A DNA stretch of 64,000 nt from Vibrio crassostreae (GTDB lineage: Bacteria > Pseudomonadota > Gammaproteobacteria > Enterobacterales > Vibrionaceae), in contig NZ_AP025477.1 in assembly GCF_024347415.1 (NCBI RefSeq), positions 1,054,001 through 1,118,000 on the forward strand, given 5' to 3'. Below the pieces are notes generated by a model that did not search any database, was not told the origin of the DNA, and saw nothing but the letters and a program-made list of their open reading frames with translations. A program made the translations under genes and the position numbers. Positions 1 to 64,000 of this stretch are shown here, in pieces (the first letter of the stretch is position 1; the number at the start of each line of letters is the position of its first letter).

Positions 1-655
1 CTGCAGCAGCCAAACCACTTTCATCACCGACAGCAGCAAACGCGCCCGCCAAAGTAGTTAAGGTACAACCCATGCCCGTCACATACGGCATCATTGGGTG
101 CCCGTTATTTAACGTCACAACACTGTCTTTCGTGACAACGTAATCCGTCTCACCAGAAATCACCACATTTGCGCCATATTCAGCCACTAAGCATTGCGCA
201 GCGCCTAATGCAGCATCACTACTATCCAACGCATCAACGCCTTTGGTCTGTGCTTGCTCACCCGCTAGCGCGATAATCTCGGACGCGTTACCACGAATGA
301 TCAACTTATCCGCTAAACGTGCGATTTCACGAGAAGTCTCAGTTCGCAGCGTACTTGCACCACAACCCACAGGGTCAAGAACCACCACCTTGTTGTTCGT
401 GTTTGCTTGTTCTACCGCGAAGCGCATTCTTGGCGTCCACACGCTATCAAGCGTGCCAATGTTGATCACCAAAGCGCCAGAGAAAGACATCATCTCTGCC
501 AATTCTTGTTGTGAGTGCGCCATGATAGGAGAAGCGCCAATCGCCAATAACGCATTCGCCGTATTGTTCATCACGACGTAGTTGGTGATGTTCACAACCA
601 ATGGCTTCTGCGCTCGCACATCGCGCAGCGATTGGATGATTTGTTCAGTTAGCAT
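1..655 (-). CDS. thiM: Hydroxyethylthiazole kinase ThiM (3' end beyond window)
   Basis: ThiM phosphorylates 4-methyl-5-(2-hydroxyethyl)thiazole, the salvage route to the thiazole half of thiamine. The reverse-strand translation starts [20 protein letters not shown] and continues with the family's NITNYVVMN segment, an NIGTL stretch, [12 protein letters not shown] and, near the left edge, the [13 protein letters not shown] anion-hole/catalytic-Cys region. The ATG is at 655-653. Only the C-terminal tail is missing because the gene runs off the window. It lies 29 bp downstream of tenA as a late gene of the riboswitch-controlled thi operon; thiE is a plausible next gene but is not visible. Confidence 0.93.
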
Positions 656-684
656 GGGTAAATCCTTATTCGTTAGAAGTCGCT

Positions 685-1365
685 TTAATCAGCTGGTGAA
701 TCATTAAGAGCGTTCAGCCCTTGCTGCCAGAAAGCCACTTCCATACGGGTTGCGGTTTTGAAGATATGAACGATGTTCTGACCGCGCTCGCTGTTGATAT
801 CAATTTCAGCAAGCAGTTGATTGAAGTATTCTGCGCCCGTTGCAACGCCAGACTGGAACTCTTCTCCGCCGTAAAGCTGAAGCCAGCTCGCGTATGGGTT
901 GCCTTCTAATACGGTATCGCCACTTTCTAGAAGTGCTTTACCAATCACGGCATAACCAATTGAACACGGAGCCAGTGCCGCATATAAGTCGACAAGATCA
1001 CCCGTCATGCCTGCATCCAGAACGTAGCGCGTGTAAGCAACTGTTCCGAAATCTTCTGGCTCGTTTTCCAAATCAGATTCCGTTAAGCCCCATTGACCAC
1101 AGTAGGTAACGTGGTGAGAGATTTCTGAATCTAATAAAGCATGAACACTTGGCAGTGCACGACGCATATCAGCCAGTGTTTTTGCCTTGTAAATCGCCAA
1201 TGCATAAGCGCGAGCATACTGTTTTAAGAACAGGAAATCTTGCTTCAAATAATGTAGAAAACAAGGCTGAGCGAGTGTGCCGTTTGCCAGCATTTTAACA
1301 AAATCATGCTCAGTGTAGTCTTGCCAATCTTGCTGACAGGCTTGGATTAAGTCTTGGTATTTCAT
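685..1365 (-). CDS. tenA: Aminopyrimidine aminohydrolase / thiaminase II TenA
   Basis: TenA hydrolyses amino-HMP (a thiamine breakdown product) to HMP, and can also split thiamine. The 226-residue length is normal. Visible family residues are Asp43 in KQDFLFL, the catalytic-type Cys134 in LAPCSIGY, and a C-terminal MEVAFW glutamate segment. An AAGGAA ribosome binding site precedes the ATG at 1365. The gene starts 8 bp after the thiY stop. Together with ThiXYZ this predicts uptake of a pyrimidine precursor, conversion by TenA to HMP, and phosphorylation by ThiD. Confidence 0.93.
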
Positions 1366-1373
1366 GAGATTCC

Positions 1374-2330
1374 TTAGTCAAAAGTCGGCACGTAGTCAGC
1401 GGCTTTTGGTAGTGATTTAATAATACCTTTGTCGAACATGAACTGTGCGTAATCGTCGTAACGCTTTAGGTCAACAGCAGAAGGGCGAAGTGCAAAACGA
1501 GTCAGCGTGTCATTCCATGCGCGTTGGTTAAGCTCGTTATTCAACGTATCTGGTGAATACGCCACAAACTCGCTCCATGACTCTTGTGGGTGATTCACAA
1601 TGTAAGTTGTTGCTTGTTCCAATGCTTTGTTGAACGCTTTGATCGCTTCATCATCGTGCTGCTTTGCGTTCGCAACAAAGATAAGCTCATCGTAAGCTGG
1701 CACACCGTGCTCTTCTGGGAAGAATGCTTTTGCTTTAAAGCCTTCAAGTGCCAGTTGGTTGGTTTCGAAGTTACGTAAGCCACCCCAAATTGCATCTACC
1801 TTGCCTGATGCCAATGAAGATGAAAGTGCCCAACCGACATTGATGGTTTGCACGTCTGTAAACGCAACATTTTCTTGTGCTAGCATGGTGCCGATAGTCG
1901 CTTCTTCGTTACCCGCAATCGCGATACCGATCTTTTTGCCTTTCAGATCCGCTAACGAATCGTTCTTGCCATTATCCAGTACCATTAGTGTGTTCAGTGG
2001 CGTCGCGATAAGGGTTGATGCACGAACCAAAGGAAGACCCGCTGCCACATCCATAGTTAAACTTGGTTGGTAAGTTACCGCTAAATCGACCTTACCTGCC
2101 GCAACCAATTTTGCTGGCGTGCTTGGGTCAGCTGGTTCTTGAATTTCAACCTCTAAGCCTTGCTCAGCAAAGTAGCCACGCTCTTGAGCGATCACAATCG
2201 GGCCATGGTTCGGGTTCACAAACCAATCCAACATCAATGTCAGTTTCTTTTGTTCAGAGTCCGCTAGAGCATGACCTGAAACCAATGAAGCAAGCAGTGC
2301 CACTGCACCTACCAATTTGGTATTTTTCAT
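1374..2330 (-). CDS. thiY: ABC transporter periplasmic pyrimidine-precursor binding protein ThiY
   Basis: This is an NMT1/THI5-like solute-binding protein of 318 residues. Residues 1-23 form a Sec signal peptide (MKNTKLVGAVALLASLVSGHALA), followed by LTLMLDWFVNPNHGPIVIAQERGYF, the typical start of the thiamine-pyrimidine binder family. By family knowledge it binds formylaminopyrimidine or HMP in the periplasm and delivers it to ThiX/ThiZ. A strong AGGAAAGG site precedes the ATG. A 119-bp gap separates it from thiX, unlike the tight spacing elsewhere in the operon; I see no terminator there. The exact ligand (formyl-amino-HMP, amino-HMP or HMP) cannot be read from sequence. Confidence 0.9.
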   Translation of the reverse strand: MKNTKLVGAVALLASLVSGHALADSEQKKLTLMLDWFVNPNHGPIVIAQERGYFAEQGLEVEIQEPADPSTPAKLVAAGKVDLAVTYQPSLTMDVAAGLPLVRASTLIATPLNTLMVLDNGKNDSLADLKGKKIGIAIAGNEEATIGTMLAQENVAFTDVQTINVGWALSSSLASGKVDAIWGGLRNFETNQLALEGFKAKAFFPEEHGVPAYDELIFVANAKQHDDEAIKAFNKALEQATTYIVNHPQESWSEFVAYSPDTLNNELNQRAWNDTLTRFALRPSAVDLKRYDDYAQFMFDKGIIKSLPKAADYVPTFD

Positions 2331-2449
2331 AGTTAACCTTTCCTTTTGAATATTATTATTGTGTGTATCGATCTAATTTTTAACTAGGTTTGTTTAGATA
2401 AATAGCCTTGAGCGAAGCTTTATTAAACAAAGAGTTATTGAGCTAACCA

Positions 2450-3265
2450 TCACTGGTTCTCCCAAGGGATAGCTTTTTTAAGTAATTTATCTGTGATGAA
2501 ATAGAGCGAGATAGACAGCACCGCCAAGATGAATAAGGCAGCAAACATCTCATCAATGATCATGCGTGCGTTGGCTTGCAGCATTAGGTAACCCAGCCCT
2601 TCACTTGAACCCACCCACTCACCGACAACCGCGCCAATTGGGGCAATCACCACAGCCACACGAATACCAGACGCCAGTGTTGGCAATGCAGCAGGCAGTT
2701 GGATATAACGCAACAATTGCCATTTCGATGCACCCATCGTCTTAGCAAGATCGAGATAGCCTGTCGGTGTATTACGCAAGCCGTCGTAACAACAGGTCGT
2801 CACAGGGAAGAAGATAATGATCGCCGCCATCACCACTTTTGACGCGATGCCATAGCCAAGCCACAGCATCAATACTGGAGCAATCGCAAACACGGGGATC
2901 GCTTGGCTAGCAATTAAGATAGGCAATAGCCAACGTTTCAATGGATCAAACATCAACATCTGCAAGGCGAAAAACAGCCCCATAGACAAACCTAGCAATA
3001 GCCCAAGTAAGATCTCTTGCGCAGTCACCCAAGTGTGTTTGAGCAACACATCGTAGCGTTCAATCAGCTTGAGGAAGACTTCTGCGGGAGCCGGCAGAAT
3101 GAAGCTTGGCATCTCAAAGATAACCACCACCATTTGCCACAAACCAAGAATCACAGCACTGCTGATGACCAAACGCATAACAGGGTTCATTTGGCGAGGA
3201 TATGTTGTGCTAGCCTGCGCGTTAGTTGAACGAGTCACAGCTTCGCTTCGCGTTAGATCATTCAT
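2450..3265 (-). CDS. thiX: ABC transporter permease ThiX
   Basis: Inner-membrane permease of the pyrimidine-precursor ABC importer (BPD-transp-1 fold). The 271-residue protein has about six hydrophobic segments and the EAA-type cytoplasmic loop around YLDLAKTMGASKWQLLRYIQLP, which docks on the ATPase ThiZ. I chose the ATG at 3265, since GGAG lies 7 bases upstream; an in-frame GTG two codons earlier would leave poor spacing. Its start overlaps the thiZ stop by 8 bases, which suggests translational coupling. It works with ThiY (periplasm) and ThiZ (ATPase). Confidence 0.9.
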   Translation of the reverse strand: MNDLTRSEAVTRSTNAQASTTYPRQMNPVMRLVISSAVILGLWQMVVVIFEMPSFILPAPAEVFLKLIERYDVLLKHTWVTAQEILLGLLLGLSMGLFFALQMLMFDPLKRWLLPILIASQAIPVFAIAPVLMLWLGYGIASKVVMAAIIIFFPVTTCCYDGLRNTPTGYLDLAKTMGASKWQLLRYIQLPAALPTLASGIRVAVVIAPIGAVVGEWVGSSEGLGYLMLQANARMIIDEMFAALFILAVLSISLYFITDKLLKKAIPWENQ

Positions 3266-4016
3266 AATCACGCTCCAACTGGTCTAAGATCGCCTGTTGC
3301 AACTCGGCACACTCACCATCGAGCACTCGTGGCGTTGACGTGTGAGGCACAGATAAAGAGTGAGCACTCGCCGGTGTGCCTTGCAACACATACAAGTTAT
3401 CCGCCAAACGCACCGCTTCTTGTGGATCATGGGTGATCAGGACAACGGTTTTATCCCTTAACAGTTCACACGCTAAGGTCTGTAACTTGTGTCTCGTTAC
3501 CGCATCCAGCGCAGAGAACGGCTCATCCATCAGCACCACTGGTTTGTCTTGCATTAAGGTGCGAGCCAAAGCAACACGTTGACGCATACCACCAGACAAC
3601 TGATCCGGCATCGCATTCGCATAATCAGCCAAACCAACCGCAGCGAGCAACTCGAGTGCTTGATTGGTTTGCAGTGCTTTGTCAGAAGCTGGATTTTGAA
3701 AACGATGACTCAGGCAAACATTGTCGATGACCGATAGCCACGGCAGTAACAAATCTTGCTGCGCCATGTAAGCGATGCGATCCGTTAAAGGTAATTCATC
3801 AGACGTTGCCAATGTGCCCTGCCACTCCACCCTATCGTCCAGTAAGCCTGCCAGATAACGCAATACCGTGGTTTTTCCGCAGCCACTTCGACCCAACAAT
3901 ACCGTCCACTTACCTGCGTTTAAGCTAAGCGACAACCCAGACAAGGTCGCGTGCTCACTGTCGTTATAGCGTAAGGAGGCATTGCTGAGTTGAACACCAA
4001 CCGTATTAACGGACAT
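3258..4016 (-). CDS. thiZ: ABC transporter ATP-binding protein ThiZ
   Basis: ATPase of the ThiXYZ importer. It carries Walker A LGRSGCGKTTVLRY, signature LSGGMRQRVALARTL, Walker B VVLMDEPFSALDA and a downstream ITHDPQEAV H-loop, as in nitrate/taurine-type importers. An open frame extends upstream to 4088, but that would overlap thiD by 83 bases. The ATG at 4016 (MSVNTVGVQL) overlaps the thiD stop by 11 bases and gives the usual family N-terminus, so I use it; an ATG two codons earlier (4022) is possible. The resulting 252 residues fit the family. Confidence 0.9.
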   Translation of the reverse strand: MSVNTVGVQLSNASLRYNDSEHATLSGLSLSLNAGKWTVLLGRSGCGKTTVLRYLAGLLDDRVEWQGTLATSDELPLTDRIAYMAQQDLLLPWLSVIDNVCLSHRFQNPASDKALQTNQALELLAAVGLADYANAMPDQLSGGMRQRVALARTLMQDKPVVLMDEPFSALDAVTRHKLQTLACELLRDKTVVLITHDPQEAVRLADNLYVLQGTPASAHSLSVPHTSTPRVLDGECAELQQAILDQLERDYE

Positions 4017-4899
4017 TGCCATGTCCAGCGAAGAAGTGATTGACAGGGCCATGACCTTGACCGACTTGCAACTCATCAGCATGAGCAATCGCGCGAGAAA
4101 TGTATTGTTTTCCTAGGTCGACAGCCTCTGGAAGCGTGTTGCCTTGCGCTAAGAAAGAAGCAATGGCAGAAGAGAGCGTACAACCCGTGCCATGGGTGTT
4201 TTTGGTCGGAAAACGCTTCGCGCTAATCACAGCAGATGTGGTTGGTAGAATCAGTAAGTCGTTACTGTTTTCATCTTTCTCCAAGTGACCGCCTTTTAGC
4301 AGTATCGCTTTAGCACCTAAAGCGCGCAGGTCTTCAATCATATCCTGCATTTCAGCTTCGCTTTCAGGTACCGGTTTACCCGTAAGTGCTGCGCCTTCTG
4401 GCAAGTTCGGGGTAATGATATCTGCCAACGGAATCAGCTCTTGCTTTAGCGTAGTAATGGCAGCGTTTTCTAAAAGAAGGTCACCACTGGTTGCAACCAT
4501 TACAGGATCAATCACTAAGTGCTTAGGCTGGTATTGCTTAATTTTGTCCGCAACGACTTTAATGATTTGCGAATCCGCCAACATACCGACTTTTACTGCC
4601 ACGATATTCAAATCGGTAAATACTGCGTCTAGTTGGCTAGCGACATGCTCAAGTGGGATTGGAAAAATGGCTGACACGCCTTGTGTGTTCTGAGATGTAA
4701 TAGCGGTAATCACCGAACAAGCGAAACTACCCGTTGCAGACATGGCTTTGATATCAGCTTGGATCCCTGCACCACCGCCGCTGTCAGATCCAGCGATCGT
4801 CAAAACAATCGGAGTATTCGTGCGAATCAAACCATCAGCAGAGTGCTGTAATGTTGAGGCTTTTGGAGTTAAGTCTTTTGAAATAGAACTGTGTGTCAT
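4006..4899 (-). CDS. thiD: Hydroxymethylpyrimidine (phospho)kinase ThiD
   Basis: ThiD phosphorylates HMP twice to HMP-PP, the pyrimidine substrate of thiamine phosphate synthase. Visible motifs are the substrate loop TIAGSDSGGGAGIQADIKA (about residues 34-52), VIDPVMVATSGD, and the C-terminal anion hole GTGCTLSSAIA. It is 297 residues because of about 30 N-terminal residues ahead of the kinase core, somewhat longer than usual. This start is supported by AGGAG at the correct spacing, and that AGGAG lies in a hairpin (4905-4931). It is the first gene of the operon thiD-thiZ-thiX-thiY-tenA-thiM and directly follows the TPP riboswitch leader. Confidence 0.94.
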   Translation of the reverse strand: MTHSSISKDLTPKASTLQHSADGLIRTNTPIVLTIAGSDSGGGAGIQADIKAMSATGSFACSVITAITSQNTQGVSAIFPIPLEHVASQLDAVFTDLNIVAVKVGMLADSQIIKVVADKIKQYQPKHLVIDPVMVATSGDLLLENAAITTLKQELIPLADIITPNLPEGAALTGKPVPESEAEMQDMIEDLRALGAKAILLKGGHLEKDENSNDLLILPTTSAVISAKRFPTKNTHGTGCTLSSAIASFLAQGNTLPEAVDLGKQYISRAIAHADELQVGQGHGPVNHFFAGHGNVR

Positions 4900-4904
4900 T
4901 GTCG

Positions 4905-4931
4905 CTCCTACTATCTTACAAGACGTAGGAG
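4905..4931 (-). promoter_or_regulatory. Hairpin sequestering the thiD Shine-Dalgarno
   Basis: In the thiD mRNA, CTCCTAC (4931-4925) is perfectly complementary to GTAGGAG (4911-4905). The second arm contains the AGGAG ribosome binding site located 5 bases before the ATG. The hairpin therefore hides the site when formed. It lies about 80 bases after the TPP aptamer, consistent with a translational expression platform. No U-tract follows, so this is not a terminator. Confidence 0.75.
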
Positions 4932-5010
4932 AACGAACACTGATCGAAGGAGAAGTCGCATTAGGCTCATGAAAGCTTTCATGGGTGCAGACGTAGATCG
5001 AGTGCTTATA

Positions 5011-5100
5011 GTTCCCTACGCCAGTATTAACTGAATCAGGTTCAACGGGTCTCGATTAACGATCTCAGCAAACACCAAATAAGGTATATGCCCCCCGACT
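5011..5100 (-). ncRNA. TPP riboswitch (THI element)
   Basis: Reading the minus strand, the leader contains AGTCGGGGGGC at its 5' side, the CTGAGATC box, GACCCGTTGAACCTGATTC, and a closing TACTGGCGTAGGGAAC. These are the conserved THI-box blocks in the right order and spacing. TPP binding is expected to lower expression of the downstream thiamine salvage and uptake operon. The rest of 4900-5252 holds the RBS hairpin on one side and the probable promoter region (5101-5252) on the other; I could not fix a convincing -35/-10 pair there. Confidence 0.95.
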
Positions 5101-5252
5101 ATTGATAGCGATAGTAACAGCACTCTCACAACTGAGATACTGATTTTATTCATTTATAAGATTCACGCATGAATAAAATTCAATTTAGCTTTCTTCACTC
5201 ACTCTGAAACAAGTGCCTAAACAAGTGCTTAGACTAGCGATTAGACAAATGC

Positions 5253-6170
5253 TTAGCGCTGCTCTTGAGTTGGTTGTGACTGGATAAACAAGCACAGCAC
5301 AATCAGGAACATACCTAACCATCCTGCCGATGGAATCAACTCTCCAACAATACACACGGCAAGTACCGCGGCAACAACTGGTTCAAGCAAGGTAATCAAG
5401 TTGGCACTGCTCGCGGTGACATGTCGCAGGCCAAAACTGAAGGCGATATAACCCATGCATTGAGGAATTAACGCCAAGTAACTCACGACCAATATATTGG
5501 TATTCGATGCGAACAGGTTATTCCCTGTAAACCAGAGCGTTGGCAACAACAGCATCGCACCGAGGCCAAAAATACTGCCCATCGCCGCTTGTGACTTAAT
5601 CCCTTTATCGATCAGTGCCTTTGTCGCCCAAGAATAAATGGCATAGCACAGGCCTGCCACCAAACCTAATCCAATCCCCAAAAGCTTCAGGTCGTCGCCA
5701 GAGTCACTCTCCGATGATGATTCTGAAAATACCAACAACCCAATACCCACGACACCAATCGCAAAGCTAGTGAGCCAACGTTTGTTGATATTATTGTTTT
5801 TGCTAATCAGACACTCTAGCAGCGCAGAAAAGAAAGGTGCGGTAGCAATCGACACCACCGTGCCTATTGCGACACCCGATAATTTCATCGAAGAGTAGAA
5901 AGCCAAAGGATAGATCGCTAAAGCCAGTGCACTCGCCGCTAACAGCTTTTTGTTGAGCAAAAGCTTATCAAGTGAAGATAAAATCTTTCGATACGCCAAG
6001 CCCGCTTGCATTAGGCCGCCGACACCCATAGAGAAAGCACCAATCGCTAATGGGCTTAGATCAGGCGCAAAACTTGCGGCGGTGCCTGTCGTGCCCCATA
6101 AAATGGAAGCAAACAAGATGGATAAAGTGCCCGTTTGGAATTCGTTGACGCGATTGATGGCAAGATTCAT
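5253..6170 (-). CDS. EamA/DMT-family permease
   Basis: Drug/metabolite transporter of 305 residues with about ten hydrophobic helices and the two-fold EamA repeat. The first repeat contains LFASILWGTTGTAASFAPDLSPLAIGA; the second starts near GLGLVAGLCYAIYSWATKAL. Substrate is unknown: family members export amino acids, metabolites or nucleosides. It lies on the same strand as, and 85 bp downstream of, an AraC-family regulator gene that may control it. A run of degenerate direct repeats around (A)CAAGTGCTTA lies just beyond its stop (5205-5250) with no obvious terminator. The ATG at 6170 starts a typical N-terminus. Confidence 0.85.
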   Translation of the reverse strand: MNLAINRVNEFQTGTLSILFASILWGTTGTAASFAPDLSPLAIGAFSMGVGGLMQAGLAYRKILSSLDKLLLNKKLLAASALALAIYPLAFYSSMKLSGVAIGTVVSIATAPFFSALLECLISKNNNINKRWLTSFAIGVVGIGLLVFSESSSESDSGDDLKLLGIGLGLVAGLCYAIYSWATKALIDKGIKSQAAMGSIFGLGAMLLLPTLWFTGNNLFASNTNILVVSYLALIPQCMGYIAFSFGLRHVTASSANLITLLEPVVAAVLAVCIVGELIPSAGWLGMFLIVLCLFIQSQPTQEQR

Positions 6171-6255
6171 TTCTATTACCCAATTTTCAGTTGTGAAATA
6201 GATAATAATGAAGATTGATAAAAGTTAGTTTGCCGAAAGGACGCTATTGTTGTTT

Positions 6256-6984
6256 CTAAAGACTGTCTTTCATTGAGCCTAAAAACGCCCTTGGAGACAT
6301 CCCAAAGTGCTGAGAGAAGCGGCGACTGAAAGCAGAAACATCACTATATCCCACATTTTCAGCGATCAATTGAACAGGTAAATCTGTGTGGGTTAACAAG
6401 GCTTGAGCTTTCTCCATACGATATCGAGTGATGTATTTAAGCGCACTGATACCCAGGCATTCTTTGAAGCGTTTTTTAAATTGAGTGGGACTCAAACAGG
6501 CCGTTTCTGCAAGTTGTGATATGGATAACGGTTGTGTGTAATTATCCGCTATCAGCCTTTGTACCGCACGAATTCGAGGGTCGATGCTCTTGCTTACTTC
6601 TTGTTGTTCTAAAAGCAGTGAAAACACATCCAAGATAGACGATTCAATGCCACTGTCTACTTGATATTCCAGCTGCTTCTCAACGAACAGTAAGAAGCTC
6701 ATCAAAGGTGGTGTTATCGTGAAAACCGAGAGCTCATGCTCTAACAAGTGCTGCGGTAACTCTGCCATATCTGCGACAATAAACCGTGCTGCTTCATCCG
6801 CCTTAAAGGCATGCGCTGTGGTTACCGGAATCACCACGCATTCACCTACGGCCACTTTGCCGACATATCCAACCATCTCAAGGTTGATACTCCCTTGGAT
6901 CGGCAATACCAGTTGATGATGGTCATCATGAGCATGGGTATTAAATTGCTTGGTGTAAGATCGAATGCTTAAGCTAGATTTCAT
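6256..6984 (-). CDS. AraC-family transcriptional regulator (cupin + HTH)
   Basis: A 242-residue regulator. The N-terminal half has a cupin-like sensor (THAHDDHHQLVLPIQGSINLE, then GECVVIPVTTAHAFKAD). The C-terminal half has two HTH motifs (QLAETACLSPTQFKKRFKECLG and LIAENVGYSDVSAFSRRFSQHFGMSPRAF), typical AraC/XylS signatures. I chose the ATG at 6984 over an in-frame TTG two codons upstream; the ribosome binding site is weak in either case. The adjacent same-strand EamA permease gene is the natural target candidate. The effector is not deducible. Confidence 0.88.
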   Translation of the reverse strand: MKSSLSIRSYTKQFNTHAHDDHHQLVLPIQGSINLEMVGYVGKVAVGECVVIPVTTAHAFKADEAARFIVADMAELPQHLLEHELSVFTITPPLMSFLLFVEKQLEYQVDSGIESSILDVFSLLLEQQEVSKSIDPRIRAVQRLIADNYTQPLSISQLAETACLSPTQFKKRFKECLGISALKYITRYRMEKAQALLTHTDLPVQLIAENVGYSDVSAFSRRFSQHFGMSPRAFLGSMKDSL

Positions 6985-7100
6985 GAGCAACGCCGGAGTA
7001 CATTTCGCTAGGTTAAAGTAAGAGACACAACGTTACATTATCACTTCCCTAGAGTCACACTCAATACTCATCAAATTCATGCGAGCTAGGTGACATGATC

Positions 7101-7131
7101 AAAAACGGCCTCTAAATAAGAGACCGTTTTT
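7101..7131 (-). terminator. Terminator after the DUF4382 lipoprotein gene
   Basis: AAAAACGGCCTCT and AGAGACCGTTTTT form a 12-of-13 bp stem around AATA. On the minus strand it ends in CCGTTTTT, 27 bp past the stop of the gene at 7158-8183. Confidence 0.85.
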
Positions 7132-7157
7132 ATTAAAAATCGTCATTCACATCAAGC

Positions 7158-8183
7158 TTAGAATGACACTTGGCTATCTTGACCAACCGTTACTTGCACG
7201 CCGTTTTGAACATCATAGATTTCAAAACCATCAGCAACCGGATCAGCATTATCTTCACCACTGTCATGTTGCGCAGTACAGGTATAACCCAATGAGTAAG
7301 TACCTGGGTCAATGAAGCCCAGTGAGAACTCATAGTTCGTCTGTGCTTCATTCATTGTCACTGACGCTGAAGTTACCGGTTTCACTTCATCACTGCCGCC
7401 AATTGGAGCCATGTCAGCTTGTTCAACATTACCTTCATACAAGTAGATCGACTGAACAAATGTATTATCACCACCGTTACAAGTGTCATAAGTAGAAAGA
7501 GCAACAGTGCCTTCAATATTTCCCGTCTCAACCGTATTGATAAGGCTTACAGACGTTCTTTGAATAGTGTAATCAGGGTAAGTCGAACTGTTCTTTAGGC
7601 CGCGTCGAAGATCGAACTCGACAACAAAGTCGTTACTCTGTTCGTTCACATTAAATGAGTTATTAAAGTAAAGTACGCCAGCTTTATCTTCTTTTCCCAC
7701 ACCTTGCGGACACGCGCCTTCACCTTTCACCGTTAACTCACGGGTCGTATCATCGTTTTCTATCACGTAAGATGGATCTGTTGGATGATCGCCATCATTG
7801 GCAAACACACACAACTTATAGCTGCCTACCGGAATGACCTCATTTTCAATCAAAGGAAGTGCATCGCTGCCTTGGTAATCCAGCAAATTCACACTTAATG
7901 GAATCGGATCCTCACCATCTGGCAAAGGATCGCCATTTTCATCAACGTAATCGCCGTTTTCGTCCGTTTTATACACATCATATATCATTGGCGAACCTCC
8001 CCCTTGAGGAAGTAAAGCGACCTTACTGAATGTCACGGTGACGTCTTTAACATCATCAATGGGCGCATCACTCACGCTTAAGGTAATGGGTGTCGTGCTG
8101 CTTGATGAACCTGAATCACCACCACAACCAACAAGCCCAGCCAGCACAAGGCTCGCTAAAGCGGTTTCCTTTAAATACTTCAT
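7158..8183 (-). CDS. DUF4382 lipoprotein
   Basis: A 341-residue exported lipoprotein. The ATG at 8183 has AGGAA 7 bases upstream and yields MKYLKETALASLVLAGLVGCGG, a lipoprotein signal with lipobox LVGC. An open frame extends 7 codons further upstream without an RBS. After a Ser-rich linker comes the DUF4382 domain (ITLSVSDAPIDDVKDVTVTF). Around residues 75-95 lies an acidic DENGDYVDENGD stretch resembling a calcium-binding loop, an inserted or lineage-specific feature. Function of DUF4382 is unknown; surface-exposed, carbohydrate-binding-like beta domains are likely. Single-gene transcript with its own terminator. Confidence 0.85.
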   Translation of the reverse strand: MKYLKETALASLVLAGLVGCGGDSGSSSSTTPITLSVSDAPIDDVKDVTVTFSKVALLPQGGGSPMIYDVYKTDENGDYVDENGDPLPDGEDPIPLSVNLLDYQGSDALPLIENEVIPVGSYKLCVFANDGDHPTDPSYVIENDDTTRELTVKGEGACPQGVGKEDKAGVLYFNNSFNVNEQSNDFVVEFDLRRGLKNSSTYPDYTIQRTSVSLINTVETGNIEGTVALSTYDTCNGGDNTFVQSIYLYEGNVEQADMAPIGGSDEVKPVTSASVTMNEAQTNYEFSLGFIDPGTYSLGYTCTAQHDSGEDNADPVADGFEIYDVQNGVQVTVGQDSQVSF

Positions 8184-8511
8184 AACTAGCTTCCTATAAA
8201 TCACTGCTCAATAAAGGGCTTAGTTTGTTGCCCTCTTATTCATTTCCTTAATGTGGCTCATAGATAAACCGCGCTTATGGCCAAAATCGGTTAGCCCTAT
8301 TACTTAAGGCTTTCTTCATCCAAAAACTCTGCTCATCAAGATGCACATATCAGGTCGCACATAGGTTAATTAAGTCTAGTAAGTAAATTGTCAGTAGTCG
8401 CACATATTTGGCAAGATTGCTGTCAATTGTGTTGAAATAGTCGGTGTGTATGGAGTCAGATAAGATAATTGAAAGCAACTCAACCAAAGCCCCAAACTAC
8501 TACCAAGATCA
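8184..8511. other. Intergenic stretch without a gene
   Basis: This holds the promoter region of the DUF4382 gene on the minus strand and AT-rich sequence with no convincing ORF. An 11-base motif recurs with one difference (GGTCGCACATA near 8353 and AGTCGCACATA near 8396) and may be a regulator half-site pair. I see nothing else. Confidence 0.4.
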
Positions 8512-8557
8512 AAAAAGGCCGTCAAGACAGCCTATTGCTGAACTTAAACGACCTTTT
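8512..8557 (-). terminator. Terminator after the DUF2999 gene
   Basis: A long imperfect stem (AAAAAGGCCGT...ACGACCTTTT with an inner CAG/CTG pairing) lies 48 bp past the DUF2999 stop. On the minus strand it ends in a GGCCTTTTTT tract. Confidence 0.75.
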
Positions 8558-8604
8558 CATTGAATGCGAATAAGCTAAGACGATATCAGCTCATTCAAAC
8601 TCAC

Positions 8605-8856
8605 TTATTTTTGAAGTTGCTCTTTAGCCGCTTCAACCTTAGAAAAATCTAGGCCAAGCTCTTCAACTGCTTCTTTGATTAGCGCAGGGTTTTGCATTAC
8701 CTGACCCATCAGCATTTGAAGTTTGTCTTGAGGTAAACCAAGTTGGCTGATCGTCGCCATTGCTGCAAGAGGGTTCTCGGTCAACGTCTTGAATAGCTCG
8801 CTGATCTGCTCGTCGCTAATATTGTTCTCTTTCAACATTGCTAAAATCGGGTTCAT
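8605..8856 (-). CDS. DUF2999 family protein
   Basis: An 83-residue acidic, Leu/Met-rich helical protein (MNPILAMLKENNISDEQISEL ...). It matches my recollection of the small DUF2999 family found in Vibrionaceae. No signal peptide or transmembrane segment is visible, so it is probably cytoplasmic. Function unknown. It stands alone between two hairpins (8512-8557 and 8888-8915), so it is probably monocistronic. Confidence 0.8.
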   Translation of the reverse strand: MNPILAMLKENNISDEQISELFKTLTENPLAAMATISQLGLPQDKLQMLMGQVMQNPALIKEAVEELGLDFSKVEAAKEQLQK

Positions 8857-8887
8857 TTTTTTGCCTTTGAAACACTAAATTAAGTAG

Positions 8888-8915
8888 GAGCACAGCATAC
8901 CATCTAGCTGTGCTC
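8888..8915 (-). terminator. Stem-loop between the DUF218 gene and DUF2999 gene
   Basis: GAGCACAGC and GCTGTGCTC form a perfect 9-bp stem 49 bp downstream of the minus-strand gene at 8964-10061. The tail on the minus strand is CTACTTAATTT rather than a clean T-run, so termination may be partial. Confidence 0.55.
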
Positions 8916-8963
8916 GATTGTACTAGCAACTTATACTTTGCCTACTATGAAATAACCCTAAGC

Positions 8964-10061
8964 CTAGCGAGACTCTAATGGGTAAGAGCGGTAACTCCAC
9001 ATACCATACGTTCTAAGAGCGTCGCGGTAGATACCTAACAGCTCACCACTGCTCGCCTTCTTAAGATCTGCGAGCGGCTTGTCTGGGTAAGAAACCGTAT
9101 CAAAGGTGATGCCTTGAGGCCCCGTTTGCCAGCTCGCGATTTCAAACAGAGTTTGACCACGACGAACATGGCTTGCCGAGCTGATAATGGTCGCATGCTT
9201 AATATCATGACGAGCAAGCGCATAGCTACTGAATAAGGCATTGCCTACCGTGCTGGTCGCGTAGTTCTCTTCAATGACGCGATCTTTACTTACCCCTTTT
9301 GAGATAAGCCAATCCGCCATTAACTTGCCTTCAGTCTTATGGTTCTTCGGCACGCCACCCGTTAACACGATCATCGCATCTGGGTTCGCTTTAGACATCG
9401 CCAACGTTGTCTCAAGACGTTCGATCAAGATTTGATGCATAGAACCATCAGGGTTAAGTGCGTAGCCCAAAGTGACTATGGCACCGTGGTCGCTCAACAG
9501 CCCCTTATCCGCAGACTCTTTCAACGGTGTTTCTAACACGCGGTCGACCGTAGCAAAAATGCGTTTAATATCTTCTGCCTTACCTTTATTCAGGCTCTCT
9601 AGCTTCTCCATGTGCTTGTTGGATTCACTTTCATTGCCTTCAAAACGCTGCCAAACCGCAAGGTAAGCATGAAGATCGACATCGTCTGGTGCAACCGTCA
9701 ACGCTTGTTCAAATAACTCAATCGCGCGCTCTGCGTTCTTGTTGTAGATCTGAGCATTCGCCGCCGAGATCAACAAATCAGTACGGTAAGGTTCTAGCTG
9801 GTACGCTTCTAACAATCGGTTAGTCACAATTTCCATGTTGCTTGGCATTTTGGCCGTGAAGCCCGCGTGTGAAATTCTTGCCGGAGACTTAAACGCCTGC
9901 AACGCATCAAGAAGTAATTGGTCGACAACTTGTCGCTTAGTCACCAACTGCGCGTAATCCGCAGAAGCCTGTACTGCGCCATCGTTAGCAGCAAAAGAAA
10001 ATGGAGTTGCGCCAAAAGCGAGCATGCCACCAAGAGCGAGGGCGATAATGTTCTTTTTCAT
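8964..10061 (-). CDS. TPR + DUF218 (YdcF/ElyC-like) exported protein
   Basis: A 365-residue protein. It has a signal peptide (MKKNIIALALGGMLAFGATPFSFA), then a TPR-like helical section (about 80-170, including NAERAIELFEQALTVAPDDVDLHAYLAV), then a DUF218 domain from about residue 190. That domain shows AIVTLGYALNPDGS, MIVLTGGVPKNHKTEG, ENYATSTVGNALFSS and IISSASHVRRGQTLF. These correspond to the conserved Gly/Asn/Ser-His motifs of the YdcF/SanA/ElyC family, which is linked to envelope and undecaprenyl-phosphate metabolism. The exact reaction is unknown. The TPR plus DUF218 arrangement is known in Vibrionaceae and other gammaproteobacteria. It appears monocistronic. Confidence 0.82.
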   Translation of the reverse strand: MKKNIIALALGGMLAFGATPFSFAANDGAVQASADYAQLVTKRQVVDQLLLDALQAFKSPARISHAGFTAKMPSNMEIVTNRLLEAYQLEPYRTDLLISAANAQIYNKNAERAIELFEQALTVAPDDVDLHAYLAVWQRFEGNESESNKHMEKLESLNKGKAEDIKRIFATVDRVLETPLKESADKGLLSDHGAIVTLGYALNPDGSMHQILIERLETTLAMSKANPDAMIVLTGGVPKNHKTEGKLMADWLISKGVSKDRVIEENYATSTVGNALFSSYALARHDIKHATIISSASHVRRGQTLFEIASWQTGPQGITFDTVSYPDKPLADLKKASSGELLGIYRDALRTYGMWSYRSYPLESR

Positions 10062-10303
10062 GGAAAGATCCTGTGTCGTTAAGTGTTCACATCAGATTTG
10101 CTCACCAATGTAAGTCCCTAAGATTAAAAAACCGTGAAGCACACCTGAATCTCTAACGTTTATATTCATTTGTTGCATAAGGTGTGGCAGCAGATCACGA
10201 TTTTGAACTTACCAGTAAGCCTGTGTATCCAGATAATTCTGAGTAGAAGCAGTACTCAACAGTTATGTTGGAATATCTGACTGCGGATTTCATACGCCCT
10301 ATC

Positions 10304-10330
10304 CCGCCAAAAACCGCCAAAAACCGCCAA
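10304..10330. repeat. 10-bp tandem repeat, 2.7 copies
   Basis: CCGCCAAAAA is repeated exactly at 10304 and 10314 with a third partial copy at 10324. It is a short slippage-type repeat in noncoding DNA. Confidence 0.8.
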
Positions 10331-10513
10331 TCACAAAGCCGAACTCCGCATAAAACAACGAATCAAAAAAGCCACTTTAAGCTAATTTTGTCAACAACTT
10401 AAAATCCAACACACTGAATCGCGCGATGTTACCCCTCGTTCAAATAACGAAGTTTTGAGCAAATAGATTTAAAACACGCATCAACCGATTTTCAAATAAT
10501 TTAAAATCAATTA

Positions 10514-10529
10514 TTGAACGATCGTTCAA
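10514..10529. promoter_or_regulatory. Perfect palindromic operator upstream of the GST gene
   Basis: TTGAACGATCGTTCAA is a perfect 16-bp dyad, 39 bp before the GST start codon. Symmetric GAACG-CGTTC cores are common operators of TetR-family repressors controlling detoxification genes (family knowledge). No TetR gene is adjacent, so a repressor would act in trans. Confidence 0.6.
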
Positions 10530-10568
10530 GAGGTGCTTTAATGAATTATCAATACAAGGAGTTACCCC

Positions 10569-11243
10569 ATGCTTAAGTTCTATTTTCACCAAACACCCAA
10601 CCCAATGAAGATCGCTCTGTTTCTAGAAGAGACAGGTCTAGATTTTGAACTCGTTCCTGTTGACACCTTAAAGGGCGAGCAACACACGCCGGAATATCGC
10701 TTAATAAACCCGAACGGGAAAACACCTGCCATTGAAGACGAAGGACAACGCGTATTCGATTCTAACGCTATCCTTCTGTACCTATCAGAGAAGACGGGCA
10801 AGCTTGGTGGTCAGCCAGAAGACAGAGCCGAACTACTCTCTTGGATGATGTTTATCGCGAGCGGCCTTGGTCCTTATTCGGGCCAATCGGTACACTTCCG
10901 CCATGCAGCGCCAGCAGGCTTAGACTACGCTGTGAACCGTTACCTACGTGAAGCACAACGTCATTACGAAGTGCTAGAAAAGCATATGGAAGGTCGTGAA
11001 TTTATCGTCGGAAATGAGTACACGATTGTTGATGTCGCTGCATGGGGTTGGATTGATAAAGCACCTGTCGTGCTTGGTGAAGAAGGCCTAGAACCTTACC
11101 CGAACTTGAAGCGTTGGTTTAACGCAATCAACACTCGCCCAGCCGCACTACGTGCCCGTGAAACCGGTAAAGATGTTGAATTTAAAACCGAACGTGATGA
11201 AGAAGCGAAACGAGCACTGTTTCCTTCGAATTATGCGAAGTAG
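10569..11243 (+). CDS. Glutathione S-transferase family protein
   Basis: A 224-residue soluble GST. The N-terminal thioredoxin-like domain shows FYFHQTPNPMKIALFLEE, the cis-Pro segment NPNGKTPAIED and the gamma-glutamyl-binding FDSNAILLYLSEK. The C-terminal all-helical domain contains EFIVGNEYTIVDVAAWGW, the usual N-capping box. It resembles YfcG/YghU-type disulfide-bond reductase GSTs more than classical conjugating enzymes, but the substrate is unknown. A good AAGGAG site lies 9 bases before the ATG. It is probably a single-gene unit with its own palindromic operator (10514-10529) and terminator (11296-11321). Confidence 0.9.
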   Translation: MLKFYFHQTPNPMKIALFLEETGLDFELVPVDTLKGEQHTPEYRLINPNGKTPAIEDEGQRVFDSNAILLYLSEKTGKLGGQPEDRAELLSWMMFIASGLGPYSGQSVHFRHAAPAGLDYAVNRYLREAQRHYEVLEKHMEGREFIVGNEYTIVDVAAWGWIDKAPVVLGEEGLEPYPNLKRWFNAINTRPAALRARETGKDVEFKTERDEEAKRALFPSNYAK

Positions 11244-11285
11244 AAGATAGCTGCAAGTTAACACTTTTCGAAATGACGGTTAAAA

Positions 11286-11342
11286 TCCCAAACATAAAGA
11301 GCCGCTAAAAAGCGACTCTTTATTTTCAAATCATGTTGAAAC
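11286..11342 (+). repeat. 57-bp direct repeat, left copy (contains GST terminator)
   Basis: This sequence recurs at 13216-13273 in the same orientation with six mismatches and one gap. Both copies contain the AGAGCCGCT-AAAA-AGCG hairpin, then ATTTTCAAA and ATGTT(G/A)AAAC. The two copies bracket the AT-rich island. Confidence 0.85.
11296..11325 (+). terminator. Terminator of the GST gene
   Basis: AAAGAGCCGCT and AGCGACTCTTT pair around AAAA, followed by TATTTTC, 52 bp after the GST stop codon. Confidence 0.85.
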
Positions 11343-11595
11343 GTCATGACTTTATAATCCACTTATCCAAAACACATTTCTGGACAGAAATGAGCTACAG
11401 GTTTTGCTAAATTAGTAAAATATGAATTATCTCAGGTATGGCTGACCTATCTTTCTGTGATTAAATTTTCATCTTACTAAAACTCAACAACGTCATCTGA
11501 ACACCGCTACCTTTCTTATGATTTTGGGCCTTTGTTGTCAAATCTGCCTCGTAAGTAACCTCTTAATTTACCACGGTGAAATACCCATGATTCTG

Positions 11596-11637
11596 TAACT
11601 AACTTTCAAGCCCTTAGGGGCTGGTTTTGCCTACAGT
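11596..11637 (+). repeat. Two-stem imperfect hairpin
   Basis: The outer stem CTGTA/TACAG and inner stem AGCCC/GGGCT (loop TTAG) are separated by unpaired bases. This could be a decayed attC-like site or a terminator (GGTTTT follows the inner stem). Its role is uncertain. Confidence 0.4.
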
Positions 11638-11795
11638 ATGTTATACAACTAGTTGCTTTAGCGAGTTTTGTGGCTGAAGTCCCTGTTTTACGGCTTAAAA
11701 TCAGCTATTTAACGTAATAGGCATAATGACTACCGAGAAAATATGGGTGAATTTACAATTACAGTCGATAGGTGTCTGGTAGCATGGGGAGATAT

Positions 11796-11810
11796 ACGAT
11801 CTGAGATCGT
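11796..11810. promoter_or_regulatory. Perfect dyad upstream of the cassette gene
   Basis: ACGATCT-G-AGATCGT is a perfect 7-bp inverted repeat centred 41 bp before the TTG start at 11844. It lies just outside the proposed cassette boundary, so it would belong to the target DNA and could be an operator or part of the promoter serving the cassette. Confidence 0.5.
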
Positions 11811-11821
11811 TGAATACAATG

Positions 11822-12963
11822 TTATGCATTTTAAGGAAATATATTGGCAAAGTTTAATAAAGATAAGATACCTTTGTCTGGACACTATGAGATGATGTCT
11901 AAGGATAATCATAAGTTATTCAAGCGCACTGAACAGTGTTTACTCGGTAAAGGAATTTGTAGTGAAAAGGCAATCAGGTCTCATTCTATTCAGGAAGCCT
12001 CTTTACGACAAATAGCTGATAAGACTTCACATATTTATTCTTTCGAGTCACTTAGCTATAAAGAGTTGATTGATTTACACAATAACGGGGTATATTTGCC
12101 TAAAAAAATTGGTGTCTCTAACGCTACGATATTTAATGGATTTTGCTCGAAGCACGATACTGAATTATTCTTGTGTATAGAAAAGATTGAAATAACGCCA
12201 AATAAGGAACAACTAAATGCATTGTGTTTTAGAGCAATGTCTAAATCGTATTTGGGTAATAAAAGTTTAAAAGAAGCAATAATTAATATCTTAAAAAATG
12301 ACTATCCAGAATATCATAAACCAGATAAACAGCTTGCATATATACGTCATCAAGCAAAAAGTCAGAATAAAAGCCTTGAACAGCAATCGCTTGAATATAT
12401 TACTGCAAAAAATAAGATGTTTATACCTGAACTGATTAAAGAAAATTTTCTTTTTTTTAGGTTGCAGAGTATTCCGGACATTATGTGTTCAACAATTTTA
12501 GCTCCTATATTTGATTTTGAAGGTTTCTCGCTTTTAAATGAGGGTGTCCCTAACGATATTCAGTACCTATGTATTACTATTTCCTCTGATGTTAAAGGTG
12601 GCTATGTGATCTTGCAATGGTCCAAAAATGATGAGATTACAAGCTCATTTATCTCTTCTTTTTACAATGTTGATTGTGATTTCAATAAGTTAATGGCTTA
12701 TATTATGTTGTTTACGGATTTTGTATTTTCTCCTAATTGGTGGGAGGCATTACCTGATAACCAAAAAGAGATAATTACGCACTTTGCTATGGCTCCGCAT
12801 TTCATATCATTACTTGAAGATATGGGGGTTCCTTTAAAGGTCTATAACAATTTTCTATCAAAAGGTATAAATTTTGTAGATTGGAGAGTGGTTGAGTGTA
12901 AAACAAATGCATAACAATAACGGTTAAGTCGATTCAGGCTGCTTGAATTGAACATAACGCCCG
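11822..12963 (+). mobile_element. Putative single integron gene cassette
   Basis: The 5' boundary G^TTATGC (11821-11827) is the exact complement of GCATAAC (12909-12915), which overlaps the stop codon of the enclosed gene. In an integron cassette the six bases at the 5' end complete the attC of the excised circle, so this complementarity is what the mechanism predicts. Joining 12963 to 11822 gives an R'' GCATAAC / R' GTTATGC pair, 7 of 7. The cassette is about 1.14 kb with one AT-rich gene. No integrase gene and no second clear attC are visible in the window. Confidence 0.6.
11844..12914 (+). CDS. Unknown protein with Cys/His zinc-knuckle-like region (cassette gene)
   Basis: I do not recognise a named family. 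The 356-residue protein starts at TTG 11844, with AAGGA 8 bases upstream. Residues 32-104 hold a Cys/His pattern: C32-x6-C39-x7-H47 (in AIRSHSIQ) and C101-x2-H104 (in GFCSKHD). This suggests a treble-clef or HNH-like zinc site. A basic Lys-rich middle follows, then a hydrophobic/aromatic C-terminal half (FDFEGFSLLNEG, FTDFVFSPNWWEALPDNQ). No signal peptide or clear membrane segment is present. Base composition and codon use are far more AT-rich than neighbouring genes, supporting transfer. The attC-like site follows immediately. A nucleic-acid-related or defence role is possible but is inference only. Confidence 0.75.
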   Translation: MAKFNKDKIPLSGHYEMMSKDNHKLFKRTEQCLLGKGICSEKAIRSHSIQEASLRQIADKTSHIYSFESLSYKELIDLHNNGVYLPKKIGVSNATIFNGFCSKHDTELFLCIEKIEITPNKEQLNALCFRAMSKSYLGNKSLKEAIINILKNDYPEYHKPDKQLAYIRHQAKSQNKSLEQQSLEYITAKNKMFIPELIKENFLFFRLQSIPDIMCSTILAPIFDFEGFSLLNEGVPNDIQYLCITISSDVKGGYVILQWSKNDEITSSFISSFYNVDCDFNKLMAYIMLFTDFVFSPNWWEALPDNQKEIITHFAMAPHFISLLEDMGVPLKVYNNFLSKGINFVDWRVVECKTNA

Positions 12964-12971
12964 TTCTATGC
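12909..12971 (+). other. attC-like recombination site
   Basis: It folds like an integron attC. R'' is GCATAAC (12909-12915). L'' CGGTTA (12921-12926) pairs with TAACG (12955-12959), leaving one extrahelical G. After a short unpaired spacer, TCGATTCA (12929-12936) pairs with TGAATTGA (12945-12952) at 7 of 8 positions around the loop GGCTGCT. The site ends at G^TTCTATGC (12963-12971). The final bases differ from R'' because after the crossover point they belong to the neighbouring DNA. At about 61 bp in circular form it is within the normal attC size range. Confidence 0.65.
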
Positions 12972-12981
12972 ACCAAAACAA

Positions 12982-13005
12982 AAGGTCAGCTATTAGCTGA
13001 CTTTT
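12982..13005 (+). terminator. Intrinsic terminator downstream of the cassette
   Basis: AAGGTCAGCT-ATT-AGCTGACTTTTT is a strong stem followed by a T-run, 68 bp after the cassette gene stop. The hairpin lies outside the proposed cassette. Confidence 0.85.
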
Positions 13006-13215
13006 TGTTGAATCTCGCAAATAGTAGAGATTAGAAAATATATCACCAATCAGCATTAATAGATTGTGAATGAGTATTTACGTTAACAAGAAAAGGGGCA
13101 ATAATGTGTTGAATGAACGTCTAACATTGAAACAACTCATACGCCTTATTTTACCCACCTTTAGTAAGGAATGTGATCGGTGATGTAGGCTGCCCATAAA
13201 AAATTTCTGTATAAG

Positions 13216-13273
13216 TCCCAAACAAAAAAGAGCCGCTAAAAAGCGGCTCTTGATTTTCAAACTATGTTAAAAC
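13216..13273 (+). repeat. 57-bp direct repeat, right copy
   Basis: Direct copy of 11286-11342 with six mismatches and one gap. It includes a perfect hairpin AGAGCCGCT-AAA-AAGCGGCTCT (13230-13250) followed by TGATTTTC. No coding gene directly precedes it, unlike the left copy, which ends the GST transcript. Confidence 0.85.
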
Positions 13274-13472
13274 AACCATAACGTGATAATTGTGATTCCT
13301 TTCATTTCAAAAAGTTACCAAAAAAACAACCATATGTTGATGTTTTTGTGAAAGCGCAGCTTTGCTCAACCAACACCTGAAAGAAAACTACTTTCAAATA
13401 TGGGTAATTTTATTTAGCCGATTTGCTTAGGTAGGCTCTTGCATTACTTTAATTGGAACTCGAAATCAAAAA

Positions 13473-13495
13473 AGAAGCAGCCTAGTGCTGCTTCT
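13473..13495 (-). terminator. Terminator of the flavoprotein gene
   Basis: AGAAGCAGC and GCTGCTTCT form a perfect 9-bp stem. On the minus strand it is followed by seven T. It lies 16 bp past the stop at 13512. Confidence 0.9.
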
Positions 13496-13511
13496 GTCTA
13501 TTGTTTAATGA

Positions 13512-15533
13512 TTAAAGTGTTCTGGCAACCTCAAAACCATCCCAGATGGCGGTCATGATGGTACGAGCTTTCTGGCTATCACCAATGTTAAACACAGTAT
13601 CCACGTCCAACTCATTAGCCAGCGCCTCATGAAGGTGATCTTCAGCCTTATAGCCTAAAGCTAAAACTACATGGTCAGAAAGAATTTCCATCTCTTTGTA
13701 GTCACTCTTAACCAACACACCTGTATCAGTGATGGTTTGTAGTAAAGTTGAAGTCAACACTGTCACTTGCTCTTTAACCAGCAGCTCTTTTAGCATTTGA
13801 TAGTTAGCAAAACAAGTACCGTGCGGACCACCGATGATGTCATCGCTTCCCTCAATTAAAGTCACAGCTTTACCCTGTTGCGCCATCCACAATGCAGCCT
13901 CAGCACCAACTAAACCACCACCAATCACGGTGACTTTGTCTCCTGTGATCTTGTCTGGATTCATCAGCATGTCTTCTGCAACAATCACATGAGGCTTATC
14001 TTGGCCTGATAACCATTTTGGCTTCACTGGGAGCGAACCTGTCGCAAAGATAACGCTGTTTGGATTAAACGATTCAATGGTCTCTTTATCTGCCGTAACG
14101 TCAAAACGCACATCCACGTTCTTACGCTCCATCTCACCTGCAAACCATTCAATCAATAACTTGTCATCATGCTTGAACGGAGGTTGGCTACCCGGGATAA
14201 CGTTTCCGCCAAGTTTTTTTGATTTTTCAAGCAGTGTCACCTTATGACCACGTTCTGAGGCAATACGCGCTGCTTCCATACCTGCAACACCGCCACCGAC
14301 AACCACGACGTTCTGGCTACGATGGGTTGGCGCTAAGCGAAACTCTTCTTCACGGCCACAGCTTGGGTTCACCGCGCAAGACAAGTTCCCCACTTCTGCC
14401 ATACGACCTAAACAGCCTAAGTGACACGAAAGACAAGGACGCACCTCTTCAAAACGACCACGGCGAATCTTGTTAACCGTATCTGGGTCAGCCAGCAGTG
14501 GGCGCCCCATTGATATACCATCAGAGATGCCATTCTCGACTGCATGCGCTGCTAGATCGGGGTTTTCCATGCGACCAGACATCAGTACTGGCACATCGAC
14601 CACCTCTGACACTGCCTTACAGTAAGGCTTGTACATTCCAGGTTCGAAGTAGTTAGGCGGATGGTTCCAGTACCATGAATCGTAGGTACCAGCATCCACA
14701 TTCAATGCATCGAAACCGGCATCTTGAAGGTATTTGGCCGCTTTAAGGCCCTCTTCCATATCACGACCAACTTCCTCAGCTACTTCGCCAGGAAGAATAC
14801 CTTGGCCAAAGCCTTTCATGTTCCCTTTCACTGAGTAGCGAAGCGAAACAGGAAAATGCTCGCCACACACGGCTTTAATGCCCTTTACGATTTCAACCGC
14901 AAAGCGGTAGCGGTTTTCAAAACTACCGCCGTATTGGTCAGTACGCTGGTTAAAAAATTCCATGGTGAACTGGTCAAGCAAATAGCCTTCATGCACTGCA
15001 TGGATTTCAACACCATCGAAGCCCGCTTTTTGCGCAATCGCCGCAGACTCAACAAACTTACCGATAAAGTACTTCACCTCATCCGTCGTTAGTTCTCGAT
15101 GCTGAATAGAAGGATCAAAACGGTTTGGCGCGTCAGAAGGCGCTATCGATTTATCTTCTGGGGTAAAGCCTGGAATACAAGAACGCCCCCAACCTGCAGT
15201 CAACTGAGCAAAAATTTTCGCACCGTAAGTGTGAACGCGCTCAGTCATCTCTTTGGCACTACGAATATAGGCCGTTGGGTGGTTGGTTGGACACGGAAGA
15301 GAAGGCATTGGAAATTGTTCCAACTCGTTTTCGACCATTTGTACACCAGTAATAATCAAGCCTACGCCGCCACGAGCGCGCGCGACATAATACTCAACGC
15401 CACGTTGGTTGTAGGCCCCGTCGCCGTCGACACAGCCCAATGTACCCATTGGCGCCATCGAATACCGGTTTTTCAGTTTCAAGGAGCCAATTTTCATTGG
15501 CTCAAAAAGGATTTTGTGCTGTTGTTTTAACAT
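13512..15533 (-). CDS. NADH:flavin oxidoreductase / 2,4-dienoyl-CoA reductase-like Fe-S flavoprotein
   Basis: A 673-residue two-module enzyme. Residues 1-360 form an FMN-binding old-yellow-enzyme barrel (NRYSMAPMGT, HEGYLLDQF, the RTDQYGGSFENRYRF signature). Cys367, Cys370, Cys374 and Cys386 form the 4Fe-4S site (CLSCHLGC...SC). A pyridine-nucleotide/FAD module follows (VVVVGGGVAGMEAARIASERG near 410; VTVIGGGLVGAEAALWMAQQG near 540). This is the architecture of FadH, BaiCD/BaiH and trimethylamine dehydrogenase relatives. The divergent AraC/CoA-transferase/FadBA-like locus supports reduction of an unsaturated acyl-CoA. Substrate unproven. The ATG at 15533 has GGAG upstream; an in-frame GTG four codons earlier coincides with that site and is unlikely. 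Confidence 0.88.
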   Translation of the reverse strand: MLKQQHKILFEPMKIGSLKLKNRYSMAPMGTLGCVDGDGAYNQRGVEYYVARARGGVGLIITGVQMVENELEQFPMPSLPCPTNHPTAYIRSAKEMTERVHTYGAKIFAQLTAGWGRSCIPGFTPEDKSIAPSDAPNRFDPSIQHRELTTDEVKYFIGKFVESAAIAQKAGFDGVEIHAVHEGYLLDQFTMEFFNQRTDQYGGSFENRYRFAVEIVKGIKAVCGEHFPVSLRYSVKGNMKGFGQGILPGEVAEEVGRDMEEGLKAAKYLQDAGFDALNVDAGTYDSWYWNHPPNYFEPGMYKPYCKAVSEVVDVPVLMSGRMENPDLAAHAVENGISDGISMGRPLLADPDTVNKIRRGRFEEVRPCLSCHLGCLGRMAEVGNLSCAVNPSCGREEEFRLAPTHRSQNVVVVGGGVAGMEAARIASERGHKVTLLEKSKKLGGNVIPGSQPPFKHDDKLLIEWFAGEMERKNVDVRFDVTADKETIESFNPNSVIFATGSLPVKPKWLSGQDKPHVIVAEDMLMNPDKITGDKVTVIGGGLVGAEAALWMAQQGKAVTLIEGSDDIIGGPHGTCFANYQMLKELLVKEQVTVLTSTLLQTITDTGVLVKSDYKEMEILSDHVVLALGYKAEDHLHEALANELDVDTVFNIGDSQKARTIMTAIWDGFEVARTL

Positions 15534-15682
15534 TGAACACTCCACATTATTGGTATGCCACCAAAATAGTTAGTGACAGAATCTGCGAGTATTAAAACAA
15601 CCCTCAACGCTCATTACTTGGCAAAACAGGACATCTAATTAACCGTTCAAGACATCCCAATTTTTTTTGATATGAATCATAA

Positions 15683-16705
15683 TCAGGCGCCCTTCATCTT
15701 AGTGTCTTGCCTTATTGACATTGGCGGTACGCCCGTCCATCTCTTAAACGCACGCGAAAAAGTGCTCAAGTCTGAAAAACCAAGTTGGTAGGCGATTTCG
15801 GTCATATTGACTTTTCCGGCATCAAGGAGGTGTAGCGCTTTTTCAAGCTTATACTTTTCGATAACCCCTCGATAACTGGTATTTTGCTGTGAAAGATGTC
15901 GATTTAAGGTGCGTAAGTTCATATTCAGCGCATCGGCAATCACACGGCCATTTACATCAACTAAGTTACTCTGTTTATTGAGGAAGTGATAAATCTGAAG
16001 AATCAAATCATCTTTTTTCAGCCGTTCCGCCTCTTCTCGTAATAGGTTCACACAAGAAAAATGAAGATTTTTGTCACTATGGGTGAGGGGAATATGAAGA
16101 AAACGCTTAGGTATAACCAACTTACGGATCGGTGCCCCTTCCACTATTGTGCAGCGCATTACCTGCTCTAGTAGCGCGTTTTCTTCCTCGCGATAACGAT
16201 GCTCTATCAAACAAACATCCAGCATCACTTTGCTATTGCTTAACACCTTGTGAATGATTTTAATCACCACGGCGATAAACAAGGTGATCCCAAGGTAACT
16301 GACTTTTGAATCGTTACCCAGCGACTCCGTATCCATCACCCAAAGCTCGGCATTTCCTTGGCGATCACGTTTGTAAACCAATCGCACTGGCGCACTCAAT
16401 ACGATCACGTACTCCTGCAGCACTCTCAGCAAGCTGTCAAGATCTCGCGCCGTCCATAGCGCAGTCGAAAAACTGCCAAACGTCAATGACTCTACAGTCT
16501 CGGCAATGTTAGCCAACATGATTGGTGTCTCATTTTGCTGATACGCGTGATAAAGCGCAGAGCGTAAATCCTGCACATTGACCCTAGCTTCGTCATTGCA
16601 ACGAATAGCTTGAATCAACGACTCCTCTCCTATCGGCTTCAACAACTTTACCCATCCAGCATGGACAGAAAGCGCGTTGTCAAAAACGGATTTTTTATGA
16701 TTCAT
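15683..16705 (-). CDS. AraC-family regulator (arabinose-binding-type N-terminal domain)
   Basis: A 340-residue regulator with the long N-terminal domain of OruR/ArgR-type AraC proteins and a C-terminal double HTH (VIADALNMNLRTLNRHLSQQNTSYRG and MTEIAYQLGFSDLSTFSRAFKRWTGVPP). It lies 149 bp upstream of the flavoprotein gene on the same strand and is divergent from the CoA-transferase/FadB/FadA genes. It probably controls both units, perhaps responding to a fatty-acid-like ligand (inference). The ATG at 16705 is preferred over an in-frame TTG ten codons upstream. The divergent region 16706-16938 is expected to carry its operators; I could not pick one. Confidence 0.87.
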   Translation of the reverse strand: MNHKKSVFDNALSVHAGWVKLLKPIGEESLIQAIRCNDEARVNVQDLRSALYHAYQQNETPIMLANIAETVESLTFGSFSTALWTARDLDSLLRVLQEYVIVLSAPVRLVYKRDRQGNAELWVMDTESLGNDSKVSYLGITLFIAVVIKIIHKVLSNSKVMLDVCLIEHRYREEENALLEQVMRCTIVEGAPIRKLVIPKRFLHIPLTHSDKNLHFSCVNLLREEAERLKKDDLILQIYHFLNKQSNLVDVNGRVIADALNMNLRTLNRHLSQQNTSYRGVIEKYKLEKALHLLDAGKVNMTEIAYQLGFSDLSTFSRAFKRWTGVPPMSIRQDTKMKGA

Positions 16706-16938
16706 ATCACTTAACACCCTAAATTTGTGACCCAATACACAAAGGTTAACACTGTCTTAACTTGCATACTAGCTGTCTTAAAAAGCCAAATATTGACCTC
16801 CATCAACAGAGTAAGCTGTATGCAGTGAAACGGACTTTCTTCCCTACATAAATCACATTGGACATGATGCATCAGACATTTTCACGGTTGAGAAGTCGAT
16901 GTCGAATAGTTCAATATACGAAAACAGAGAGCGTCACT

Positions 16939-18246
16939 ATGACTGACTGGAAAAATCAATTCGCCGAAAAAATCATCTCGTTGGAGTCGGCAGTAGGCAA
17001 AATTGAATCGGGCGATAAAATCTGGGCTGGTGGCTTGTTGTCGATGCCAGTTATTTTTCTACAGGAACTCGACAAACACCTGAACCAATTTCACGGCTGT
17101 GAGCTATACACAGGCCTAATGACTTACCCATACGAATTCCTAAAACCTCAATATAAAGAGAACTTCAAACACATCAGTCTTTTCATGGGCCCGCTAGAGC
17201 GCAAGTGCCAGCATGGCGGTAACATTGAAGTCATGAACTTCCACTTCTCAAACTTCAAGCAAACGTTCGCAAAACTACAACCAAACACAGTCATTATTGA
17301 GGTGACTCCACCAAATGCTGATGGTTACGTAAGCCTAGGCGCGTGTGGCGGTGTTGGCAGCAAAGAAGCCCTGAAGTACGCAGAAAAAGTCCTTTTCGTG
17401 GTGAACGACCAACAGCCATTCATCGGCAACAAGGATAACCTTATTCATATTGACTACGCTGACTTCATTATTGAAGGCCACCACAGTGTTGCCACGCCAA
17501 AAGCGGGCGAATCAAGCGAACTAGAGCAACAAATTGCCGAGCACGTTAGTCCCTACATTAAAGACGGCATGACGGTACAAATTGGTATTGGTACCATTTC
17601 TAATGCAATGGGCATGGCGCTACGAGACCGCAAAGACTTGGGTATCCACACTGAGATGTTTACCGAATCTTTGATGGAAATGTGTAAAGCGGGCGCGGTG
17701 AGCGGCAAGCTAAAAAACTACAAGCCGAACAAAATCATCACTGCATTTGCAGCCGGTCCTCAAGAAGTGATGGACTTCCTGCACAACAACGAAGCAATTG
17801 AAATGGGTGGTATGGCCGATGTGGTCGACGCTTACGAAGTCGCCAAAAACGACAACTTCGTTTCAATCAACACCTGTGTCATGGTTGATGTGGTTGGTCA
17901 AGTCGCGTCTGAAGGCGTCGGCTTCTCACAAATTTCTGGCTCTGGCGGTCAGCTTGACTTCGTTCGCGCGGCGGGCATGTCTAAAGGCGGCGTCAGCATT
18001 CTGGCCCTATCTTCAACACGTGATGGTAAAGAAGGTCTGGAGTCAAACATCCGCATTGCACTTCCAACAGGAACACCTATCACTACGCCTCGCAACGACA
18101 CGCAAGTTGTTGTCACCGAATACGGCGCAGCCGACCTACGTGGTTTGACGACGCCACAACGCGTGAAAACCCTCATCAACATTGCTCACCCAAAGTTTAG
18201 AGATGAGCTTCTAGAGCAAGCGACAAAACTTGGTTTGGCTAAATAA
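16939..18246 (+). CDS. Acetyl-CoA hydrolase/transferase family CoA-transferase
   Basis: A 435-residue class I-type CoA transferase resembling 4-hydroxybutyrate or butyrate:acetate CoA-transferases. Visible features are the N-terminal half-domain (DKIWAGGLLSMPVIFLQEL), VQIGIGTISNAM, and GIHTEMFTES, where Glu239 is the likely thioester-forming glutamate. Near the C-terminus is VVVTEYGAADLRGLTTPQR. It probably activates a carboxylate by moving CoA from acetyl-CoA, feeding the FadB/FadA-like enzymes encoded directly downstream. An open frame extends 27 codons upstream, but only the ATG at 16939 gives the family N-terminus. It is the first gene of a three-gene operon. Confidence 0.88.
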   Translation: MTDWKNQFAEKIISLESAVGKIESGDKIWAGGLLSMPVIFLQELDKHLNQFHGCELYTGLMTYPYEFLKPQYKENFKHISLFMGPLERKCQHGGNIEVMNFHFSNFKQTFAKLQPNTVIIEVTPPNADGYVSLGACGGVGSKEALKYAEKVLFVVNDQQPFIGNKDNLIHIDYADFIIEGHHSVATPKAGESSELEQQIAEHVSPYIKDGMTVQIGIGTISNAMGMALRDRKDLGIHTEMFTESLMEMCKAGAVSGKLKNYKPNKIITAFAAGPQEVMDFLHNNEAIEMGGMADVVDAYEVAKNDNFVSINTCVMVDVVGQVASEGVGFSQISGSGGQLDFVRAAGMSKGGVSILALSSTRDGKEGLESNIRIALPTGTPITTPRNDTQVVVTEYGAADLRGLTTPQRVKTLINIAHPKFRDELLEQATKLGLAK

Positions 18247-18258
18247 GGAGTCCAGATT

Positions 18259-20415
18259 ATGTACAAAGGTCAATTTTTTACCCTAAATACACTGGGCGAC
18301 AAGCAATCGGTTGAACTAGTCTTCAACGCTGAAAAAGATCCAGTCAATACACTACGTAATGCCGCGCTAACAGAGCTTGAAGCGTGTATTACTCTTCTTG
18401 AACAAGATAAGCCAAAAGGCCTCATCATTCGTTCTGGAAAAAAGCTATTCAGTGCAGGTGCTGATGTGAAAGCCTTCCGCGATCTATTTAAAGACGGTGA
18501 CGCGGCGATTACACCTTTCCTAGATTGGGTACACTCTATCTACAACCGCATTGAAGATCTCGATTGCCCAAAAGTAGCGATCATCAATGGTGTAGCGGCG
18601 GGCGGCGGTGTTGAGCTGTCTTTATTAGCTGACTACCGCTTAGCAACTGCCGATGCGAAAATCAGTTTACCAGAAGTGAAACTTGGCATTATGCCTGGTT
18701 GGGGCGGCGTTACGCGTCTTCCACGTATCGTTGGCGTTGATACAGCTCTGGCTTGGCTGACTACAGGCAAAAATTTCTCAGCTGAGAAAGCGCTAAGTGA
18801 TCACGTGGTTGACGGTATCATTGAACCAAACCAAGAAAATCAGGTAGAGCAAGCGCTGCGCGTTATCGAGCGTGCGCAGTGCGGTGAACTGGACTGGCAG
18901 GCACGTCAATCAGAAAAATGTCAAGCCCTGCCAATCAATGACCTAGAGCTAGCGATGTCAGTTAATGTCGCTCGCGGCATGGTGGCAAAAGTGGCAGGCC
19001 CTCACTACCCTGCCCCTGGCATTATTCTCGATACCGTATTCAACGCTGCGCGTTGCACTCGTGATGAAGCGTTGAAAGTTGAAGCAAAAGGCATCGTGGC
19101 TTGTGCAGAAAGCGGGGTCGCTGATGCACTGGTGAATGTTTTCCTAAGCGATATGGCGGTAAAAGCGGCGGCGAAAAAGCACGCTGAACAGTCTGATGTG
19201 AGCAAAACGGCGCAAGTCGGCGTGATCGGCGCAGGCATCATGGGTGGTGGCATTGCCTATGTGAGTGCCGACCGTGGCATTGATGTGGTGATGAAAGACA
19301 TCAACAAGCAAGGTCTCGATCTTGGTCTATCAGAAGCGAACAACCTTTTAACCAAGCAAGTCGAACGTAACAAGAAAACCCCACGCGAGATGGGCAATGT
19401 CCTAAATCGCATCGTGCCGACACTGCACGACGCGACACTGGAAGACACCGACCTGATCATCGAAGCAGTGGTTGAAAACCCAATGGTGAAAGAGAAAGTA
19501 CTGGCTCAACTTGAAGAGACGGCACCTAACGCCATCATCGCATCAAATACATCAACGTTGATGATCAGTGGGCTAGCTCAGGCACTGAAAAAACCTGAAA
19601 ACTTCTGTGGTATCCACTTCTTTAACCCGGTACACCGTATGCCGCTAGTCGAAGTGATTCGTGGCGAAAAAACCTCAACGGAAACCATCGCCAAAGCGGT
19701 TAACTATGTTCTTCAATTAGGCAAAGTGCCTGTAGTAGTGAATGATTGTGCAGGCTTCTTGGTAAATCGCTGCCTAACCCCTTACTTCCTTGCATTCAAC
19801 CAACTGCTGGTAGACGGCGGTAACATTGCACAAGCAGACAAAGTGATGAGCAAAGGCTTTGGATGGCCAATGGGCCCAGCGCACCTTGCAGATGTGATTG
19901 GCCTTGATACGGCTAAGCACTGTATGGATGTGATGGATGAAGCCTTCCCTACTCGCTTAGGTAAGCCTCAAGTCAACCTGATCGAAATGCTTTGTGAGCG
20001 TGAACAGCTTGGTCAAAAATCTGAACACGGCTTCTATAGCTACCAAAAAGATCGTAAAGGTCGTCTACAGCTGTCACTCAGCATTGATACTCAAGTGCTA
20101 CTTGATAGCGAATGTGCTACTCCTGCGGTATTTAGCGATGAAGATGTGACCATGCGCATGATGCTACCAATGATGTTTGAGGCAATTCGCTGTCTAGATG
20201 AAGGCATCATCAGTTCTCCTCAAGAAGGCGATATCGCGTTTGTTTATGGTACGGGCTTCCCTCCATTCCGCGGTGGTATTTTCTACTACATGGACAGCCT
20301 TGGCCTCGATAACTTAGTGGAACTCGCGCAAAAATACGAAGCATTGGGCTCACTCTACGCGATACCTCAGGGTTTGATTGAACGTGCGAATAACAACCAA
20401 AGCTTTTACGCCTAA
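18259..20415 (+). CDS. FadB-like enoyl-CoA hydratase/3-hydroxyacyl-CoA dehydrogenase
   Basis: A 718-residue multifunctional beta-oxidation protein. The N-terminal crotonase domain has the oxyanion segment [13 protein letters not shown], with both acid/base glutamates at positions 119 and 139, the same numbering as E. coli FadB. The dehydrogenase part begins at [18 protein letters not shown] (NAD binding, about 322) and carries the catalytic-type His in [23 protein letters not shown] lies before the ATG, 12 bp after the CoA-transferase stop. Its partner thiolase gene follows 14 bp downstream. It is likely an accessory alpha subunit specialised for a particular chain type, since vibrios usually carry housekeeping fadBA and fadIJ elsewhere. 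Confidence 0.9.
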
Positions 20416-20429
20416 TTAGGAGAAACAAA

Positions 20430-21590
20430 ATGAAAAATGTAGTGATTGTTGATGCTATCCGTACTCCTATGGGTAAATCAAAAAATGGTGTGTTCCGCCA
20501 CGTACGTGCCGACGATCTGTCTGCACACCTCATGAAAAGCATGATTAAGCGTCAACCTAACCTCGATGTAACGCTTATCGACGACGTCATTTGGGGCTGC
20601 GTGCAACAAACTGAAGAGCAAGGTGCGAATCTAGCTCGCGTCGCGGCTTTGCAAGCTGGCCTTCCTGAGACAGTACCCGCAACCACAGTCAACAGATTGT
20701 GTGGATCATCAATGGATGCATTACACATGGCAACACGTGCCATTAAAGCTGGCGACTCAGATGTAGTGCTAGTCGGTGGTGTTGAACACATGGGCCACGT
20801 GCCAATGACAAAAGGCATCAGCATGAACCCATATAATCGCAACATGGCGCAAGCCTCTGCGATGATGGGACTAACTGCAGAAGCCCTTGGCAAGATGCAT
20901 AGCGTATCGCGTGAAGAACAAGATGAGCTAGGCGCTCGTTCTCATCGTCTTGCTCATCAAGCCACCCTTGAAGGTCGCTTTGATAACGAGATTGTCCCAA
21001 CACAAGGCCACGATACTGAGGGGCTGCCGATTTTAGTCAAACACGATGAAGTTATTCGGCCTGAAACCACGGCAGAGTCACTGTCTACGCTTCGCCCTGT
21101 ATTCGACCCACGCGGCACAGTCACTGCGGGCACTTCCTCTGCCTTGTCTGACGGCGCGTCATGTCTACTGGTGATGAGTGAAGAAAAAGCCATCGAACTG
21201 GGATTAAAAGTAAGAGCACGCGTAATTGCTGCGACCAGCGCAGGTGTTCCTGCTGCGATCATGGGTTATGGTCCAGTTCCAGCAACACAAAAAGCGCTGA
21301 AGAAAGCAGAATTAAGCATTGACCAAATCGACTTTGCTGAAGTCAACGAAGCGTTTGCTGCTCAAGCGATTCCTTGTCTAAAAGACCTTGGGTTGTGGGA
21401 GCAACGTGATGACAAAGTAAACTTGCATGGTGGTGCGATTTCACTCGGTCACCCACTCGGTTGTTCTGGGGCGCGCATTGTCGGTTCTCTGATCAACATC
21501 ATGGAGCAGCGTGGCGGGCGCTACGGCCTTGCGACCATGTGTATTGGTATGGGCCAAGGTATCGCAACCATTATTGAACGCATTGAATAA
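20430..21590 (+). CDS. FadA-like acetyl-CoA C-acyltransferase (3-ketoacyl-CoA thiolase)
   Basis: A 386-residue thiolase that cleaves 3-ketoacyl-CoA to acetyl-CoA plus a shortened acyl-CoA. The nucleophile Cys91 sits in [16 protein letters not shown], His341 in [16 protein letters not shown], and the second active-site Cys371 in [10 protein letters not shown]. The length equals the FadA beta subunit of the gammaproteobacterial complex. An AGGAG site precedes the ATG. It is the last gene of the CoA-transferase-fadB-fadA operon, followed by a strong terminator. Confidence 0.92.
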
Positions 21591-21613
21591 AGAAGACTGA
21601 AGTTAACCAAAGC

Positions 21614-21646
21614 CAAAGAGCTCTGTCCTACCCAGAGCTCTTTTTC
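21614..21646 (+). terminator. Terminator of the beta-oxidation operon
   Basis: AAAGAGCTCTG and CAGAGCTCTTTTT form an 11-bp stem with a T-run, 24 bp after the thiolase stop. Confidence 0.92.
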
Positions 21647-21768
21647 GCCACAAGTTAACTTGGAAGGAAAGACCCTACATAATTGAATTTTTTGTTTTTA
21701 AATTCACGTTATTATCATTGTCGAAACAAACATTCTGTTCCTATAAATAACCACCTTCGGTGAAAATT

Positions 21769-23133
21769 ATGAAAAAATTTACCTTAACCACACTCACATT
21801 CGCACTCGTATCAGCATCTGCTCACGCAAATGTACCAGCAGAACATCCACTAGCTAAGTACCTGAATGCGCCGGGTGCCTCGGTAAACTTGCCAGTTACC
21901 GCTGCAAAACAGTCTTTTGAACTTGATTTTGTGCAAGGCGCGTACGACAGCTTCGAAAGCTTCCATGCTCAAATGGGTGGTGACCATGCGCTGTATTACA
22001 TGACCAACTTCAGCACTGTAATGCGCACCGACAATGTTAATCCTGCGACCGAGCAAAAAATATTGGCGCGCAATATCAATAACGAAATCGGTAACATCAC
22101 TGTCAAGACTGACAGCGAAGGTGAACTGAAGATGGATGACTACTTCGTTCATCCAACATTCCGTCACCAAGGGGTGATGATGATCCACAAAGGCGAAGTG
22201 GTGTACGAAGCATACCCGGGTATGAAACCAACGGATTCACACGTTTGGATGTCATCATCAAAGACACTGACTGGTCTTATCACGGCAATGCTTGCGGAAG
22301 ACGGTAAGTTAGATATGAGTGCTTCAACCACGAAATACGTACCTGAACTTAAAGGCACCGCATGGGACAACGTCACTATCCTTGACTTGGTTAACCATAC
22401 AGCTGGTCTTAATCACGAAGAGAGTAACGAATCTATCCTAGACCCTGAAGGTGTATTCGTGCGCTTCATTAGTTCTGCACTTGGCACTACCAATGGCTGC
22501 ACTACAGGTGAAACATGGTTTGACGTACTTAAAGAAGTGCAACCACTAGAAAACGAAAAACCTGGTGACCGTTTCCGCTACTCTTCACTTAACACGCACG
22601 TACTAGGCCAAGTAATTCAAAATGCAACTAATAAACGTTGGACTGACGTTGCAGAAGAGCGCATTTGGGGTAAATTGGGTGCACGCATGCCGCTACAGGT
22701 TCACCTAACGCCTGACGGCACACCACTGAACCTAGCGATTATGTCTTCGACACTAGAAGATTTCGCGAAGTACGCAACCATGTACACACCAAGCTGGGAT
22801 AAGGTAGCACACGAGCAGGTAGTCACAGCGACTCTACTTGAACGTATTCGTTCAGCTGGTAACGCAGACGCATTTGTAGGCGGTCACAAAGAAAACCAAG
22901 CGATTGGTCTATTTGGTGAAAAACCAGTGAAAGGTGCCTATCAGTTCGACTTCATTTTTGAAGATGGTGCCATGTACAAACACGGCAACTCTGGTCAAGG
23001 TGTCTACGTTGATCCATCGCGTGACTTTGCAGCCGTTTACTTCGGTGCAACACCTTATGTGAAGCCTTACGGTGAGATTAAAGCACCAGCTTACTTCCGC
23101 AAAGTGGCAGAACAGCTAGATAACGCGAAGTAA
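21769..23133 (+). CDS. Exported serine hydrolase, beta-lactamase family
   Basis: A 454-residue protein with a Sec signal peptide (MKKFTLTTLTFALVSASAHA). The PF00144-type fold shows S162-S-S-K165 in HVWMSSSKTLTGL, Tyr271 in FRYSSLNTH, and H405-G406 in MYKHGNSGQG, the expected catalytic set. About 130 residues precede the catalytic core. Members include class C beta-lactamases, esterases and 6-aminohexanoate-dimer hydrolases, so the substrate is open. The ATG at 21769 with GGTGA upstream is preferred to a GTG three codons earlier. A LysR gene follows in the same direction after a terminator. Confidence 0.86.
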   Translation: MKKFTLTTLTFALVSASAHANVPAEHPLAKYLNAPGASVNLPVTAAKQSFELDFVQGAYDSFESFHAQMGGDHALYYMTNFSTVMRTDNVNPATEQKILARNINNEIGNITVKTDSEGELKMDDYFVHPTFRHQGVMMIHKGEVVYEAYPGMKPTDSHVWMSSSKTLTGLITAMLAEDGKLDMSASTTKYVPELKGTAWDNVTILDLVNHTAGLNHEESNESILDPEGVFVRFISSALGTTNGCTTGETWFDVLKEVQPLENEKPGDRFRYSSLNTHVLGQVIQNATNKRWTDVAEERIWGKLGARMPLQVHLTPDGTPLNLAIMSSTLEDFAKYATMYTPSWDKVAHEQVVTATLLERIRSAGNADAFVGGHKENQAIGLFGEKPVKGAYQFDFIFEDGAMYKHGNSGQGVYVDPSRDFAAVYFGATPYVKPYGEIKAPAYFRKVAEQLDNAK

Positions 23134-23159
23134 ACAAAATCAATTATCGGGATAAAACC

Positions 23160-23190
23160 AAAGCCTAAGCAAAAACGCTTAGGCTTTTTA
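23160..23190 (+). terminator. Terminator of the serine hydrolase gene
   Basis: AAAGCCTAAGC and GCTTAGGCTTTTTA pair perfectly around AAAAAC, 27 bp after the stop codon. Confidence 0.92.
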
Positions 23191-23286
23191 GTCGATAGCA
23201 ATTTTTTAACCTTGGTTGACGTACGCTCATGACAAAGGGCCAACAACCCCGTATCTTATACATTATTCTCGCGACAAGGTTGCTCT

Positions 23287-24180
23287 ATGATTTCAATTGA
23301 ACAGATTCACGCGTTTACCCTGGTGTACCAACATGGCTCCTACAGTGCCGCCGCTCGCGCCGCACAAAAAGAGCGCAGTACAATTCGCGAGCAAGTGGTG
23401 ACCTTAGAAGATATTGTCGGAGTTGAGCTGTTCCACATTGAGGGACGAAAAGCAAAACCCACCGATGCCGCACACCAGCTCATCTCTCGTGCCACCAACC
23501 TAAGTAAACAAGCCCAAGATTTTGAGTTAACCGCCTTTTCTCTACTCAATGATCCACTCGAAAAATTGATCGTCATGCATGATGATCAAATTCCAAGTGC
23601 ATGGCTGAGTAATGCCATCATAGAGATCAAAGAACAATACCCTCAATTGACCATTGACGTTATGTGCGCCTCAAGAGAGTACGCTTACGAGTGCCTCGAG
23701 CAGAACCAATGCCACATTGCGATAATGGCTACCGAAGACTCACCCAGAACGCAAGCTCGAATTGATTCTCTTTATATCGGCAATATCGCTCTTGGTGCTT
23801 ATATCAGCCCTCACGCCTCTCTCGCCCAACAGCCAAATGTCGCGATTAATCAACTCAGGCTCGAAACCCAATTTGAACTGTCTCAAACTCAGGAAGGGGA
23901 TTTAGGCTGCTTTCGCATCTCAAATACGATAGAAAAAGTAAGTTCAGTCAATTTGGCCTGTGCTCTGCTCGCACAAGGCGGCTGGATAGCCTTATCTATT
24001 CCCATGGCTGAGCCATTTGTCCAACAAGGTCTACTCCTACCACTTTCACTGAGTGAAGCGACGCGCAATTACACGCGAGGCTTATGTCTGTTTTTTGGTC
24101 TTACTAGCAATAATCGAGAAGAGATTCGCTTCGCGTTGGATTGCTTTAATCGCCATGCAGCACCTTTTTTATTAAGTTAA
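23287..24180 (+). CDS. LysR-family regulator, paralogue 1
   Basis: A 297-residue LysR-type protein. The N-terminal winged HTH is MISIEQIHAFTLVYQHGSYSAAARAAQKERSTIREQV (here broken for display), followed by a periplasmic-binding-like effector domain. The HTH is strikingly similar to those at 24210-25118 and 30979-31869 (shared pattern IEQ-x2-x-F-x7-SYS-A-x-R, then R-x-TIRE/TVRE). It lies just after the serine hydrolase gene and converges with the second LysR gene. Probable regulator of one of the nearby hydrolase genes. Confidence 0.9.
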   Translation: MISIEQIHAFTLVYQHGSYSAAARAAQKERSTIREQVVTLEDIVGVELFHIEGRKAKPTDAAHQLISRATNLSKQAQDFELTAFSLLNDPLEKLIVMHDDQIPSAWLSNAIIEIKEQYPQLTIDVMCASREYAYECLEQNQCHIAIMATEDSPRTQARIDSLYIGNIALGAYISPHASLAQQPNVAINQLRLETQFELSQTQEGDLGCFRISNTIEKVSSVNLACALLAQGGWIALSIPMAEPFVQQGLLLPLSLSEATRNYTRGLCLFFGLTSNNREEIRFALDCFNRHAAPFLLS

Positions 24181-24209
24181 AGAGATCCGTTCTCAGCCAA
24201 AAAACCTTG

Positions 24210-25118
24210 CTAACAGAAATGCCCCTTTTCGGTCAGATAGTCTTTTGCTTGGCTAACAATAAGTTGCTTTATATCTGTAATCGTCTGGTTAGATTGCAAC
24301 GCATACGTTTGGAAAAACGCAATGCCAACACTGTATGGTCGTGTCAGCTCTTTGAGTGGCAACTCTTTAACCCACCCAGCTTTTTCATAGCGAGCGGCAT
24401 CAAGTCTGTTTAGTGCGCTCCAACCTCCGTATTGTAGTAACTCTACGATCAGATCAGTATTACTCACTACACAGTGACTATTTGAATGCTTCATTGCATT
24501 TAATGGTAAAACATCAATATTTTCACTGACAAATTGCATCTCCTCAGTCAAATCAAGTAGAGAAACAGCAGGATTAAGAAATAGCGACGAGCTTGGATGC
24601 GCATAGGCCGAGAATAGCGATACGCCAAGATACGTCACCTCGACTTTTTCATTTGGAAATGCCTGGCCTTGATTAGCCAAAATCGCAAAGTGTGCCTCTC
24701 CCTCTTCTAATAACCTCAAGCTTTCTAGGCGGTTCTTGTGCAATAGTCTGAGTTTAAGCCCTTGATAACGCGACGCTATTGATTGCTCAATCGCACATAA
24801 AAACGCTGTTGGCAGTACGGTCTCATGGAGTATGGTTAGCTCGGTCAGGTCTGTGTCATACATCATTCTTGCGCTATGTTCAAAGTCAGCGACTTGCTTA
24901 ATGATGTGTTTCGCCTTTGAATAGAGCTGAATGGCGGCGGGACTAGGCTCAAGTCGTTTGCCTTTAACGGTGAACAGTGTTTTTCCGATGTCAATTTCTA
25001 GGCCGATCACATGCTCCCTCACCGTAGCTCGGTCTTTGTTTATCATCCGACCCGCGGCGCTATAGCTATTCATTTCGTACGCAGCTTTAAAACTCGCCAA
25101 TTGTTCGATAGTCAACAT
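24210..25118 (-). CDS. LysR-family regulator, paralogue 2
   Basis: A 302-residue LysR protein whose HTH starts MLTIEQLASFKAAYEMNSYS. GAGGAG is well spaced before the ATG at 25118; the open frame runs 24 codons further upstream but has no RBS. It is transcribed divergently from the exported YtcJ-type amidohydrolase gene (25224), with a dyad (25174-25191) in the 105-bp gap. That is the classical arrangement of a LysR regulator and its target. The effector is unknown. Confidence 0.9.
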   Translation of the reverse strand: MLTIEQLASFKAAYEMNSYSAAGRMINKDRATVREHVIGLEIDIGKTLFTVKGKRLEPSPAAIQLYSKAKHIIKQVADFEHSARMMYDTDLTELTILHETVLPTAFLCAIEQSIASRYQGLKLRLLHKNRLESLRLLEEGEAHFAILANQGQAFPNEKVEVTYLGVSLFSAYAHPSSSLFLNPAVSLLDLTEEMQFVSENIDVLPLNAMKHSNSHCVVSNTDLIVELLQYGGWSALNRLDAARYEKAGWVKELPLKELTRPYSVGIAFFQTYALQSNQTITDIKQLIVSQAKDYLTEKGHFC

Positions 25119-25173
25119 ATCACTCCTCAACATATGGACGGGAAACCCCACCAGTATGCAGTTGAATGGATAA

Positions 25174-25191
25174 ATTGTACAACGATACAAT
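25174..25191. promoter_or_regulatory. Dyad in the LysR-amidohydrolase intergenic region
   Basis: ATTGTA-N6-TACAAT is a perfect 6-bp inverted repeat and contains the T-N11-A core expected of LysR boxes. It lies 33 bp before the amidohydrolase start and 55 bp before the LysR start. Confidence 0.55.
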
Positions 25192-25223
25192 AGAGACTCT
25201 TTAGCTCAGTCTGGTATAGAAAT

Positions 25224-26894
25224 ATGACAAAATCATTCAAAAAACACAGCCTAATAGCATTGATGAGTTCACTCAGCTTCGCCGCTTCAGCGCAAGCCCT
25301 CTCTCCGGTGCAATTACTCGTTAACGCTGACATTATCACCATGAACCCGGCCCAGCCTTCTGCTAACGCCATGGCGTATAAAGATGGTCACATCATCGCC
25401 ATTGGCGAAGAAGCAAAGGTACGCGCAGCGATTGACACGCCAGTTGACGCCACCGACCTCAATGGCCAAACGATCATTCCTGGTCTATTGGAAACCCACG
25501 ACCACCTATTCTTGTCCAGCGGTTCATCAGTCCTTACCGACGTTGCCCCTTTTTCGACGCCAAAGCTTGCTGATGCCTTGGTTAAGATCGGTAATACCGA
25601 AGCGAATGAAGACGGTTGGGTGAATGCGTTTGGCGCGGACCAAACCCTGTATGAAGAACGCCGTGGTCCTCATATCAGTGAGCTCGACGCGTTGCATCCT
25701 GATAAACCTGTTGCCATTTTTCACTTAAGCGGCCACGGTGTTTATGTGAACAGCAAAGCTCTTGAACTGGCAGGTGTTGATGAGACAACCCCTAACCCGC
25801 AAGGCGGAAATATCGAAAAAGATCAAGATGGCAAACTCACAGGATACCTTTCGGGACAACCTGCGATGTTTTTGGTTACCAATTACCCAACGGCCAACCA
25901 ACAGACCGCGCGTATTGCCGCTAAACAGCGCGCTCAAGTCGGTATCACAACCGCGTCTGATTTAAGTGTGATGAATCAACCTATTTTGGAGTTGTTATCC
26001 AACGTCACCGCCGAAGATGACTTTGCGGTGCGCTTGGTGGGTGGACTTTTCTCTACAGCGCCAAATTTTGCTGATCTAGCGAGTAGCGTCAGCGACTACG
26101 AGAACGAAAAATTTAAAGTACCCTTTGTTAAAACATGGACAGATGGTTCGATTCAAGGCGGAACGGGCAACCTTTCTAAAGGCTACTATGATGACAGCTT
26201 CGGAAGTGGCGGCGCACAAGGTACCCAAGAATACTTTAACCAGCAGATGATCGACATCTACGAATTTGGGCTATGGCCGGCATTCCACGCCAACGGAGAT
26301 GGTGCGACAGATATGGCTCTTAACGCCATTGAACATGCACAGAAAAGCACTAACAACCTCGAGATTCGCCCGCAATTGATTCACTCTCAATACACACGAC
26401 CGGATCAAATAAAGCGCATGGCTGAACTAAAGACCAATCCGACATTCTTTACCACGCATGTCTATTACTGGGGTGACTTGCACCACGACCATACGCTCGG
26501 TGCAGAGCGAGCGCAGCGATTGAGCGCAATGAAAGATGCATTTGACGCAGGCCTCAAGCCATCTATGCATAACGACAAACCCGTATCAGACATCGATCCG
26601 TTCTTGAATATGGAAATTTCTGTATTGCGCCAATCGTCATCGGGCCGTGTCCTTGGTGCCGACCAAGCGATTACACCATACCAAGCGTTGGAATCGTATA
26701 CAGTCAACGCAGCGTATCAATTTGGTATGGAAGACGTGGCAGGTAGCCTAGAAGTAGGAAAGTACGCTGACTTTGTCGTGCTTGACAGCAACCCACTAAC
26801 CGTTAAACCTGAAAAACTACGAAATATCAAAGTAAAAACGACGGTTATGAACGGTAACATTACCTACTCTGAAAACTCACCAGCCGCACTATAG
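25224..26894 (+). CDS. Exported YtcJ-type amidohydrolase
   Basis: A 556-residue amidohydrolase-3 protein with a signal peptide (cleavage near SAQA, residue 25). The beta-sandwich segment VQLLVNADIITMNPAQP is followed by the metal-binding strand GLLETHDHLF (His92, His94). Later come a HANGDGATDMAL segment and a C-terminal SLEVGKYADFVVLDSNPL, the usual YtcJ end. These enzymes hydrolyse amide-type bonds in small molecules; the periplasmic location is notable because many relatives are cytoplasmic. Probably controlled by the divergent LysR gene. The substrate cannot be deduced. Confidence 0.88.
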   Translation: MTKSFKKHSLIALMSSLSFAASAQALSPVQLLVNADIITMNPAQPSANAMAYKDGHIIAIGEEAKVRAAIDTPVDATDLNGQTIIPGLLETHDHLFLSSGSSVLTDVAPFSTPKLADALVKIGNTEANEDGWVNAFGADQTLYEERRGPHISELDALHPDKPVAIFHLSGHGVYVNSKALELAGVDETTPNPQGGNIEKDQDGKLTGYLSGQPAMFLVTNYPTANQQTARIAAKQRAQVGITTASDLSVMNQPILELLSNVTAEDDFAVRLVGGLFSTAPNFADLASSVSDYENEKFKVPFVKTWTDGSIQGGTGNLSKGYYDDSFGSGGAQGTQEYFNQQMIDIYEFGLWPAFHANGDGATDMALNAIEHAQKSTNNLEIRPQLIHSQYTRPDQIKRMAELKTNPTFFTTHVYYWGDLHHDHTLGAERAQRLSAMKDAFDAGLKPSMHNDKPVSDIDPFLNMEISVLRQSSSGRVLGADQAITPYQALESYTVNAAYQFGMEDVAGSLEVGKYADFVVLDSNPLTVKPEKLRNIKVKTTVMNGNITYSENSPAAL

Positions 26895-26912
26895 TGACTC
26901 ATTGAGCCAACA

Positions 26913-26945
26913 GGCCAGTCCTTAACCTACCACGGTGGACTGGCC
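26913..26945. repeat. Intergenic stem-loop
   Basis: GGCCAGTCC and GGACTGGCC form a perfect 9-bp stem with a 15-base loop, 19 bp after the amidohydrolase stop. No T-run follows. It could be an mRNA-stabilising or attenuating element before the next gene. Confidence 0.55.
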
Positions 26946-26983
26946 ACCAACAGATGTGTGCATAACAAAACACTGGAGAGACT

Positions 26984-27481
26984 ATGAACCGTATTGTTTG
27001 GCTATTATTACTCATCGTGACACCCACCGCTTTAGCTTGTAACTTTCATCAAGATCGTGGGCGACTGTTCGTTCCCAACTACCCAGCGATCATGTTGACG
27101 CTGCCAAGCATAATCGAAGCGAGTGAAAGCAATGAGATAGCACAGATTCAAAAACCGCACGCAATGATCAATTGGCTATTGTCCCAGAAGCTCAACAGCA
27201 CCATGCCCGTTGAGCCCTTCACCTTTTATCAAGTTGTTGAGGGACACTACTCTAGCGTCACTGGCCACTCGAGCGGTTGGCTTAGTCAATATCAAGGCGA
27301 AAACAAACCCAAGCTCGGTGAGCTCATGATACTCAGCGAGTTAAGTGTTTTTAATGCACTCTTGGAGCAGCAAATTACCATCGAGCAGGCTTTCGACCAA
27401 AAGTGGATCACCATTAACGGTCCTAAAGCCCAACGACAAGCGGTGAAGACGTGGCTGACTCAAGCTTTTAACCAATCTTAA
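26984..27481 (+). CDS. Small exported protein, possibly SCP2-like at C-terminus
   Basis: A 165-residue protein not firmly recognised. Residues 1-18 are a signal peptide (MNRIVWLLLLIVTPTALA) followed directly by Cys19. The C-terminal 45 residues (NALLEQQITIEQAFDQKWI then ITINGPKAQRQAVKTWL) resemble the closing helix-strand-helix of SCP2-like lipid-binding domains, but the match is weak. A GGAGAG site precedes the ATG. It follows the amidohydrolase in the same direction after an 89-bp gap with a stem-loop, so it may be co-transcribed. Confidence 0.7.
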   Translation: MNRIVWLLLLIVTPTALACNFHQDRGRLFVPNYPAIMLTLPSIIEASESNEIAQIQKPHAMINWLLSQKLNSTMPVEPFTFYQVVEGHYSSVTGHSSGWLSQYQGENKPKLGELMILSELSVFNALLEQQITIEQAFDQKWITINGPKAQRQAVKTWLTQAFNQS

Positions 27482-28023
27482 CGACCACCTACCTGAGTGA
27501 CGTAAAGCGCCTGTACAAGGCTTGATTACCGTTCGGTTATTTACGTCCGTCCATACTCACTTCAGCAAAGCGTCACCCTGCCACCTTACCTATTTAGCAA
27601 ATATTCCTACCAGAGAAACCTAACACCAGAGTCGCTGTGTATGGCTATTTCAGCAACAAACCATTCAATCTTTTCATCAACCCTATTAAGGCCGCGGTTG
27701 ACGCTGAGTGAGGCGGTTATCTTCCTACTCGTTATTATTTTCCTCGATTAGTTCACTGTAATCAGCATATCTTCATGACCTATATCAACAATTTCTCCTT
27801 TGTCCTATCTTGCCAACCTACTGGCCTAAAATGCAAAGCGGAAAGAACGCTCGCTTGCTTTAATGCCCCTAAGAATTGAGTGACACAACGCCTATGAAGG
27901 TAAGAACCTATTCCCCCAATTTTTCATATACGCCGTCACCATTCCATATTTAAACATTGGTCACGCAAGGAAGCACCTTTGTCCATTAATGAATTAAAAA
28001 AGCTATTAATCCGAGGTGAATCC
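27482..28023. other. Long intergenic region
   Basis: No well-supported gene. A 36-codon frame at 27641-27751 encodes a short hydrophobic segment (TLSEAVIFLLVIIFLD) without an RBS. It could be a relic of a membrane protein's N-terminus. The last 100 bases probably carry the promoter of the outer-membrane protein gene at 28024. Confidence 0.4.
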
Positions 28024-28821
28024 ATGAAGAAAACAACTGTTGCTGCGACGCTACTGCTCGTCCTTTCGAGTACCGCAATTGCCGAAGAACAAGAAAGCGA
28101 AGTCATCAACCCTTCCGACCTGACACGCGTTTATACCCAAGCCGCTGTATTTCTAGACTCGAATGCTGACGTTCGCATGTCAGGAATGATGACTGGCGCA
28201 TGGTCTGACGACATTCAATTTGCTGGCTTTGCAGAAGGCACAATTGGTAACGATGACGCTAAAATTGATGGGAAACATAAGGTTGGTACAGATTACCAAA
28301 AAGGTCGTGTGCAGTACTTTCAAGTTCATGCGCTAGACAATCATTTAATGCCGCGCGTTGGCTTCTCGACCGATTTAATCCACCAAAATGGCGAAGCTGG
28401 AACCGCTAAAAATTCAGGATTAAAAGATACAACGCTATTTTCAGCGGGTGTCATCGGCCTGATCAATCCTGCCTACACCTTTGGCGCTAAAGTGTTTCCG
28501 AACATCGCTTACACCACAGGTAACGTGTTTGGTGAAAGTGCAGATGGTTACATGCTAAACATGTTTCTGACGAAAGAAATTGGCGACTCAGGCAGCTTCA
28601 TTCAGTTTTCACCAGAGTACTTCAAAGCAGAAGGTGATGTGGTCTCTATGGAATCAAGCAAACTCAATTTCTTTGTCAGCGCACCGACTCGCTCTGACCG
28701 TACGCAATGGCTAATGACTCGTTTCGAATACGGTTCAGCTGATGTCGTTTTGCCTGATGGTACTGAAATTAACAACGATCCTGAACTACGTGTCGAAATC
28801 GGCATGAAGTGGTTCTTTTAA
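28024..28821 (+). CDS. Outer-membrane beta-barrel protein, unknown family
   Basis: A 265-residue exported protein. The ATG at 28024 has GAGGTGA upstream and gives the signal MKKTTVAATLLLVLSSTAIAEEQ; a frame extending to a TTG at 27979 is unsupported. Alternating amphipathic segments (VQYFQVHALDNHLMPRVGF, SGSFIQFSPEYFKA, RTQWLMTRFEYG) and a terminal MKWFF with C-terminal Phe are typical of a barrel of about 10-12 strands. I do not recognise the family. It heads a group with the small membrane ORF, an unknown helical protein and an OprB-type porin. Confidence 0.72.
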   Translation: MKKTTVAATLLLVLSSTAIAEEQESEVINPSDLTRVYTQAAVFLDSNADVRMSGMMTGAWSDDIQFAGFAEGTIGNDDAKIDGKHKVGTDYQKGRVQYFQVHALDNHLMPRVGFSTDLIHQNGEAGTAKNSGLKDTTLFSAGVIGLINPAYTFGAKVFPNIAYTTGNVFGESADGYMLNMFLTKEIGDSGSFIQFSPEYFKAEGDVVSMESSKLNFFVSAPTRSDRTQWLMTRFEYGSADVVLPDGTEINNDPELRVEIGMKWFF

Positions 28822-28836
28822 CACACAATAATATCA

Positions 28837-28884
28837 AGAGTGTGGGCCTAATAAGCATCAAGCCTTAGGAAGGCCCCACGCTCT
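28837..28884. repeat. Intergenic stem-loop
   Basis: AGAGTGTGGGCCT and AGGCCCCACGCTCT pair with one mismatch and one bulge, 16 bp after the outer-membrane protein stop. There is no T-run. Possibly an mRNA-processing or partial termination site. Confidence 0.5.
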
Positions 28885-28908
28885 GATTGCCACTAGGGAG
28901 CTTTCAGA

Positions 28909-29073
28909 ATGAACAAACCGCTTGTGATAACACTGATCATGCTCTTGATTATGCTGATTGCTCCCCTTGCCTTTGCTCGGTTTGTTCACTACTCAGTAGC
29001 CCAACCGAATTTGGGCTGGGAAGCGAGCCAAACCGATATCAATCATATCCATACACTGCTGCGTGATCGTTAA
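28909..29073 (+). CDS. Small single-span membrane protein (54 aa)
   Basis: ATG at 28909 with GGGAG 8 bases upstream encodes 54 residues. They comprise a short basic N-terminus (MNKP), one strongly hydrophobic helix (about residues 5-23, ending LAFA), then a polar tail ending LLRDR. It may be an anchored peptide or a signal peptide with a short mature part. No family recognised. It is placed between the barrel protein and the helical unknown, in the same direction. Confidence 0.55.
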   Translation: MNKPLVITLIMLLIMLIAPLAFARFVHYSVAQPNLGWEASQTDINHIHTLLRDR

Positions 29074-29122
29074 TCCCTTCCCGTCGCGTTGTACGTTAGA
29101 TAACCTAAACACTGTGGACATC

Positions 29123-29662
29123 ATGACCATCAAACAACCCGAACTGACGGATTTTGTCAGGTTATTTCAGGAAATTATTGCTCATGTTAGGGACGACTCA
29201 GTAAAAATTTTTCCGAAAGAGAAAGGCCGCATTATCGCGCGCGTCGAACAGTTAGTCGAGGACACGTTAGAGAAACAACAAGTGGAAGCTGCACACATAG
29301 ATCAGGCGCTTACATTAGTCGAGCATCTGTCGATTGTGGTCAATCTAAACCGCTACGAACAGTTTAATCAACTGCTAGAGCGAGCACGAAAGGTCGCCAC
29401 TTACTTGCTCAACAACGATGCCGCCTCCCCTTGCCAAGATGAAGAGAAAATGCGTCTGCTATTTTCATATCTTAAGCATCGACAAATGGTATCTAAACCG
29501 ACCCAACTCACTGAAGGCAACGGCCTTCATATTGCCGCCGCTTACCGTAAGGGCTTGCTCAATCTTAGCGAAGCCATCGACGCCTATCGCGCTCAACTTA
29601 CCTGTCAGAATAGGTTGCAATTTGTCCAACTGCGCGCTTCGTGCGTATCAATTACGGCTTAA
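29123..29662 (+). CDS. Uncharacterised helical cytoplasmic protein
   Basis: A 179-residue soluble, largely helical protein (MTIKQPELTDFVRLFQEIIA ...). It has several amphipathic helices, no signal or membrane segment, and no recognised motif. A GTG at 29063 in the same frame would overlap the preceding small ORF by 11 bases and add 20 residues, but it has no RBS. The ATG at 29123 has only a weak one, so the start is uncertain. It lies 40 bp upstream of the OprB-type porin gene and is probably co-transcribed. Confidence 0.6.
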   Translation: MTIKQPELTDFVRLFQEIIAHVRDDSVKIFPKEKGRIIARVEQLVEDTLEKQQVEAAHIDQALTLVEHLSIVVNLNRYEQFNQLLERARKVATYLLNNDAASPCQDEEKMRLLFSYLKHRQMVSKPTQLTEGNGLHIAAAYRKGLLNLSEAIDAYRAQLTCQNRLQFVQLRASCVSITA

Positions 29663-29702
29663 TTAAACCTTAAGTCATATATCGTGATAACAGAGAACTC
29701 AT

Positions 29703-30929
29703 ATGAAACGAGCATCCATCGTACTCGCGTTAACGACCACGGTTAGTGTCTATAGCGCTGAAGCTACCACCAATTCGACCTTTGAAAACACACTTACTCA
29801 AGATTGGTCTGGCGCAAGAACGCATCTCACCGAGTCGGGGGTGACAGTCAATGCCGAGTACACTAACGTCTACCAAGCACCGCTCAATACGACACCAAAT
29901 GACCGCTCCAACACCTCTCACCGTTTTGACCTATTTACCCAACTTGATTTTGCTGCGCTCGGTCTTTGGCAAGGGGGCAAACTTAATACACAAGTGATTG
30001 CCAGTACGGGTAAGGCAAATGATTTTGGCCTTATTCAGCTCTCCAGCCCAAACTCAACCCTGTTCGCTCATGACGATTCAGTGATGGTGACGAGTTTCAA
30101 TTACAACCATGAGCTTAGCCCAGCGACCCAACTCATGATCGGTAAGTTTGATGCGATTGAAATGATGCGCCCAGCCAGTTTCTATGGCGGTGGCACACGC
30201 CATGGCTTTATGAACTTGGCGTTTACTGCGCCGCCTAGTGGTGTAGTGCCACCTTCGTTTTTCGGGGTCATTGCGAATCACAAAGTTGGAAACACACTTT
30301 GGAGCGCGATGGTGTTCGACCCACGAGATCGCTACACCGAAAACTTAAACTCAAGCGGTCTGTTTGACGATGGTGTCAGTGCCAGCTTAGGCTTCGCACA
30401 CTTTACCCAACTGTTTGACCGCCAAACCTTGCTATCACTTAATTATGCTTACAGCACGGAAAAAGGCGCGGACTTTAGCTCACTGACTCCAGACTTAAAC
30501 TTCGATGCGACCGCACAATACAAGTACAACGCACGCTTCCAACTGTCGCACAACTTAGTTGAGCGAGCGGGTAATCCAACGGAATCTTGGGGCTTGCACC
30601 TGCGTGGTTCACTGGCTGACGGTAACCCGAACGTCTTTAACGCGACCTTTGCTGGTGGCTTAGGTGGTAAAGCGCTGTTCTTCGACCGTCCAACGGACAC
30701 TTGGGGGCTCGGTTACTACTACTACGATCTATCCGATGATCTCCAAGACAGCATCAATGCGTTACCAACTCCCTATGAGCTACGAAATGAACAAGGATTC
30801 GAAGCTTACTACGCCTATGAGCCACTACCTTGGTTGACTATCACCACTGATATTCAATACGTCACGTCAGCGCTCAACACCCAAGACAAAGCTTGGTTAG
30901 CGGGTATTCGTACCAACATCCGCTTTTAA
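29703..30929 (+). CDS. OprB-family carbohydrate-selective porin
   Basis: A 408-residue outer-membrane porin with a signal peptide (cleavage near SAEA, residue 19). It shows the OprB start NTLTQDWSGARTHLTESGVTVNAEYTNVY (shown broken), a GGKLNTQV strand, the family's GKFDAIEMMRPASFYGGG-type turn, and ends in NIRF with a terminal Phe. OprB porins pass sugars or other small neutral solutes; in this setting it may admit substrates for the nearby exported hydrolases (inference). Followed by a terminator and a convergent LysR gene. Confidence 0.85.
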   Translation: MKRASIVLALTTTVSVYSAEATTNSTFENTLTQDWSGARTHLTESGVTVNAEYTNVYQAPLNTTPNDRSNTSHRFDLFTQLDFAALGLWQGGKLNTQVIASTGKANDFGLIQLSSPNSTLFAHDDSVMVTSFNYNHELSPATQLMIGKFDAIEMMRPASFYGGGTRHGFMNLAFTAPPSGVVPPSFFGVIANHKVGNTLWSAMVFDPRDRYTENLNSSGLFDDGVSASLGFAHFTQLFDRQTLLSLNYAYSTEKGADFSSLTPDLNFDATAQYKYNARFQLSHNLVERAGNPTESWGLHLRGSLADGNPNVFNATFAGGLGGKALFFDRPTDTWGLGYYYYDLSDDLQDSINALPTPYELRNEQGFEAYYAYEPLPWLTITTDIQYVTSALNTQDKAWLAGIRTNIRF

Positions 30930-30949
30930 TCATTAGCTTGTTCAAGATA

Positions 30950-30982
30950 GCGCTCCATCAATCACGATGGAGCGTCTTTTAG
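30950..30982 (+). terminator. Terminator after the OprB-type porin gene
   Basis: GCGCTCCATC and GATGGAGCGTC pair around AATCAC, followed by TTTT. It overlaps the last bases of the convergent LysR gene. Confidence 0.85.
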
Positions 30983-31869
30983 GCTAGGTATTGCTTGCTT
31001 AATTGGCATACAATGTTGGCTACCTCACGCAATTGCTCATCACTGCGGTAATGAATTGGAAAAAATGCACAAAGGTTATGCGGCTGTGACTGCAAGACTT
31101 CTTCGAGATCAAGCTTGATCAGCCCTTTTTGTGTTACTTGAGAGTTTGCTAGCCATTCTGGAATGATGGTCCAGCCATCTTTCGCGGCCATCTCTAATAA
31201 CAGGTTAGTATCAGTAATAATTTGCGTGTTTACCGACATGGGATAAGCACCGAGTCCCCCCCTTGCCGCACTCTCTGTCATGTACTGTTTCACCAAGCGC
31301 AGTTCATTAAGGCTGACAGACGCCGCCTTCGCCAGTGGGTGCTGATGAGAAAGGTAGGCTGAAAACCGCATCGTTCCTAGATTGATCACATCCAATTCAT
31401 GGGATGTAGCTAGCAAGTTTTCACTCGCCATTAATGCTATATGAGCGATTCCTTGCTTTACCTCAACAAACGCATGTTCACGAACACGGTCAAGAAATTG
31501 GACGTTCAAGTGTGGGAATTGTTCTGATATCGCGACATGAATATTGGTGAGTAATGCCATCGGCACCAAAGAATCGTAACAAATAACCAACTCTGTGCGC
31601 GCCGAGTCATGCAATGAAAGAAGCGTTTCTCGCAAATCCCTTGCATGCTTGGCTAAATACACGGTTCGCTCATAAATCGCATCTGCGGCTTGGGTCGGCG
31701 TTAAGCGCTTACCTTCGAGTTGAAACAAAACCAATCCCGTTGAGTCTTCTAACGCAACAACCTGCTCTCTGACCGTTGTCCGTGTTTTACCTAATATTCG
31801 TCCAGCCTGACTGTAAGAATGCGTCACATAGACCTGATTAAAGCAGTGAATTTGTTCAAGGGTAAACAT
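30979..31869 (-). CDS. LysR-family regulator, paralogue 3
   Basis: A 296-residue LysR protein beginning MFTLEQIHCFNQVYVTHSYS. It is the third member of the local paralogue group (with 23287-24180 and 24210-25118). The start region reads GGAGGGGA-ATG-ATG; the second ATG (31869) has better spacing than the first (31872). It is divergent from the exported M20 amidohydrolase gene at 31997, its probable target. Confidence 0.9.
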   Translation of the reverse strand: MFTLEQIHCFNQVYVTHSYSQAGRILGKTRTTVREQVVALEDSTGLVLFQLEGKRLTPTQAADAIYERTVYLAKHARDLRETLLSLHDSARTELVICYDSLVPMALLTNIHVAISEQFPHLNVQFLDRVREHAFVEVKQGIAHIALMASENLLATSHELDVINLGTMRFSAYLSHQHPLAKAASVSLNELRLVKQYMTESAARGGLGAYPMSVNTQIITDTNLLLEMAAKDGWTIIPEWLANSQVTQKGLIKLDLEEVLQSQPHNLCAFFPIHYRSDEQLREVANIVCQLSKQYLA

Positions 31870-31996
31870 CATTCCCCTCCAGACAATGTACGTATTATCC
31901 TATCATTATGAATTTTTTTGATATTTATATCCATCGTAAAATTACTGTGAAGGTTAATAAAACCAATCGAAAAACGCTTACTAAAGGTGAAACATA

Positions 31997-33319
31997 ATGA
32001 AATTTCTACGAAAAGCTTCGACCCTAGCTATTACGATGGCACTCGCCACATCAGTTAATGCGTCATCCGTTGCAATGACCCAGTTTGTAGACAGCAAAGC
32101 TGAGCGTCTGCAAGAGATTTATAAAGACCTGCATGCTAACCCAGAGCTTGGATTCATGGAATATCGCACTGCGGGTGTCGTGACCGATGAACTAACCAAA
32201 CTCGGCTTTGAGGTAAAAACCGGGATTGGTAAAACCGGCGTGGTCGGTATCTTGGAAAATGGCCCCGGCCCGGTGGTAATGTTCCGTGCCGATATGGATG
32301 CCAACGCGGTCAAAGAAGAAACCGGACTGCCTTATGCCAGCAATGTAAAAGTCACTAACTTAGATGGTGAAGAAACTTATGTTTCGCATATGTGTGGCCA
32401 CGATGCACATACGACCTGGCTGATCGGTTTAGCTAAAGTCATGGCCGAAATGAAGTCTGAGTGGCAAGGCACACTGGTATTGGTTGCTCAACCGGCAGAA
32501 GAGCCGATTGAAGGCGCACAATCTATGGTGCAAGATGGCATGTACACGACTCATGGCGTACCTGAGCCAGATTACTTCATCGCAATGCATACCTTCCCAT
32601 TTGCGACAGGGACAGTACTAGCATCTCCTGGTCGTGTTAGTACCGGCTCTGATCACATTGACGTAACCTTCCACGGCATTGGTGGGCACGGCTCTTCTCC
32701 CCATTTAGCGAAAGATCCAGTGCTGATGGCTGGTCAAGCAATTGTTCAACTACAAACCGTGGTCTCTCGCCACATTGACCCGACCGATGTGTCGGTATTA
32801 ACTGTCGGTTCAGTGCAAGCGGGCGTCGACAACAATGTCATCCCCGAAGAAGCCACGCTAAAACTTAAGCTCCACTTCTCGGATAACGAAGTTCGCAAGC
32901 AGATGCATGAATCCATTACCAACATCGTTAATAATATCGCGCGCTCCAACGGCGTCACAGAAGAAGATCTACCGACAATTACCTACAAAGGCTTCGCTGC
33001 GGCCATGGTCAATGATCCAGAACTGACTAGTCTTATTCAGCAAGAGCTTCGTGACACTGATTATATCAACAAAGTCGTGCCTCAATTCCAAGCCCCGGCA
33101 TCGGATGACGCAACAACCTTAGTTGACCATATCCCAGGGGTAAAAGTCTCTTACCTAGCCGTTGGTTCAGCTGAGCCTAGGCTGGTAGAACAAGCACATA
33201 AAAATGGCCAGCACTTCCCATTTATGAACCACAACTCAGACTACCAAGTTGACCTTGATGCGATCGGTAAAGGGACCAAAGTGGCGTCAGACATCATTCT
33301 TAAGATTATGGAAAAATAG
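31997..33319 (+). CDS. Exported M20-family amidohydrolase/aminoacylase
   Basis: A 440-residue M20D (HipO-type) metallohydrolase with a signal peptide (cleavage near VNA, residue 22). The metal and catalytic motifs are intact: RADMDA (Asp99, Asp101), MCGHDAHTT (Cys133, His135, His138), and the PAEEP pair (Glu168, Glu169). The dimerisation domain follows (DHIDVTFHGIGGHGSSPHLAKDP, shown as two pieces in the protein around 215-237). Relatives cleave N-acyl or N-carbamoyl amino acids and conjugates. A periplasmic version suggests scavenging or inactivation of external N-acylated compounds. Likely LysR-controlled. Confidence 0.9.
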   Translation: MKFLRKASTLAITMALATSVNASSVAMTQFVDSKAERLQEIYKDLHANPELGFMEYRTAGVVTDELTKLGFEVKTGIGKTGVVGILENGPGPVVMFRADMDANAVKEETGLPYASNVKVTNLDGEETYVSHMCGHDAHTTWLIGLAKVMAEMKSEWQGTLVLVAQPAEEPIEGAQSMVQDGMYTTHGVPEPDYFIAMHTFPFATGTVLASPGRVSTGSDHIDVTFHGIGGHGSSPHLAKDPVLMAGQAIVQLQTVVSRHIDPTDVSVLTVGSVQAGVDNNVIPEEATLKLKLHFSDNEVRKQMHESITNIVNNIARSNGVTEEDLPTITYKGFAAAMVNDPELTSLIQQELRDTDYINKVVPQFQAPASDDATTLVDHIPGVKVSYLAVGSAEPRLVEQAHKNGQHFPFMNHNSDYQVDLDAIGKGTKVASDIILKIMEK

Positions 33320-33633
33320 TATTACCTCATTAACGTTATGTAGGGTGCACGGACGCACCTTTATCTTCATCTGCTACCGCGATCCATTCTCCTCTCCACG
33401 AAACTCAACCTCGTCAGAAAACCTGTTGTTTACCCATCCACCCACTCTGTCATCCTAACGAATTCATCACCGATAAAGTCATCCTTCAACGCTGATGCCA
33501 TGCTCGCTACGTCTTTCCCCCTTCCCCCACCGAGACATCCGCTTTACTTTCTTAACCGTAATCATGGTTAAATATCACGCAAAAAAAACGGAGCTCAATT
33601 GAGCTCCGTTTTACGCCTTAATGACGGTATTTG
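33320..33633. other. Intergenic region between convergent genes
   Basis: I see no gene here. It contains only the shared terminator (33587-33614) at its right end. Confidence 0.5.
33587..33614. terminator. Bidirectional terminator
   Basis: AAAACGGAGCTCAA and TTGAGCTCCGTTTT form a perfect 28-bp palindrome with A-tract and T-tract sides. It serves both the M20 gene (plus) and the RND pump gene (minus). Confidence 0.92.
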
Positions 33634-36600
33634 TTATGCTTTCACTTTTTCACGCAGTTTTTGGAACACGGCATAAAAACCTGGTGTCATAATCGAGCCT
33701 ACCGCAAGCACCATCAACATGCCACCCAGCAGGGCAAGACCTGTGGTATTTTGCGCTATTGCGCCCGCACCTTGCGCAAATGCAAGCGGTAATATACCCA
33801 GAATAAAGGACCACGAGGTCATGTTTACCGCTCTAAAGCGCATTTTACCACCTTGAATCGCTGCGTCTTCAATCGAAAGACCTTGTTCTTCACGTTTAAT
33901 CTTAGAGAATTCGACCATCAAGATCGCGTTTTTCGCCGCTAACGATATCAACAGTATCAAACCAATTTGACCGTAAATCGACAGGGCTTGTCCCCCCATC
34001 AGCAACGCCGCATAGGTACCTACAGCCGCCATTGGCGCAACGATGATGATTGCTGCAGGCAGTGCCCAAGACTCATACTGTGCCACTAAGAACAGATAGA
34101 TGAACACCAAGGCTAGAATCATCGCAATCTGCGCGGTACCGCCGGCTTGTTTCTCTTGGAACGCCATGTTAGTCCATTCAAACGTGTAGCCAGTTTCCAG
34201 CACTTCACCTGCAATACGCTCCATCGCTTCAATCGCTTGACCCGATGAGTAACCTGGCGCCGCATTTAGCTGAATACGTGCCGCTGGCAGCATGTTGTAA
34301 CTGGTCACCAAATCTGGTTCAAGTGTCGGTAAAATCGTCGCCACGGTAGACAATGGAACCTGCTTACCACTGTTTGATGGCACATGGATCCGCAGAACGT
34401 CATCTAGATCATTGCGCTGCTCACCTTTGGCCTGAACAAATACACGGTAACTACGCCCATTCAGTGCAAAATCATTCACATAAGAAGACGCAAGATGCGT
34501 GGCCATCGCATCATTGATCGCGCCTAACGTTACGCCCATTTGACGTGCTTTTTCACGGTCAATGTCAATGTGGTAATGAGGAACGTTAGCACGATAGGTG
34601 GTCATCGCACGGGTGATCTCTGGGGCTTGGTTTGCCGCCGCGACCATCGCGTTCGTCATTTGGGACAGTTCTTGCGCACTAAGACCACCTGTGTCTTGCA
34701 ACATGAACTCAAGTGAATCGCCTGCACCCACACCTGGAATCGCCGGCATACCCATAGTAAACGTCACCGCCTTATCGATGCCGTGCAATTGATGATTCAA
34801 ACGCTGTGCAATCGCAGCCTGAGAGTGGTCACCCTCAAGTTCAAGACGCTGATCCCAGTGCTTTAAATTAATGAACATGGTCGCTGAGTTCGACGCAACA
34901 CTACCCGTTATCGCGTTAAAACCAATCGCACCCGCATAGTCTTCGATGGCTGGGTCTAGATTCAAGATCGCTTCAGCCTTACGGATCAGCTCGTGAGTTC
35001 GTTCTTTAGATGCGTTGTCTGGCAAGAACATCGCAAGCGCCAATACCCCTTTATCTTCAGTAGGCACAAACGCGGTTGGTAGCTTAGCGTTCATAGCGAC
35101 CATAGCACCGACTGCGACAGTAAAGGCGACGCCCAACACCAAGCTCTTACGAACCATGAGTGCCACTGCTTTACCATAAGCATTAGTCACACGGTCAAAA
35201 ATACGGTTAAAAGCAACAAACCATTTCGCCGGCTGACTATTACGTTTCATTACCATCGCACACAGGGCTGGAGATAGAGTTAAGGCGTTGATCGCAGACA
35301 ATATTAACGCGATACAAATCGTGATCGAGAACTGCGCAAACATCAAACCGGTAATCCCCGGCAGCATAGCAACAGGAATAAATACTGCGAGCATAACTAG
35401 CGTTGATGCGATGATAGGCCCCGTCACCTCTTTCATGGCTTGAATGGTCGCTTCCTTACTTGACCACTGCGGCTGCTCTTCAAGAATACGTTCGACGTTT
35501 TCTACCACGAGGATCGCGTTATCTACCACAATACCAATCGCAAGAATCAGACCGAATAGTGTCACTGTGTTGATACTAAATCCGCCCATCTGCATAAACG
35601 CAAAAGTACCAATTAAAGACACCGGAATTGCCACTACAGGCGCTAACGTCGCACGCACATTTCCCAAAAATAGGTAAGTCACCGCGATAACCAGCAGAAC
35701 CGCAACAACTAGCGTTTCTACAATACTCTTAATCGATGCCTCTACCGCAAGCGTAGTGTCGTAAGGGATGGCATACGACATGCCAGCTGGCAAAATGGAT
35801 TCAATGTCTTTCAGCACCGATTTTACCGCTTCCCCCGTTTCCAATGCGTTTGCATCCGGGTTCGCTTGCATCATCACTAGCGCAGCTTCTTGACCATTGT
35901 AGTTAGCGTATGCATCGTAGAACTGGCTGCCTATTTCGATATCGGCCACATCCGCAAGGTGAACATGGTTACCATTAGCCAATGTTTTAACAATCACTTT
36001 CTCAAAGTCTTGTGCACTGGTTAAGCGCCCTTGGGTGATCAGGTTAAACTGAAGCGCGGCATTTTCACGGCTCGGGCCTTGACCAATACGGCCAGCAGGG
36101 ACAACAGCATTTTGCTCACGAATCGCATTCTTCACTTCTACGGTGCTCACACCCAGCGCCGCCATACGATCCATATCAAGCCATACACGCATACCATACG
36201 TCGCACCGATGAGGTCACTGGTCGCCAGCCCAGGAACACGCGCAATACGCTCCATGAAGTTGGATTCCACCCACGAGTTCAACTCAAGCTCAGACAGTGA
36301 CTGATTTTCAGAGTAAAATGCAACCGCAAGCAAATCATCCGGTGTCGCTTTACGGATACGAATACCACGCGCACGCACTTCGAACGGCAACATGTTTTCC
36401 GCTACTGCCACACGGTTTGAAACGTTAACCATCGCCATGTCAGAATCAACGCTGTTGTCAAAGGTGATATTTAAGAAATAACGGCCATCGTTAGTCGAAC
36501 GTGACTGCATGTACACCATGCCATCTACACCGTTTACCTCTTCTTCGATTGGGTTACCAATCACCTCTTTGACTGTTTCAGCACTCGCCCCCGGCAAAAC

Positions 36601-36744
36601 AGCAATCACGCGCACCTGAGGCGGTGTCACACTGGGGTATTCGGAAATTGGCATAGTTTTAATCGCAATCAAACCGATCAAGGTCAGAAAGATCGAAATG
36701 ACAAACGCAAATTTTGGTCTATTGATGAAAAATTGACTTAGCAT
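33634..36744 (-). CDS. RND efflux pump, HAE1 (AcrB-type) inner-membrane transporter
   Basis: A 1036-residue proton-driven multidrug exporter, the usual AcrB-type length. It starts [22 protein letters not shown]4 carries the proton-relay pair in [17 protein letters not shown] (in this branch VVDN rather than the longer DD motif), and TM10 carries the lysine in [17 protein letters not shown]. The porter domains and a [15 protein letters not shown] loop are complete. It forms a tripartite pump with the membrane fusion protein (4 bp upstream) and the TolC-like protein encoded first in the operon. Substrates are unknown. Confidence 0.93.
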
Positions 36745-36748
36745 GATC

Positions 36749-37828
36749 CTACTCCGCTACCACTACTTGAGCACCTTCCCTAATGCGCTGTAGACCACCT
36801 ATAATGATTGGCTCTTCCACGGCCAAACCTTGTACAATAAAGACATATTGACCAATACGTTCAGAGACTTCTACGTCTCGACGAACTGCAATACCGTCTT
36901 CAATCATCATTACGTATTGCGCTTTGTGATCTTGGTGAATCGCCGCGTGGGGAACTTTAACCCCTGATAACGCTTGAGTCGGCGCAAGACCAACACGCAC
37001 ATACTGATTCGCTGTCAACTGGCCATGTTCGTTATTGAAGATTGCTGCCAAATCAATCGTGCCACTTTGAGGGTCGATCTTGTTATCAACAAAAGAGATT
37101 ACCCCTTCGCTATCGACAATCTCACCGCCAATTTCTAATGAAACCAGTGTTGCGTCTTGGCGTGAAAAATCATGTGCGGAGACATCGGTCTGCTTAAGTG
37201 AGAAGCTCGCTTCAATTGGGTGGATTTGCACCAAATCAGTAAGTGGTCCAAAGTTAGGCCCGACCATGTCGCCAATAGAGAACTGGCTTTTTCCCAGCTT
37301 TCCACTGTATGGCGCTCTTACTTGGGTTTGTTCCAAGTTGTCTTGCTGGACAACAAGGTTCGCTTGTGCAGACTCAACGCGGTGCTTAGTTTGAGCCAAC
37401 TCTGCCGAGCTTAAATCAAACTGAGCTTGAGATACGCCACCGCTTTTCAACATGTTTGCGTTACGCTGGTGGTTAAGTTTAGTCAGAGCCAGCGCTGCTT
37501 TCGCCTCGCTCACCGACGCCTTAGCGGCATCCAAAGCCGCTTGATATGACGTTGGATCTATCTCAAATAGCACGTCACCTTTTTCAACCACAGCACCATC
37601 TTCAAAGTTTTTCTTGAGTAAGTAACCTGTGGTTCTTGGCGTCAAATTAGCAGACTCAATCGCTTGCATTCGGCCAACGTAATAGCTAGTCGGGCTATGC
37701 AGATACGTCTTTGCATTGACTACACTAACAGGGGTTGCTTGAGCTACGTTTTGTTGGTCACTTTCATTTGAGCTACCACAACCAGATAGCAAAAGGGCAA
37801 TCGCTGTGTATAAGGGCAATTTTCTCAT
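36749..37828 (-). CDS. RND membrane fusion protein (AcrA-type lipoprotein)
   Basis: A 359-residue periplasmic adaptor. The lipoprotein signal [20 protein letters not shown] carries lipobox LSGC. It has a barrel-sandwich hybrid ([31 protein letters not shown], in two halves), a coiled-coil hairpin around residues 95-165 ([17 protein letters not shown]) and [21 protein letters not shown]. Middle gene of the tolC-MFP-RND operon (48 bp after the tolC-like stop, 4 bp before the pump start). No local regulator gene is present. Confidence 0.92.
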
Positions 37829-37876
37829 GAGTTTCTCTTTATTAAATAATTTGATTGAGTGAGTGTGGTCGAATCA

Positions 37877-39226
37877 CTAAACATCTAGCAGACGATTGAT
37901 CGTGTTTAGCGATTCGTCATCGAGAACGCCAGCTAGGAAATGCAGTTGGAGATTTGCCACCAAAAAGTCGATCTGAGCAGCGGTTAACTGCTCTTTCGCT
38001 GAGTAAAGTTGACGCGTCGAGTCAAGAACATCGACGATAGTACGTGTACCAATTTCTAACCCTTGTTCAGTCGCTTTTAGAGCCGACTGCGCCGAAATCA
38101 CCGCTTGTTGATACGCCGATTGCGCGCTCTTAAGCGTCACTAAATCTTTTTCGGCGCTACGTACCTTGCGTGCTACCTGTCGCCAAGTATGGCTTTGCAA
38201 CTCAAGCGCCTGTTGGTACTGAATGTTTGCTTGCTCAACTCGATTACCCGTCGCGCCACCGCGGTAGGCAGGGAGAGACATGGCAACGCCAGCAAACACA
38301 GTGGCATTGTTGTCTAAATCTTGAAACGAACCTTTTGTTTGCTGTGGTGCATTGCTACGTGATTGAGTGGAAAACGCATAGCGGTACTCGGCAACTAAGC
38401 CAATGGTTGGCATATGCCCAGCCTGAGCAAGTGCAATCTGTTCACGCGAGAGTTCGACCAGCTGACGTTGGATCGCCATTTGCTGACTATCTGTTTGCGC
38501 GAGCTCTTGCCAGCTAATTCGACCATTAGGTTGGGGAATTGAAATCTGAGGTAAATTCGTGCTTAACGAGGCTACTTGGGCATATTCACGGCCCGTCAAC
38601 TCATACAAGTAATCAAGCGCCTTTTCCAACTCGTTTTGAGAAAAAATCACCGCTGTTTCCGCGAGATCATATTGCGCTTGCGTTTCTTTGACATCATTCT
38701 CTGGCACGAGGCCGTTACTCAAACGGTGCTTCACTTGAACCAAGTGTTCACCTATCGCTTGCTTGGTGGCTTTGACCTGTTTTTGTTTCTCTTGCGCTTT
38801 GAGTGCATTGAAATAGCCATTTACGACACTCATCTGCATCGTCGCTAGAGCATAGTTGTAGCTAATCTTGCTGAGCTCATGCTGCTGCTCGGCGATGGTA
38901 CTCGCTCGATTAAGCTGGTCATTAAAAATATTTTGCCCAACCGATACGAACACTTCTGCGCCTTGACCATCGGTTTCGTTCATCGTTGTCCAATCGTTTC
39001 GTAGCGCACCGTACTGAGCACCCACATCCACCTGTGGGCGATATTGACCGTCAATGATGTCGCTGCCTTTGCGCGCACTATCCATTTCCAGTGCAGCACT
39101 CGCCAATATCGGATTGTTCTCTAGTGAGTCTAGATAGAGTCGCTGCAAGTCAACAGTTTGTGCCACTGCGGACGCGCCACTAAGTGTCAAACTGACCCCA
39201 ACTGCTGATAACAATAGTCTGTTCAT
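37877..39226 (-). CDS. TolC-family outer-membrane efflux protein
   Basis: A 449-residue outer-membrane channel protein with a signal peptide (MNRLLLSAVGVSLTLSGASAVA) and two OEP repeats. Family landmarks include NPILASAALEMDSARKGSD, VGQNIFNDQL and, in the second repeat, QGLEIGTRTIVDVLDSTRQLY, the typical VGTRT(I/V)-DVL motif. It is probably dedicated to this RND system rather than the housekeeping TolC, since it is the first gene of its operon. The promoter should lie in 39227-39360. Confidence 0.9.
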   Translation of the reverse strand: MNRLLLSAVGVSLTLSGASAVAQTVDLQRLYLDSLENNPILASAALEMDSARKGSDIIDGQYRPQVDVGAQYGALRNDWTTMNETDGQGAEVFVSVGQNIFNDQLNRASTIAEQQHELSKISYNYALATMQMSVVNGYFNALKAQEKQKQVKATKQAIGEHLVQVKHRLSNGLVPENDVKETQAQYDLAETAVIFSQNELEKALDYLYELTGREYAQVASLSTNLPQISIPQPNGRISWQELAQTDSQQMAIQRQLVELSREQIALAQAGHMPTIGLVAEYRYAFSTQSRSNAPQQTKGSFQDLDNNATVFAGVAMSLPAYRGGATGNRVEQANIQYQQALELQSHTWRQVARKVRSAEKDLVTLKSAQSAYQQAVISAQSALKATEQGLEIGTRTIVDVLDSTRQLYSAKEQLTAAQIDFLVANLQLHFLAGVLDDESLNTINRLLDV

Positions 39227-39428
39227 ATTTTTACTCGCTGGTTTACAACGTAATTAATCGTGTTTAATGACGCTGTTTTACTGAGAAACCGGTGCAAAAC
39301 GTAGGCTTGGAAGAACAGGAATTGTTTCAGATCAGCTTTCGCTGCGGTAAGAAAGGAAAAGCGTGGCTACGCTCAGTTTTTTTTGTTATTTAATTTATTA
39401 CTTATTAATTAGGAAGGCGACATTCGAA

Positions 39429-39638
39429 ATGCTGGGCCTAAAAGCGAAAGTAACCTGGTTTAACTCTGAGAAAAAATTTGGCTTCGCTGTACCAGATGTC
39501 GTGCCCATTGACGTATTGATTGATCTTTCCAGCATCAACTTGGCCAACATGGAATTAGCCCTTGGACAGCGTATTTATGTAGAAATCGAAACGCCTGATG
39601 ACGGTGGCTTTCGCGCGACTTCAGTGATCCCACTATGA
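39429..39638 (+). CDS. Degenerate cold-shock-domain protein
   Basis: A 69-residue OB-fold protein. KVTWFNSEKKFGFAVP corresponds to the cold-shock VKWFN--KGFGFI (RNP1) region. DVLIDLSSI replaces the usual VFVHFSAI (RNP2), losing the aromatic and His residues that stack on RNA. LALGQRIYVEIETPDDGGFRA matches the closing strands. The ATG at 39429 gives the domain start; AGGAAGG lies 12-18 bases upstream, a rather long spacing. A frame open from 39363 adds a hydrophobic stretch that looks untranslated. Its stop overlaps the next gene's ATG (ATGA), so the two are translationally coupled. Confidence 0.7.
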   Translation: MLGLKAKVTWFNSEKKFGFAVPDVVPIDVLIDLSSINLANMELALGQRIYVEIETPDDGGFRATSVIPL

Positions 39639-40639
39639 CGGATGAAGCATCGGTGAAGTCGACGCCAAGCAATAGACGAGGGAGACCCAAAAGTGCTCCG
39701 TTAGCAAAGCAGCAACGTCACGTAGCTAAACGCTATCAAGATCTGCTCAACGTGCGTCAACAATTCGATCTAGAGCTGAAACAGCACTACCCGAATTTAA
39801 ATCCCGCAGAACTCAGCGATGTCGCCCAGATTGCTCTTGCCACCGCGGAAGAATATCGCTTATGGTCGGAAATCGATAATCAACTGCTCGCCATTCAGAG
39901 GCACAAAGATCCAGAAACGCAATTAGTGCTCCAGTTAGAGAGGTTCCAGCAGCATTTAGTCCAATTGCAAACCACTTATCAGTTAATCCTCTCTCAGCGC
40001 AATCAACCAGTCCTACCCAGCAAAATCTACTGGCGACATGCTAGCAGTGAAACGATCAATAACGCGATCTCATATTTAAGCTCTCACTCAGCGAACCAAC
40101 AAACCGTGACTCTCTATGGGTTTGCTCTTTGGTTGAAAGCCCAATGTGTTGAGAGTGATGAGAAGAATGGAGTTAAAACTTGGCGAACATTGATCAGAAA
40201 GGTGCTGGGCCACATCATTGAAAAACGTATTGGCTTAGTTTACCCAATACACAATGCCAACACGGCTGGTCGTCCGAAACTCCCAACGCCTGTTGATCTC
40301 GTCAGGGCGGAGCAAGCCTTGATCGATGATTATCAAGAGCTAGCCATAACCTATCGAACGCTACAAATACTACCACTAACACCGGAGCGAGTTTGGCGAA
40401 ATCAACAACATAGCATATTCAAAAAAGTAGGCAGAAAGCCGTTAACTAAGCACCAAAAAGCACTAAGAAAACAGAGCAAACTCGAGGAGCAGTTGCGTGA
40501 ACTAGAACGCAATAAAGAAGCAATATTAGCAACAGAGTCAGAGCGACATACTGTACGTGGGCGCAAGCCTTTAACCTATCAACAATTAAGATCAAGTTTG
40601 CTAGAAAAAATACAAGCACTTACCGAACTTTCCGCGTAA
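39635..40639 (+). CDS. Unknown basic protein with four AT-hook-like motifs
   Basis: I do not recognise this 334-residue protein. It is Gln-, Lys- and Arg-rich and predicted helical. GRP/GRK motifs recur: RRGRPKS (14-20), AGRPKLP (211-217), VGRKPLT (265-271) and RGRKPLT (308-314). The first is a textbook AT-hook core and the rest are variants. A likely coiled coil spans about 272-300 (KALRKQSKLEEQLRELERNK). No signal or membrane segments. The ATGA overlap with the cold-shock-like gene suggests equimolar production of two nucleic-acid-binding proteins. A chromatin, replication or plasmid-style role is inference. An inverted-repeat relic lies just downstream. Confidence 0.75.
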   Translation: MTDEASVKSTPSNRRGRPKSAPLAKQQRHVAKRYQDLLNVRQQFDLELKQHYPNLNPAELSDVAQIALATAEEYRLWSEIDNQLLAIQRHKDPETQLVLQLERFQQHLVQLQTTYQLILSQRNQPVLPSKIYWRHASSETINNAISYLSSHSANQQTVTLYGFALWLKAQCVESDEKNGVKTWRTLIRKVLGHIIEKRIGLVYPIHNANTAGRPKLPTPVDLVRAEQALIDDYQELAITYRTLQILPLTPERVWRNQQHSIFKKVGRKPLTKHQKALRKQSKLEEQLRELERNKEAILATESERHTVRGRKPLTYQQLRSSLLEKIQALTELSA

Positions 40640-41006
40640 TACGCTTAGAGCCCAACACAACACTGGGTTCGAAATCAAAATGATAACAAGCGACACATTC
40701 TAAAAAAGCTTTTAGCGGGGCACATGTTCCCATCTTAGCACTGACGTAACGGTATATTTTTTGCCACGTGACTGAGTTAAGTTTCGAGCAGGGGTATCAA
40801 GTGAGTTTCAAGTGCAAGCAGAGTAGCAGTTAAAGGGGGGGAAGGTAGAGCAGACATAATATTGCCTCTTCACTATTTTGTCTTAAACCTACGTAAGTCC
40901 AGACCCTGAAGAGGCAATATCAAATTATGACTGTACCAAATATCAATATATAGTTGTAAATATCAATTTATGGTTGTTTCAACAAAACTATTCGAACTCG
41001 TTCAGA
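40640..41006. other. Intergenic region with possible IS-end relic
   Basis: No complete gene. It holds a 13-bp perfect inverted repeat (40859-40920) and, on the minus strand directly inside it, a 26-codon frame (40777-40857) that begins with a good GAGG-ATG spacing and stops early. The GuaC stop is at 41007; I see no strong terminator for guaC or for the AT-hook gene. Confidence 0.45.
40859..40920. repeat. 13-bp perfect inverted repeat, possible mobile-element terminus
   Basis: ATATTGCCTCTTC (40859-40871) and GAAGAGGCAATAT (40908-40920) are exact inverted copies 36 bases apart. Outward-flanking CATAAT and ATTATG also pair. Reading the minus strand, CAGGGTCTGGACTTACG begins at 40908, resembling ISAs1-type ends that start CAGGG (recollection, not verified). 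Confidence 0.6.
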
Positions 41007-42050
41007 TTACTCTTTACCGAATACGTTGTTCTCTTGCTCTTGTACACGGATGAAAGTTGTACGCTTAGTTAGCTCTTTAAGCTTCGCTGCGCCTACGTAT
41101 GTACAAGTTGAACGTACACCACCAAGGATGTCAGAAATCGTGTTGTGAACAGAACCACGGAACGGAAGTAAAACAGTTTTACCTTCTGCAGCACGGTACT
41201 TAGCAACACCACCTGAGTGCTTGTCCATAGCCGACTGCGAAGACATGCCGTAGAACTTCATGTATTGCTTACCGTCTTGCTCTACTACTTCACCGCCTGA
41301 CTCAGAGTGACCTGCTAGCATGCCGCCTAGCATTACGAAGTCAGCACCGCCGCCGAACGCTTTAGATACGTCACCCGCACATGAACAGCCACCGTCACCG
41401 ATGATCATGCCGCCAAGGCCGTGTGCTGCGTCGCCACACTCGATGATTGCAGAAAGTTGAGGGTAACCTACACCTGTTTTAACACGAGTAGTACAAACTG
41501 AACCAGGGCCGATACCAACCTTAACAATGTCTGCACCCGCTAAGATTAGCTCTTCAACCATGTCACCCGTTACAACGTTACCCGCAGAGATAACTTTGTT
41601 CGGGAATTCTGCACGTACTTTTTGTACGTACTCAACTAGGTGCTCTGAGTAGCCGTTAGCGATATCAATACAGATAAATACGAAGTCTTCGCTAAGCGCC
41701 ATGATTTGCTTAGTCTTCTCAAACTCAGCTTCAGATGTACCTGTTGATACAAATACGTTGTTCAGTGTTTTCTTGTCTGCTGTTTTAGCAAACTCAGCCC
41801 ACTGCTCTACTGTGTAGTGCTTGTGTACTGCCGTCATAACACCGTGCTCTGCTAGAGCAGCTGCCATTTCAAAGCTTGCTACCGAATCCATGTTCGCTGC
41901 AATTACTGGAGTACCAGACCATTGACGACCGCTATGCTTGAATGTAAAATCGCGGGTTAATTCAACTTGAGAACGGCTTTTAAGGGTAGAACGCTTCGGA
42001 CGGAAGAGTACATCTTTGAAACCTAACTTAAGTTCTTGTTCGATACGCAT
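41007..42050 (-). CDS. guaC: GMP reductase GuaC
   Basis: GuaC converts GMP to IMP and ammonia with NADPH, rebalancing purine pools. The 347 residues equal the E. coli enzyme length. Visible motifs are [21 protein letters not shown] at the N-terminus, [20 protein letters not shown] with the catalytic Cys, [28 protein letters not shown] (in segments), and [23 protein letters not shown] precedes the ATG. The gene has a structured leader (42051-42210, annotated separately) suggesting transcription attenuation. It is monocistronic. Confidence 0.96.
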
Positions 42051-42098
42051 AGTGTTTTCCTTGATTCATAAAATTATGTGTCTCTCGCGAAATGCGTA

Positions 42099-42124
42099 GT
42101 AAAACCGTTGGCAGACGAGTTTAC
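42099..42124 (-). promoter_or_regulatory. guaC leader hairpin 2 (shares loop with hairpin 1)
   Basis: GTAAA-x2-CGT and ACG-x2-TTTAC pair around TGGCAG (CTGCCA in the mRNA). The 12-base core CGTTGGCAGACG is identical to the core of the upstream terminator hairpin. It lies 49 bases before the guaC start codon. Confidence 0.6.
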
Positions 42125-42138
42125 TTTTCTTCGGACAC

Positions 42139-42173
42139 AAAAAAACCGGAGCGTTGGCAGACGCTCCGGTTTT
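42139..42173 (-). terminator. guaC leader terminator/attenuator hairpin 1
   Basis: CCGGAGCGT and ACGCTCCGG form a perfect 9-bp GC-rich stem around TGGCAG. On the minus strand seven T follow. It lies between the guaC promoter and the gene, essentially at the predicted transcript 5' end, so it could terminate nascent guaC mRNA after about 35 bases. Confidence 0.8.
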
Positions 42174-42177
42174 CAGC

Positions 42178-42205
42178 ATTATAGGTCGTGATTTAGTAAC
42201 AGCAA
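42178..42205 (-). promoter_or_regulatory. guaC sigma-70 promoter
   Basis: On the minus strand TTGCTG (42205-42200), a 16-bp spacer, and a perfect TATAAT (42183-42178). The expected start is near 42171, directly at the foot of hairpin 1. Confidence 0.7.
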
Positions 42206-42210
42206 GTCTG

Positions 42211-42837
42211 ATATTTCACTTTTTTTTGTGTTATCCTCTCAAAGATTCCATATCTGGTAAAACCTCCCTAGCTCGACCTTCTTACTAAATTCTTACTAAT
42301 TAATAACTTAGCGAACCAATCACGCAAACGTTGTCGGTTTATTGCGCAATCGTTTTCCTCTCTCTTTCACACAATATCGCCTTCATTAAGCAAATATGTG
42401 AAGAAAGTGCCTCGAGATCACATAAAAATCACACTTTTCTCCAACAAAAAAATGCCTTTTTTCTTAAATAAATTCGATTTTTTCCAAATTATTTCTGTTT
42501 TCGTCCAAATTAGGCAAACTCATCGTGTTGCTGGTTAACCTCACCTAAGAGAAACACGCTTCAATGCACTCGATTTTGAAGGCAAGCTTCATTTGATTTC
42601 GACAATCCAAATCCCAGCCTCTATTAAAAGCCCCCTAAAAAGCCAAACTTTATAAACCACCAACAACCAAAATCATGCTTCTTTGGCGTCTGGTAGTTCA
42701 TTCAATCTAGATTCTTGAGGAAGAAGGTTCGAAAAAAGAAAGTTCGCTGAGCGAAAAGCAGAGTAAACATTGAAAATTTAGAGTGAGTAGATGAAAGAGA
42801 TCGAAGCCTCTAAGGTCAATTGAAGAATAAAAAGCAA
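42211..42837. other. Long AT-rich intergenic region
   Basis: No ORF with an RBS is visible. It contains several T-rich and A-rich tracts (for example 42470-42500). Convergent-ended transcripts could come from here because the hairpin at 42838 works on both strands, so an sRNA ending at 42873 on the plus strand is possible but unsupported by a promoter I could recognise. Confidence 0.35.
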
Positions 42838-42875
42838 AAAAATGGCTAAGGTGGTTAACCTTAGCCATTTTTATT
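42838..42875. terminator. Terminator after the PAS protein gene
   Basis: AAATGGCTAAGGT and ACCTTAGCCATTTTT form a 13-bp stem, 19 bp past the stop at 42894. A and T tracts on both sides make it bidirectional. Confidence 0.88.
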
Positions 42876-42893
42876 CACTCTTTAGGTTCAGTG

Positions 42894-43331
42894 CTAGTTC
42901 TTTTGAGAGGCTAACGCTTCTGCAGTCGCATCTTGAATAGACAAGAACAATGAGGTCACTTGGCCTGTTGGCGAGCGCATCGGATTTAGCGTGACGTTCT
43001 GATACATGAAATCAGCTTGTTGGGTTACTGGTCTAACGTTACGACACTTAAACAGATAAGGCCTTTGTTGCCATGTAATGAAGCTGCGACAGCCTAAGTC
43101 ATAGACTGGCTTGGTTTTCAGCCTAAACCACTCTTCTGGGATTTCAGGGAATAACTCAAAGATCGACTTACCAATAGCATCATGCGATTGCTTGCCACTG
43201 TGGTGTGTCATGAAACCATTCCAGACTTGTACCTGAAAATCACGGTTAATGACCACCAGCCCCATATCGACGTTTTGAACCATGTCGACCATCCAGTGGA
43301 ACTGTTCAAATTCAGCAGGAAGATTCAGCAT
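42894..43331 (-). CDS. PAS-domain protein
   Basis: A 145-residue protein consisting of essentially one PAS domain (NVDMGLVVINRDFQVQVWNGFMTHHSG, then GKSIFELFPEIPEEWF). A C-terminal strand set ends FLSIQDATAEALASQ, which usually leads into a kinase or cyclase, yet none is attached. It starts one base after the stop of the response-regulator gene, so the pair is an operon. It may sense redox, oxygen or a ligand and partner with the regulator or a kinase encoded elsewhere. Confidence 0.85.
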   Translation of the reverse strand: MLNLPAEFEQFHWMVDMVQNVDMGLVVINRDFQVQVWNGFMTHHSGKQSHDAIGKSIFELFPEIPEEWFRLKTKPVYDLGCRSFITWQQRPYLFKCRNVRPVTQQADFMYQNVTLNPMRSPTGQVTSLFLSIQDATAEALASQKN

Positions 43332-43332
43332 A

Positions 43333-44337
43333 TTAAAACTCCTCCATTAGATAGGCCAATTTGTTGTCTAGAAGAGGCAGAGACTCATCAACGAACATAA
43401 ATAGAAGGTCACAACGGATAGAAGTGCCATCAATGTTATAGCTGACTTCGAAGGTCATGGTCTTCTTAAACGAACCACTGGTATTTTCGATGACCGAATC
43501 AATCGAGATGTGTTGACCTAGCAACACAGGAGAACTCTGGAAGAAACGAACTTCTGATTGCTCCCCTAGTCCATTCAAGAATGAGCCAACGAGAATATTC
43601 GACACATCCATAAGCAGTTCTAACTCTTCAAGCTGTTCGCTTTCGGTTGGTACCTTCATGAGTTTCTTAAGGTCGCTCACGCTGGAGTCACTCAGCAATA
43701 CTAATGCTTCACCTGCTATGCCTTCTCCGCTAAAGCCTTGGCAAACACCCGACACTTGGTCGTTGTCGGCTAGATCGCGAAGTGCCATGTGCAATTCACT
43801 CACTTCGAAGATGTTCACGTTCGGTAATGGTAAGTGGACAAATACATTAAAGTGGCGCGCCAATGCATCGGCTGCACGGCCTATCGCCACATTCGCGACT
43901 TCCATATAGATGTCGCGTCTGCGAAGTATTGGCAGTTCTAAAGGCGAAGGCGTAATGAGTTGAGGCTGCTTTGGCGGCTCAACATGTTCACGTAAAATCG
44001 CTTTTAACGCTTCTTTGTCGATCGGCTTTTGCAAAAACGCTTTAGCACCAAGGTCCATCACCTTCTGCTGCGCTTTTGGTTGGATATCACCAGAAACCAC
44101 CACAACAGGCGTGGTGTCACCTAAACGTTGCATCTCTTCCAATGTGCCATAGCCATCTAATTCCGGCATGGTGAGGTCGAGGAACATCAGTTTGAACTGG
44201 TTTTGAGCGAGCTCTTCAAGTGCATTAAGCCCATGAACAGCAAAAGTTATATCTGCATTTAGAGAACTAGGCAGTGATCGAGCCATCTGCTTCCTTGCTA
44301 ACGCAGAATCATCACATATAAGAACTGGGAACGACAT
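43333..44337 (-). CDS. Response regulator with CheC/CheX-like phosphatase domain
   Basis: A 334-residue two-domain protein. The receiver (1-120) has Asp9/Asp10, phospho-acceptor Asp54 in FLDLTMPELDG, the VVSGD switch residue and Lys104 in QKPID. The C-terminal region (about 145-334) resembles CheC (MEVANVAIGRAADALARHFNVFV and LMDVSNILVGSFLNGLGEQ, both with the E/D-x2-N phosphatase-type motif). CheC domains dephosphorylate CheY-type receivers, so it may act as a phosphate sink or signal terminator. It forms an operon with the PAS protein; no histidine kinase gene is next to it. Confidence 0.88.
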   Translation of the reverse strand: MSFPVLICDDSALARKQMARSLPSSLNADITFAVHGLNALEELAQNQFKLMFLDLTMPELDGYGTLEEMQRLGDTTPVVVVSGDIQPKAQQKVMDLGAKAFLQKPIDKEALKAILREHVEPPKQPQLITPSPLELPILRRRDIYMEVANVAIGRAADALARHFNVFVHLPLPNVNIFEVSELHMALRDLADNDQVSGVCQGFSGEGIAGEALVLLSDSSVSDLKKLMKVPTESEQLEELELLMDVSNILVGSFLNGLGEQSEVRFFQSSPVLLGQHISIDSVIENTSGSFKKTMTFEVSYNIDGTSIRCDLLFMFVDESLPLLDNKLAYLMEEF

Positions 44338-44664
44338 AAATGCACCACTGACAAATTAAAGCTAATTCGGACGAGTGTAACAGAACATTATGGTATCAGG
44401 TACGGGGTGAATGGATTTATGTGTAGATTATTAGTAAGAATGATGAAACAAGCAGGTAAGCTATTATCCGACATTATTCTTCATGAAAAACAATATGCTA
44501 TAAAGGTAATAACCGTTCGTCATTGTAGAGTAATAGCACTTTTTCATGGAACAACAGCGCTAATTTATGAAATGACAGCCTTAATAAGTGAGTTTATTAA
44601 GGCTCAATCTCGTCATGAATGTATCGGTTTTATATGCTCTATATAAAAGAGCGAATACAAAGGA
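44338..44664. other. AT-rich intergenic region
   Basis: This holds the promoter of the response-regulator gene, a doubtful 79-codon frame on the plus strand (44407-44646, GTG start, no clear family), and a perfect 11-bp inverted repeat (44577-44604). Confidence 0.4.
44577..44604. repeat. Perfect 11-bp inverted repeat
   Basis: AGCCTTAATAA and TTATTAAGGCT pair around GTGAGT. No T-run follows on either strand, so it is not a normal terminator; it may be an operator or a processing hairpin. Confidence 0.6.
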
Positions 44665-44910
44665 CTAAAACTGATATGAAGGCCATAGAATCAGTAATGC
44701 GAAACGTATGATCACAGCAAATACCAGCAAAGCGATACCCAAACGGTACCATTTGTATTCGGCTATGTTCATTGGGATACGCTTGTAGAACATCGTAATC
44801 ACGCCTTTCCAATCGCTACTGCGTCTTCCGTACTGCATCATGCTCGTCAAAACAAACAGTGCGCCAAGCACTAGCATCCCTTTTTCAGCCCAGAACAATC
44901 CAATTTCCAT
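44665..44910 (-). CDS. Small two-helix inner-membrane protein
   Basis: An 81-residue protein with two hydrophobic helices (about 10-25, GMLVLGALFVLTSMM, and 55-78, RLGIALLVFAVIIRFALLIL). They are separated by a basic loop (YGRRSSDWKGVI) and a conserved-looking FYKRIPMNIAEYKWYRLG stretch. No family name recalled. The frame is well formed and monocistronic; a purine-rich RBS (GAGGAA) precedes the ATG. Confidence 0.75.
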   Translation of the reverse strand: MEIGLFWAEKGMLVLGALFVLTSMMQYGRRSSDWKGVITMFYKRIPMNIAEYKWYRLGIALLVFAVIIRFALLILWPSYQF

Positions 44911-45122
44911 TTGTGTATTCCTCGATAAAACGGTGAGCGACTTAAGTCATTCTAGTCACCTTTTAGCTGTGTTTCTGTAAGACCAAGGTCTAAGTCGTGC
45001 CGTGCTTAGATGAAGGTAACTAAATGAACGCAATGAACTCAGCAAATTTAACTGAACGACATGTTCATATCGAGTTCAGCTTACTCACCTATACTCATGT
45101 TTCCACTAACAGGAGAAACTCA

Positions 45123-45560
45123 ATGAAATCACTGAAAAAGTCACTTTGTGTATTAACTGCTTCAGCTCTACTCGTTACCGCTCCGTTTGTGAGTGCTTCA
45201 TCACCACAACAACCGCCACAGCCAGCAGTGAGCCCACTGCAAATGGTTATTGCTTCTTTAAATCTAAGCAAAGAACAACATGCGGAAGTCATCGCCCTCA
45301 TTGAAGACTACCAATCTGATAGAACAAAAATCGATATGGATAGTGCGATAGAACTTAAGAAAAAGCAGATCGCCTTAGTGACACAACCTGAGTTTGATGA
45401 AGCTGAGATGGAAAAGGTCATCGACACCGTTCAAGCCACTGAGAAGTCGATGGTGATGCAAGAAATGCGTCTTAAGAACAACATCTATAACGTATTAACT
45501 GAAGAGCAAAAAGAGCAATTTAAGACGATGATGAAGTCAGCTCTGTCTGGTGGAAAGTAG
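45123..45560 (+). CDS. Spy/LTXXQ-like periplasmic protein
   Basis: A 145-residue exported helical protein. The ATG at 45123 with AGGAG upstream gives the signal MKSLKKSLCVLTASALLVTAP (cleavage near SAS); a frame open to 45024 has no RBS. The mature part has LNLSKEQHAEVIALIEDYQ and a later VLTEEQKEQFKTMMK, the duplicated L-(S/T)-x-E-Q motif of Spy/CpxP periplasmic chaperone and envelope-stress proteins. Likely an envelope chaperone or metal-stress sensor; regulation is unknown. Followed by a terminator. Confidence 0.8.
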   Translation: MKSLKKSLCVLTASALLVTAPFVSASSPQQPPQPAVSPLQMVIASLNLSKEQHAEVIALIEDYQSDRTKIDMDSAIELKKKQIALVTQPEFDEAEMEKVIDTVQATEKSMVMQEMRLKNNIYNVLTEEQKEQFKTMMKSALSGGK

Positions 45561-45655
45561 TTTGGTTGAAAGTAATCTGGTAATAAATCATCTGGCAGAA
45601 AATAGCTGATCCTGATATTGATTCACTCCCCCAAGAATCAATTTAGATAAACAAC

Positions 45656-45687
45656 AGCCGCAGTCGTTTGATGACTGCGGCTTTTTC
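45656..45687 (+). terminator. Terminator after the Spy-like gene
   Basis: AGCCGCAGTC and GACTGCGGCTTTTT form a perfect 10-bp stem with a T-run. It also faces the end of the convergent MATE gene. Confidence 0.9.
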
Positions 45688-45704
45688 GTTATCAACTAAC
45701 TTAA

Positions 45705-47057
45705 TTAAGAGTAAGCTGAACAATCTAAGTCTGGTGTCTTACTGCTCTTGTTTAGAACGACCATCAAATGGATCAGCAATAGAATACCTGTCACGCCTAA
45801 ACCAACGCCGATTCCACCCCAGATCCCTGCCAATTCGAATTTTGGCATCAAATACCAAGCTGCAGGTAGACCAAATACCCAGTAACCGATGGCAGTCATC
45901 ACGGTTGGCATAGAGACAATCTTCATTCCTCTTAGCAGGTTAATCGCTAATAACTGCCAAGCATCGACAATGAAACACAGAGCCACTACCCAGATAACAG
46001 AAGCCAATAGCGATGTCATTGCGCCAGTACCGTCATCCAATTTGAAGATAGAGGCAATCATTTCAGGCCATATGATGAACACAGCAGACAAGGCCACACT
46101 CAATACCGACACCAATATAAAACTTTGAATCGAGGTTCTTTTGATGCCTTCGTAGTTGCCTGCACCATAATCACGGCCTACTAAAATTGCGGCAGCTTGC
46201 GAGAAACCGAAGTTGAAGTTCCAAGTAAAGCTTAGGCATTGCAGCAGGATTTGGTGCAAGGCTAACGAAGCAATACTGATCGTGCCCGCCATTAAGGTGC
46301 CGCCGTATATCAAGCCATGCTCAAGTAACGCCGCCAAGCCGATAGGTAAACCCATTAGCAACAAAGGGCTCATCAGCTTGATGGAGTACTCTTCGGTATT
46401 TAGCCAAGGTGCGAACTGTTTGAACTCGTCACGTTTAAACACCCACACTGTGTATCCAACCATCACGATGAATGCTGCGATAGCCGTGCCTAAGCCTAAG
46501 CCTGTTAATCCCATATCGAGCTGGAACGTGAGGAAGTAGCTCACGGGCACATTCAGAATCACTGTGATTATCGACATCACCAGAATCGAACGCACATTAC
46601 CAAACGCACTGGTTAAGCCACGCAGCACCAGCAAGATAAGCGAAGGCAACATCACCCATTTCAAGGCATGGACATATTCCATGGCTAAAGTGATCACTTC
46701 TGGCGGCTGTTTGGCTGCTTCTAATACCAGCGGAGCAAACCAGAAGCTCGCCATTAAGGTCACACTGAGTACGAACGCCAACATGGTTGCGCCTTTCACG
46801 GCCAATCTAATTTGAGTATTACCAAACTCTGGGCGTGCGACACGCTGACCATAAGCAATTGCGATCAGGTTTGCGACACAACCGACGGTGCTGCTCGCAA
46901 TAATAAAGATGAAGAAGTAAATAGAGGCACCTAAGCCACCAGCCGCAAGGGCTGACACACTGATACGCGACATCATCCAAACATCAGTAAGGACTAAAGC
47001 CATGGATATCAGCTGTGAAATGATCAAAGGGAATGCAAGAGTGAGTATTTTTTTCAT
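45705..47057 (-). CDS. MATE-family multidrug/metabolite exporter
   Basis: A 450-residue MATE antiporter with about 12 hydrophobic helices. It starts MKKILTLAFPLIISQLISMALVLTD and contains the family's LTDVWMMSRISVSALAAGGLG segment and GFSQAAAILVGRDYGAGN in the second half. NorM-type members exchange cationic compounds for Na+ or H+. It is divergent from a GcvA-type LysR gene (47158), which probably regulates it across a 100-bp gap. Confidence 0.9.
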   Translation of the reverse strand: MKKILTLAFPLIISQLISMALVLTDVWMMSRISVSALAAGGLGASIYFFIFIIASSTVGCVANLIAIAYGQRVARPEFGNTQIRLAVKGATMLAFVLSVTLMASFWFAPLVLEAAKQPPEVITLAMEYVHALKWVMLPSLILLVLRGLTSAFGNVRSILVMSIITVILNVPVSYFLTFQLDMGLTGLGLGTAIAAFIVMVGYTVWVFKRDEFKQFAPWLNTEEYSIKLMSPLLLMGLPIGLAALLEHGLIYGGTLMAGTISIASLALHQILLQCLSFTWNFNFGFSQAAAILVGRDYGAGNYEGIKRTSIQSFILVSVLSVALSAVFIIWPEMIASIFKLDDGTGAMTSLLASVIWVVALCFIVDAWQLLAINLLRGMKIVSMPTVMTAIGYWVFGLPAAWYLMPKFELAGIWGGIGVGLGVTGILLLIHLMVVLNKSSKTPDLDCSAYS

Positions 47058-47157
47058 GAGCGCCTCAGTTAATTTCGCCCAAAATACGATCGATGGGGCT
47101 AGCGTTCAATTGATAAATTTGCGATCCTAGCATTCCATAAACTCATGCTAAAGAATT

Positions 47158-48114
47158 ATGACCCCATATCCTAGCTTACCATCGTCACATAATGGCTTAA
47201 AAGCTTTCGAAGCTGCCGCAAGGCTTATGAGCTTTACTCTGGCTGCCGAAGAGCTGCATGTAACGCAAAGTGCGATTAGCAGACAGATCAAACAGCTTGA
47301 AGATGAGTTAAACGCATCACTGGTTATTCGTAAGCATCGAGCCATAGAATTAACGGTACAAGGTCATGATTTGTATGTCGCTTTGCGAGAAAGCTACGGC
47401 AATATCGAAGCTGTTATCGCCTCTTGGAGTGAACCGAAGCAGAAGCGTATCGTAATCAAAGCAACCTTGAGTTTCGCAACGCGGGTATTGATCTCTAAAG
47501 TCAGAGAATTAAACGAGCGTTATCAGGAATATGAGATCGTCATAGTTCCTGTGATTGAGGAAGACGAATCAATCAACAGCAGCGAATATGACCTACTGAT
47601 CTTCCACACGCGCTTCAAAAAACGCTATGACAAGGCACCAGACATCACCTTCTTGCGAGAAGAGTTCATGGCGCCGGTCTGTTCTACTAGCTTAACCACT
47701 AAAGACACCGACCTCGATTCAATCTTAACCTTACCAAGGCTGCACCCGACCTTAGATCACCATGATTGGAAAGTATGGCTAGCTGATGTTGAATCCCCAC
47801 CGAAGAAACCCGTCAGAAATACCAGCTTCTTATCTTTAGATATGGCACTCAGTGCCTGTTTATCCGGTGAGGGGGTGACGGTCACAGATCTGTTGTTAGT
47901 TCAACAAGATCTCCAACGAGGCTTCTTGTACTGCCCTAAGAATGCAAAGATCCAACACAGTGCTTGGACTTACTTCATTCACCAGCGTAGTCACACGCCT
48001 ATCATCAACGACCTTATTGAATGGCTTAGAGAAGAGACAGAAAAAGAGATCGAGTTACTGAAAGCACTGTCTCATCAGAATCATTGGTTTGGTGTTATTA
48101 GCGATCAACAGTAA
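47158..48114 (+). CDS. LysR-family regulator (GcvA-like)
   Basis: A 318-residue LysR protein. The HTH is preceded by LPSSHNGLKAFEAAARLMSFT and contains AAEELHVTQSAISRQIKQLE, typical of the GcvA/AmpR subgroup and distinct from the three LysR paralogues at 23-32 kb. Divergent from the MATE exporter gene; regulation of that pump is the simplest guess. A terminator follows at 48140. Confidence 0.9.
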   Translation: MTPYPSLPSSHNGLKAFEAAARLMSFTLAAEELHVTQSAISRQIKQLEDELNASLVIRKHRAIELTVQGHDLYVALRESYGNIEAVIASWSEPKQKRIVIKATLSFATRVLISKVRELNERYQEYEIVIVPVIEEDESINSSEYDLLIFHTRFKKRYDKAPDITFLREEFMAPVCSTSLTTKDTDLDSILTLPRLHPTLDHHDWKVWLADVESPPKKPVRNTSFLSLDMALSACLSGEGVTVTDLLLVQQDLQRGFLYCPKNAKIQHSAWTYFIHQRSHTPIINDLIEWLREETEKEIELLKALSHQNHWFGVISDQQ

Positions 48115-48139
48115 CGATAAGCCTTAAGCTTAGATACAA

Positions 48140-48174
48140 ATAAGCCGCAGAACTTACTGCGGCTTATGCTTTTT
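48140..48174 (+). terminator. Terminator between LysR and amylase genes
   Basis: ATAAGCCGCAG and CTGCGGCTTAT pair around AACTTA, with GCTTTTT after. Located between convergent genes. Confidence 0.85.
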
Positions 48175-48204
48175 ACCAGTGGTGTTCGCTCTAGAGAATA
48201 AGCA

Positions 48205-49605
48205 TTAAAGCTTAAACATACGTGCACTGCGCGGTGGTAGATTGAACGTATGGTAGCGAGAAGAAATGGTTTCTGTCGCGCTGCTTAATACGTCTTTGTA
48301 TTGAACATGCCAATTGAACTCATGTTGGTAGGTATCAACCGTCACGCCACGCGTTTCGCCACACTTGTTAATTCCAACAACGCCTTCTTTGCCACGCTTA
48401 AACAGCAAAGTACATTGGTCGCTCGAAATTATCGTCATCGACTTACCTTGCATCGCGTTATGGAAACTAAGCATATTCTTCATATTCGAGCTATTCCAAA
48501 CATTGCCCCAACGACCATTATCTTTGTCTTCTGAATCCGGAAGATCATCACTGTAGATCAGCGGCGTGCCGCCATCTTTCCCAAGGATATAAGCGTAAGC
48601 AAGCTGCTCATCTTGTGGATCCATAATTTGGTAACGGAAGCCGTCGTTGGTTGGAATATCATGTGTGATCGCGAAGGTGATCGAACGATTGTCATCGAGT
48701 GCTTGGCCGTACGCTTTTGGATCATGCAGTTGGTTCAAGCCACCGCCCATTGAGAACGCCGAACGAATCGACGCAAACAACGGGAAATCATACGCGGAGT
48801 GATTAGTATTATTCAGGTAAGGCGCTAAGAATGACTCATAGCCACTGTTCCCTGCCCCGCCACTGGTGATCACTTCACCAAACACATGCATGTTCGCTGT
48901 AATTTCAGGCGTGAACACTTGGTCGATTTGGTACTGGCTCATGTGTTTGACGGCATCAATTCGGAAACCTTTGATACCCATATCCTTCAACGCTTTCAGA
49001 TATAAGCGCTGCTGCGAAACTACCCAGTTATTTGGATCGAGATCAGGCAAACCTACATCGCCATCAGCCCCGCACAAACGCCAATATTGAACATGACCGG
49101 GATCGTTCCAATCTGAAATACAGCCCGCGGCATGGAAGTCATTAGCGGATACAAAACCTTGAGTCAGATTGCCAAACAGAGTCTGGTCAGCATAATAGCT
49201 TGAACGGCTCGCATAATCGTTTAGTACTTCGGTTCCCGGATAATCCAAGTCACTTCGCTTCCAGCTTTCGTTTGCCATATGGTTGAGCACCACATCGGCG
49301 TAAACATCGACGCCCACACCTTTGAGAGCGGCAATCATTGCGGTTAGATCTTGTTTATTGCCGAGAGGTGAATCAATGGTGCGAAGATCTTGAGGTTGGT
49401 AACGCGCCCACCATTGGCTGCCGCTCGATTTCATTGCGGGAGCAACCAGTACTTTCTTATAACCGGCTTGAGCAATTTGATTGGCGTTGGCTGTCACATC
49501 TGAATACTTCCAGTTGAAAGCGTGCAAGATGGTATCTGCATAAGTAGCTGGACTGAAAGAGCAAAGCGCGAGCGTGGATATGAGTAGGGTATTGAACGGT
49601 TTCAT
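48205..49605 (-). CDS. Secreted alpha-amylase (GH13)
   Basis: A 466-residue exported glycosidase that hydrolyses alpha-1,4-glucans. The signal peptide is MKPFNTLLISTLALCSFSPATYA. GH13 motifs: DVYADVVLNHM (region I), GFRIDAVKH with nucleophile Asp217 (region II), HVFGEVIT with acid/base Glu244 (region III), and FAITHDIPTND with Asp316 (region IV; HD). It is shorter than many bacterial amylases and has no visible starch-binding module. A single-gene unit, convergent with the LysR gene. Confidence 0.92.
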   Translation of the reverse strand: MKPFNTLLISTLALCSFSPATYADTILHAFNWKYSDVTANANQIAQAGYKKVLVAPAMKSSGSQWWARYQPQDLRTIDSPLGNKQDLTAMIAALKGVGVDVYADVVLNHMANESWKRSDLDYPGTEVLNDYASRSSYYADQTLFGNLTQGFVSANDFHAAGCISDWNDPGHVQYWRLCGADGDVGLPDLDPNNWVVSQQRLYLKALKDMGIKGFRIDAVKHMSQYQIDQVFTPEITANMHVFGEVITSGGAGNSGYESFLAPYLNNTNHSAYDFPLFASIRSAFSMGGGLNQLHDPKAYGQALDDNRSITFAITHDIPTNDGFRYQIMDPQDEQLAYAYILGKDGGTPLIYSDDLPDSEDKDNGRWGNVWNSSNMKNMLSFHNAMQGKSMTIISSDQCTLLFKRGKEGVVGINKCGETRGVTVDTYQHEFNWHVQYKDVLSSATETISSRYHTFNLPPRSARMFKL

Positions 49606-49873
49606 AGAACATATCTCTTATTATAAATTCACGAGAATGATATGACTAAGAAAGACAATTAAAACGACCGATAAATCAGAGTTGAATTAGCGTCACCTTC
49701 TGTTGATGTTGATTTTATAAAATTGAGCTATAACCGATCTTATGTGAGATAAAAAACGAAGTAATCTGAAATGAGAATTAATTGAATCAAGTTGACCAGA
49801 ACAGGACAAAGACTTTGGTCGGCTCTTCTAAACTAAGTTATGATTCCTGTTCCCTCAACCGATTGATATTTTT

Positions 49874-50773
49874 ATGCCTTCTTTCTCTTTTTCAATGATC
49901 CCTGTAGGGGTTAGGTTCATGATCCTCTCTGCTTTTGGATTCGCACTGATGTCAGCGTGTGTGAAATACATCAGCAACTACGGCATACCTGTATTCGAAA
50001 TTGTTGCAGCAAGGGCTTTGGTGTCTTTGATCATCAGTTATATCGACGTTAAACGAAAAGGCATTTCGATCTGGGGAAATAACAAACCTTTGTTGTTTGT
50101 TCGAGGTGCAGTTGGCACCGCAGCACTGATGTGTGTTTACTACGCTGTGACCACGCTACCGTTAGCAGAAGCGACCATTCTACAATACGTACATCCCGTA
50201 TTTACCGCATTGCTCGGTGTGCTATTTCTGAAAGAACGCGTCCAAAAATCGACCATGATCTGCATTGCGTTCTGCTTAGCAGGGTTATTAGTAATGGTTC
50301 AGCCAAGCATGAGCAGTGGCACGAGCAGCGAGTTACCGCTATTTAGCATAATGGTGGCGTTATGTGGCGCATTTGGTAGCTCAATTGCTTATGTGATTGT
50401 GAGAAAGCTGAGCCAAACGGAAGACAGCTCTGTCATCATCTTCTACTTCCCACTGGTTGCCCTACCGATCTCTACAGCCCTTATCTGGAACGACTTTGTA
50501 TGGCCGAGCCTATTCTTAACCGTGATGCTCGTGTTAGTCGGTATTTTCACTCAAATAGGCCAATACGGTTTAACCAAAGCGATGCAAACTCAGGCAGCAG
50601 GCAAGGCTTCAGCTTACTCATACGTTCAGATCGTATTCTCAGCACTATTCGGTGTGTGGGGCTTCAATGAGATTCCATCAGTTTGGACTTACCTAGGTGG
50701 TGGTCTAATCGTAACTGGCGCGCTAATCAATGTGTTTGGCAAACAACTATTGGTGCCATTTAAAGCTAAGTAG
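49874..50773 (+). CDS. EamA/DMT-family permease
   Basis: A 299-residue transporter with ten predicted helices and two EamA halves (FMILSAFGFALMSACVKYIS at the start; QYVHPVFTALLGVLFLKERV closing repeat 1; YSYVQIVFSALFGVWGFNEIPS closing repeat 2). The substrate is unknown. Monocistronic, with its own terminator. It is not closely similar to the EamA protein at 5253-6170. Confidence 0.87.
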   Translation: MPSFSFSMIPVGVRFMILSAFGFALMSACVKYISNYGIPVFEIVAARALVSLIISYIDVKRKGISIWGNNKPLLFVRGAVGTAALMCVYYAVTTLPLAEATILQYVHPVFTALLGVLFLKERVQKSTMICIAFCLAGLLVMVQPSMSSGTSSELPLFSIMVALCGAFGSSIAYVIVRKLSQTEDSSVIIFYFPLVALPISTALIWNDFVWPSLFLTVMLVLVGIFTQIGQYGLTKAMQTQAAGKASAYSYVQIVFSALFGVWGFNEIPSVWTYLGGGLIVTGALINVFGKQLLVPFKAK

Positions 50774-50811
50774 ACAACCAAACTAACCCTCAACTAGTCA
50801 ATTGATCTAAA

Positions 50812-50846
50812 AAAGGGCATTGCGGAAAATTCCACAATGCCCTTTA
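50812..50846. terminator. Terminator between convergent EamA and VOC genes
   Basis: AAAGGGCATTG and CAATGCCCTTT pair with an inner GGAA/TTCC. A and T tracts flank both sides. Confidence 0.85.
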
Positions 50847-50873
50847 AGTACTTTCTACCCTACTATCATTCTA

Positions 50874-51293
50874 CTAACTTGTCGCATTACGAAGTTTGGG
50901 ATCATCACTCAGATATTCAACGAACTCGATTTCAAAGCCAGCCGGATCCACAAAGTAGACGTTCTTGCGATAAGGTTCTTCGGCACCGGGCTTGGCTATC
51001 GGGAAACCAGCATCAATAAGGCGTTGAGTGACGCTTTCAATGTTATTGGTTACATAAGCGAAGTGTGCGAGGCCAACAGAATGCCCAGCCAGATCTCTAT
51101 TTTCACCTTCACCGTGATCACTGATTGCGATGTATTGGTACTCATCGCCAAAATGCAGCCAATTACGTGGCTTACCCGACCACTCCCCTTTTCCCTCGTC
51201 ACGAACATACCAATGAGGGAATGCCGCTTTATAGAAAACCAGCATTTTTGGGATGTCTTTTACCACTAGATTTACATGTTCAAGTTGGATCAT
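50874..51293 (-). CDS. VOC (glyoxalase/bleomycin-resistance) family protein
   Basis: A 139-residue protein of two beta-alpha-beta-beta-beta halves. It starts MIQLEHVNLVVKDIPKMLVFY, contains GLAHFAYVTNNIESVTQRL, and closes with KNVYFVDPAGFEIEFVEYL; the potential metal ligands are the His in EHVNL and GLAHF and the Glu in EIEFVEY. The reaction is unknown (dioxygenase, isomerase or resistance roles occur). The ATG at 51293 has AAGGAGAG upstream; an in-frame start 13 codons earlier is unlikely. Confidence 0.85.
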   Translation of the reverse strand: MIQLEHVNLVVKDIPKMLVFYKAAFPHWYVRDEGKGEWSGKPRNWLHFGDEYQYIAISDHGEGENRDLAGHSVGLAHFAYVTNNIESVTQRLIDAGFPIAKPGAEEPYRKNVYFVDPAGFEIEFVEYLSDDPKLRNATS

Positions 51294-51520
51294 TCTTCTC
51301 TCCTTAAAGTATTCTCGTAAGCAACGTTGCATATCCTAATACCTCAAGTTAAGTTGAGGTAAAGCACTAATTTGCATTTATTTCGAGAACGTCTTTAGAG
51401 CCCAAATTGTTCTACTTTGACTACATACAAACTTTAAGTTTAGACGACCTAATCTAATGTGGCTTCCTTGCCAGTGTTCTGTTCTTTGTACCTTGGTGAT
51501 CTCGTTGTTCAGGCAAATAA

Positions 51521-52285
51521 CTAAATCGCGACACACATTGGCGTATTAGAAATAGGGTCACGAAACACGCTCGCTTTGAGATCAAATACGTTACTGAGCA
51601 TGGTTTCGGTCATCACCTCATCAGGCGAGCCCTCTGCGATCAAACATCCCTTTTCCAAAACCACTAGATGGTCGCAATAACGACTGGCTTGGTTCAGGTC
51701 ATGCAACACAACAACCACCGTTTTTCCTTTAGCATTCATCTGTTGCATCAGGTTCATTAATTCCACTTGGTGAGACATATCAAGGTATGTGGTCGGTTCA
51801 TCCAACATCACGACATCCGTATCTTGTGCAATTACCATCGCAATCCATGCTCTTTGACGCTGGCCACCAGACAGTGACTCAACAGGCTTATCAGCAAACT
51901 CGAGCACACCTGTATCTCGCATTGCTTGCTCGACAATCCTTTGATCGTCCTGTCCTAACCTTCCCCAATGAGAGACATAGGGCGAACGGCCATATTCGAC
52001 CAATTTTCTTACCGTAATGCCTTCCGGGCTGACCAAGATTTGCGGAAGAAGTGACAACGAACGAGCGAGCGCTTTATCGCCATAGCTTGATAGCGGTTTG
52101 TCTTCAAACAACACCTCTCCAGCCACTGGCTTGTTAATTCTGACTAACGTCTTTAACAAGGTAGATTTACCGCACCCGTTAGGTCCTATCAATGCGGTAA
52201 TTTTTCCCTTGGGGATAGAAACCGACAGGTTCGGTATGATCGTTTGTTTGCCGTACGCGACGGAAAGATTCTGCGTTTTAAGCAT
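51521..52285 (-). CDS. pvuE: Ferric vibrioferrin ABC transporter ATPase PvuE
   Basis: A 254-residue FecE/FepC-type ATPase that drives import of ferric vibrioferrin through PvuCD. Motifs: Walker A ALIGPNGCGKSTLLKTL, signature VESLSGGQRQRAWIAMV, Walker B VVMLDEPTTYLDMSHQ, and a VVVLHDLNQASRYCDHL H-loop. The ATG at 52285 lies 2 bp after the pvuD stop with GAGG upstream. Last gene of the psuA-pvuABCDE cluster. Confidence 0.9.
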   Translation of the reverse strand: MLKTQNLSVAYGKQTIIPNLSVSIPKGKITALIGPNGCGKSTLLKTLVRINKPVAGEVLFEDKPLSSYGDKALARSLSLLPQILVSPEGITVRKLVEYGRSPYVSHWGRLGQDDQRIVEQAMRDTGVLEFADKPVESLSGGQRQRAWIAMVIAQDTDVVMLDEPTTYLDMSHQVELMNLMQQMNAKGKTVVVVLHDLNQASRYCDHLVVLEKGCLIAEGSPDEVMTETMLSNVFDLKASVFRDPISNTPMCVAI

Positions 52286-52287
52286 GA

Positions 52288-53259
52288 TTACCAACCTCGA
52301 TAACGATAGAGAAGAAAGATGAAATATGGCGCGCCAATCACGGAAGTTAGAACGCCTGCTGGCAATTCAATCGGTGGTTGTAGACCTCTAGCTAACCCAT
52401 CAGCGCTGGTAACCAGAATTGCCCCTACCAATGCAGATGCAGGGATTAACAACTTATGATTATGCCCAAACAACAAGCGAGCTAAGTGAGGTGCTAATAA
52501 ACCCACAAAACTGATCGTTCCAGCAACAGAAACGCTAACACTGGCAAGCAATACAGCGGCCAATAACGCGAGAGCCTGAATCTGTTTTGGCTTAGTGCCC
52601 AATGTGGTTGCACTTTCCTCGCCAAGCCCCATCACATCTAATCGCCAAGCAAGCCATAATGCCATGGGTAACAACAAGAGCAGAGAACTCCAAATAAAAG
52701 GGACTTGCTGCCAATTTCTGCCCCAAAGACTGCCTGTTAGCCACACCATGGCCGTGTTGATCTCTATCGGGTTGGTGACCAACAAGAAGTCGATACAACT
52801 GGCCAGAAACGCACTCACCGCAATACCAATAAGCGCCAATTTGGCGGGTGTTGGCCTTGACCACCAGGCCAATGCAGCAATCAGTCCAGCAGCTAATACC
52901 CCACCCAACATCGCCACCACAGGAAGCACACTGACTGGTGCATTGGGAAACCAGACTAAACTCGCTGTCGCAGCAAGTCCTGCCCCAGCGCTAATACCCA
53001 TAAGATCAGGCGATGCTAACGGATTACGTATCACGCCTTGCACTAATACCCCTGAAAGCCCTAACCCTGCGCCCACGCTTATCGCAAGCAACATACGTGG
53101 TAGCCGATACTGATGGATAACAAAATCGTCACTGGAAAACGCGACCAAATGTTCGATGACTTGAGGAACAGAAAGTGACGCTGCACCGACAAACAAACCC
53201 GCAGATGCCACTAATATGAGAATCCCGGATAACAAAACTATCTTAGTGTGATGGTGCAT
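52288..53259 (-). CDS. pvuD: Ferric vibrioferrin ABC permease PvuD
   Basis: A 323-residue BtuC/FecD-type permease with about nine to ten helices. Family marks are LPRMLLAISVGAGLGLSGVLVQGVIRNPLASPDLMGI (in two pieces) and the cytoplasmic coupling segment GEESATTLGTK. The ATG at 53259 overlaps the pvuC stop codon (TAATG) with AGGAG upstream, so the two are coupled. Forms the channel with PvuC. Confidence 0.88.
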   Translation of the reverse strand: MHHHTKIVLLSGILILVASAGLFVGAASLSVPQVIEHLVAFSSDDFVIHQYRLPRMLLAISVGAGLGLSGVLVQGVIRNPLASPDLMGISAGAGLAATASLVWFPNAPVSVLPVVAMLGGVLAAGLIAALAWWSRPTPAKLALIGIAVSAFLASCIDFLLVTNPIEINTAMVWLTGSLWGRNWQQVPFIWSSLLLLLPMALWLAWRLDVMGLGEESATTLGTKPKQIQALALLAAVLLASVSVSVAGTISFVGLLAPHLARLLFGHNHKLLIPASALVGAILVTSADGLARGLQPPIELPAGVLTSVIGAPYFIFLLYRYRGW

Positions 53260-54293
53260 TAAGATCTCCTCGTCGCAATCAAAATAAAACAAGGTGTCCC
53301 GAGCAAAGCAGTAATAACACCAACGGGTGTTTCAGTCGGGAAAGCAATCGCTCGCGACAGCGCATCTGACCAAGACACTAATGCTGCGCCTGCCAATGCT
53401 GAAATAGGAATCAGCACATGGTAATTGTGCCCAACCATAGGTCGAACCAAATGAGGCACTAACAATCCAACAAAGCCAATTGGCCCTGCGATAGCGACGC
53501 TTGCTCCGGCAAGCAACACGATCGTCAGTCCACTCACGAGGCGAGTAAACCTGATGTTACTGCCCAACCCCACAGCTACCTCTTCACCAAGTGCCAGCAA
53601 GTTGAGGTTGCGAGCAAGACTCATCGCCAACATCAAACCAATCACTACAGGCGGCCAAAGCTGTTGCCATTGCTCATCATCGACACTAGACAGTGAGCCA
53701 GTAAGCCAATGCAAGACGCTATAAGCCATGTCGTCAGCAAGAATCAGCGCCGCTCGTGTCAGTCCAATCAATAACGCTGTAATGGCGATACCGGCTAGAA
53801 CCAAACGTAACGGATGAGAACGTTCGGAGAAAAAACCACCGAGGAGCATCACGGCACCGCCGCTTAGCAACGCACCAAGAACCGCATTAAGGATAGGGTT
53901 TAGCTCGCTAACCACAGGTATACCTATTGCAGCTAACGCCATAAAACAGGCTGCGCCAGCGTTAATGCCAAGAATCGACGGAGACGCCAGTGGGTTACGC
54001 GTTAATCCTTGCATCAATAACCCAGCGACAGACAAACTCGCACCAATCAAGAGCCCCGCATAAGCTCTTGGGGCTCTTAATGTCGCCAATATTTGATGAG
54101 TCATGTTGCTTTCATCAAACGCAAAACAGTAGTGAATCAAGTCACTCAATGTTAATGAGAAATTAGACCACCCGGTCATAGAGGCCGCGTAACCAGATAG
54201 TGCCAAACACGACACTAATGCCGCAAATAATGTGACTCTCCACGACAGTATTGGCCAGAATCGCTTACTTTTAGAGAACAACAACGTACTCAT
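53259..54293 (-). CDS. pvuC: Ferric vibrioferrin ABC permease PvuC
   Basis: A 344-residue FecCD-type permease. It contains [41 protein letters not shown] (broken), the coupling loop [11 protein letters not shown], and [19 protein letters not shown]. Its ATG overlaps the pvuB stop by 4 bases (ATGA). Heterodimer partner of PvuD in the inner membrane. Confidence 0.88.
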
Positions 54294-55267
54294 GATGGGT
54301 CCAAGATCTGCTCAAGATTTTTCGCCATTTGTTCTGCCGCTAACATGCCTCGATTCAATGACCAAAGTGCTGGTGACACTTCTACAACTTGCTGTTTTTT
54401 TGCAGAGGTTAGTACATTGAATAACGGATTTTTCTGCCAATCATCAACAATATTAGGATGAGAATAAGCGCCAAGGAGCAACCAATCCGGATTGGTTTTC
54501 AACAACAACTCAAAGCTGGTTGGTAAATATGCCTTCTCTGTTGGTTTCACAATAGGGCTCGCAATGCCTAATGTGGTCAGCACGCCCCCTGCGTAAGATG
54601 CAGGGCTATGTAACCACATACCTTTATCCGACACGACAGCGAATTGGACGGTTTGTTTGAGCGAGAAATGACTTTTGAATTCGGCCATGGCGTGTTGATG
54701 TTGTTGAATTCGTTGTTCCATTGACGATTGTTTATCGAGAGCGATGCCAATCTTGAGCGCAGACTCCAAATTCTCTTGATACGTCTCGCCGCGGCTTTTA
54801 AGCAGCAGAGTTGGTGCGATACGTTGTAGATCTTGATAGACAGTACGATGACGCTCTGCATCAGCAATGATCAGGTCAGGCTTTAATACCGCAATGGCTT
54901 CTAAGCTAGGCTGAGAACGCATGCCAACCGATTCCCATGGTTGAACCAACGCACGCACCGCCGGGATCACTCTCGAAGCATCATTGTCATCAGCAACACC
55001 AACAGGAGAAACACCCACCGCAGCTAACGCATCTACAAATGAGAACTCCAAAACCACAATACGTTGCGGAGTAGTCGCTATCTCAAACTGACCCTGTTCA
55101 TCTTGTATGACCCTGGTTTGTGCTGAACTGGAGAATGAGAACAAGCTTATAATCAGCAAAGCTAAGGTTATCGCTATCCTGCTGAATAAAAACGGCCTAT
55201 TAAATGACAGCAGTCCGTTCGACAGCTGCAATGGATTCGAAAACAAAAGGCGAGAGATGTTTTCCAT
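54290..55267 (-). CDS. pvuB: Ferric vibrioferrin periplasmic binding protein PvuB
   Basis: A 325-residue FecB-type substrate-binding protein. It has an unusually long N-terminal region (about 28 residues) before the hydrophobic signal core [21 protein letters not shown]. The mature part shows [42 protein letters not shown] and [15 protein letters not shown], typical of siderophore binders. An AAGGAA site precedes the ATG. It lies 87 bp after pvuA with a weak hairpin between, and hands ferric vibrioferrin to PvuCDE. Confidence 0.88.
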
Positions 55268-55297
55268 ATTTAATTTTCCTTAAACGCTAGAACCGTG

Positions 55298-55325
55298 AAA
55301 GCCGCCAAGAGTATTGGCGACTTTT
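55298..55325 (-). promoter_or_regulatory. Hairpin between pvuA and pvuB
   Basis: AAAG-x2-GCCAA and TTGGC-x2-CTTT pair around GAGTA. Only a short T-run follows on the minus strand, so it may partly terminate or stabilise the receptor mRNA relative to pvuBCDE. Confidence 0.45.
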
Positions 55326-55354
55326 ATTCGTTATTACTTTCAACAAATTACGTA

Positions 55355-57484
55355 TTAGAACTGATAATTCAGATCCAAAGTGTAAGAACGTCCCGGGGCT
55401 GGATAACGACCAACTGGACTGGTATCAATACCGCGGAAGTAATAGTCCTCATCAAACAAGTTGTTCACCGCAAGGTTCATGCGTAGCTTGCTGTTCTCAT
55501 CCTTGTACAAATCCGAACCTAGGTTAAAGTTCCAGACCATGTAAGCAGGCACTTTACCTGTCGCGCCCGTTGCATCTTCGGCACTTGTATTCGCATTGTC
55601 AGAGTAAGACTCGCTGAAGTAGTAACCAGACAAAGTCGTATCTACCTTGCTAAAGGCGTAAGTCGCATCCCAGCTAAATTGATGCTTAGACGTATATGGA
55701 AGTTGATTACCTTTGTTTGCGCCCTCTTCCTCTAACGTTGCATCTAAGTAGTTATAGCCAGCGCCCAAACTCAGAGCTTGCATCGCTTGAGGAATATAAC
55801 GACCAGAGAGCTCAACACCTTGGTGAAGGGTTTTACCAATGTTATCGAAAGTTTGGGTAACACTTTGCCATTGCAGCTGATCTTCAAAATCAATGCGGTA
55901 AAGTGCGATGTTAAAGCTGGTTGAATCTTGGTTGTAGCGAGCACCCAACTCGTAGTTCCACGCTAGCTCACTGCCCTCTTCACCTTTACCACGGATGTAA
56001 GCAATTTGTGGTGCACGCAAAGATTTCTGTGCATTGGTGTAACCAACCCATTGTTCAGTCAGATGGTATGCCAAAGTTAAGCCAGGAAGCCATTCCGTCA
56101 CTTTGTTGTCTGTGCTCTGTGCTGTACCCAGATCATCAAACGTCATATCAATCGATTCGTAACGAATACCCGGCGTGACTTTCAGTACGTCATTGAACAG
56201 GCCGATTTCATTGCTGATGTAACCAGCAAAAGCGTCAGTATCTAAGTGCCAGTCACGTGGGGTTGTTGTAGCACCACCAGCAATTGGCGTTTGAGTCAGC
56301 TTGTAATCAATATCTTCGTTAACATAGCGTGCACCCACAATGACGTTTTGCGTTACGGTATTTCCGTCAAAGTACATCGCGAGTTTAGGTTCAACACCAT
56401 AAACAGCAAATTCACGTGGTGACGTACGAATATCAGTTGATGGTAATGCAGGGTCCGCCCAGTGACCGCCAGCGCTATTAAAGCCCCATTGGAAGAAACG
56501 CTCAGAGCGGTGACCAAATGTCAGTATCTCTAGCTCTGCACTATCGGCAATGTTCAAATCATGCAAATACTTTAGGCTCCAACGCGTCGATTTACCTTGG
56601 TATTCATCATATGGTCGCTTCGATTGGGTGCGATCATTCTTGTAATCTTCTGGCGATAAAGCACCCGGCATTTGGGTGTCTGCATCATAACGCTGCACGA
56701 AGGCTTGTAGCTCTTGAGTATCACTCAATAACCATTGCAGTTTCGCCTGGAAGTTTTTTACATCTGTGTCGGAGTGCTCACGGAAGCTTTCACCTTTTAA
56801 GAAGTTACCTTCCACTTGAAGTGCCAGCGTATCGGTTAACCAACCACCCGTTCGCAGGTAAAAGTCGTTGAGCGGCGTATCGCCATCCTCGAATACAGTA
56901 AAGCGATTACTGATTTCCGTTTGCCACTCATGTGGAATAGGCTTGGTCACCAAGTTGATCACACCACCGACGTTGTTTGGTCCGTACTGAACCGCCGCAC
57001 CGCCTCGCACAATATCAATACGATCAAGCATCGACAGCGTTGCAGGGAAAATTGATTGTCCTGTGTGACCATACGGCGCCAGTGTCAGAGGAACACCATC
57101 CATGAGGAATTGAGCGTGCCCACTGCGACTCGCTTTCAAACCACGCACTGAGATGTTAGGCAAAACACCGGTGCCCGTTTCGTCTTGAACCTTAATGCCC
57201 GGTACACTTTGGAAGGCAGAGTCAATCGAGAGTGCGCCAGTCTTTTTAATTTGTTCATTAGTCAGAACAGTACGAGCTCCCGGATACTCTTTCACATCCT
57301 CAAGTTCTGAATTACCGATCAAGCTGCCCGTCACGACAACCGTTTCCATGGTCGTCGTTTGTGGATCTGACGCGGCAAATGCGCCCATGGAAGTCACTGA
57401 AGCGATGGCCATTGCAAGGGCACTTAGACGCAACTTTTGATGTGATTGAGTACAGGGTTTACCACCCAAATTCTGGTAAGGCAT
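55355..57484 (-). CDS. pvuA: TonB-dependent ferric vibrioferrin receptor PvuA
   Basis: A 709-residue outer-membrane receptor. The N-terminal signal is long (to about SMGAFAA, residue 38), followed by TonB box-like ETVVVTGS and the plug domain (PGIKVQDETGTGVLPNISVRG; RIDIVRGGAAVQYGPNNVGGVINLVTK in segments). A 22-strand barrel ends LDLNYQF. It resembles FecA-type citrate-siderophore receptors, fitting vibrioferrin, a citrate-based siderophore. AGGAG precedes the ATG. The leader has a strong stem-loop (57509-57548), and psuA lies 202 bp upstream on the same strand. Confidence 0.9.
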   Translation of the reverse strand: MPYQNLGGKPCTQSHQKLRLSALAMAIASVTSMGAFAASDPQTTTMETVVVTGSLIGNSELEDVKEYPGARTVLTNEQIKKTGALSIDSAFQSVPGIKVQDETGTGVLPNISVRGLKASRSGHAQFLMDGVPLTLAPYGHTGQSIFPATLSMLDRIDIVRGGAAVQYGPNNVGGVINLVTKPIPHEWQTEISNRFTVFEDGDTPLNDFYLRTGGWLTDTLALQVEGNFLKGESFREHSDTDVKNFQAKLQWLLSDTQELQAFVQRYDADTQMPGALSPEDYKNDRTQSKRPYDEYQGKSTRWSLKYLHDLNIADSAELEILTFGHRSERFFQWGFNSAGGHWADPALPSTDIRTSPREFAVYGVEPKLAMYFDGNTVTQNVIVGARYVNEDIDYKLTQTPIAGGATTTPRDWHLDTDAFAGYISNEIGLFNDVLKVTPGIRYESIDMTFDDLGTAQSTDNKVTEWLPGLTLAYHLTEQWVGYTNAQKSLRAPQIAYIRGKGEEGSELAWNYELGARYNQDSTSFNIALYRIDFEDQLQWQSVTQTFDNIGKTLHQGVELSGRYIPQAMQALSLGAGYNYLDATLEEEGANKGNQLPYTSKHQFSWDATYAFSKVDTTLSGYYFSESYSDNANTSAEDATGATGKVPAYMVWNFNLGSDLYKDENSKLRMNLAVNNLFDEDYYFRGIDTSPVGRYPAPGRSYTLDLNYQF

Positions 57485-57508
57485 GAAAATCTCCTAAATA
57501 GGCAAGTT

Positions 57509-57548
57509 AGGATCAAAGGCCATGTTTACGATTCGGCGCTTTGATCCT
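57509..57548 (-). promoter_or_regulatory. Stem-loop in the pvuA leader
   Basis: AGGATCAAAG (57509-57518) and CTTTGATCCT (57539-57548) are perfect 10-bp inverted arms, 24 bases upstream of the pvuA start. No U-run follows. A second small hairpin (GGC-TC/GA-GCC, 57560-57576) lies just upstream. Possible processing or translational control site between psuA and pvuA. Confidence 0.6.
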
Positions 57549-57626
57549 ATGGGCTAAACGGCCTCAAAATGAAGCCAACTGTTCATTCATTCGTAGCGAA
57601 TAAATCAATCGTTTTTAGAGTTAAAA

Positions 57627-57698
57627 TAGCTCTTAGAAATGAGCTAACTCCTAGAACTGAACTAGCTCTTAGAACATAATTAGCTTTTAAAACTGATA
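57627..57698 (-). repeat. 18-bp tandem repeat spanning the psuA stop codon
   Basis: Four consecutive 18-bp units (57681-57698, 57663-57680, 57645-57662, 57627-57644) share the minus-strand core TTCTAAGAGCTA with variation, and a fifth decayed unit may follow. The first contains the real Tyr-Gln-Phe-stop of psuA. Each later unit keeps Phe-stop (TAA or TAG) in the psuA frame. Confidence 0.85.
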
Positions 57699-59723
57699 GC
57701 CGTAACTGAGCATAAATTCGGCTGGCGCTCCGTAACCAATCTGGTTAGTACCAGACGTGCCGTTGGTTGCGCCCAGAATGTATTTCTCATTAAGCACGTT
57801 GTAAGCATTCGCTTGAACTTTGTGACGACCCGTGGTGTACGCTGCCATCAAGTCAACCGTGGTGTAGTCACCCAGAGCTACCGCTTCATCATTACCTGCG
57901 TAACGGTCGCCAACATATTTCACACCACCACCTAAACGCCAGTTGTCGTCTAGCTGGTAAGTACTCCAAAGTGAGAACAAATGATCAGACACATCGTTTG
58001 GCTTTTTGCCTGTCTCTTTGTTCTCCGCGTCTAAATAGCTGTAGCCTACAGAAATGTCCCACTGCTCGGTAAACTGACCGCGAGCTTCTAGCTCAATACC
58101 TTGGTGACGAGCTTCGATCTTGTTAACAACGTCGCCGTCTATATTCGTTTCTGGTTGCTCTTGATCGATTTGGAAGACCGCGGCATTCAGCATCAAGGCG
58201 TTATCTAGTAAGTAAGCTTTTGCACCCACTTCTTTTAGATCGGTATGGAAGAATTCAGCCAATTTAGGGTTGATGTAGATACCTGAGTAAGGCAATTGCC
58301 ATGAACGAGCTAAGCTTGCGTACACTGACATATCGTTGTTGATTCGGTAGACCAAACCACCGCGGTAGCTCACTTTGTCATCGTCTAGATTCTCTTTTGC
58401 TGAGCCCGCTTTTTGCTGTTCAAGCTCCATCGAGTCGTAACGCACATTGCCGATCACTGAAAGATCACCAAAGGTGTAAACGTCTTGAATGTAGACACCT
58501 GTCGTCGTTGTCGTGTTATCACGGAAAGGTTTGAAGCCCGGATCAGGTGTTGGACCTGCGACAGGGTTATAGATGTCTTTCGAAGGTAAGGTTTTATCGC
58601 TTGCGAGCGTTAAGTCGATATTGATCTGATTAAAATCCGCACCGATCATCATTTGGTTCGAATCGGTTTCCCAAACTAGCTCAGATTGAAGAGTGGTTGT
58701 GGTACGAGGGTCGTAACCGAAGTTATTTACCGTCTGAGATACTTCATTACCAGTTACCGTTCCTTGGCGTGTACCCTTTTGCTCAAGTTCGATATGGTTA
58801 TACGCTGCGCGGTTTGTCCATGCCCATTCGCTGTTCAAACGCCACTCATAGTCAACGCCCACACGAATGCTGTCTGACTCTTGATAATCGTTGGTGCCAC
58901 CGTAGAAAGTACTCTCTGAGACATCAACAGGTTTGCCATTCTTGGATGGAACACCACGATATGGCACCAGTTCTTGGTGAGAGTATTCAACATCGAGATC
59001 GATAATGTGTCCATCAGAAGGCATCACTCGAATGGTGGGTGCGATAAAGAAGTCATTCGAGTCGACGTGGTCTACATAGGAATCCGATTGTCGACTTTCC
59101 ACGTTGATACGCCCGCTGACTTTATCACTAAACGCCATCGAACTGTCAACCTGACCAACAAACAGATTGTTGCTGCCAACACTGCCATTAACGTGAGTGA
59201 AGTTATCTCCGTTAGCACGCTTGGTGACCAAATTGATGATACCACCTGCTGAACCTCGGCCATAAAGTGCGCCCGCAGGGCCTTTGACCACTTCGACACG
59301 TTCGATATTCGCTAAGCTTCGGTACGATTGAAGCGTTCCGTCATCACGCATGCCGTCACGGTACATATCGTTGAGAGCATCAAAACCACGAATCACAAAT
59401 TGGTCTCGGCTCCCCTCACCCAAGGTGTTGTTAACTCCGGCAACACCATCAAGAGCATCCACCAAACGTACAGCACCGCGGTCTTGCATTTCCGTTTTTG
59501 TGACAACAGATACTGCCTGCGGTACATCCAACCATTCGACATCAGTTTTGGTACCCGACTGAGGCATATGCTCCGCGTAACCTTCGTACTGATGACCAAT
59601 AACTTGCAGAGTTTCATCCACAGCTACACCTTCTGCTGCCATAACATTTGGCACAATAGATACTGCTGTTAATGCACCTCCAATTGCCAAAGCGAGTGGG
59701 GACAAGGCCAATCTAATGTTCAT
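57687..59723 (-). CDS. psuA: TonB-dependent siderophore receptor PsuA
   Basis: A 678-residue outer-membrane receptor with signal peptide (to about VMAAEG). The plug has the FhuE/FpvA-type pattern (LDVPQAVSVVTKTEMQDRG; DQFVIRGFDALNDMYRDGMRD; ERVEVVKGPAGALYGRGSAGGIINLVTKR, in segments) and the barrel ends MLSYGYQF. In Vibrio parahaemolyticus the gene at this position encodes a second vibrioferrin receptor. First gene of the uptake cluster, divergent from pvsA, with a Fur-box-like sequence upstream. Its stop codon lies in an 18-bp tandem repeat. Confidence 0.9.
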   Translation of the reverse strand: MNIRLALSPLALAIGGALTAVSIVPNVMAAEGVAVDETLQVIGHQYEGYAEHMPQSGTKTDVEWLDVPQAVSVVTKTEMQDRGAVRLVDALDGVAGVNNTLGEGSRDQFVIRGFDALNDMYRDGMRDDGTLQSYRSLANIERVEVVKGPAGALYGRGSAGGIINLVTKRANGDNFTHVNGSVGSNNLFVGQVDSSMAFSDKVSGRINVESRQSDSYVDHVDSNDFFIAPTIRVMPSDGHIIDLDVEYSHQELVPYRGVPSKNGKPVDVSESTFYGGTNDYQESDSIRVGVDYEWRLNSEWAWTNRAAYNHIELEQKGTRQGTVTGNEVSQTVNNFGYDPRTTTTLQSELVWETDSNQMMIGADFNQINIDLTLASDKTLPSKDIYNPVAGPTPDPGFKPFRDNTTTTTGVYIQDVYTFGDLSVIGNVRYDSMELEQQKAGSAKENLDDDKVSYRGGLVYRINNDMSVYASLARSWQLPYSGIYINPKLAEFFHTDLKEVGAKAYLLDNALMLNAAVFQIDQEQPETNIDGDVVNKIEARHQGIELEARGQFTEQWDISVGYSYLDAENKETGKKPNDVSDHLFSLWSTYQLDDNWRLGGGVKYVGDRYAGNDEAVALGDYTTVDLMAAYTTGRHKVQANAYNVLNEKYILGATNGTSGTNQIGYGAPAEFMLSYGYQF

Positions 59724-59964
59724 TATCTAATTCCATTTTAGTTTATAAAATCACAATAGTGCGAATGAAAACAAATATCATTTATATTTGCAATATATAT
59801 TTTTTGATCTATATTTGCCTTGCAATATGCAACACCACTAATGACATAAGAGTCAATAAAAACAATAAGATAGGAAAATTCTCTTTCTTATATACCCGAA
59901 AGAGAGCACTTGAAAGCGAGTTGTGAGCAGGCGACAACAACGTTTTGGAAATTAGGAAAGCCCC
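59724..59964. promoter_or_regulatory. Divergent psuA/pvsA promoter region
   Basis: This 241-bp AT-rich gap serves both directions. It carries the best Fur-like site at 59766-59780 and a loose ATAAGA/TCTTAT dyad near 59900-59930 closer to pvsA, which may be a second regulator site. Iron-repressed, Fur-controlled expression of both units is known for vibrioferrin genes in other vibrios. Confidence 0.6.
59766..59780. promoter_or_regulatory. Fur-box-like site
   Basis: TGAAAACAAATATCA; its complement TGATATTTGTTTTCA matches 11 of 14 defined positions of the 7-1-7 Fur consensus TGATAATnATTATCA. It lies 43 bp before the psuA start codon. Confidence 0.65.
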
Positions 59965-61176
59965 ATGAAATCTACGATAATCATCGTGAGTCACGTCGTG
60001 AATGATGCAGTCACTCACGGCTTCGTACCTACCGCAAAGGCGATGGGTCTTCACGTCGTTTTGATCACAGATCACAAGCTCAACCACCTGAAATTGAGCA
60101 GTGATGATGAACGCTTTAATCCCGATGAAATTTTAGAATGCGATGTCTTCAACCCTCTTGAACTCATCGAAATCATCACCGAGAAAGATCTAGCACCTCA
60201 TGCTGTTTTCAGTAATAGCGACCACCTACAAACTTCCACTGCTATCTGTGCACAGTTCTTTGGTGTACCCGCTAAAGATTGGAACGTGACGATTAAGGCG
60301 AAAAACAAATACTTAACTCGTCAGGCTCTCAACGAAAAATCGTTACCTAATACTCAAAGTGTTTTGTTAAGTCGAGAGAGCGCTCCTGTATTCGATTTCG
60401 ATTTTCCTGTCGTTGCGAAGCCCAAGGAAGGCGTGGCTAGTTTAGACGTGCAGCGCTGCGATTCTGCGGCTGAGCTGGATAACTATTGCGATACGTTTTG
60501 GCAAAAGCACCCTACTACTCCCATCTTGGTTGAGGCGTTTTTGCAAGGCCCACTGATTACTGTCGAAACCATTGGCGACGGGGATCATTTGGTCGCACTT
60601 GGTGGGTTTGATGTAGAGCTCTCAGCACCACCCTACTTCATCGAAACCGCGGCGAGTTGGAATGGTGTTAACAGCGTTCACTACCGTGATGAATGTATAC
60701 GTCAGCTTCAAGAATTCGGGGTGGGGTTTGGTGTCTGTCATAGCGAGTTCATCATCACAGATTCAGGACCGGTATTGGTCGAGATCAACTATCGAAGTAT
60801 TGGTGATGGCCGGGAGTTTTTGCTTGATAACCTCAGTGGCAGGAATTGGTTCAATACCATCTTAAATCTTCACTTGGGTCACAAGCTTGACCCTACATTT
60901 CGTATTGATGGCAGCGCCCATGTGCACTATGTAGTGGCCCAACAAAGCGGAGTGATTGAAGGGTCATCAACCTCTTTCATTCACCAAAAGGGCGATATTG
61001 TCACTCAGCAGCAAGTCCTTAAAAAGGTGGGTGATACATTCCAACAAAGTTTCTCCAACAAGGATTACTTAGCGAGAATTTCGGTCGTTTCTCCTTCTGG
61101 TCAAACTCTAGAACCCGCACTACAACAGGCAATCTCTCGCTTCAATCTAACAGCAACAAACGAGGTAACAGCATGA
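59965..61176 (+). CDS. pvsA: Vibrioferrin biosynthesis ATP-grasp ligase PvsA
   Basis: A 403-residue ATP-grasp enzyme, assigned in vibrioferrin biosynthesis to ligation of an amino acid (L-alanine) unit. An N-terminal pre-ATP domain (STIIIVSHVVNDAVTHGFVP) precedes the central DFDFPVVAKPKEGVASLDVQ lysine segment, ILVEAFLQGPLITVE, and the metal/phosphate site VLVEINYRSIGDG. AGGAAAG precedes the ATG. Its last 4 bases overlap the pvsB start (ATGA). It is divergent from psuA across a shared iron-regulated region. Confidence 0.9.
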   Translation: MKSTIIIVSHVVNDAVTHGFVPTAKAMGLHVVLITDHKLNHLKLSSDDERFNPDEILECDVFNPLELIEIITEKDLAPHAVFSNSDHLQTSTAICAQFFGVPAKDWNVTIKAKNKYLTRQALNEKSLPNTQSVLLSRESAPVFDFDFPVVAKPKEGVASLDVQRCDSAAELDNYCDTFWQKHPTTPILVEAFLQGPLITVETIGDGDHLVALGGFDVELSAPPYFIETAASWNGVNSVHYRDECIRQLQEFGVGFGVCHSEFIITDSGPVLVEINYRSIGDGREFLLDNLSGRNWFNTILNLHLGHKLDPTFRIDGSAHVHYVVAQQSGVIEGSSTSFIHQKGDIVTQQQVLKKVGDTFQQSFSNKDYLARISVVSPSGQTLEPALQQAISRFNLTATNEVTA

Positions 61177-62984
61177 ATGAAAACGCGTTATACCTCACTC
61201 AACGCTTAGTCGATACTTGCTTACGTGAAGATTTGTTCGGATTAGTTTCTCAAAGCCAATTTAAATCTCAGCTCCCGAGTTCACTCAAGTTATCTTCTTA
61301 TCCTCGTAATCAAATTTGGGCTATTTTTGCGGGTTCAGACTTTACACTCTACTTGCCCGTTACTCCGAGCTATTACATGCAGCGTTGGGTATACGGCCAA
61401 ACAGATGGTTCGAAAGGTGATGGTTGGCTCATCGAGAGAAATGGTGTCGTTGAAGCACAGCTGCACTATCAAGATTGGATCGAATTATTGAAAGCAGGTG
61501 CTCACGAAAGCTCGCATTCGTTATTAGATGGTTATTTACAAGAACTCGAATGCGCAGAAAAACACAAGGAATTGTGTGATAGCGCCTTCAGTCAGCAATC
61601 CGAATCACTCATGCTGCCGATTTCTCAACTAGAGCGTTGGGAGCAAAAGCTATTGCGTGCCGATCAAATCGCATCCTATCTTGACCACCCTTACTACCCG
61701 ACAGCACGTGCTAAGTTCGGTTTAAGCGATCACGATCTAGAACAATTTGCGCCAGAATTTGCACAAAGCTTTGAACTTCGTTGGCTCGCAATCGAAAAGT
61801 CACTGGTTACATTGACCAGTCCACCACCTGAATGTTGGCCAACGATGGAGCAAGTGGGTCTGCCCGCCGACTTTGCTCTTAGCCATGAGTTATTCCCCGC
61901 ACATCCATTGACACTAAGGAGTCTTGATGGACTTCCTGACGGTGTTATAAAAGCTCCGGTTGCATATCTAGAGGTGACTCCAACTTTATCAGTACGTACT
62001 GTGGTCGTGAATCAAGCACCACAGACCCACATCAAGGTGCCGCTGATCATGCGGTCTTTAGGTACTAAAAACATTCGCCTAATTAAACCATCCACACTTT
62101 ATGATGGGCATTGGTTTGAACGTTTATTGACGCACTTAGAACAAACAGATCAAGACTTACACGGCACGCTTTTCCATTGTAATGAGAAACATGGCGGCCA
62201 TGTTGGAGACGATAAAACCTTTGCTTATATTGTGCGTGAATACCCGCTGAGTTACTTCCAAGACAAAGCACTGGTGCCTGTGGCTGCGCTTGCCAGTCCA
62301 ATGCCTGATGAACGTTTGTTCTTGGAACACCTCGCCGAGCAGTATTATCAGCAAAATACACTGACTTGGTTTAAAGATTACGTCGATCTGCTATGCAAAG
62401 TGCACCTTACATTGTGGATTCGTTACGGTATTGCTTTGGAGTCTAACCAACAAAACGCCATCATTGCATTCAATGAGCAAGGCAAGATGACCTTAGCCAT
62501 GAAAGACAACGATGCTGCGCGTATTTGGCCAGAGCGTTTCCAAACGTTTGAGCAACAATCGCCCGTAAAATGCGACCACCTTTTAGATCAACGCATCACT
62601 GTAGACAACGAGCTTGCTCTTGGTCAGATGTTTACCACGATTACTTTGCAGTTAGACATTGCCGCGATTGTCGAAGCAATGGCGACGAAAGGAATCGCCA
62701 CGTCAGCTTATCTGTATGAAATGGTCGCCAATAGCCTCTCCCAACAGCTTAGCCAGTTGGACAAACAAGGACACAACACCAAGCTCGCAAACGAGATGTT
62801 GTTTGAGTCACCCAACTTATACGCTAAGTATCTATTGAGCTCGGGGAGCTTATTGTCTAAAGAGGCGTCTGGCGCAAGCGATATCAATAAATTTTATGGC
62901 TTGTCAGCACCGAACTTTTTATTGCTCACCAGCGAAGAAGCACAACACACTTACCTTGAAAACATCAAGCAGAGTGTGAGTTAA
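61173..62984 (+). CDS. pvsB: NIS siderophore synthetase PvsB (IucA/IucC family)
   Basis: A 603-residue ATP-dependent ligase that joins a carboxylate (citrate type) to an amine or alcohol. Family motifs: DHPYYPTARAKFGL (about 171-184) followed by QFAPEF, the core HP-x-HP...K-x-G block; FPAHPLTLRSL (241-251); VTPTLSVRTVVV (268-279), and a later HIKVPLIMRSLGTKNIR. The C-terminal FhuF-like region ends near LLTSEEA. Translationally coupled to pvsA and 6 bp upstream of pvsC. The second NIS synthetase (pvsD) and the decarboxylase (pvsE) are expected beyond the window. Confidence 0.92.
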   Translation: MNENALYLTQRLVDTCLREDLFGLVSQSQFKSQLPSSLKLSSYPRNQIWAIFAGSDFTLYLPVTPSYYMQRWVYGQTDGSKGDGWLIERNGVVEAQLHYQDWIELLKAGAHESSHSLLDGYLQELECAEKHKELCDSAFSQQSESLMLPISQLERWEQKLLRADQIASYLDHPYYPTARAKFGLSDHDLEQFAPEFAQSFELRWLAIEKSLVTLTSPPPECWPTMEQVGLPADFALSHELFPAHPLTLRSLDGLPDGVIKAPVAYLEVTPTLSVRTVVVNQAPQTHIKVPLIMRSLGTKNIRLIKPSTLYDGHWFERLLTHLEQTDQDLHGTLFHCNEKHGGHVGDDKTFAYIVREYPLSYFQDKALVPVAALASPMPDERLFLEHLAEQYYQQNTLTWFKDYVDLLCKVHLTLWIRYGIALESNQQNAIIAFNEQGKMTLAMKDNDAARIWPERFQTFEQQSPVKCDHLLDQRITVDNELALGQMFTTITLQLDIAAIVEAMATKGIATSAYLYEMVANSLSQQLSQLDKQGHNTKLANEMLFESPNLYAKYLLSSGSLLSKEASGASDINKFYGLSAPNFLLLTSEEAQHTYLENIKQSVS

Positions 62985-62990
62985 CCCATC

Positions 62991-64000
62991 ATGACCAAAC
63001 TCATTTATTGTGTACTTTTAAGCCACTTTATCGCCGCGTTTGCAGCCTTAGGAATGCCGCTGTTTTTGCCAATGGTATTGCCAACACTGGATGCAAACAT
63101 TACTTCGGATTGGGCGGGGGTACTGTTCATTTTACCGACCTTTTGCACTGCCGTTGCGGCACGCTTTTGGGGGCAGTTTGCTGATAAATATGGCAGACGT
63201 CGCTCTCTATTACGGGCTCAACTCGGGCTTGCAGCAGGCTTCGCGCTGTGTGGCTTAGCCGATAATCTCTCAATGTTTGTGTTTGGTCTTATCATTCAAG
63301 GAACCTTTGGTGGCACCATGGCCGCCTCAAACAGCTACTTATCCAGCCAAATCAACGATGCGAAATCACTCGGTAAGTCACTCAATAAAACTCAGCTTTC
63401 TGCCCGTCTGGCGCTAATTATTGCTCCGATTGGGCTTGGCTGGAGTTTATCAGCAACAAACCCGCTGAACGCGTACCTGTGGCTGTCCGCTTTGCCGCTA
63501 TTCGCGCTAGTGATCACCTTAACATTACCCATTGATGACTTAGCGAAATCTAAGGGAATTGTAAAAGATCAGGCATCGAAGAAAGCTCAATGCAGCCAAG
63601 TCAATTCGTTAAATACGCTTTACTGGGTGTTTGGCGCGCAGTTCAGCTTTGCTTTCGCCATGGTCGTCACGTTCCCCTATTTCTCGCCTTATGTGCAGCA
63701 ATATGGCGTGACAAATCAAGCGTGGATTGGATTTCTATATGCCCTCCCACATGGTGTTTATCTGCTCTTTGCAGGGAAAGTTCATCTGTTCTCTGAATGG
63801 GTTGATCGCCACCAGCTTGAACACAATCAAGCGCAGCGTACTTTATGGCTAGGCTTTGGTTTGCTTTCACTCAGTGCAGCAATGCATCTCACGCCATATC
63901 AAGAAGTGTTGATTATTGCTCGTATTGTTTTCGGACTTGGCATGGTTTGCTGTTATCACGGCTTGCATCAAGCATTAGCAAACCAAATTGATCGACGACA
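62991..64000 (+). CDS. pvsC: MFS-type vibrioferrin exporter PvsC (3' end beyond window)
   Basis: The frame opens at ATG 62991 (MTKLIYCVLLSHFIAAFAAL) 6 bp after the pvsB stop and stays open to the window end (336 codons). It shows hydrophobic MFS helices and the loop-2/3 signature FWGQFADKYGRRRSLLR (canonical G-x3-D-x-GRR). In the known locus PvsC exports vibrioferrin across the inner membrane. The C-terminal part is missing only because the window ends. Confidence 0.9.
   Translation, partial: MTKLIYCVLLSHFIAAFAALGMPLFLPMVLPTLDANITSDWAGVLFILPTFCTAVAARFWGQFADKYGRRRSLLRAQLGLAAGFALCGLADNLSMFVFGLIIQGTFGGTMAASNSYLSSQINDAKSLGKSLNKTQLSARLALIIAPIGLGWSLSATNPLNAYLWLSALPLFALVITLTLPIDDLAKSKGIVKDQASKKAQCSQVNSLNTLYWVFGAQFSFAFAMVVTFPYFSPYVQQYGVTNQAWIGFLYALPHGVYLLFAGKVHLFSEWVDRHQLEHNQAQRTLWLGFGLLSLSAAMHLTPYQEVLIIARIVFGLGMVCCYHGLHQALANQIDRR

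What the first reader, a model, noticed from the sequence alone, without database searches (positions are those of the whole stretch)
11822..12963. Lone integron-type gene cassette with a foldable attC, apparently outside an integron
The 5' boundary GTTATGC is the exact complement of GCATAAC at the gene's stop. The following 60 bases fold as an attC: R box, L box with one extrahelical G, unpaired spacer, 7-of-8 bp terminal stem. Rejoining 12963 to 11822 restores a perfect 7-bp R''/R' pair, which is what cassette excision chemistry predicts. The 3' junction G^TTCTATGC would then be the original target, fitting capture at a secondary G-W-T site. No integrase or cassette array is visible around it.
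Basis: partly seen in the sequence, partly recalled or inferred. Interest (0 to 1): 0.85.

Follow-up and report, generated by a model that had tools for sequence, protein, structure and literature searches.

The report
Decayed lone integron cassette in Vibrio
A single gene in this Vibrio genome looks like a cassette that an integron once delivered and that has since been stranded with a worn-out recombination site, which is an instance of a known kind of event.

Summary
The end geometry is real. GTTATGC (11821-11827) is the exact complement of GCATAAC (12909-12915), which overlaps the stop codon. Of 1199 non-array ORFs, 2 pass the same strict test: this one and a member of the same protein family on an apparent array fragment. 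The family is cassette-borne: of its 12 other places in 148 related genomes, 10 have an attC after the stop, and six of those lie in arrays beside intI. The 21 bases after GCATAAC are the window's best match to a Vibrio attC left arm.

The 'foldable attC' is not supported. Three covariance models and a trained profile do not find that fold; right arm, L-box pairing and folding energy are near chance. I read a cassette-derived relic, not an intact cassette.

The genome has no intI above cut-off but 18 Vibrio-type attC hits at E<=1e-3, in two clusters and scattered. No empty site was found in 227 genus genomes, so insertion at G^TT stays inferred. Stranded cassettes outside integrons are already described (CALIN, SALIN, secondary or attG sites).

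The parts
11821..11827 (+). GTTATGC, 5' boundary (R'-type box; cassette would begin at 11822 after the G)
   Evidence: Exact complement of 12909-12915; strict end-pair test 2 of 1199 ORFs
11833..11837 (+). AAGGA, likely ribosome-binding site, 6 nt before the start codon
   Evidence: Read from the sequence
11844..12914 (+). ORF, 356 aa, TTG start; uncharacterised family with conserved C32, C39, H47, C101, H104, D105
   Evidence: no Pfam, PADLOC or NCBIfam hit of its own at E<=0.01
12909..12915 (+). GCATAAC, R''-type box overlapping the stop codon
12916..12936 (+). Remnant of a Vibrio-type attC left arm
   Evidence: Alignment score 10: best of 1298 window sites, 0 of 400 shuffles, 4 of 9000 other sites as good; not seen by nhmmer
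12921..12959 (+). Putative L boxes CG(G)TTA (12921-12926) and TAACG (12955-12959)
   Evidence: At chance level: 26% of shuffled interiors as good
12932..12948 (+). Short terminal stem ATTCA (12932-12936) / TGAAT (12944-12948)
   Evidence: Folds; not better than shuffles
12963..12964 (+). Inferred 3' boundary G^TT (right arm before it is not significantly attC-like)
   Evidence: Right-arm score at the 12-16% level; of the four GTT sites tested in 12930-13110 it scores best

Best explanation
About 11822-12963 is a relict integron gene cassette stranded outside any integron. Inferred history: an integron integrase, now absent from this genome or acting from elsewhere, inserted a single, probably promoterless cassette between two chromosome-2 genes, most likely at a G^TT secondary (attG-type) site. 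With only one attC and no integrase it could hardly leave again; the attC then eroded to its R'' box and part of the left arm while the ORF stayed open. Shown here: end geometry, attC-like left arm, cassette-borne protein family, no intI above cut-off, other attC sites in clusters and alone in the same genome. Inferred: insertion route, 3' boundary, order of events. I give 0.55 to this route and about 0.8 to 'cassette-derived relic' by this or the array-remnant route.
For: Strict end-pair geometry 2 of 1199 non-array ORFs. Left arm: best of 1298 sites in the window, 0 of 400 shuffles. Family in arrays beside intI at six places in four genomes, and as lone copies with exact ends in G004 and V. 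pelagius. No intI above cut-off, yet 18 attC hits at E<=1e-3, among them a lone one with exact ends at C1:1992263 and one with altered R boxes next to a second family copy at C2:290998. No promoter-like match on the plus strand between 11500 and the start codon (a weak scan).
Against: No attC model hit with the proposed fold; profile score 0.6 against at least 24.8 for left-out true sites; L box, right arm and folding at chance level. The left arm was tested after I had noticed it. No empty site. The closest relatives (49-55%) could be read only as proteins, so their attCs are unseen.
Confidence: 0.55

Rival explanations
1. Last remnant of a broken-up cassette array: neighbouring cassettes were deleted or rearranged away, so this cassette was never inserted alone.
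For: The genome still has clusters of attC without integrase (nine hits at E<=1e-3 at C2:407005-415420, three at C2:680761-682679), and CALINs are thought to be degraded integrons (passage of PMC9024848).
Against: No other attC hit in the window with R1; the locus is far from both clusters; lone family copies also occur in G004, V. pelagius and a Sulfuricurvum.
Confidence: 0.25
2. Coincidence: an ordinary horizontally acquired gene whose two 7-base ends match by chance.
For: attC models, L box, right arm and folding give nothing. Two of the six loose-rule ORFs outside arrays (L138, L127) have matching ends without a known reason. The family also exists without attC, as in G090 and 12 of 13 named-genome relatives.
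Against: Strict geometry is met by 2 of 1199 ORFs and both belong to this family; the attC-like left arm follows exactly this R'' box; 10 of 12 other places of the family in related genomes have an attC.
Confidence: 0.13
3. One reading: an intact, foldable attC of unusual short form, still a substrate for an integrase.
For: Perfect 7-bp R stem on rejoining; a drawable L box with one extra base; attCs of 57-76 nt exist in other Gammaproteobacteria.
Against: The short attCs I harvested keep L pairing with spacers differing by at most one base (a condition of the harvest); this site does not. Folding is no better than in shuffles.
Confidence: 0.05

Closest known systems
[quoted passage not shown]
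   Same: One cassette-type gene with one recombination-site trace in a genome region without integrase or array
   Different: A SALIN or CALIN is called from an attC model hit; this site gives none with my models
Insertion of cassettes at secondary or attG sites (passages of PMC2426708 and PMC10127599; the attG paper of Loot et al. 2024 is not held, and known to me from titles and recall)
   Same: Junctions AATG^TTATGC and CCCG^TTCTATGC fit a G-N-T crossover; a single site remains
   Different: No empty target was found, so the insertion itself is not shown
Vibrio chromosomal-integron cassettes of the same protein family (G059, G061, G006, G043)
   Same: Homologous protein (21-28% identity) in a one-gene unit with its 3' site at or near the stop codon
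   Different: Those lie in arrays beside intI with full attCs; this one is alone, with a 61-nt degenerate site
SEC-C domain-containing proteins on plasmids (11 records)
   Same: Same conserved core over residues of about 39-317 in most of them
   Different: SEC-C motif present in 8 of 19 aligned members, not in this protein; no attC model hit around the Pseudoalteromonas copy with R2

Membership tests
Integron gene cassette (intact) | One gene bounded by complementary R' and R'' boxes, R'' at or after the stop | tested here: met
   GTTATGC/GCATAAC; strict geometry 2 of 1199 ORFs
Integron gene cassette (intact) | attC with paired L boxes and extrahelical base in canonical register | tested here: not met
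   Score 6.1 against at least 9.0 in 96 attCs; 26% of shuffles as good; profile 0.6 against at least 24.8
Integron gene cassette (intact) | Same protein family found in integron arrays | tested here: met
   Six places in four genomes beside intI, distant homologues of 21-28% identity only
Integron gene cassette (intact) | Excised or integrated by an integron integrase | not testable with these tools
   Needs a recombination assay; no integrase over the cut-off in this genome
SALIN / CALIN | attC detected by covariance model without integrase nearby | tested here: not met
   R1, R2 and R3 give no hit with the proposed fold. IntegronFinder's own model was not available; R2 and R3 also miss some true Vibrio attCs
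SALIN / CALIN | No integron integrase at the site | tested here: met
attG / secondary-site insertion | Empty target with a G-N-T crossover triplet in a relative | tested here: inconclusive
   Junction fits, but neither flank was found next to the boundary in 227 genus genomes, two or three candidates scored in each

The most novel reading that the evidence does not exclude
One protein family (conserved C-C-H-C-H-D core, SEC-C motif in some members) is deposited again and again as a single cassette outside integrons: in this Vibrio twice, in G004, in V. pelagius on chromosome and plasmid, and in a Sulfuricurvum. The attC then erodes, in part below the detection limit of attC models, while the gene is kept. 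Integrons would thus act as one-way delivery vehicles that leave domesticated accessory genes behind.
Probability: 0.25. Interest if true: 0.6.

Novelty: new member of a known kind. Interest (0 to 1): 0.38.

Why it matters
Stranded cassettes whose attC has decayed escape attC searches, so the share of ordinary chromosome content that integrons delivered may be undercounted. A genome without an integrase but with attC sites scoring from 129 down to 22 bits offers a natural series in which such decay could be measured.

Tried and rejected
Intact attC: rejected after a profile, three covariance models, nhmmer and shuffles. My models are not IntegronFinder's. R2 found nothing in L263 and L267, which hold attCs, and R3 hit only L237 and L101 among 11 loci, so a miss by these two is weak evidence. 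R2 was run only over 11500-13300 of the window, not over all of it.

Empty site: the flanks were sought together in 196 and separately in 227 genus genomes, with two or three candidates scored per genome. The left flank matched elsewhere only in pieces of up to 48 bases. On the right the only match starting near the boundary is one of 77% to 12982-13161 in G173, beside other DNA.

Close relatives: P0002-P0005 (49-55%) were read as proteins only; no scan of metagenome contigs was available. The named-genome scan gave 13 loci, best 29%; the viral scan gave one at 24%.

Papers: listings from searches on attG, SALIN (24), secondary sites (25), CALIN (73), cassettes and defence in Vibrio (74), lost integrase (119); passages only of PMC12901181, PMC9024848, PMC11023631, PMC12690207, PMC2426708, PMC10127599. 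In these I saw no mention of this locus or of this family as a lone cassette.

Full report
WHAT IS THERE. The window lies on the second contig of a four-contig genome, G000:C2:1054001-1118000. The genus is Vibrio: contig C3 of the same-genus genome G030 equals V. pelagius plasmid NZ_AP025505.1 in length and in homologue position. Between a glutathione S-transferase gene (10569-11243) and an FMN oxidoreductase gene (13512-15545, minus strand) lies one ORF, 11844-12914, 356 aa. Its GC is 32%, against 46% for the window; the two intergenic stretches beside it are also low, at 37% and 34%. GTTATGC ends 16 nt before its TTG start and GCATAAC overlaps its stop; they are exact complements.

IS THE END PAIR MORE THAN CHANCE? 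I counted ORFs of at least 80 aa with an NNNYAAC box near the stop and its exact complement upstream. Outside arrays 6 of 1199 ORFs pass the loose rule (80 nt upstream, 70 nt downstream): the window; L131, a family member; two ORFs of L024, one of them a family member on an apparent array fragment; and two unexplained ones (L138, L127). Under the strict rule (40 nt, 5 nt) only the window and the L024 family member pass. In eight arrays 79 of 208 ORFs pass the loose rule. Known array loci, six loci of array homologues and four copies of the window were dropped before the count. The test uses the first possible start codon and so misses the G004 and V. pelagius copies.

IS THERE AN attC? The rejoined 61-nt site has a perfect 7-bp R stem. 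The rest is weak. In 145 Vibrio attCs harvested beside intI genes the L boxes lie three bases from the R boxes on both sides (spacers of 2 to 4 were allowed). Broader gammaproteobacterial sites add spacers up to 6 (a difference of at most one was allowed). Here the best L pairing needs spacers of 5 and 3, with two pairs before the extra base, and 26% of shuffled interiors do as well. A profile trained on 96 sites scores it 0.6; left-out true sites score at least 24.8. Covariance models R1 (Vibrio, full length), R2 (generic arms) and R3 (Vibrio-type arms) do not find the fold. R2 and R3 put a weak hit at 12909-12929 (6.5 and 11.6 bits), which pairs the R'' box with a GTTAAGT seven bases further on; over the whole window two other places outscore it with R3. 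nhmmer finds nothing there. Folding of the present site has z -1.17.

A TRACE OF A VIBRIO attC. The 21 bases after the R'' box align with a Vibrio attC left arm at score 10. That is the best of 1298 comparable sites in the window, reached by 0 of 400 shuffles and by 4 of 9000 sites sampled from other loci; of these four, one (L120) is also an R1 hit and one (L201) looks like an attC arm but is not an R1 hit. True left arms score at least 8 against other genomes, median 21. The right arm is near chance, at 12-16%. I tested the left arm after noticing it, so it is support and not proof. Together this reads as a Vibrio-type attC that has lost most of its middle and right half.

THE GENE FAMILY IS CASSETTE-BORNE. 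A near-identical protein record exists (P0001, 99%), then four metagenomic relatives of 49-55% identity, all ending N-A or N-V before the stop as an R'' box would dictate, though that end is also conserved as protein. Among 148 genomes 9, this one included, have a homologue, at 13 places. Of the 12 other places 10 have an attC straight after the stop, one (G034) only a left arm, one (G090) none; I read these from the sequence, and R1 confirms five of them: L095, L101, L102, L103 and L104. Six places lie in arrays beside intI: G059 at 13 kb, G061 at 30 kb, G006 three times starting 0.4 kb away, G043 at 6 kb. G004 and V. pelagius (chromosome and plasmid) have copies with GTTAAGG/CCTTAAC ends and only one R1 hit in the 13 kb read around each. 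Of 13 relatives in named genomes one, in a Sulfuricurvum MAG, passes the end-pair test (GTTAGAT/ATCTAAC) with a weak R2 hit of 13.4 bits; it stands alone after an ABC-transporter-like gene, with two small ORFs between it and FtsZ- and FtsA-like genes (names from reading the translations). The other twelve did not pass that test.

THE GENOME AROUND IT. No integron integrase is over the cut-off, whereas 73 of 118 sampled genus genomes have one. R1 finds 23 attC hits at E<=1, 18 of them at E<=1e-3: nine at C2:407005-415420, three at C2:680761-682679 and six elsewhere. Single sites differ in state: exact ends at C1:1992263, with a DUF3644 protein; altered R boxes at C3:160427 and at C2:290998, the latter behind a second, distant copy of this family. 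Eleven relatives hold 9-25 such hits each; seven of these had no intI over the cut-off, four were not tested for intI (at most 150 candidates scored per genome).

HOW IT PROBABLY CAME ABOUT. Inferred: an integrase, lost since or acting from elsewhere, inserted a cassette circle by its folded attC at a G^TT on the chromosome. The junctions AATG^TTATGC and CCCG^TTCTATGC fit the G-N-T motif reported for off-target sites (passage of PMC10127599). Insertion at a secondary site leaves one recombination site and so makes excision unlikely (passage of PMC2426708). Without an integrase the attC drifted. A remnant of a vanished array cannot be told apart without an empty site, and none was found in 227 genus genomes.

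FUNCTION. Ten residues are invariant across 19 relatives, among them C32, C39, H47, C101, H104 and D105, which suggests a metal-binding core (inference). A SEC-C motif occurs in 8 of the 19 but not here. The predicted structure is confident but matched nothing. I cannot name an activity; an accessory role, perhaps defence, is a guess.

VERDICT. The event is of a known kind. Since the attC features were tested and not met, I file the locus as a cassette-derived relic and not as an intact cassette or a SALIN.

Noticed in passing
G000:C1:1992263-1992385 (L263): A lone, better preserved cassette in the same genome: DUF3644 protein of about 414 aa with exact ends AATTAAC/GTTAATT and an R1 attC hit of 68 bits.
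   Followed up: partly
G000:C2:407005-415420 and C2:680761-682679: Two clusters of Vibrio-type attC without integrase (nine and three hits at E<=1e-3); a tyrosine recombinase lies at C2:676598, near the second.
   Followed up: no
L116:8501-8606 (G194), L127:272-369 (G223), L120:6243-6308 (G017): attC hits (54, 34 and 30 bits) about 2, 8 and 5 kb downstream of the same GST gene, in 3 of the 15 relatives' GST-side loci searched. The region may be a favoured place for stranded cassettes.
   Followed up: no
11400-11447, 11696-11736, 13054-13110, 13224-13341: Short intergenic repeats that recur across Vibrio genomes flank the gene on both sides; one of them (13054-13110) also lies just downstream of the lone family copy on the V. 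pelagius plasmid.
   Followed up: no
L098 (G006:C2:1571412-1591400): Three copies of one family cassette in a single array next to intI, with the same stop context and attC start.
   Followed up: no
4996-5107, minus strand: TPP riboswitch (Rfam RF00059, 74 bits), ordinary.
   Followed up: no
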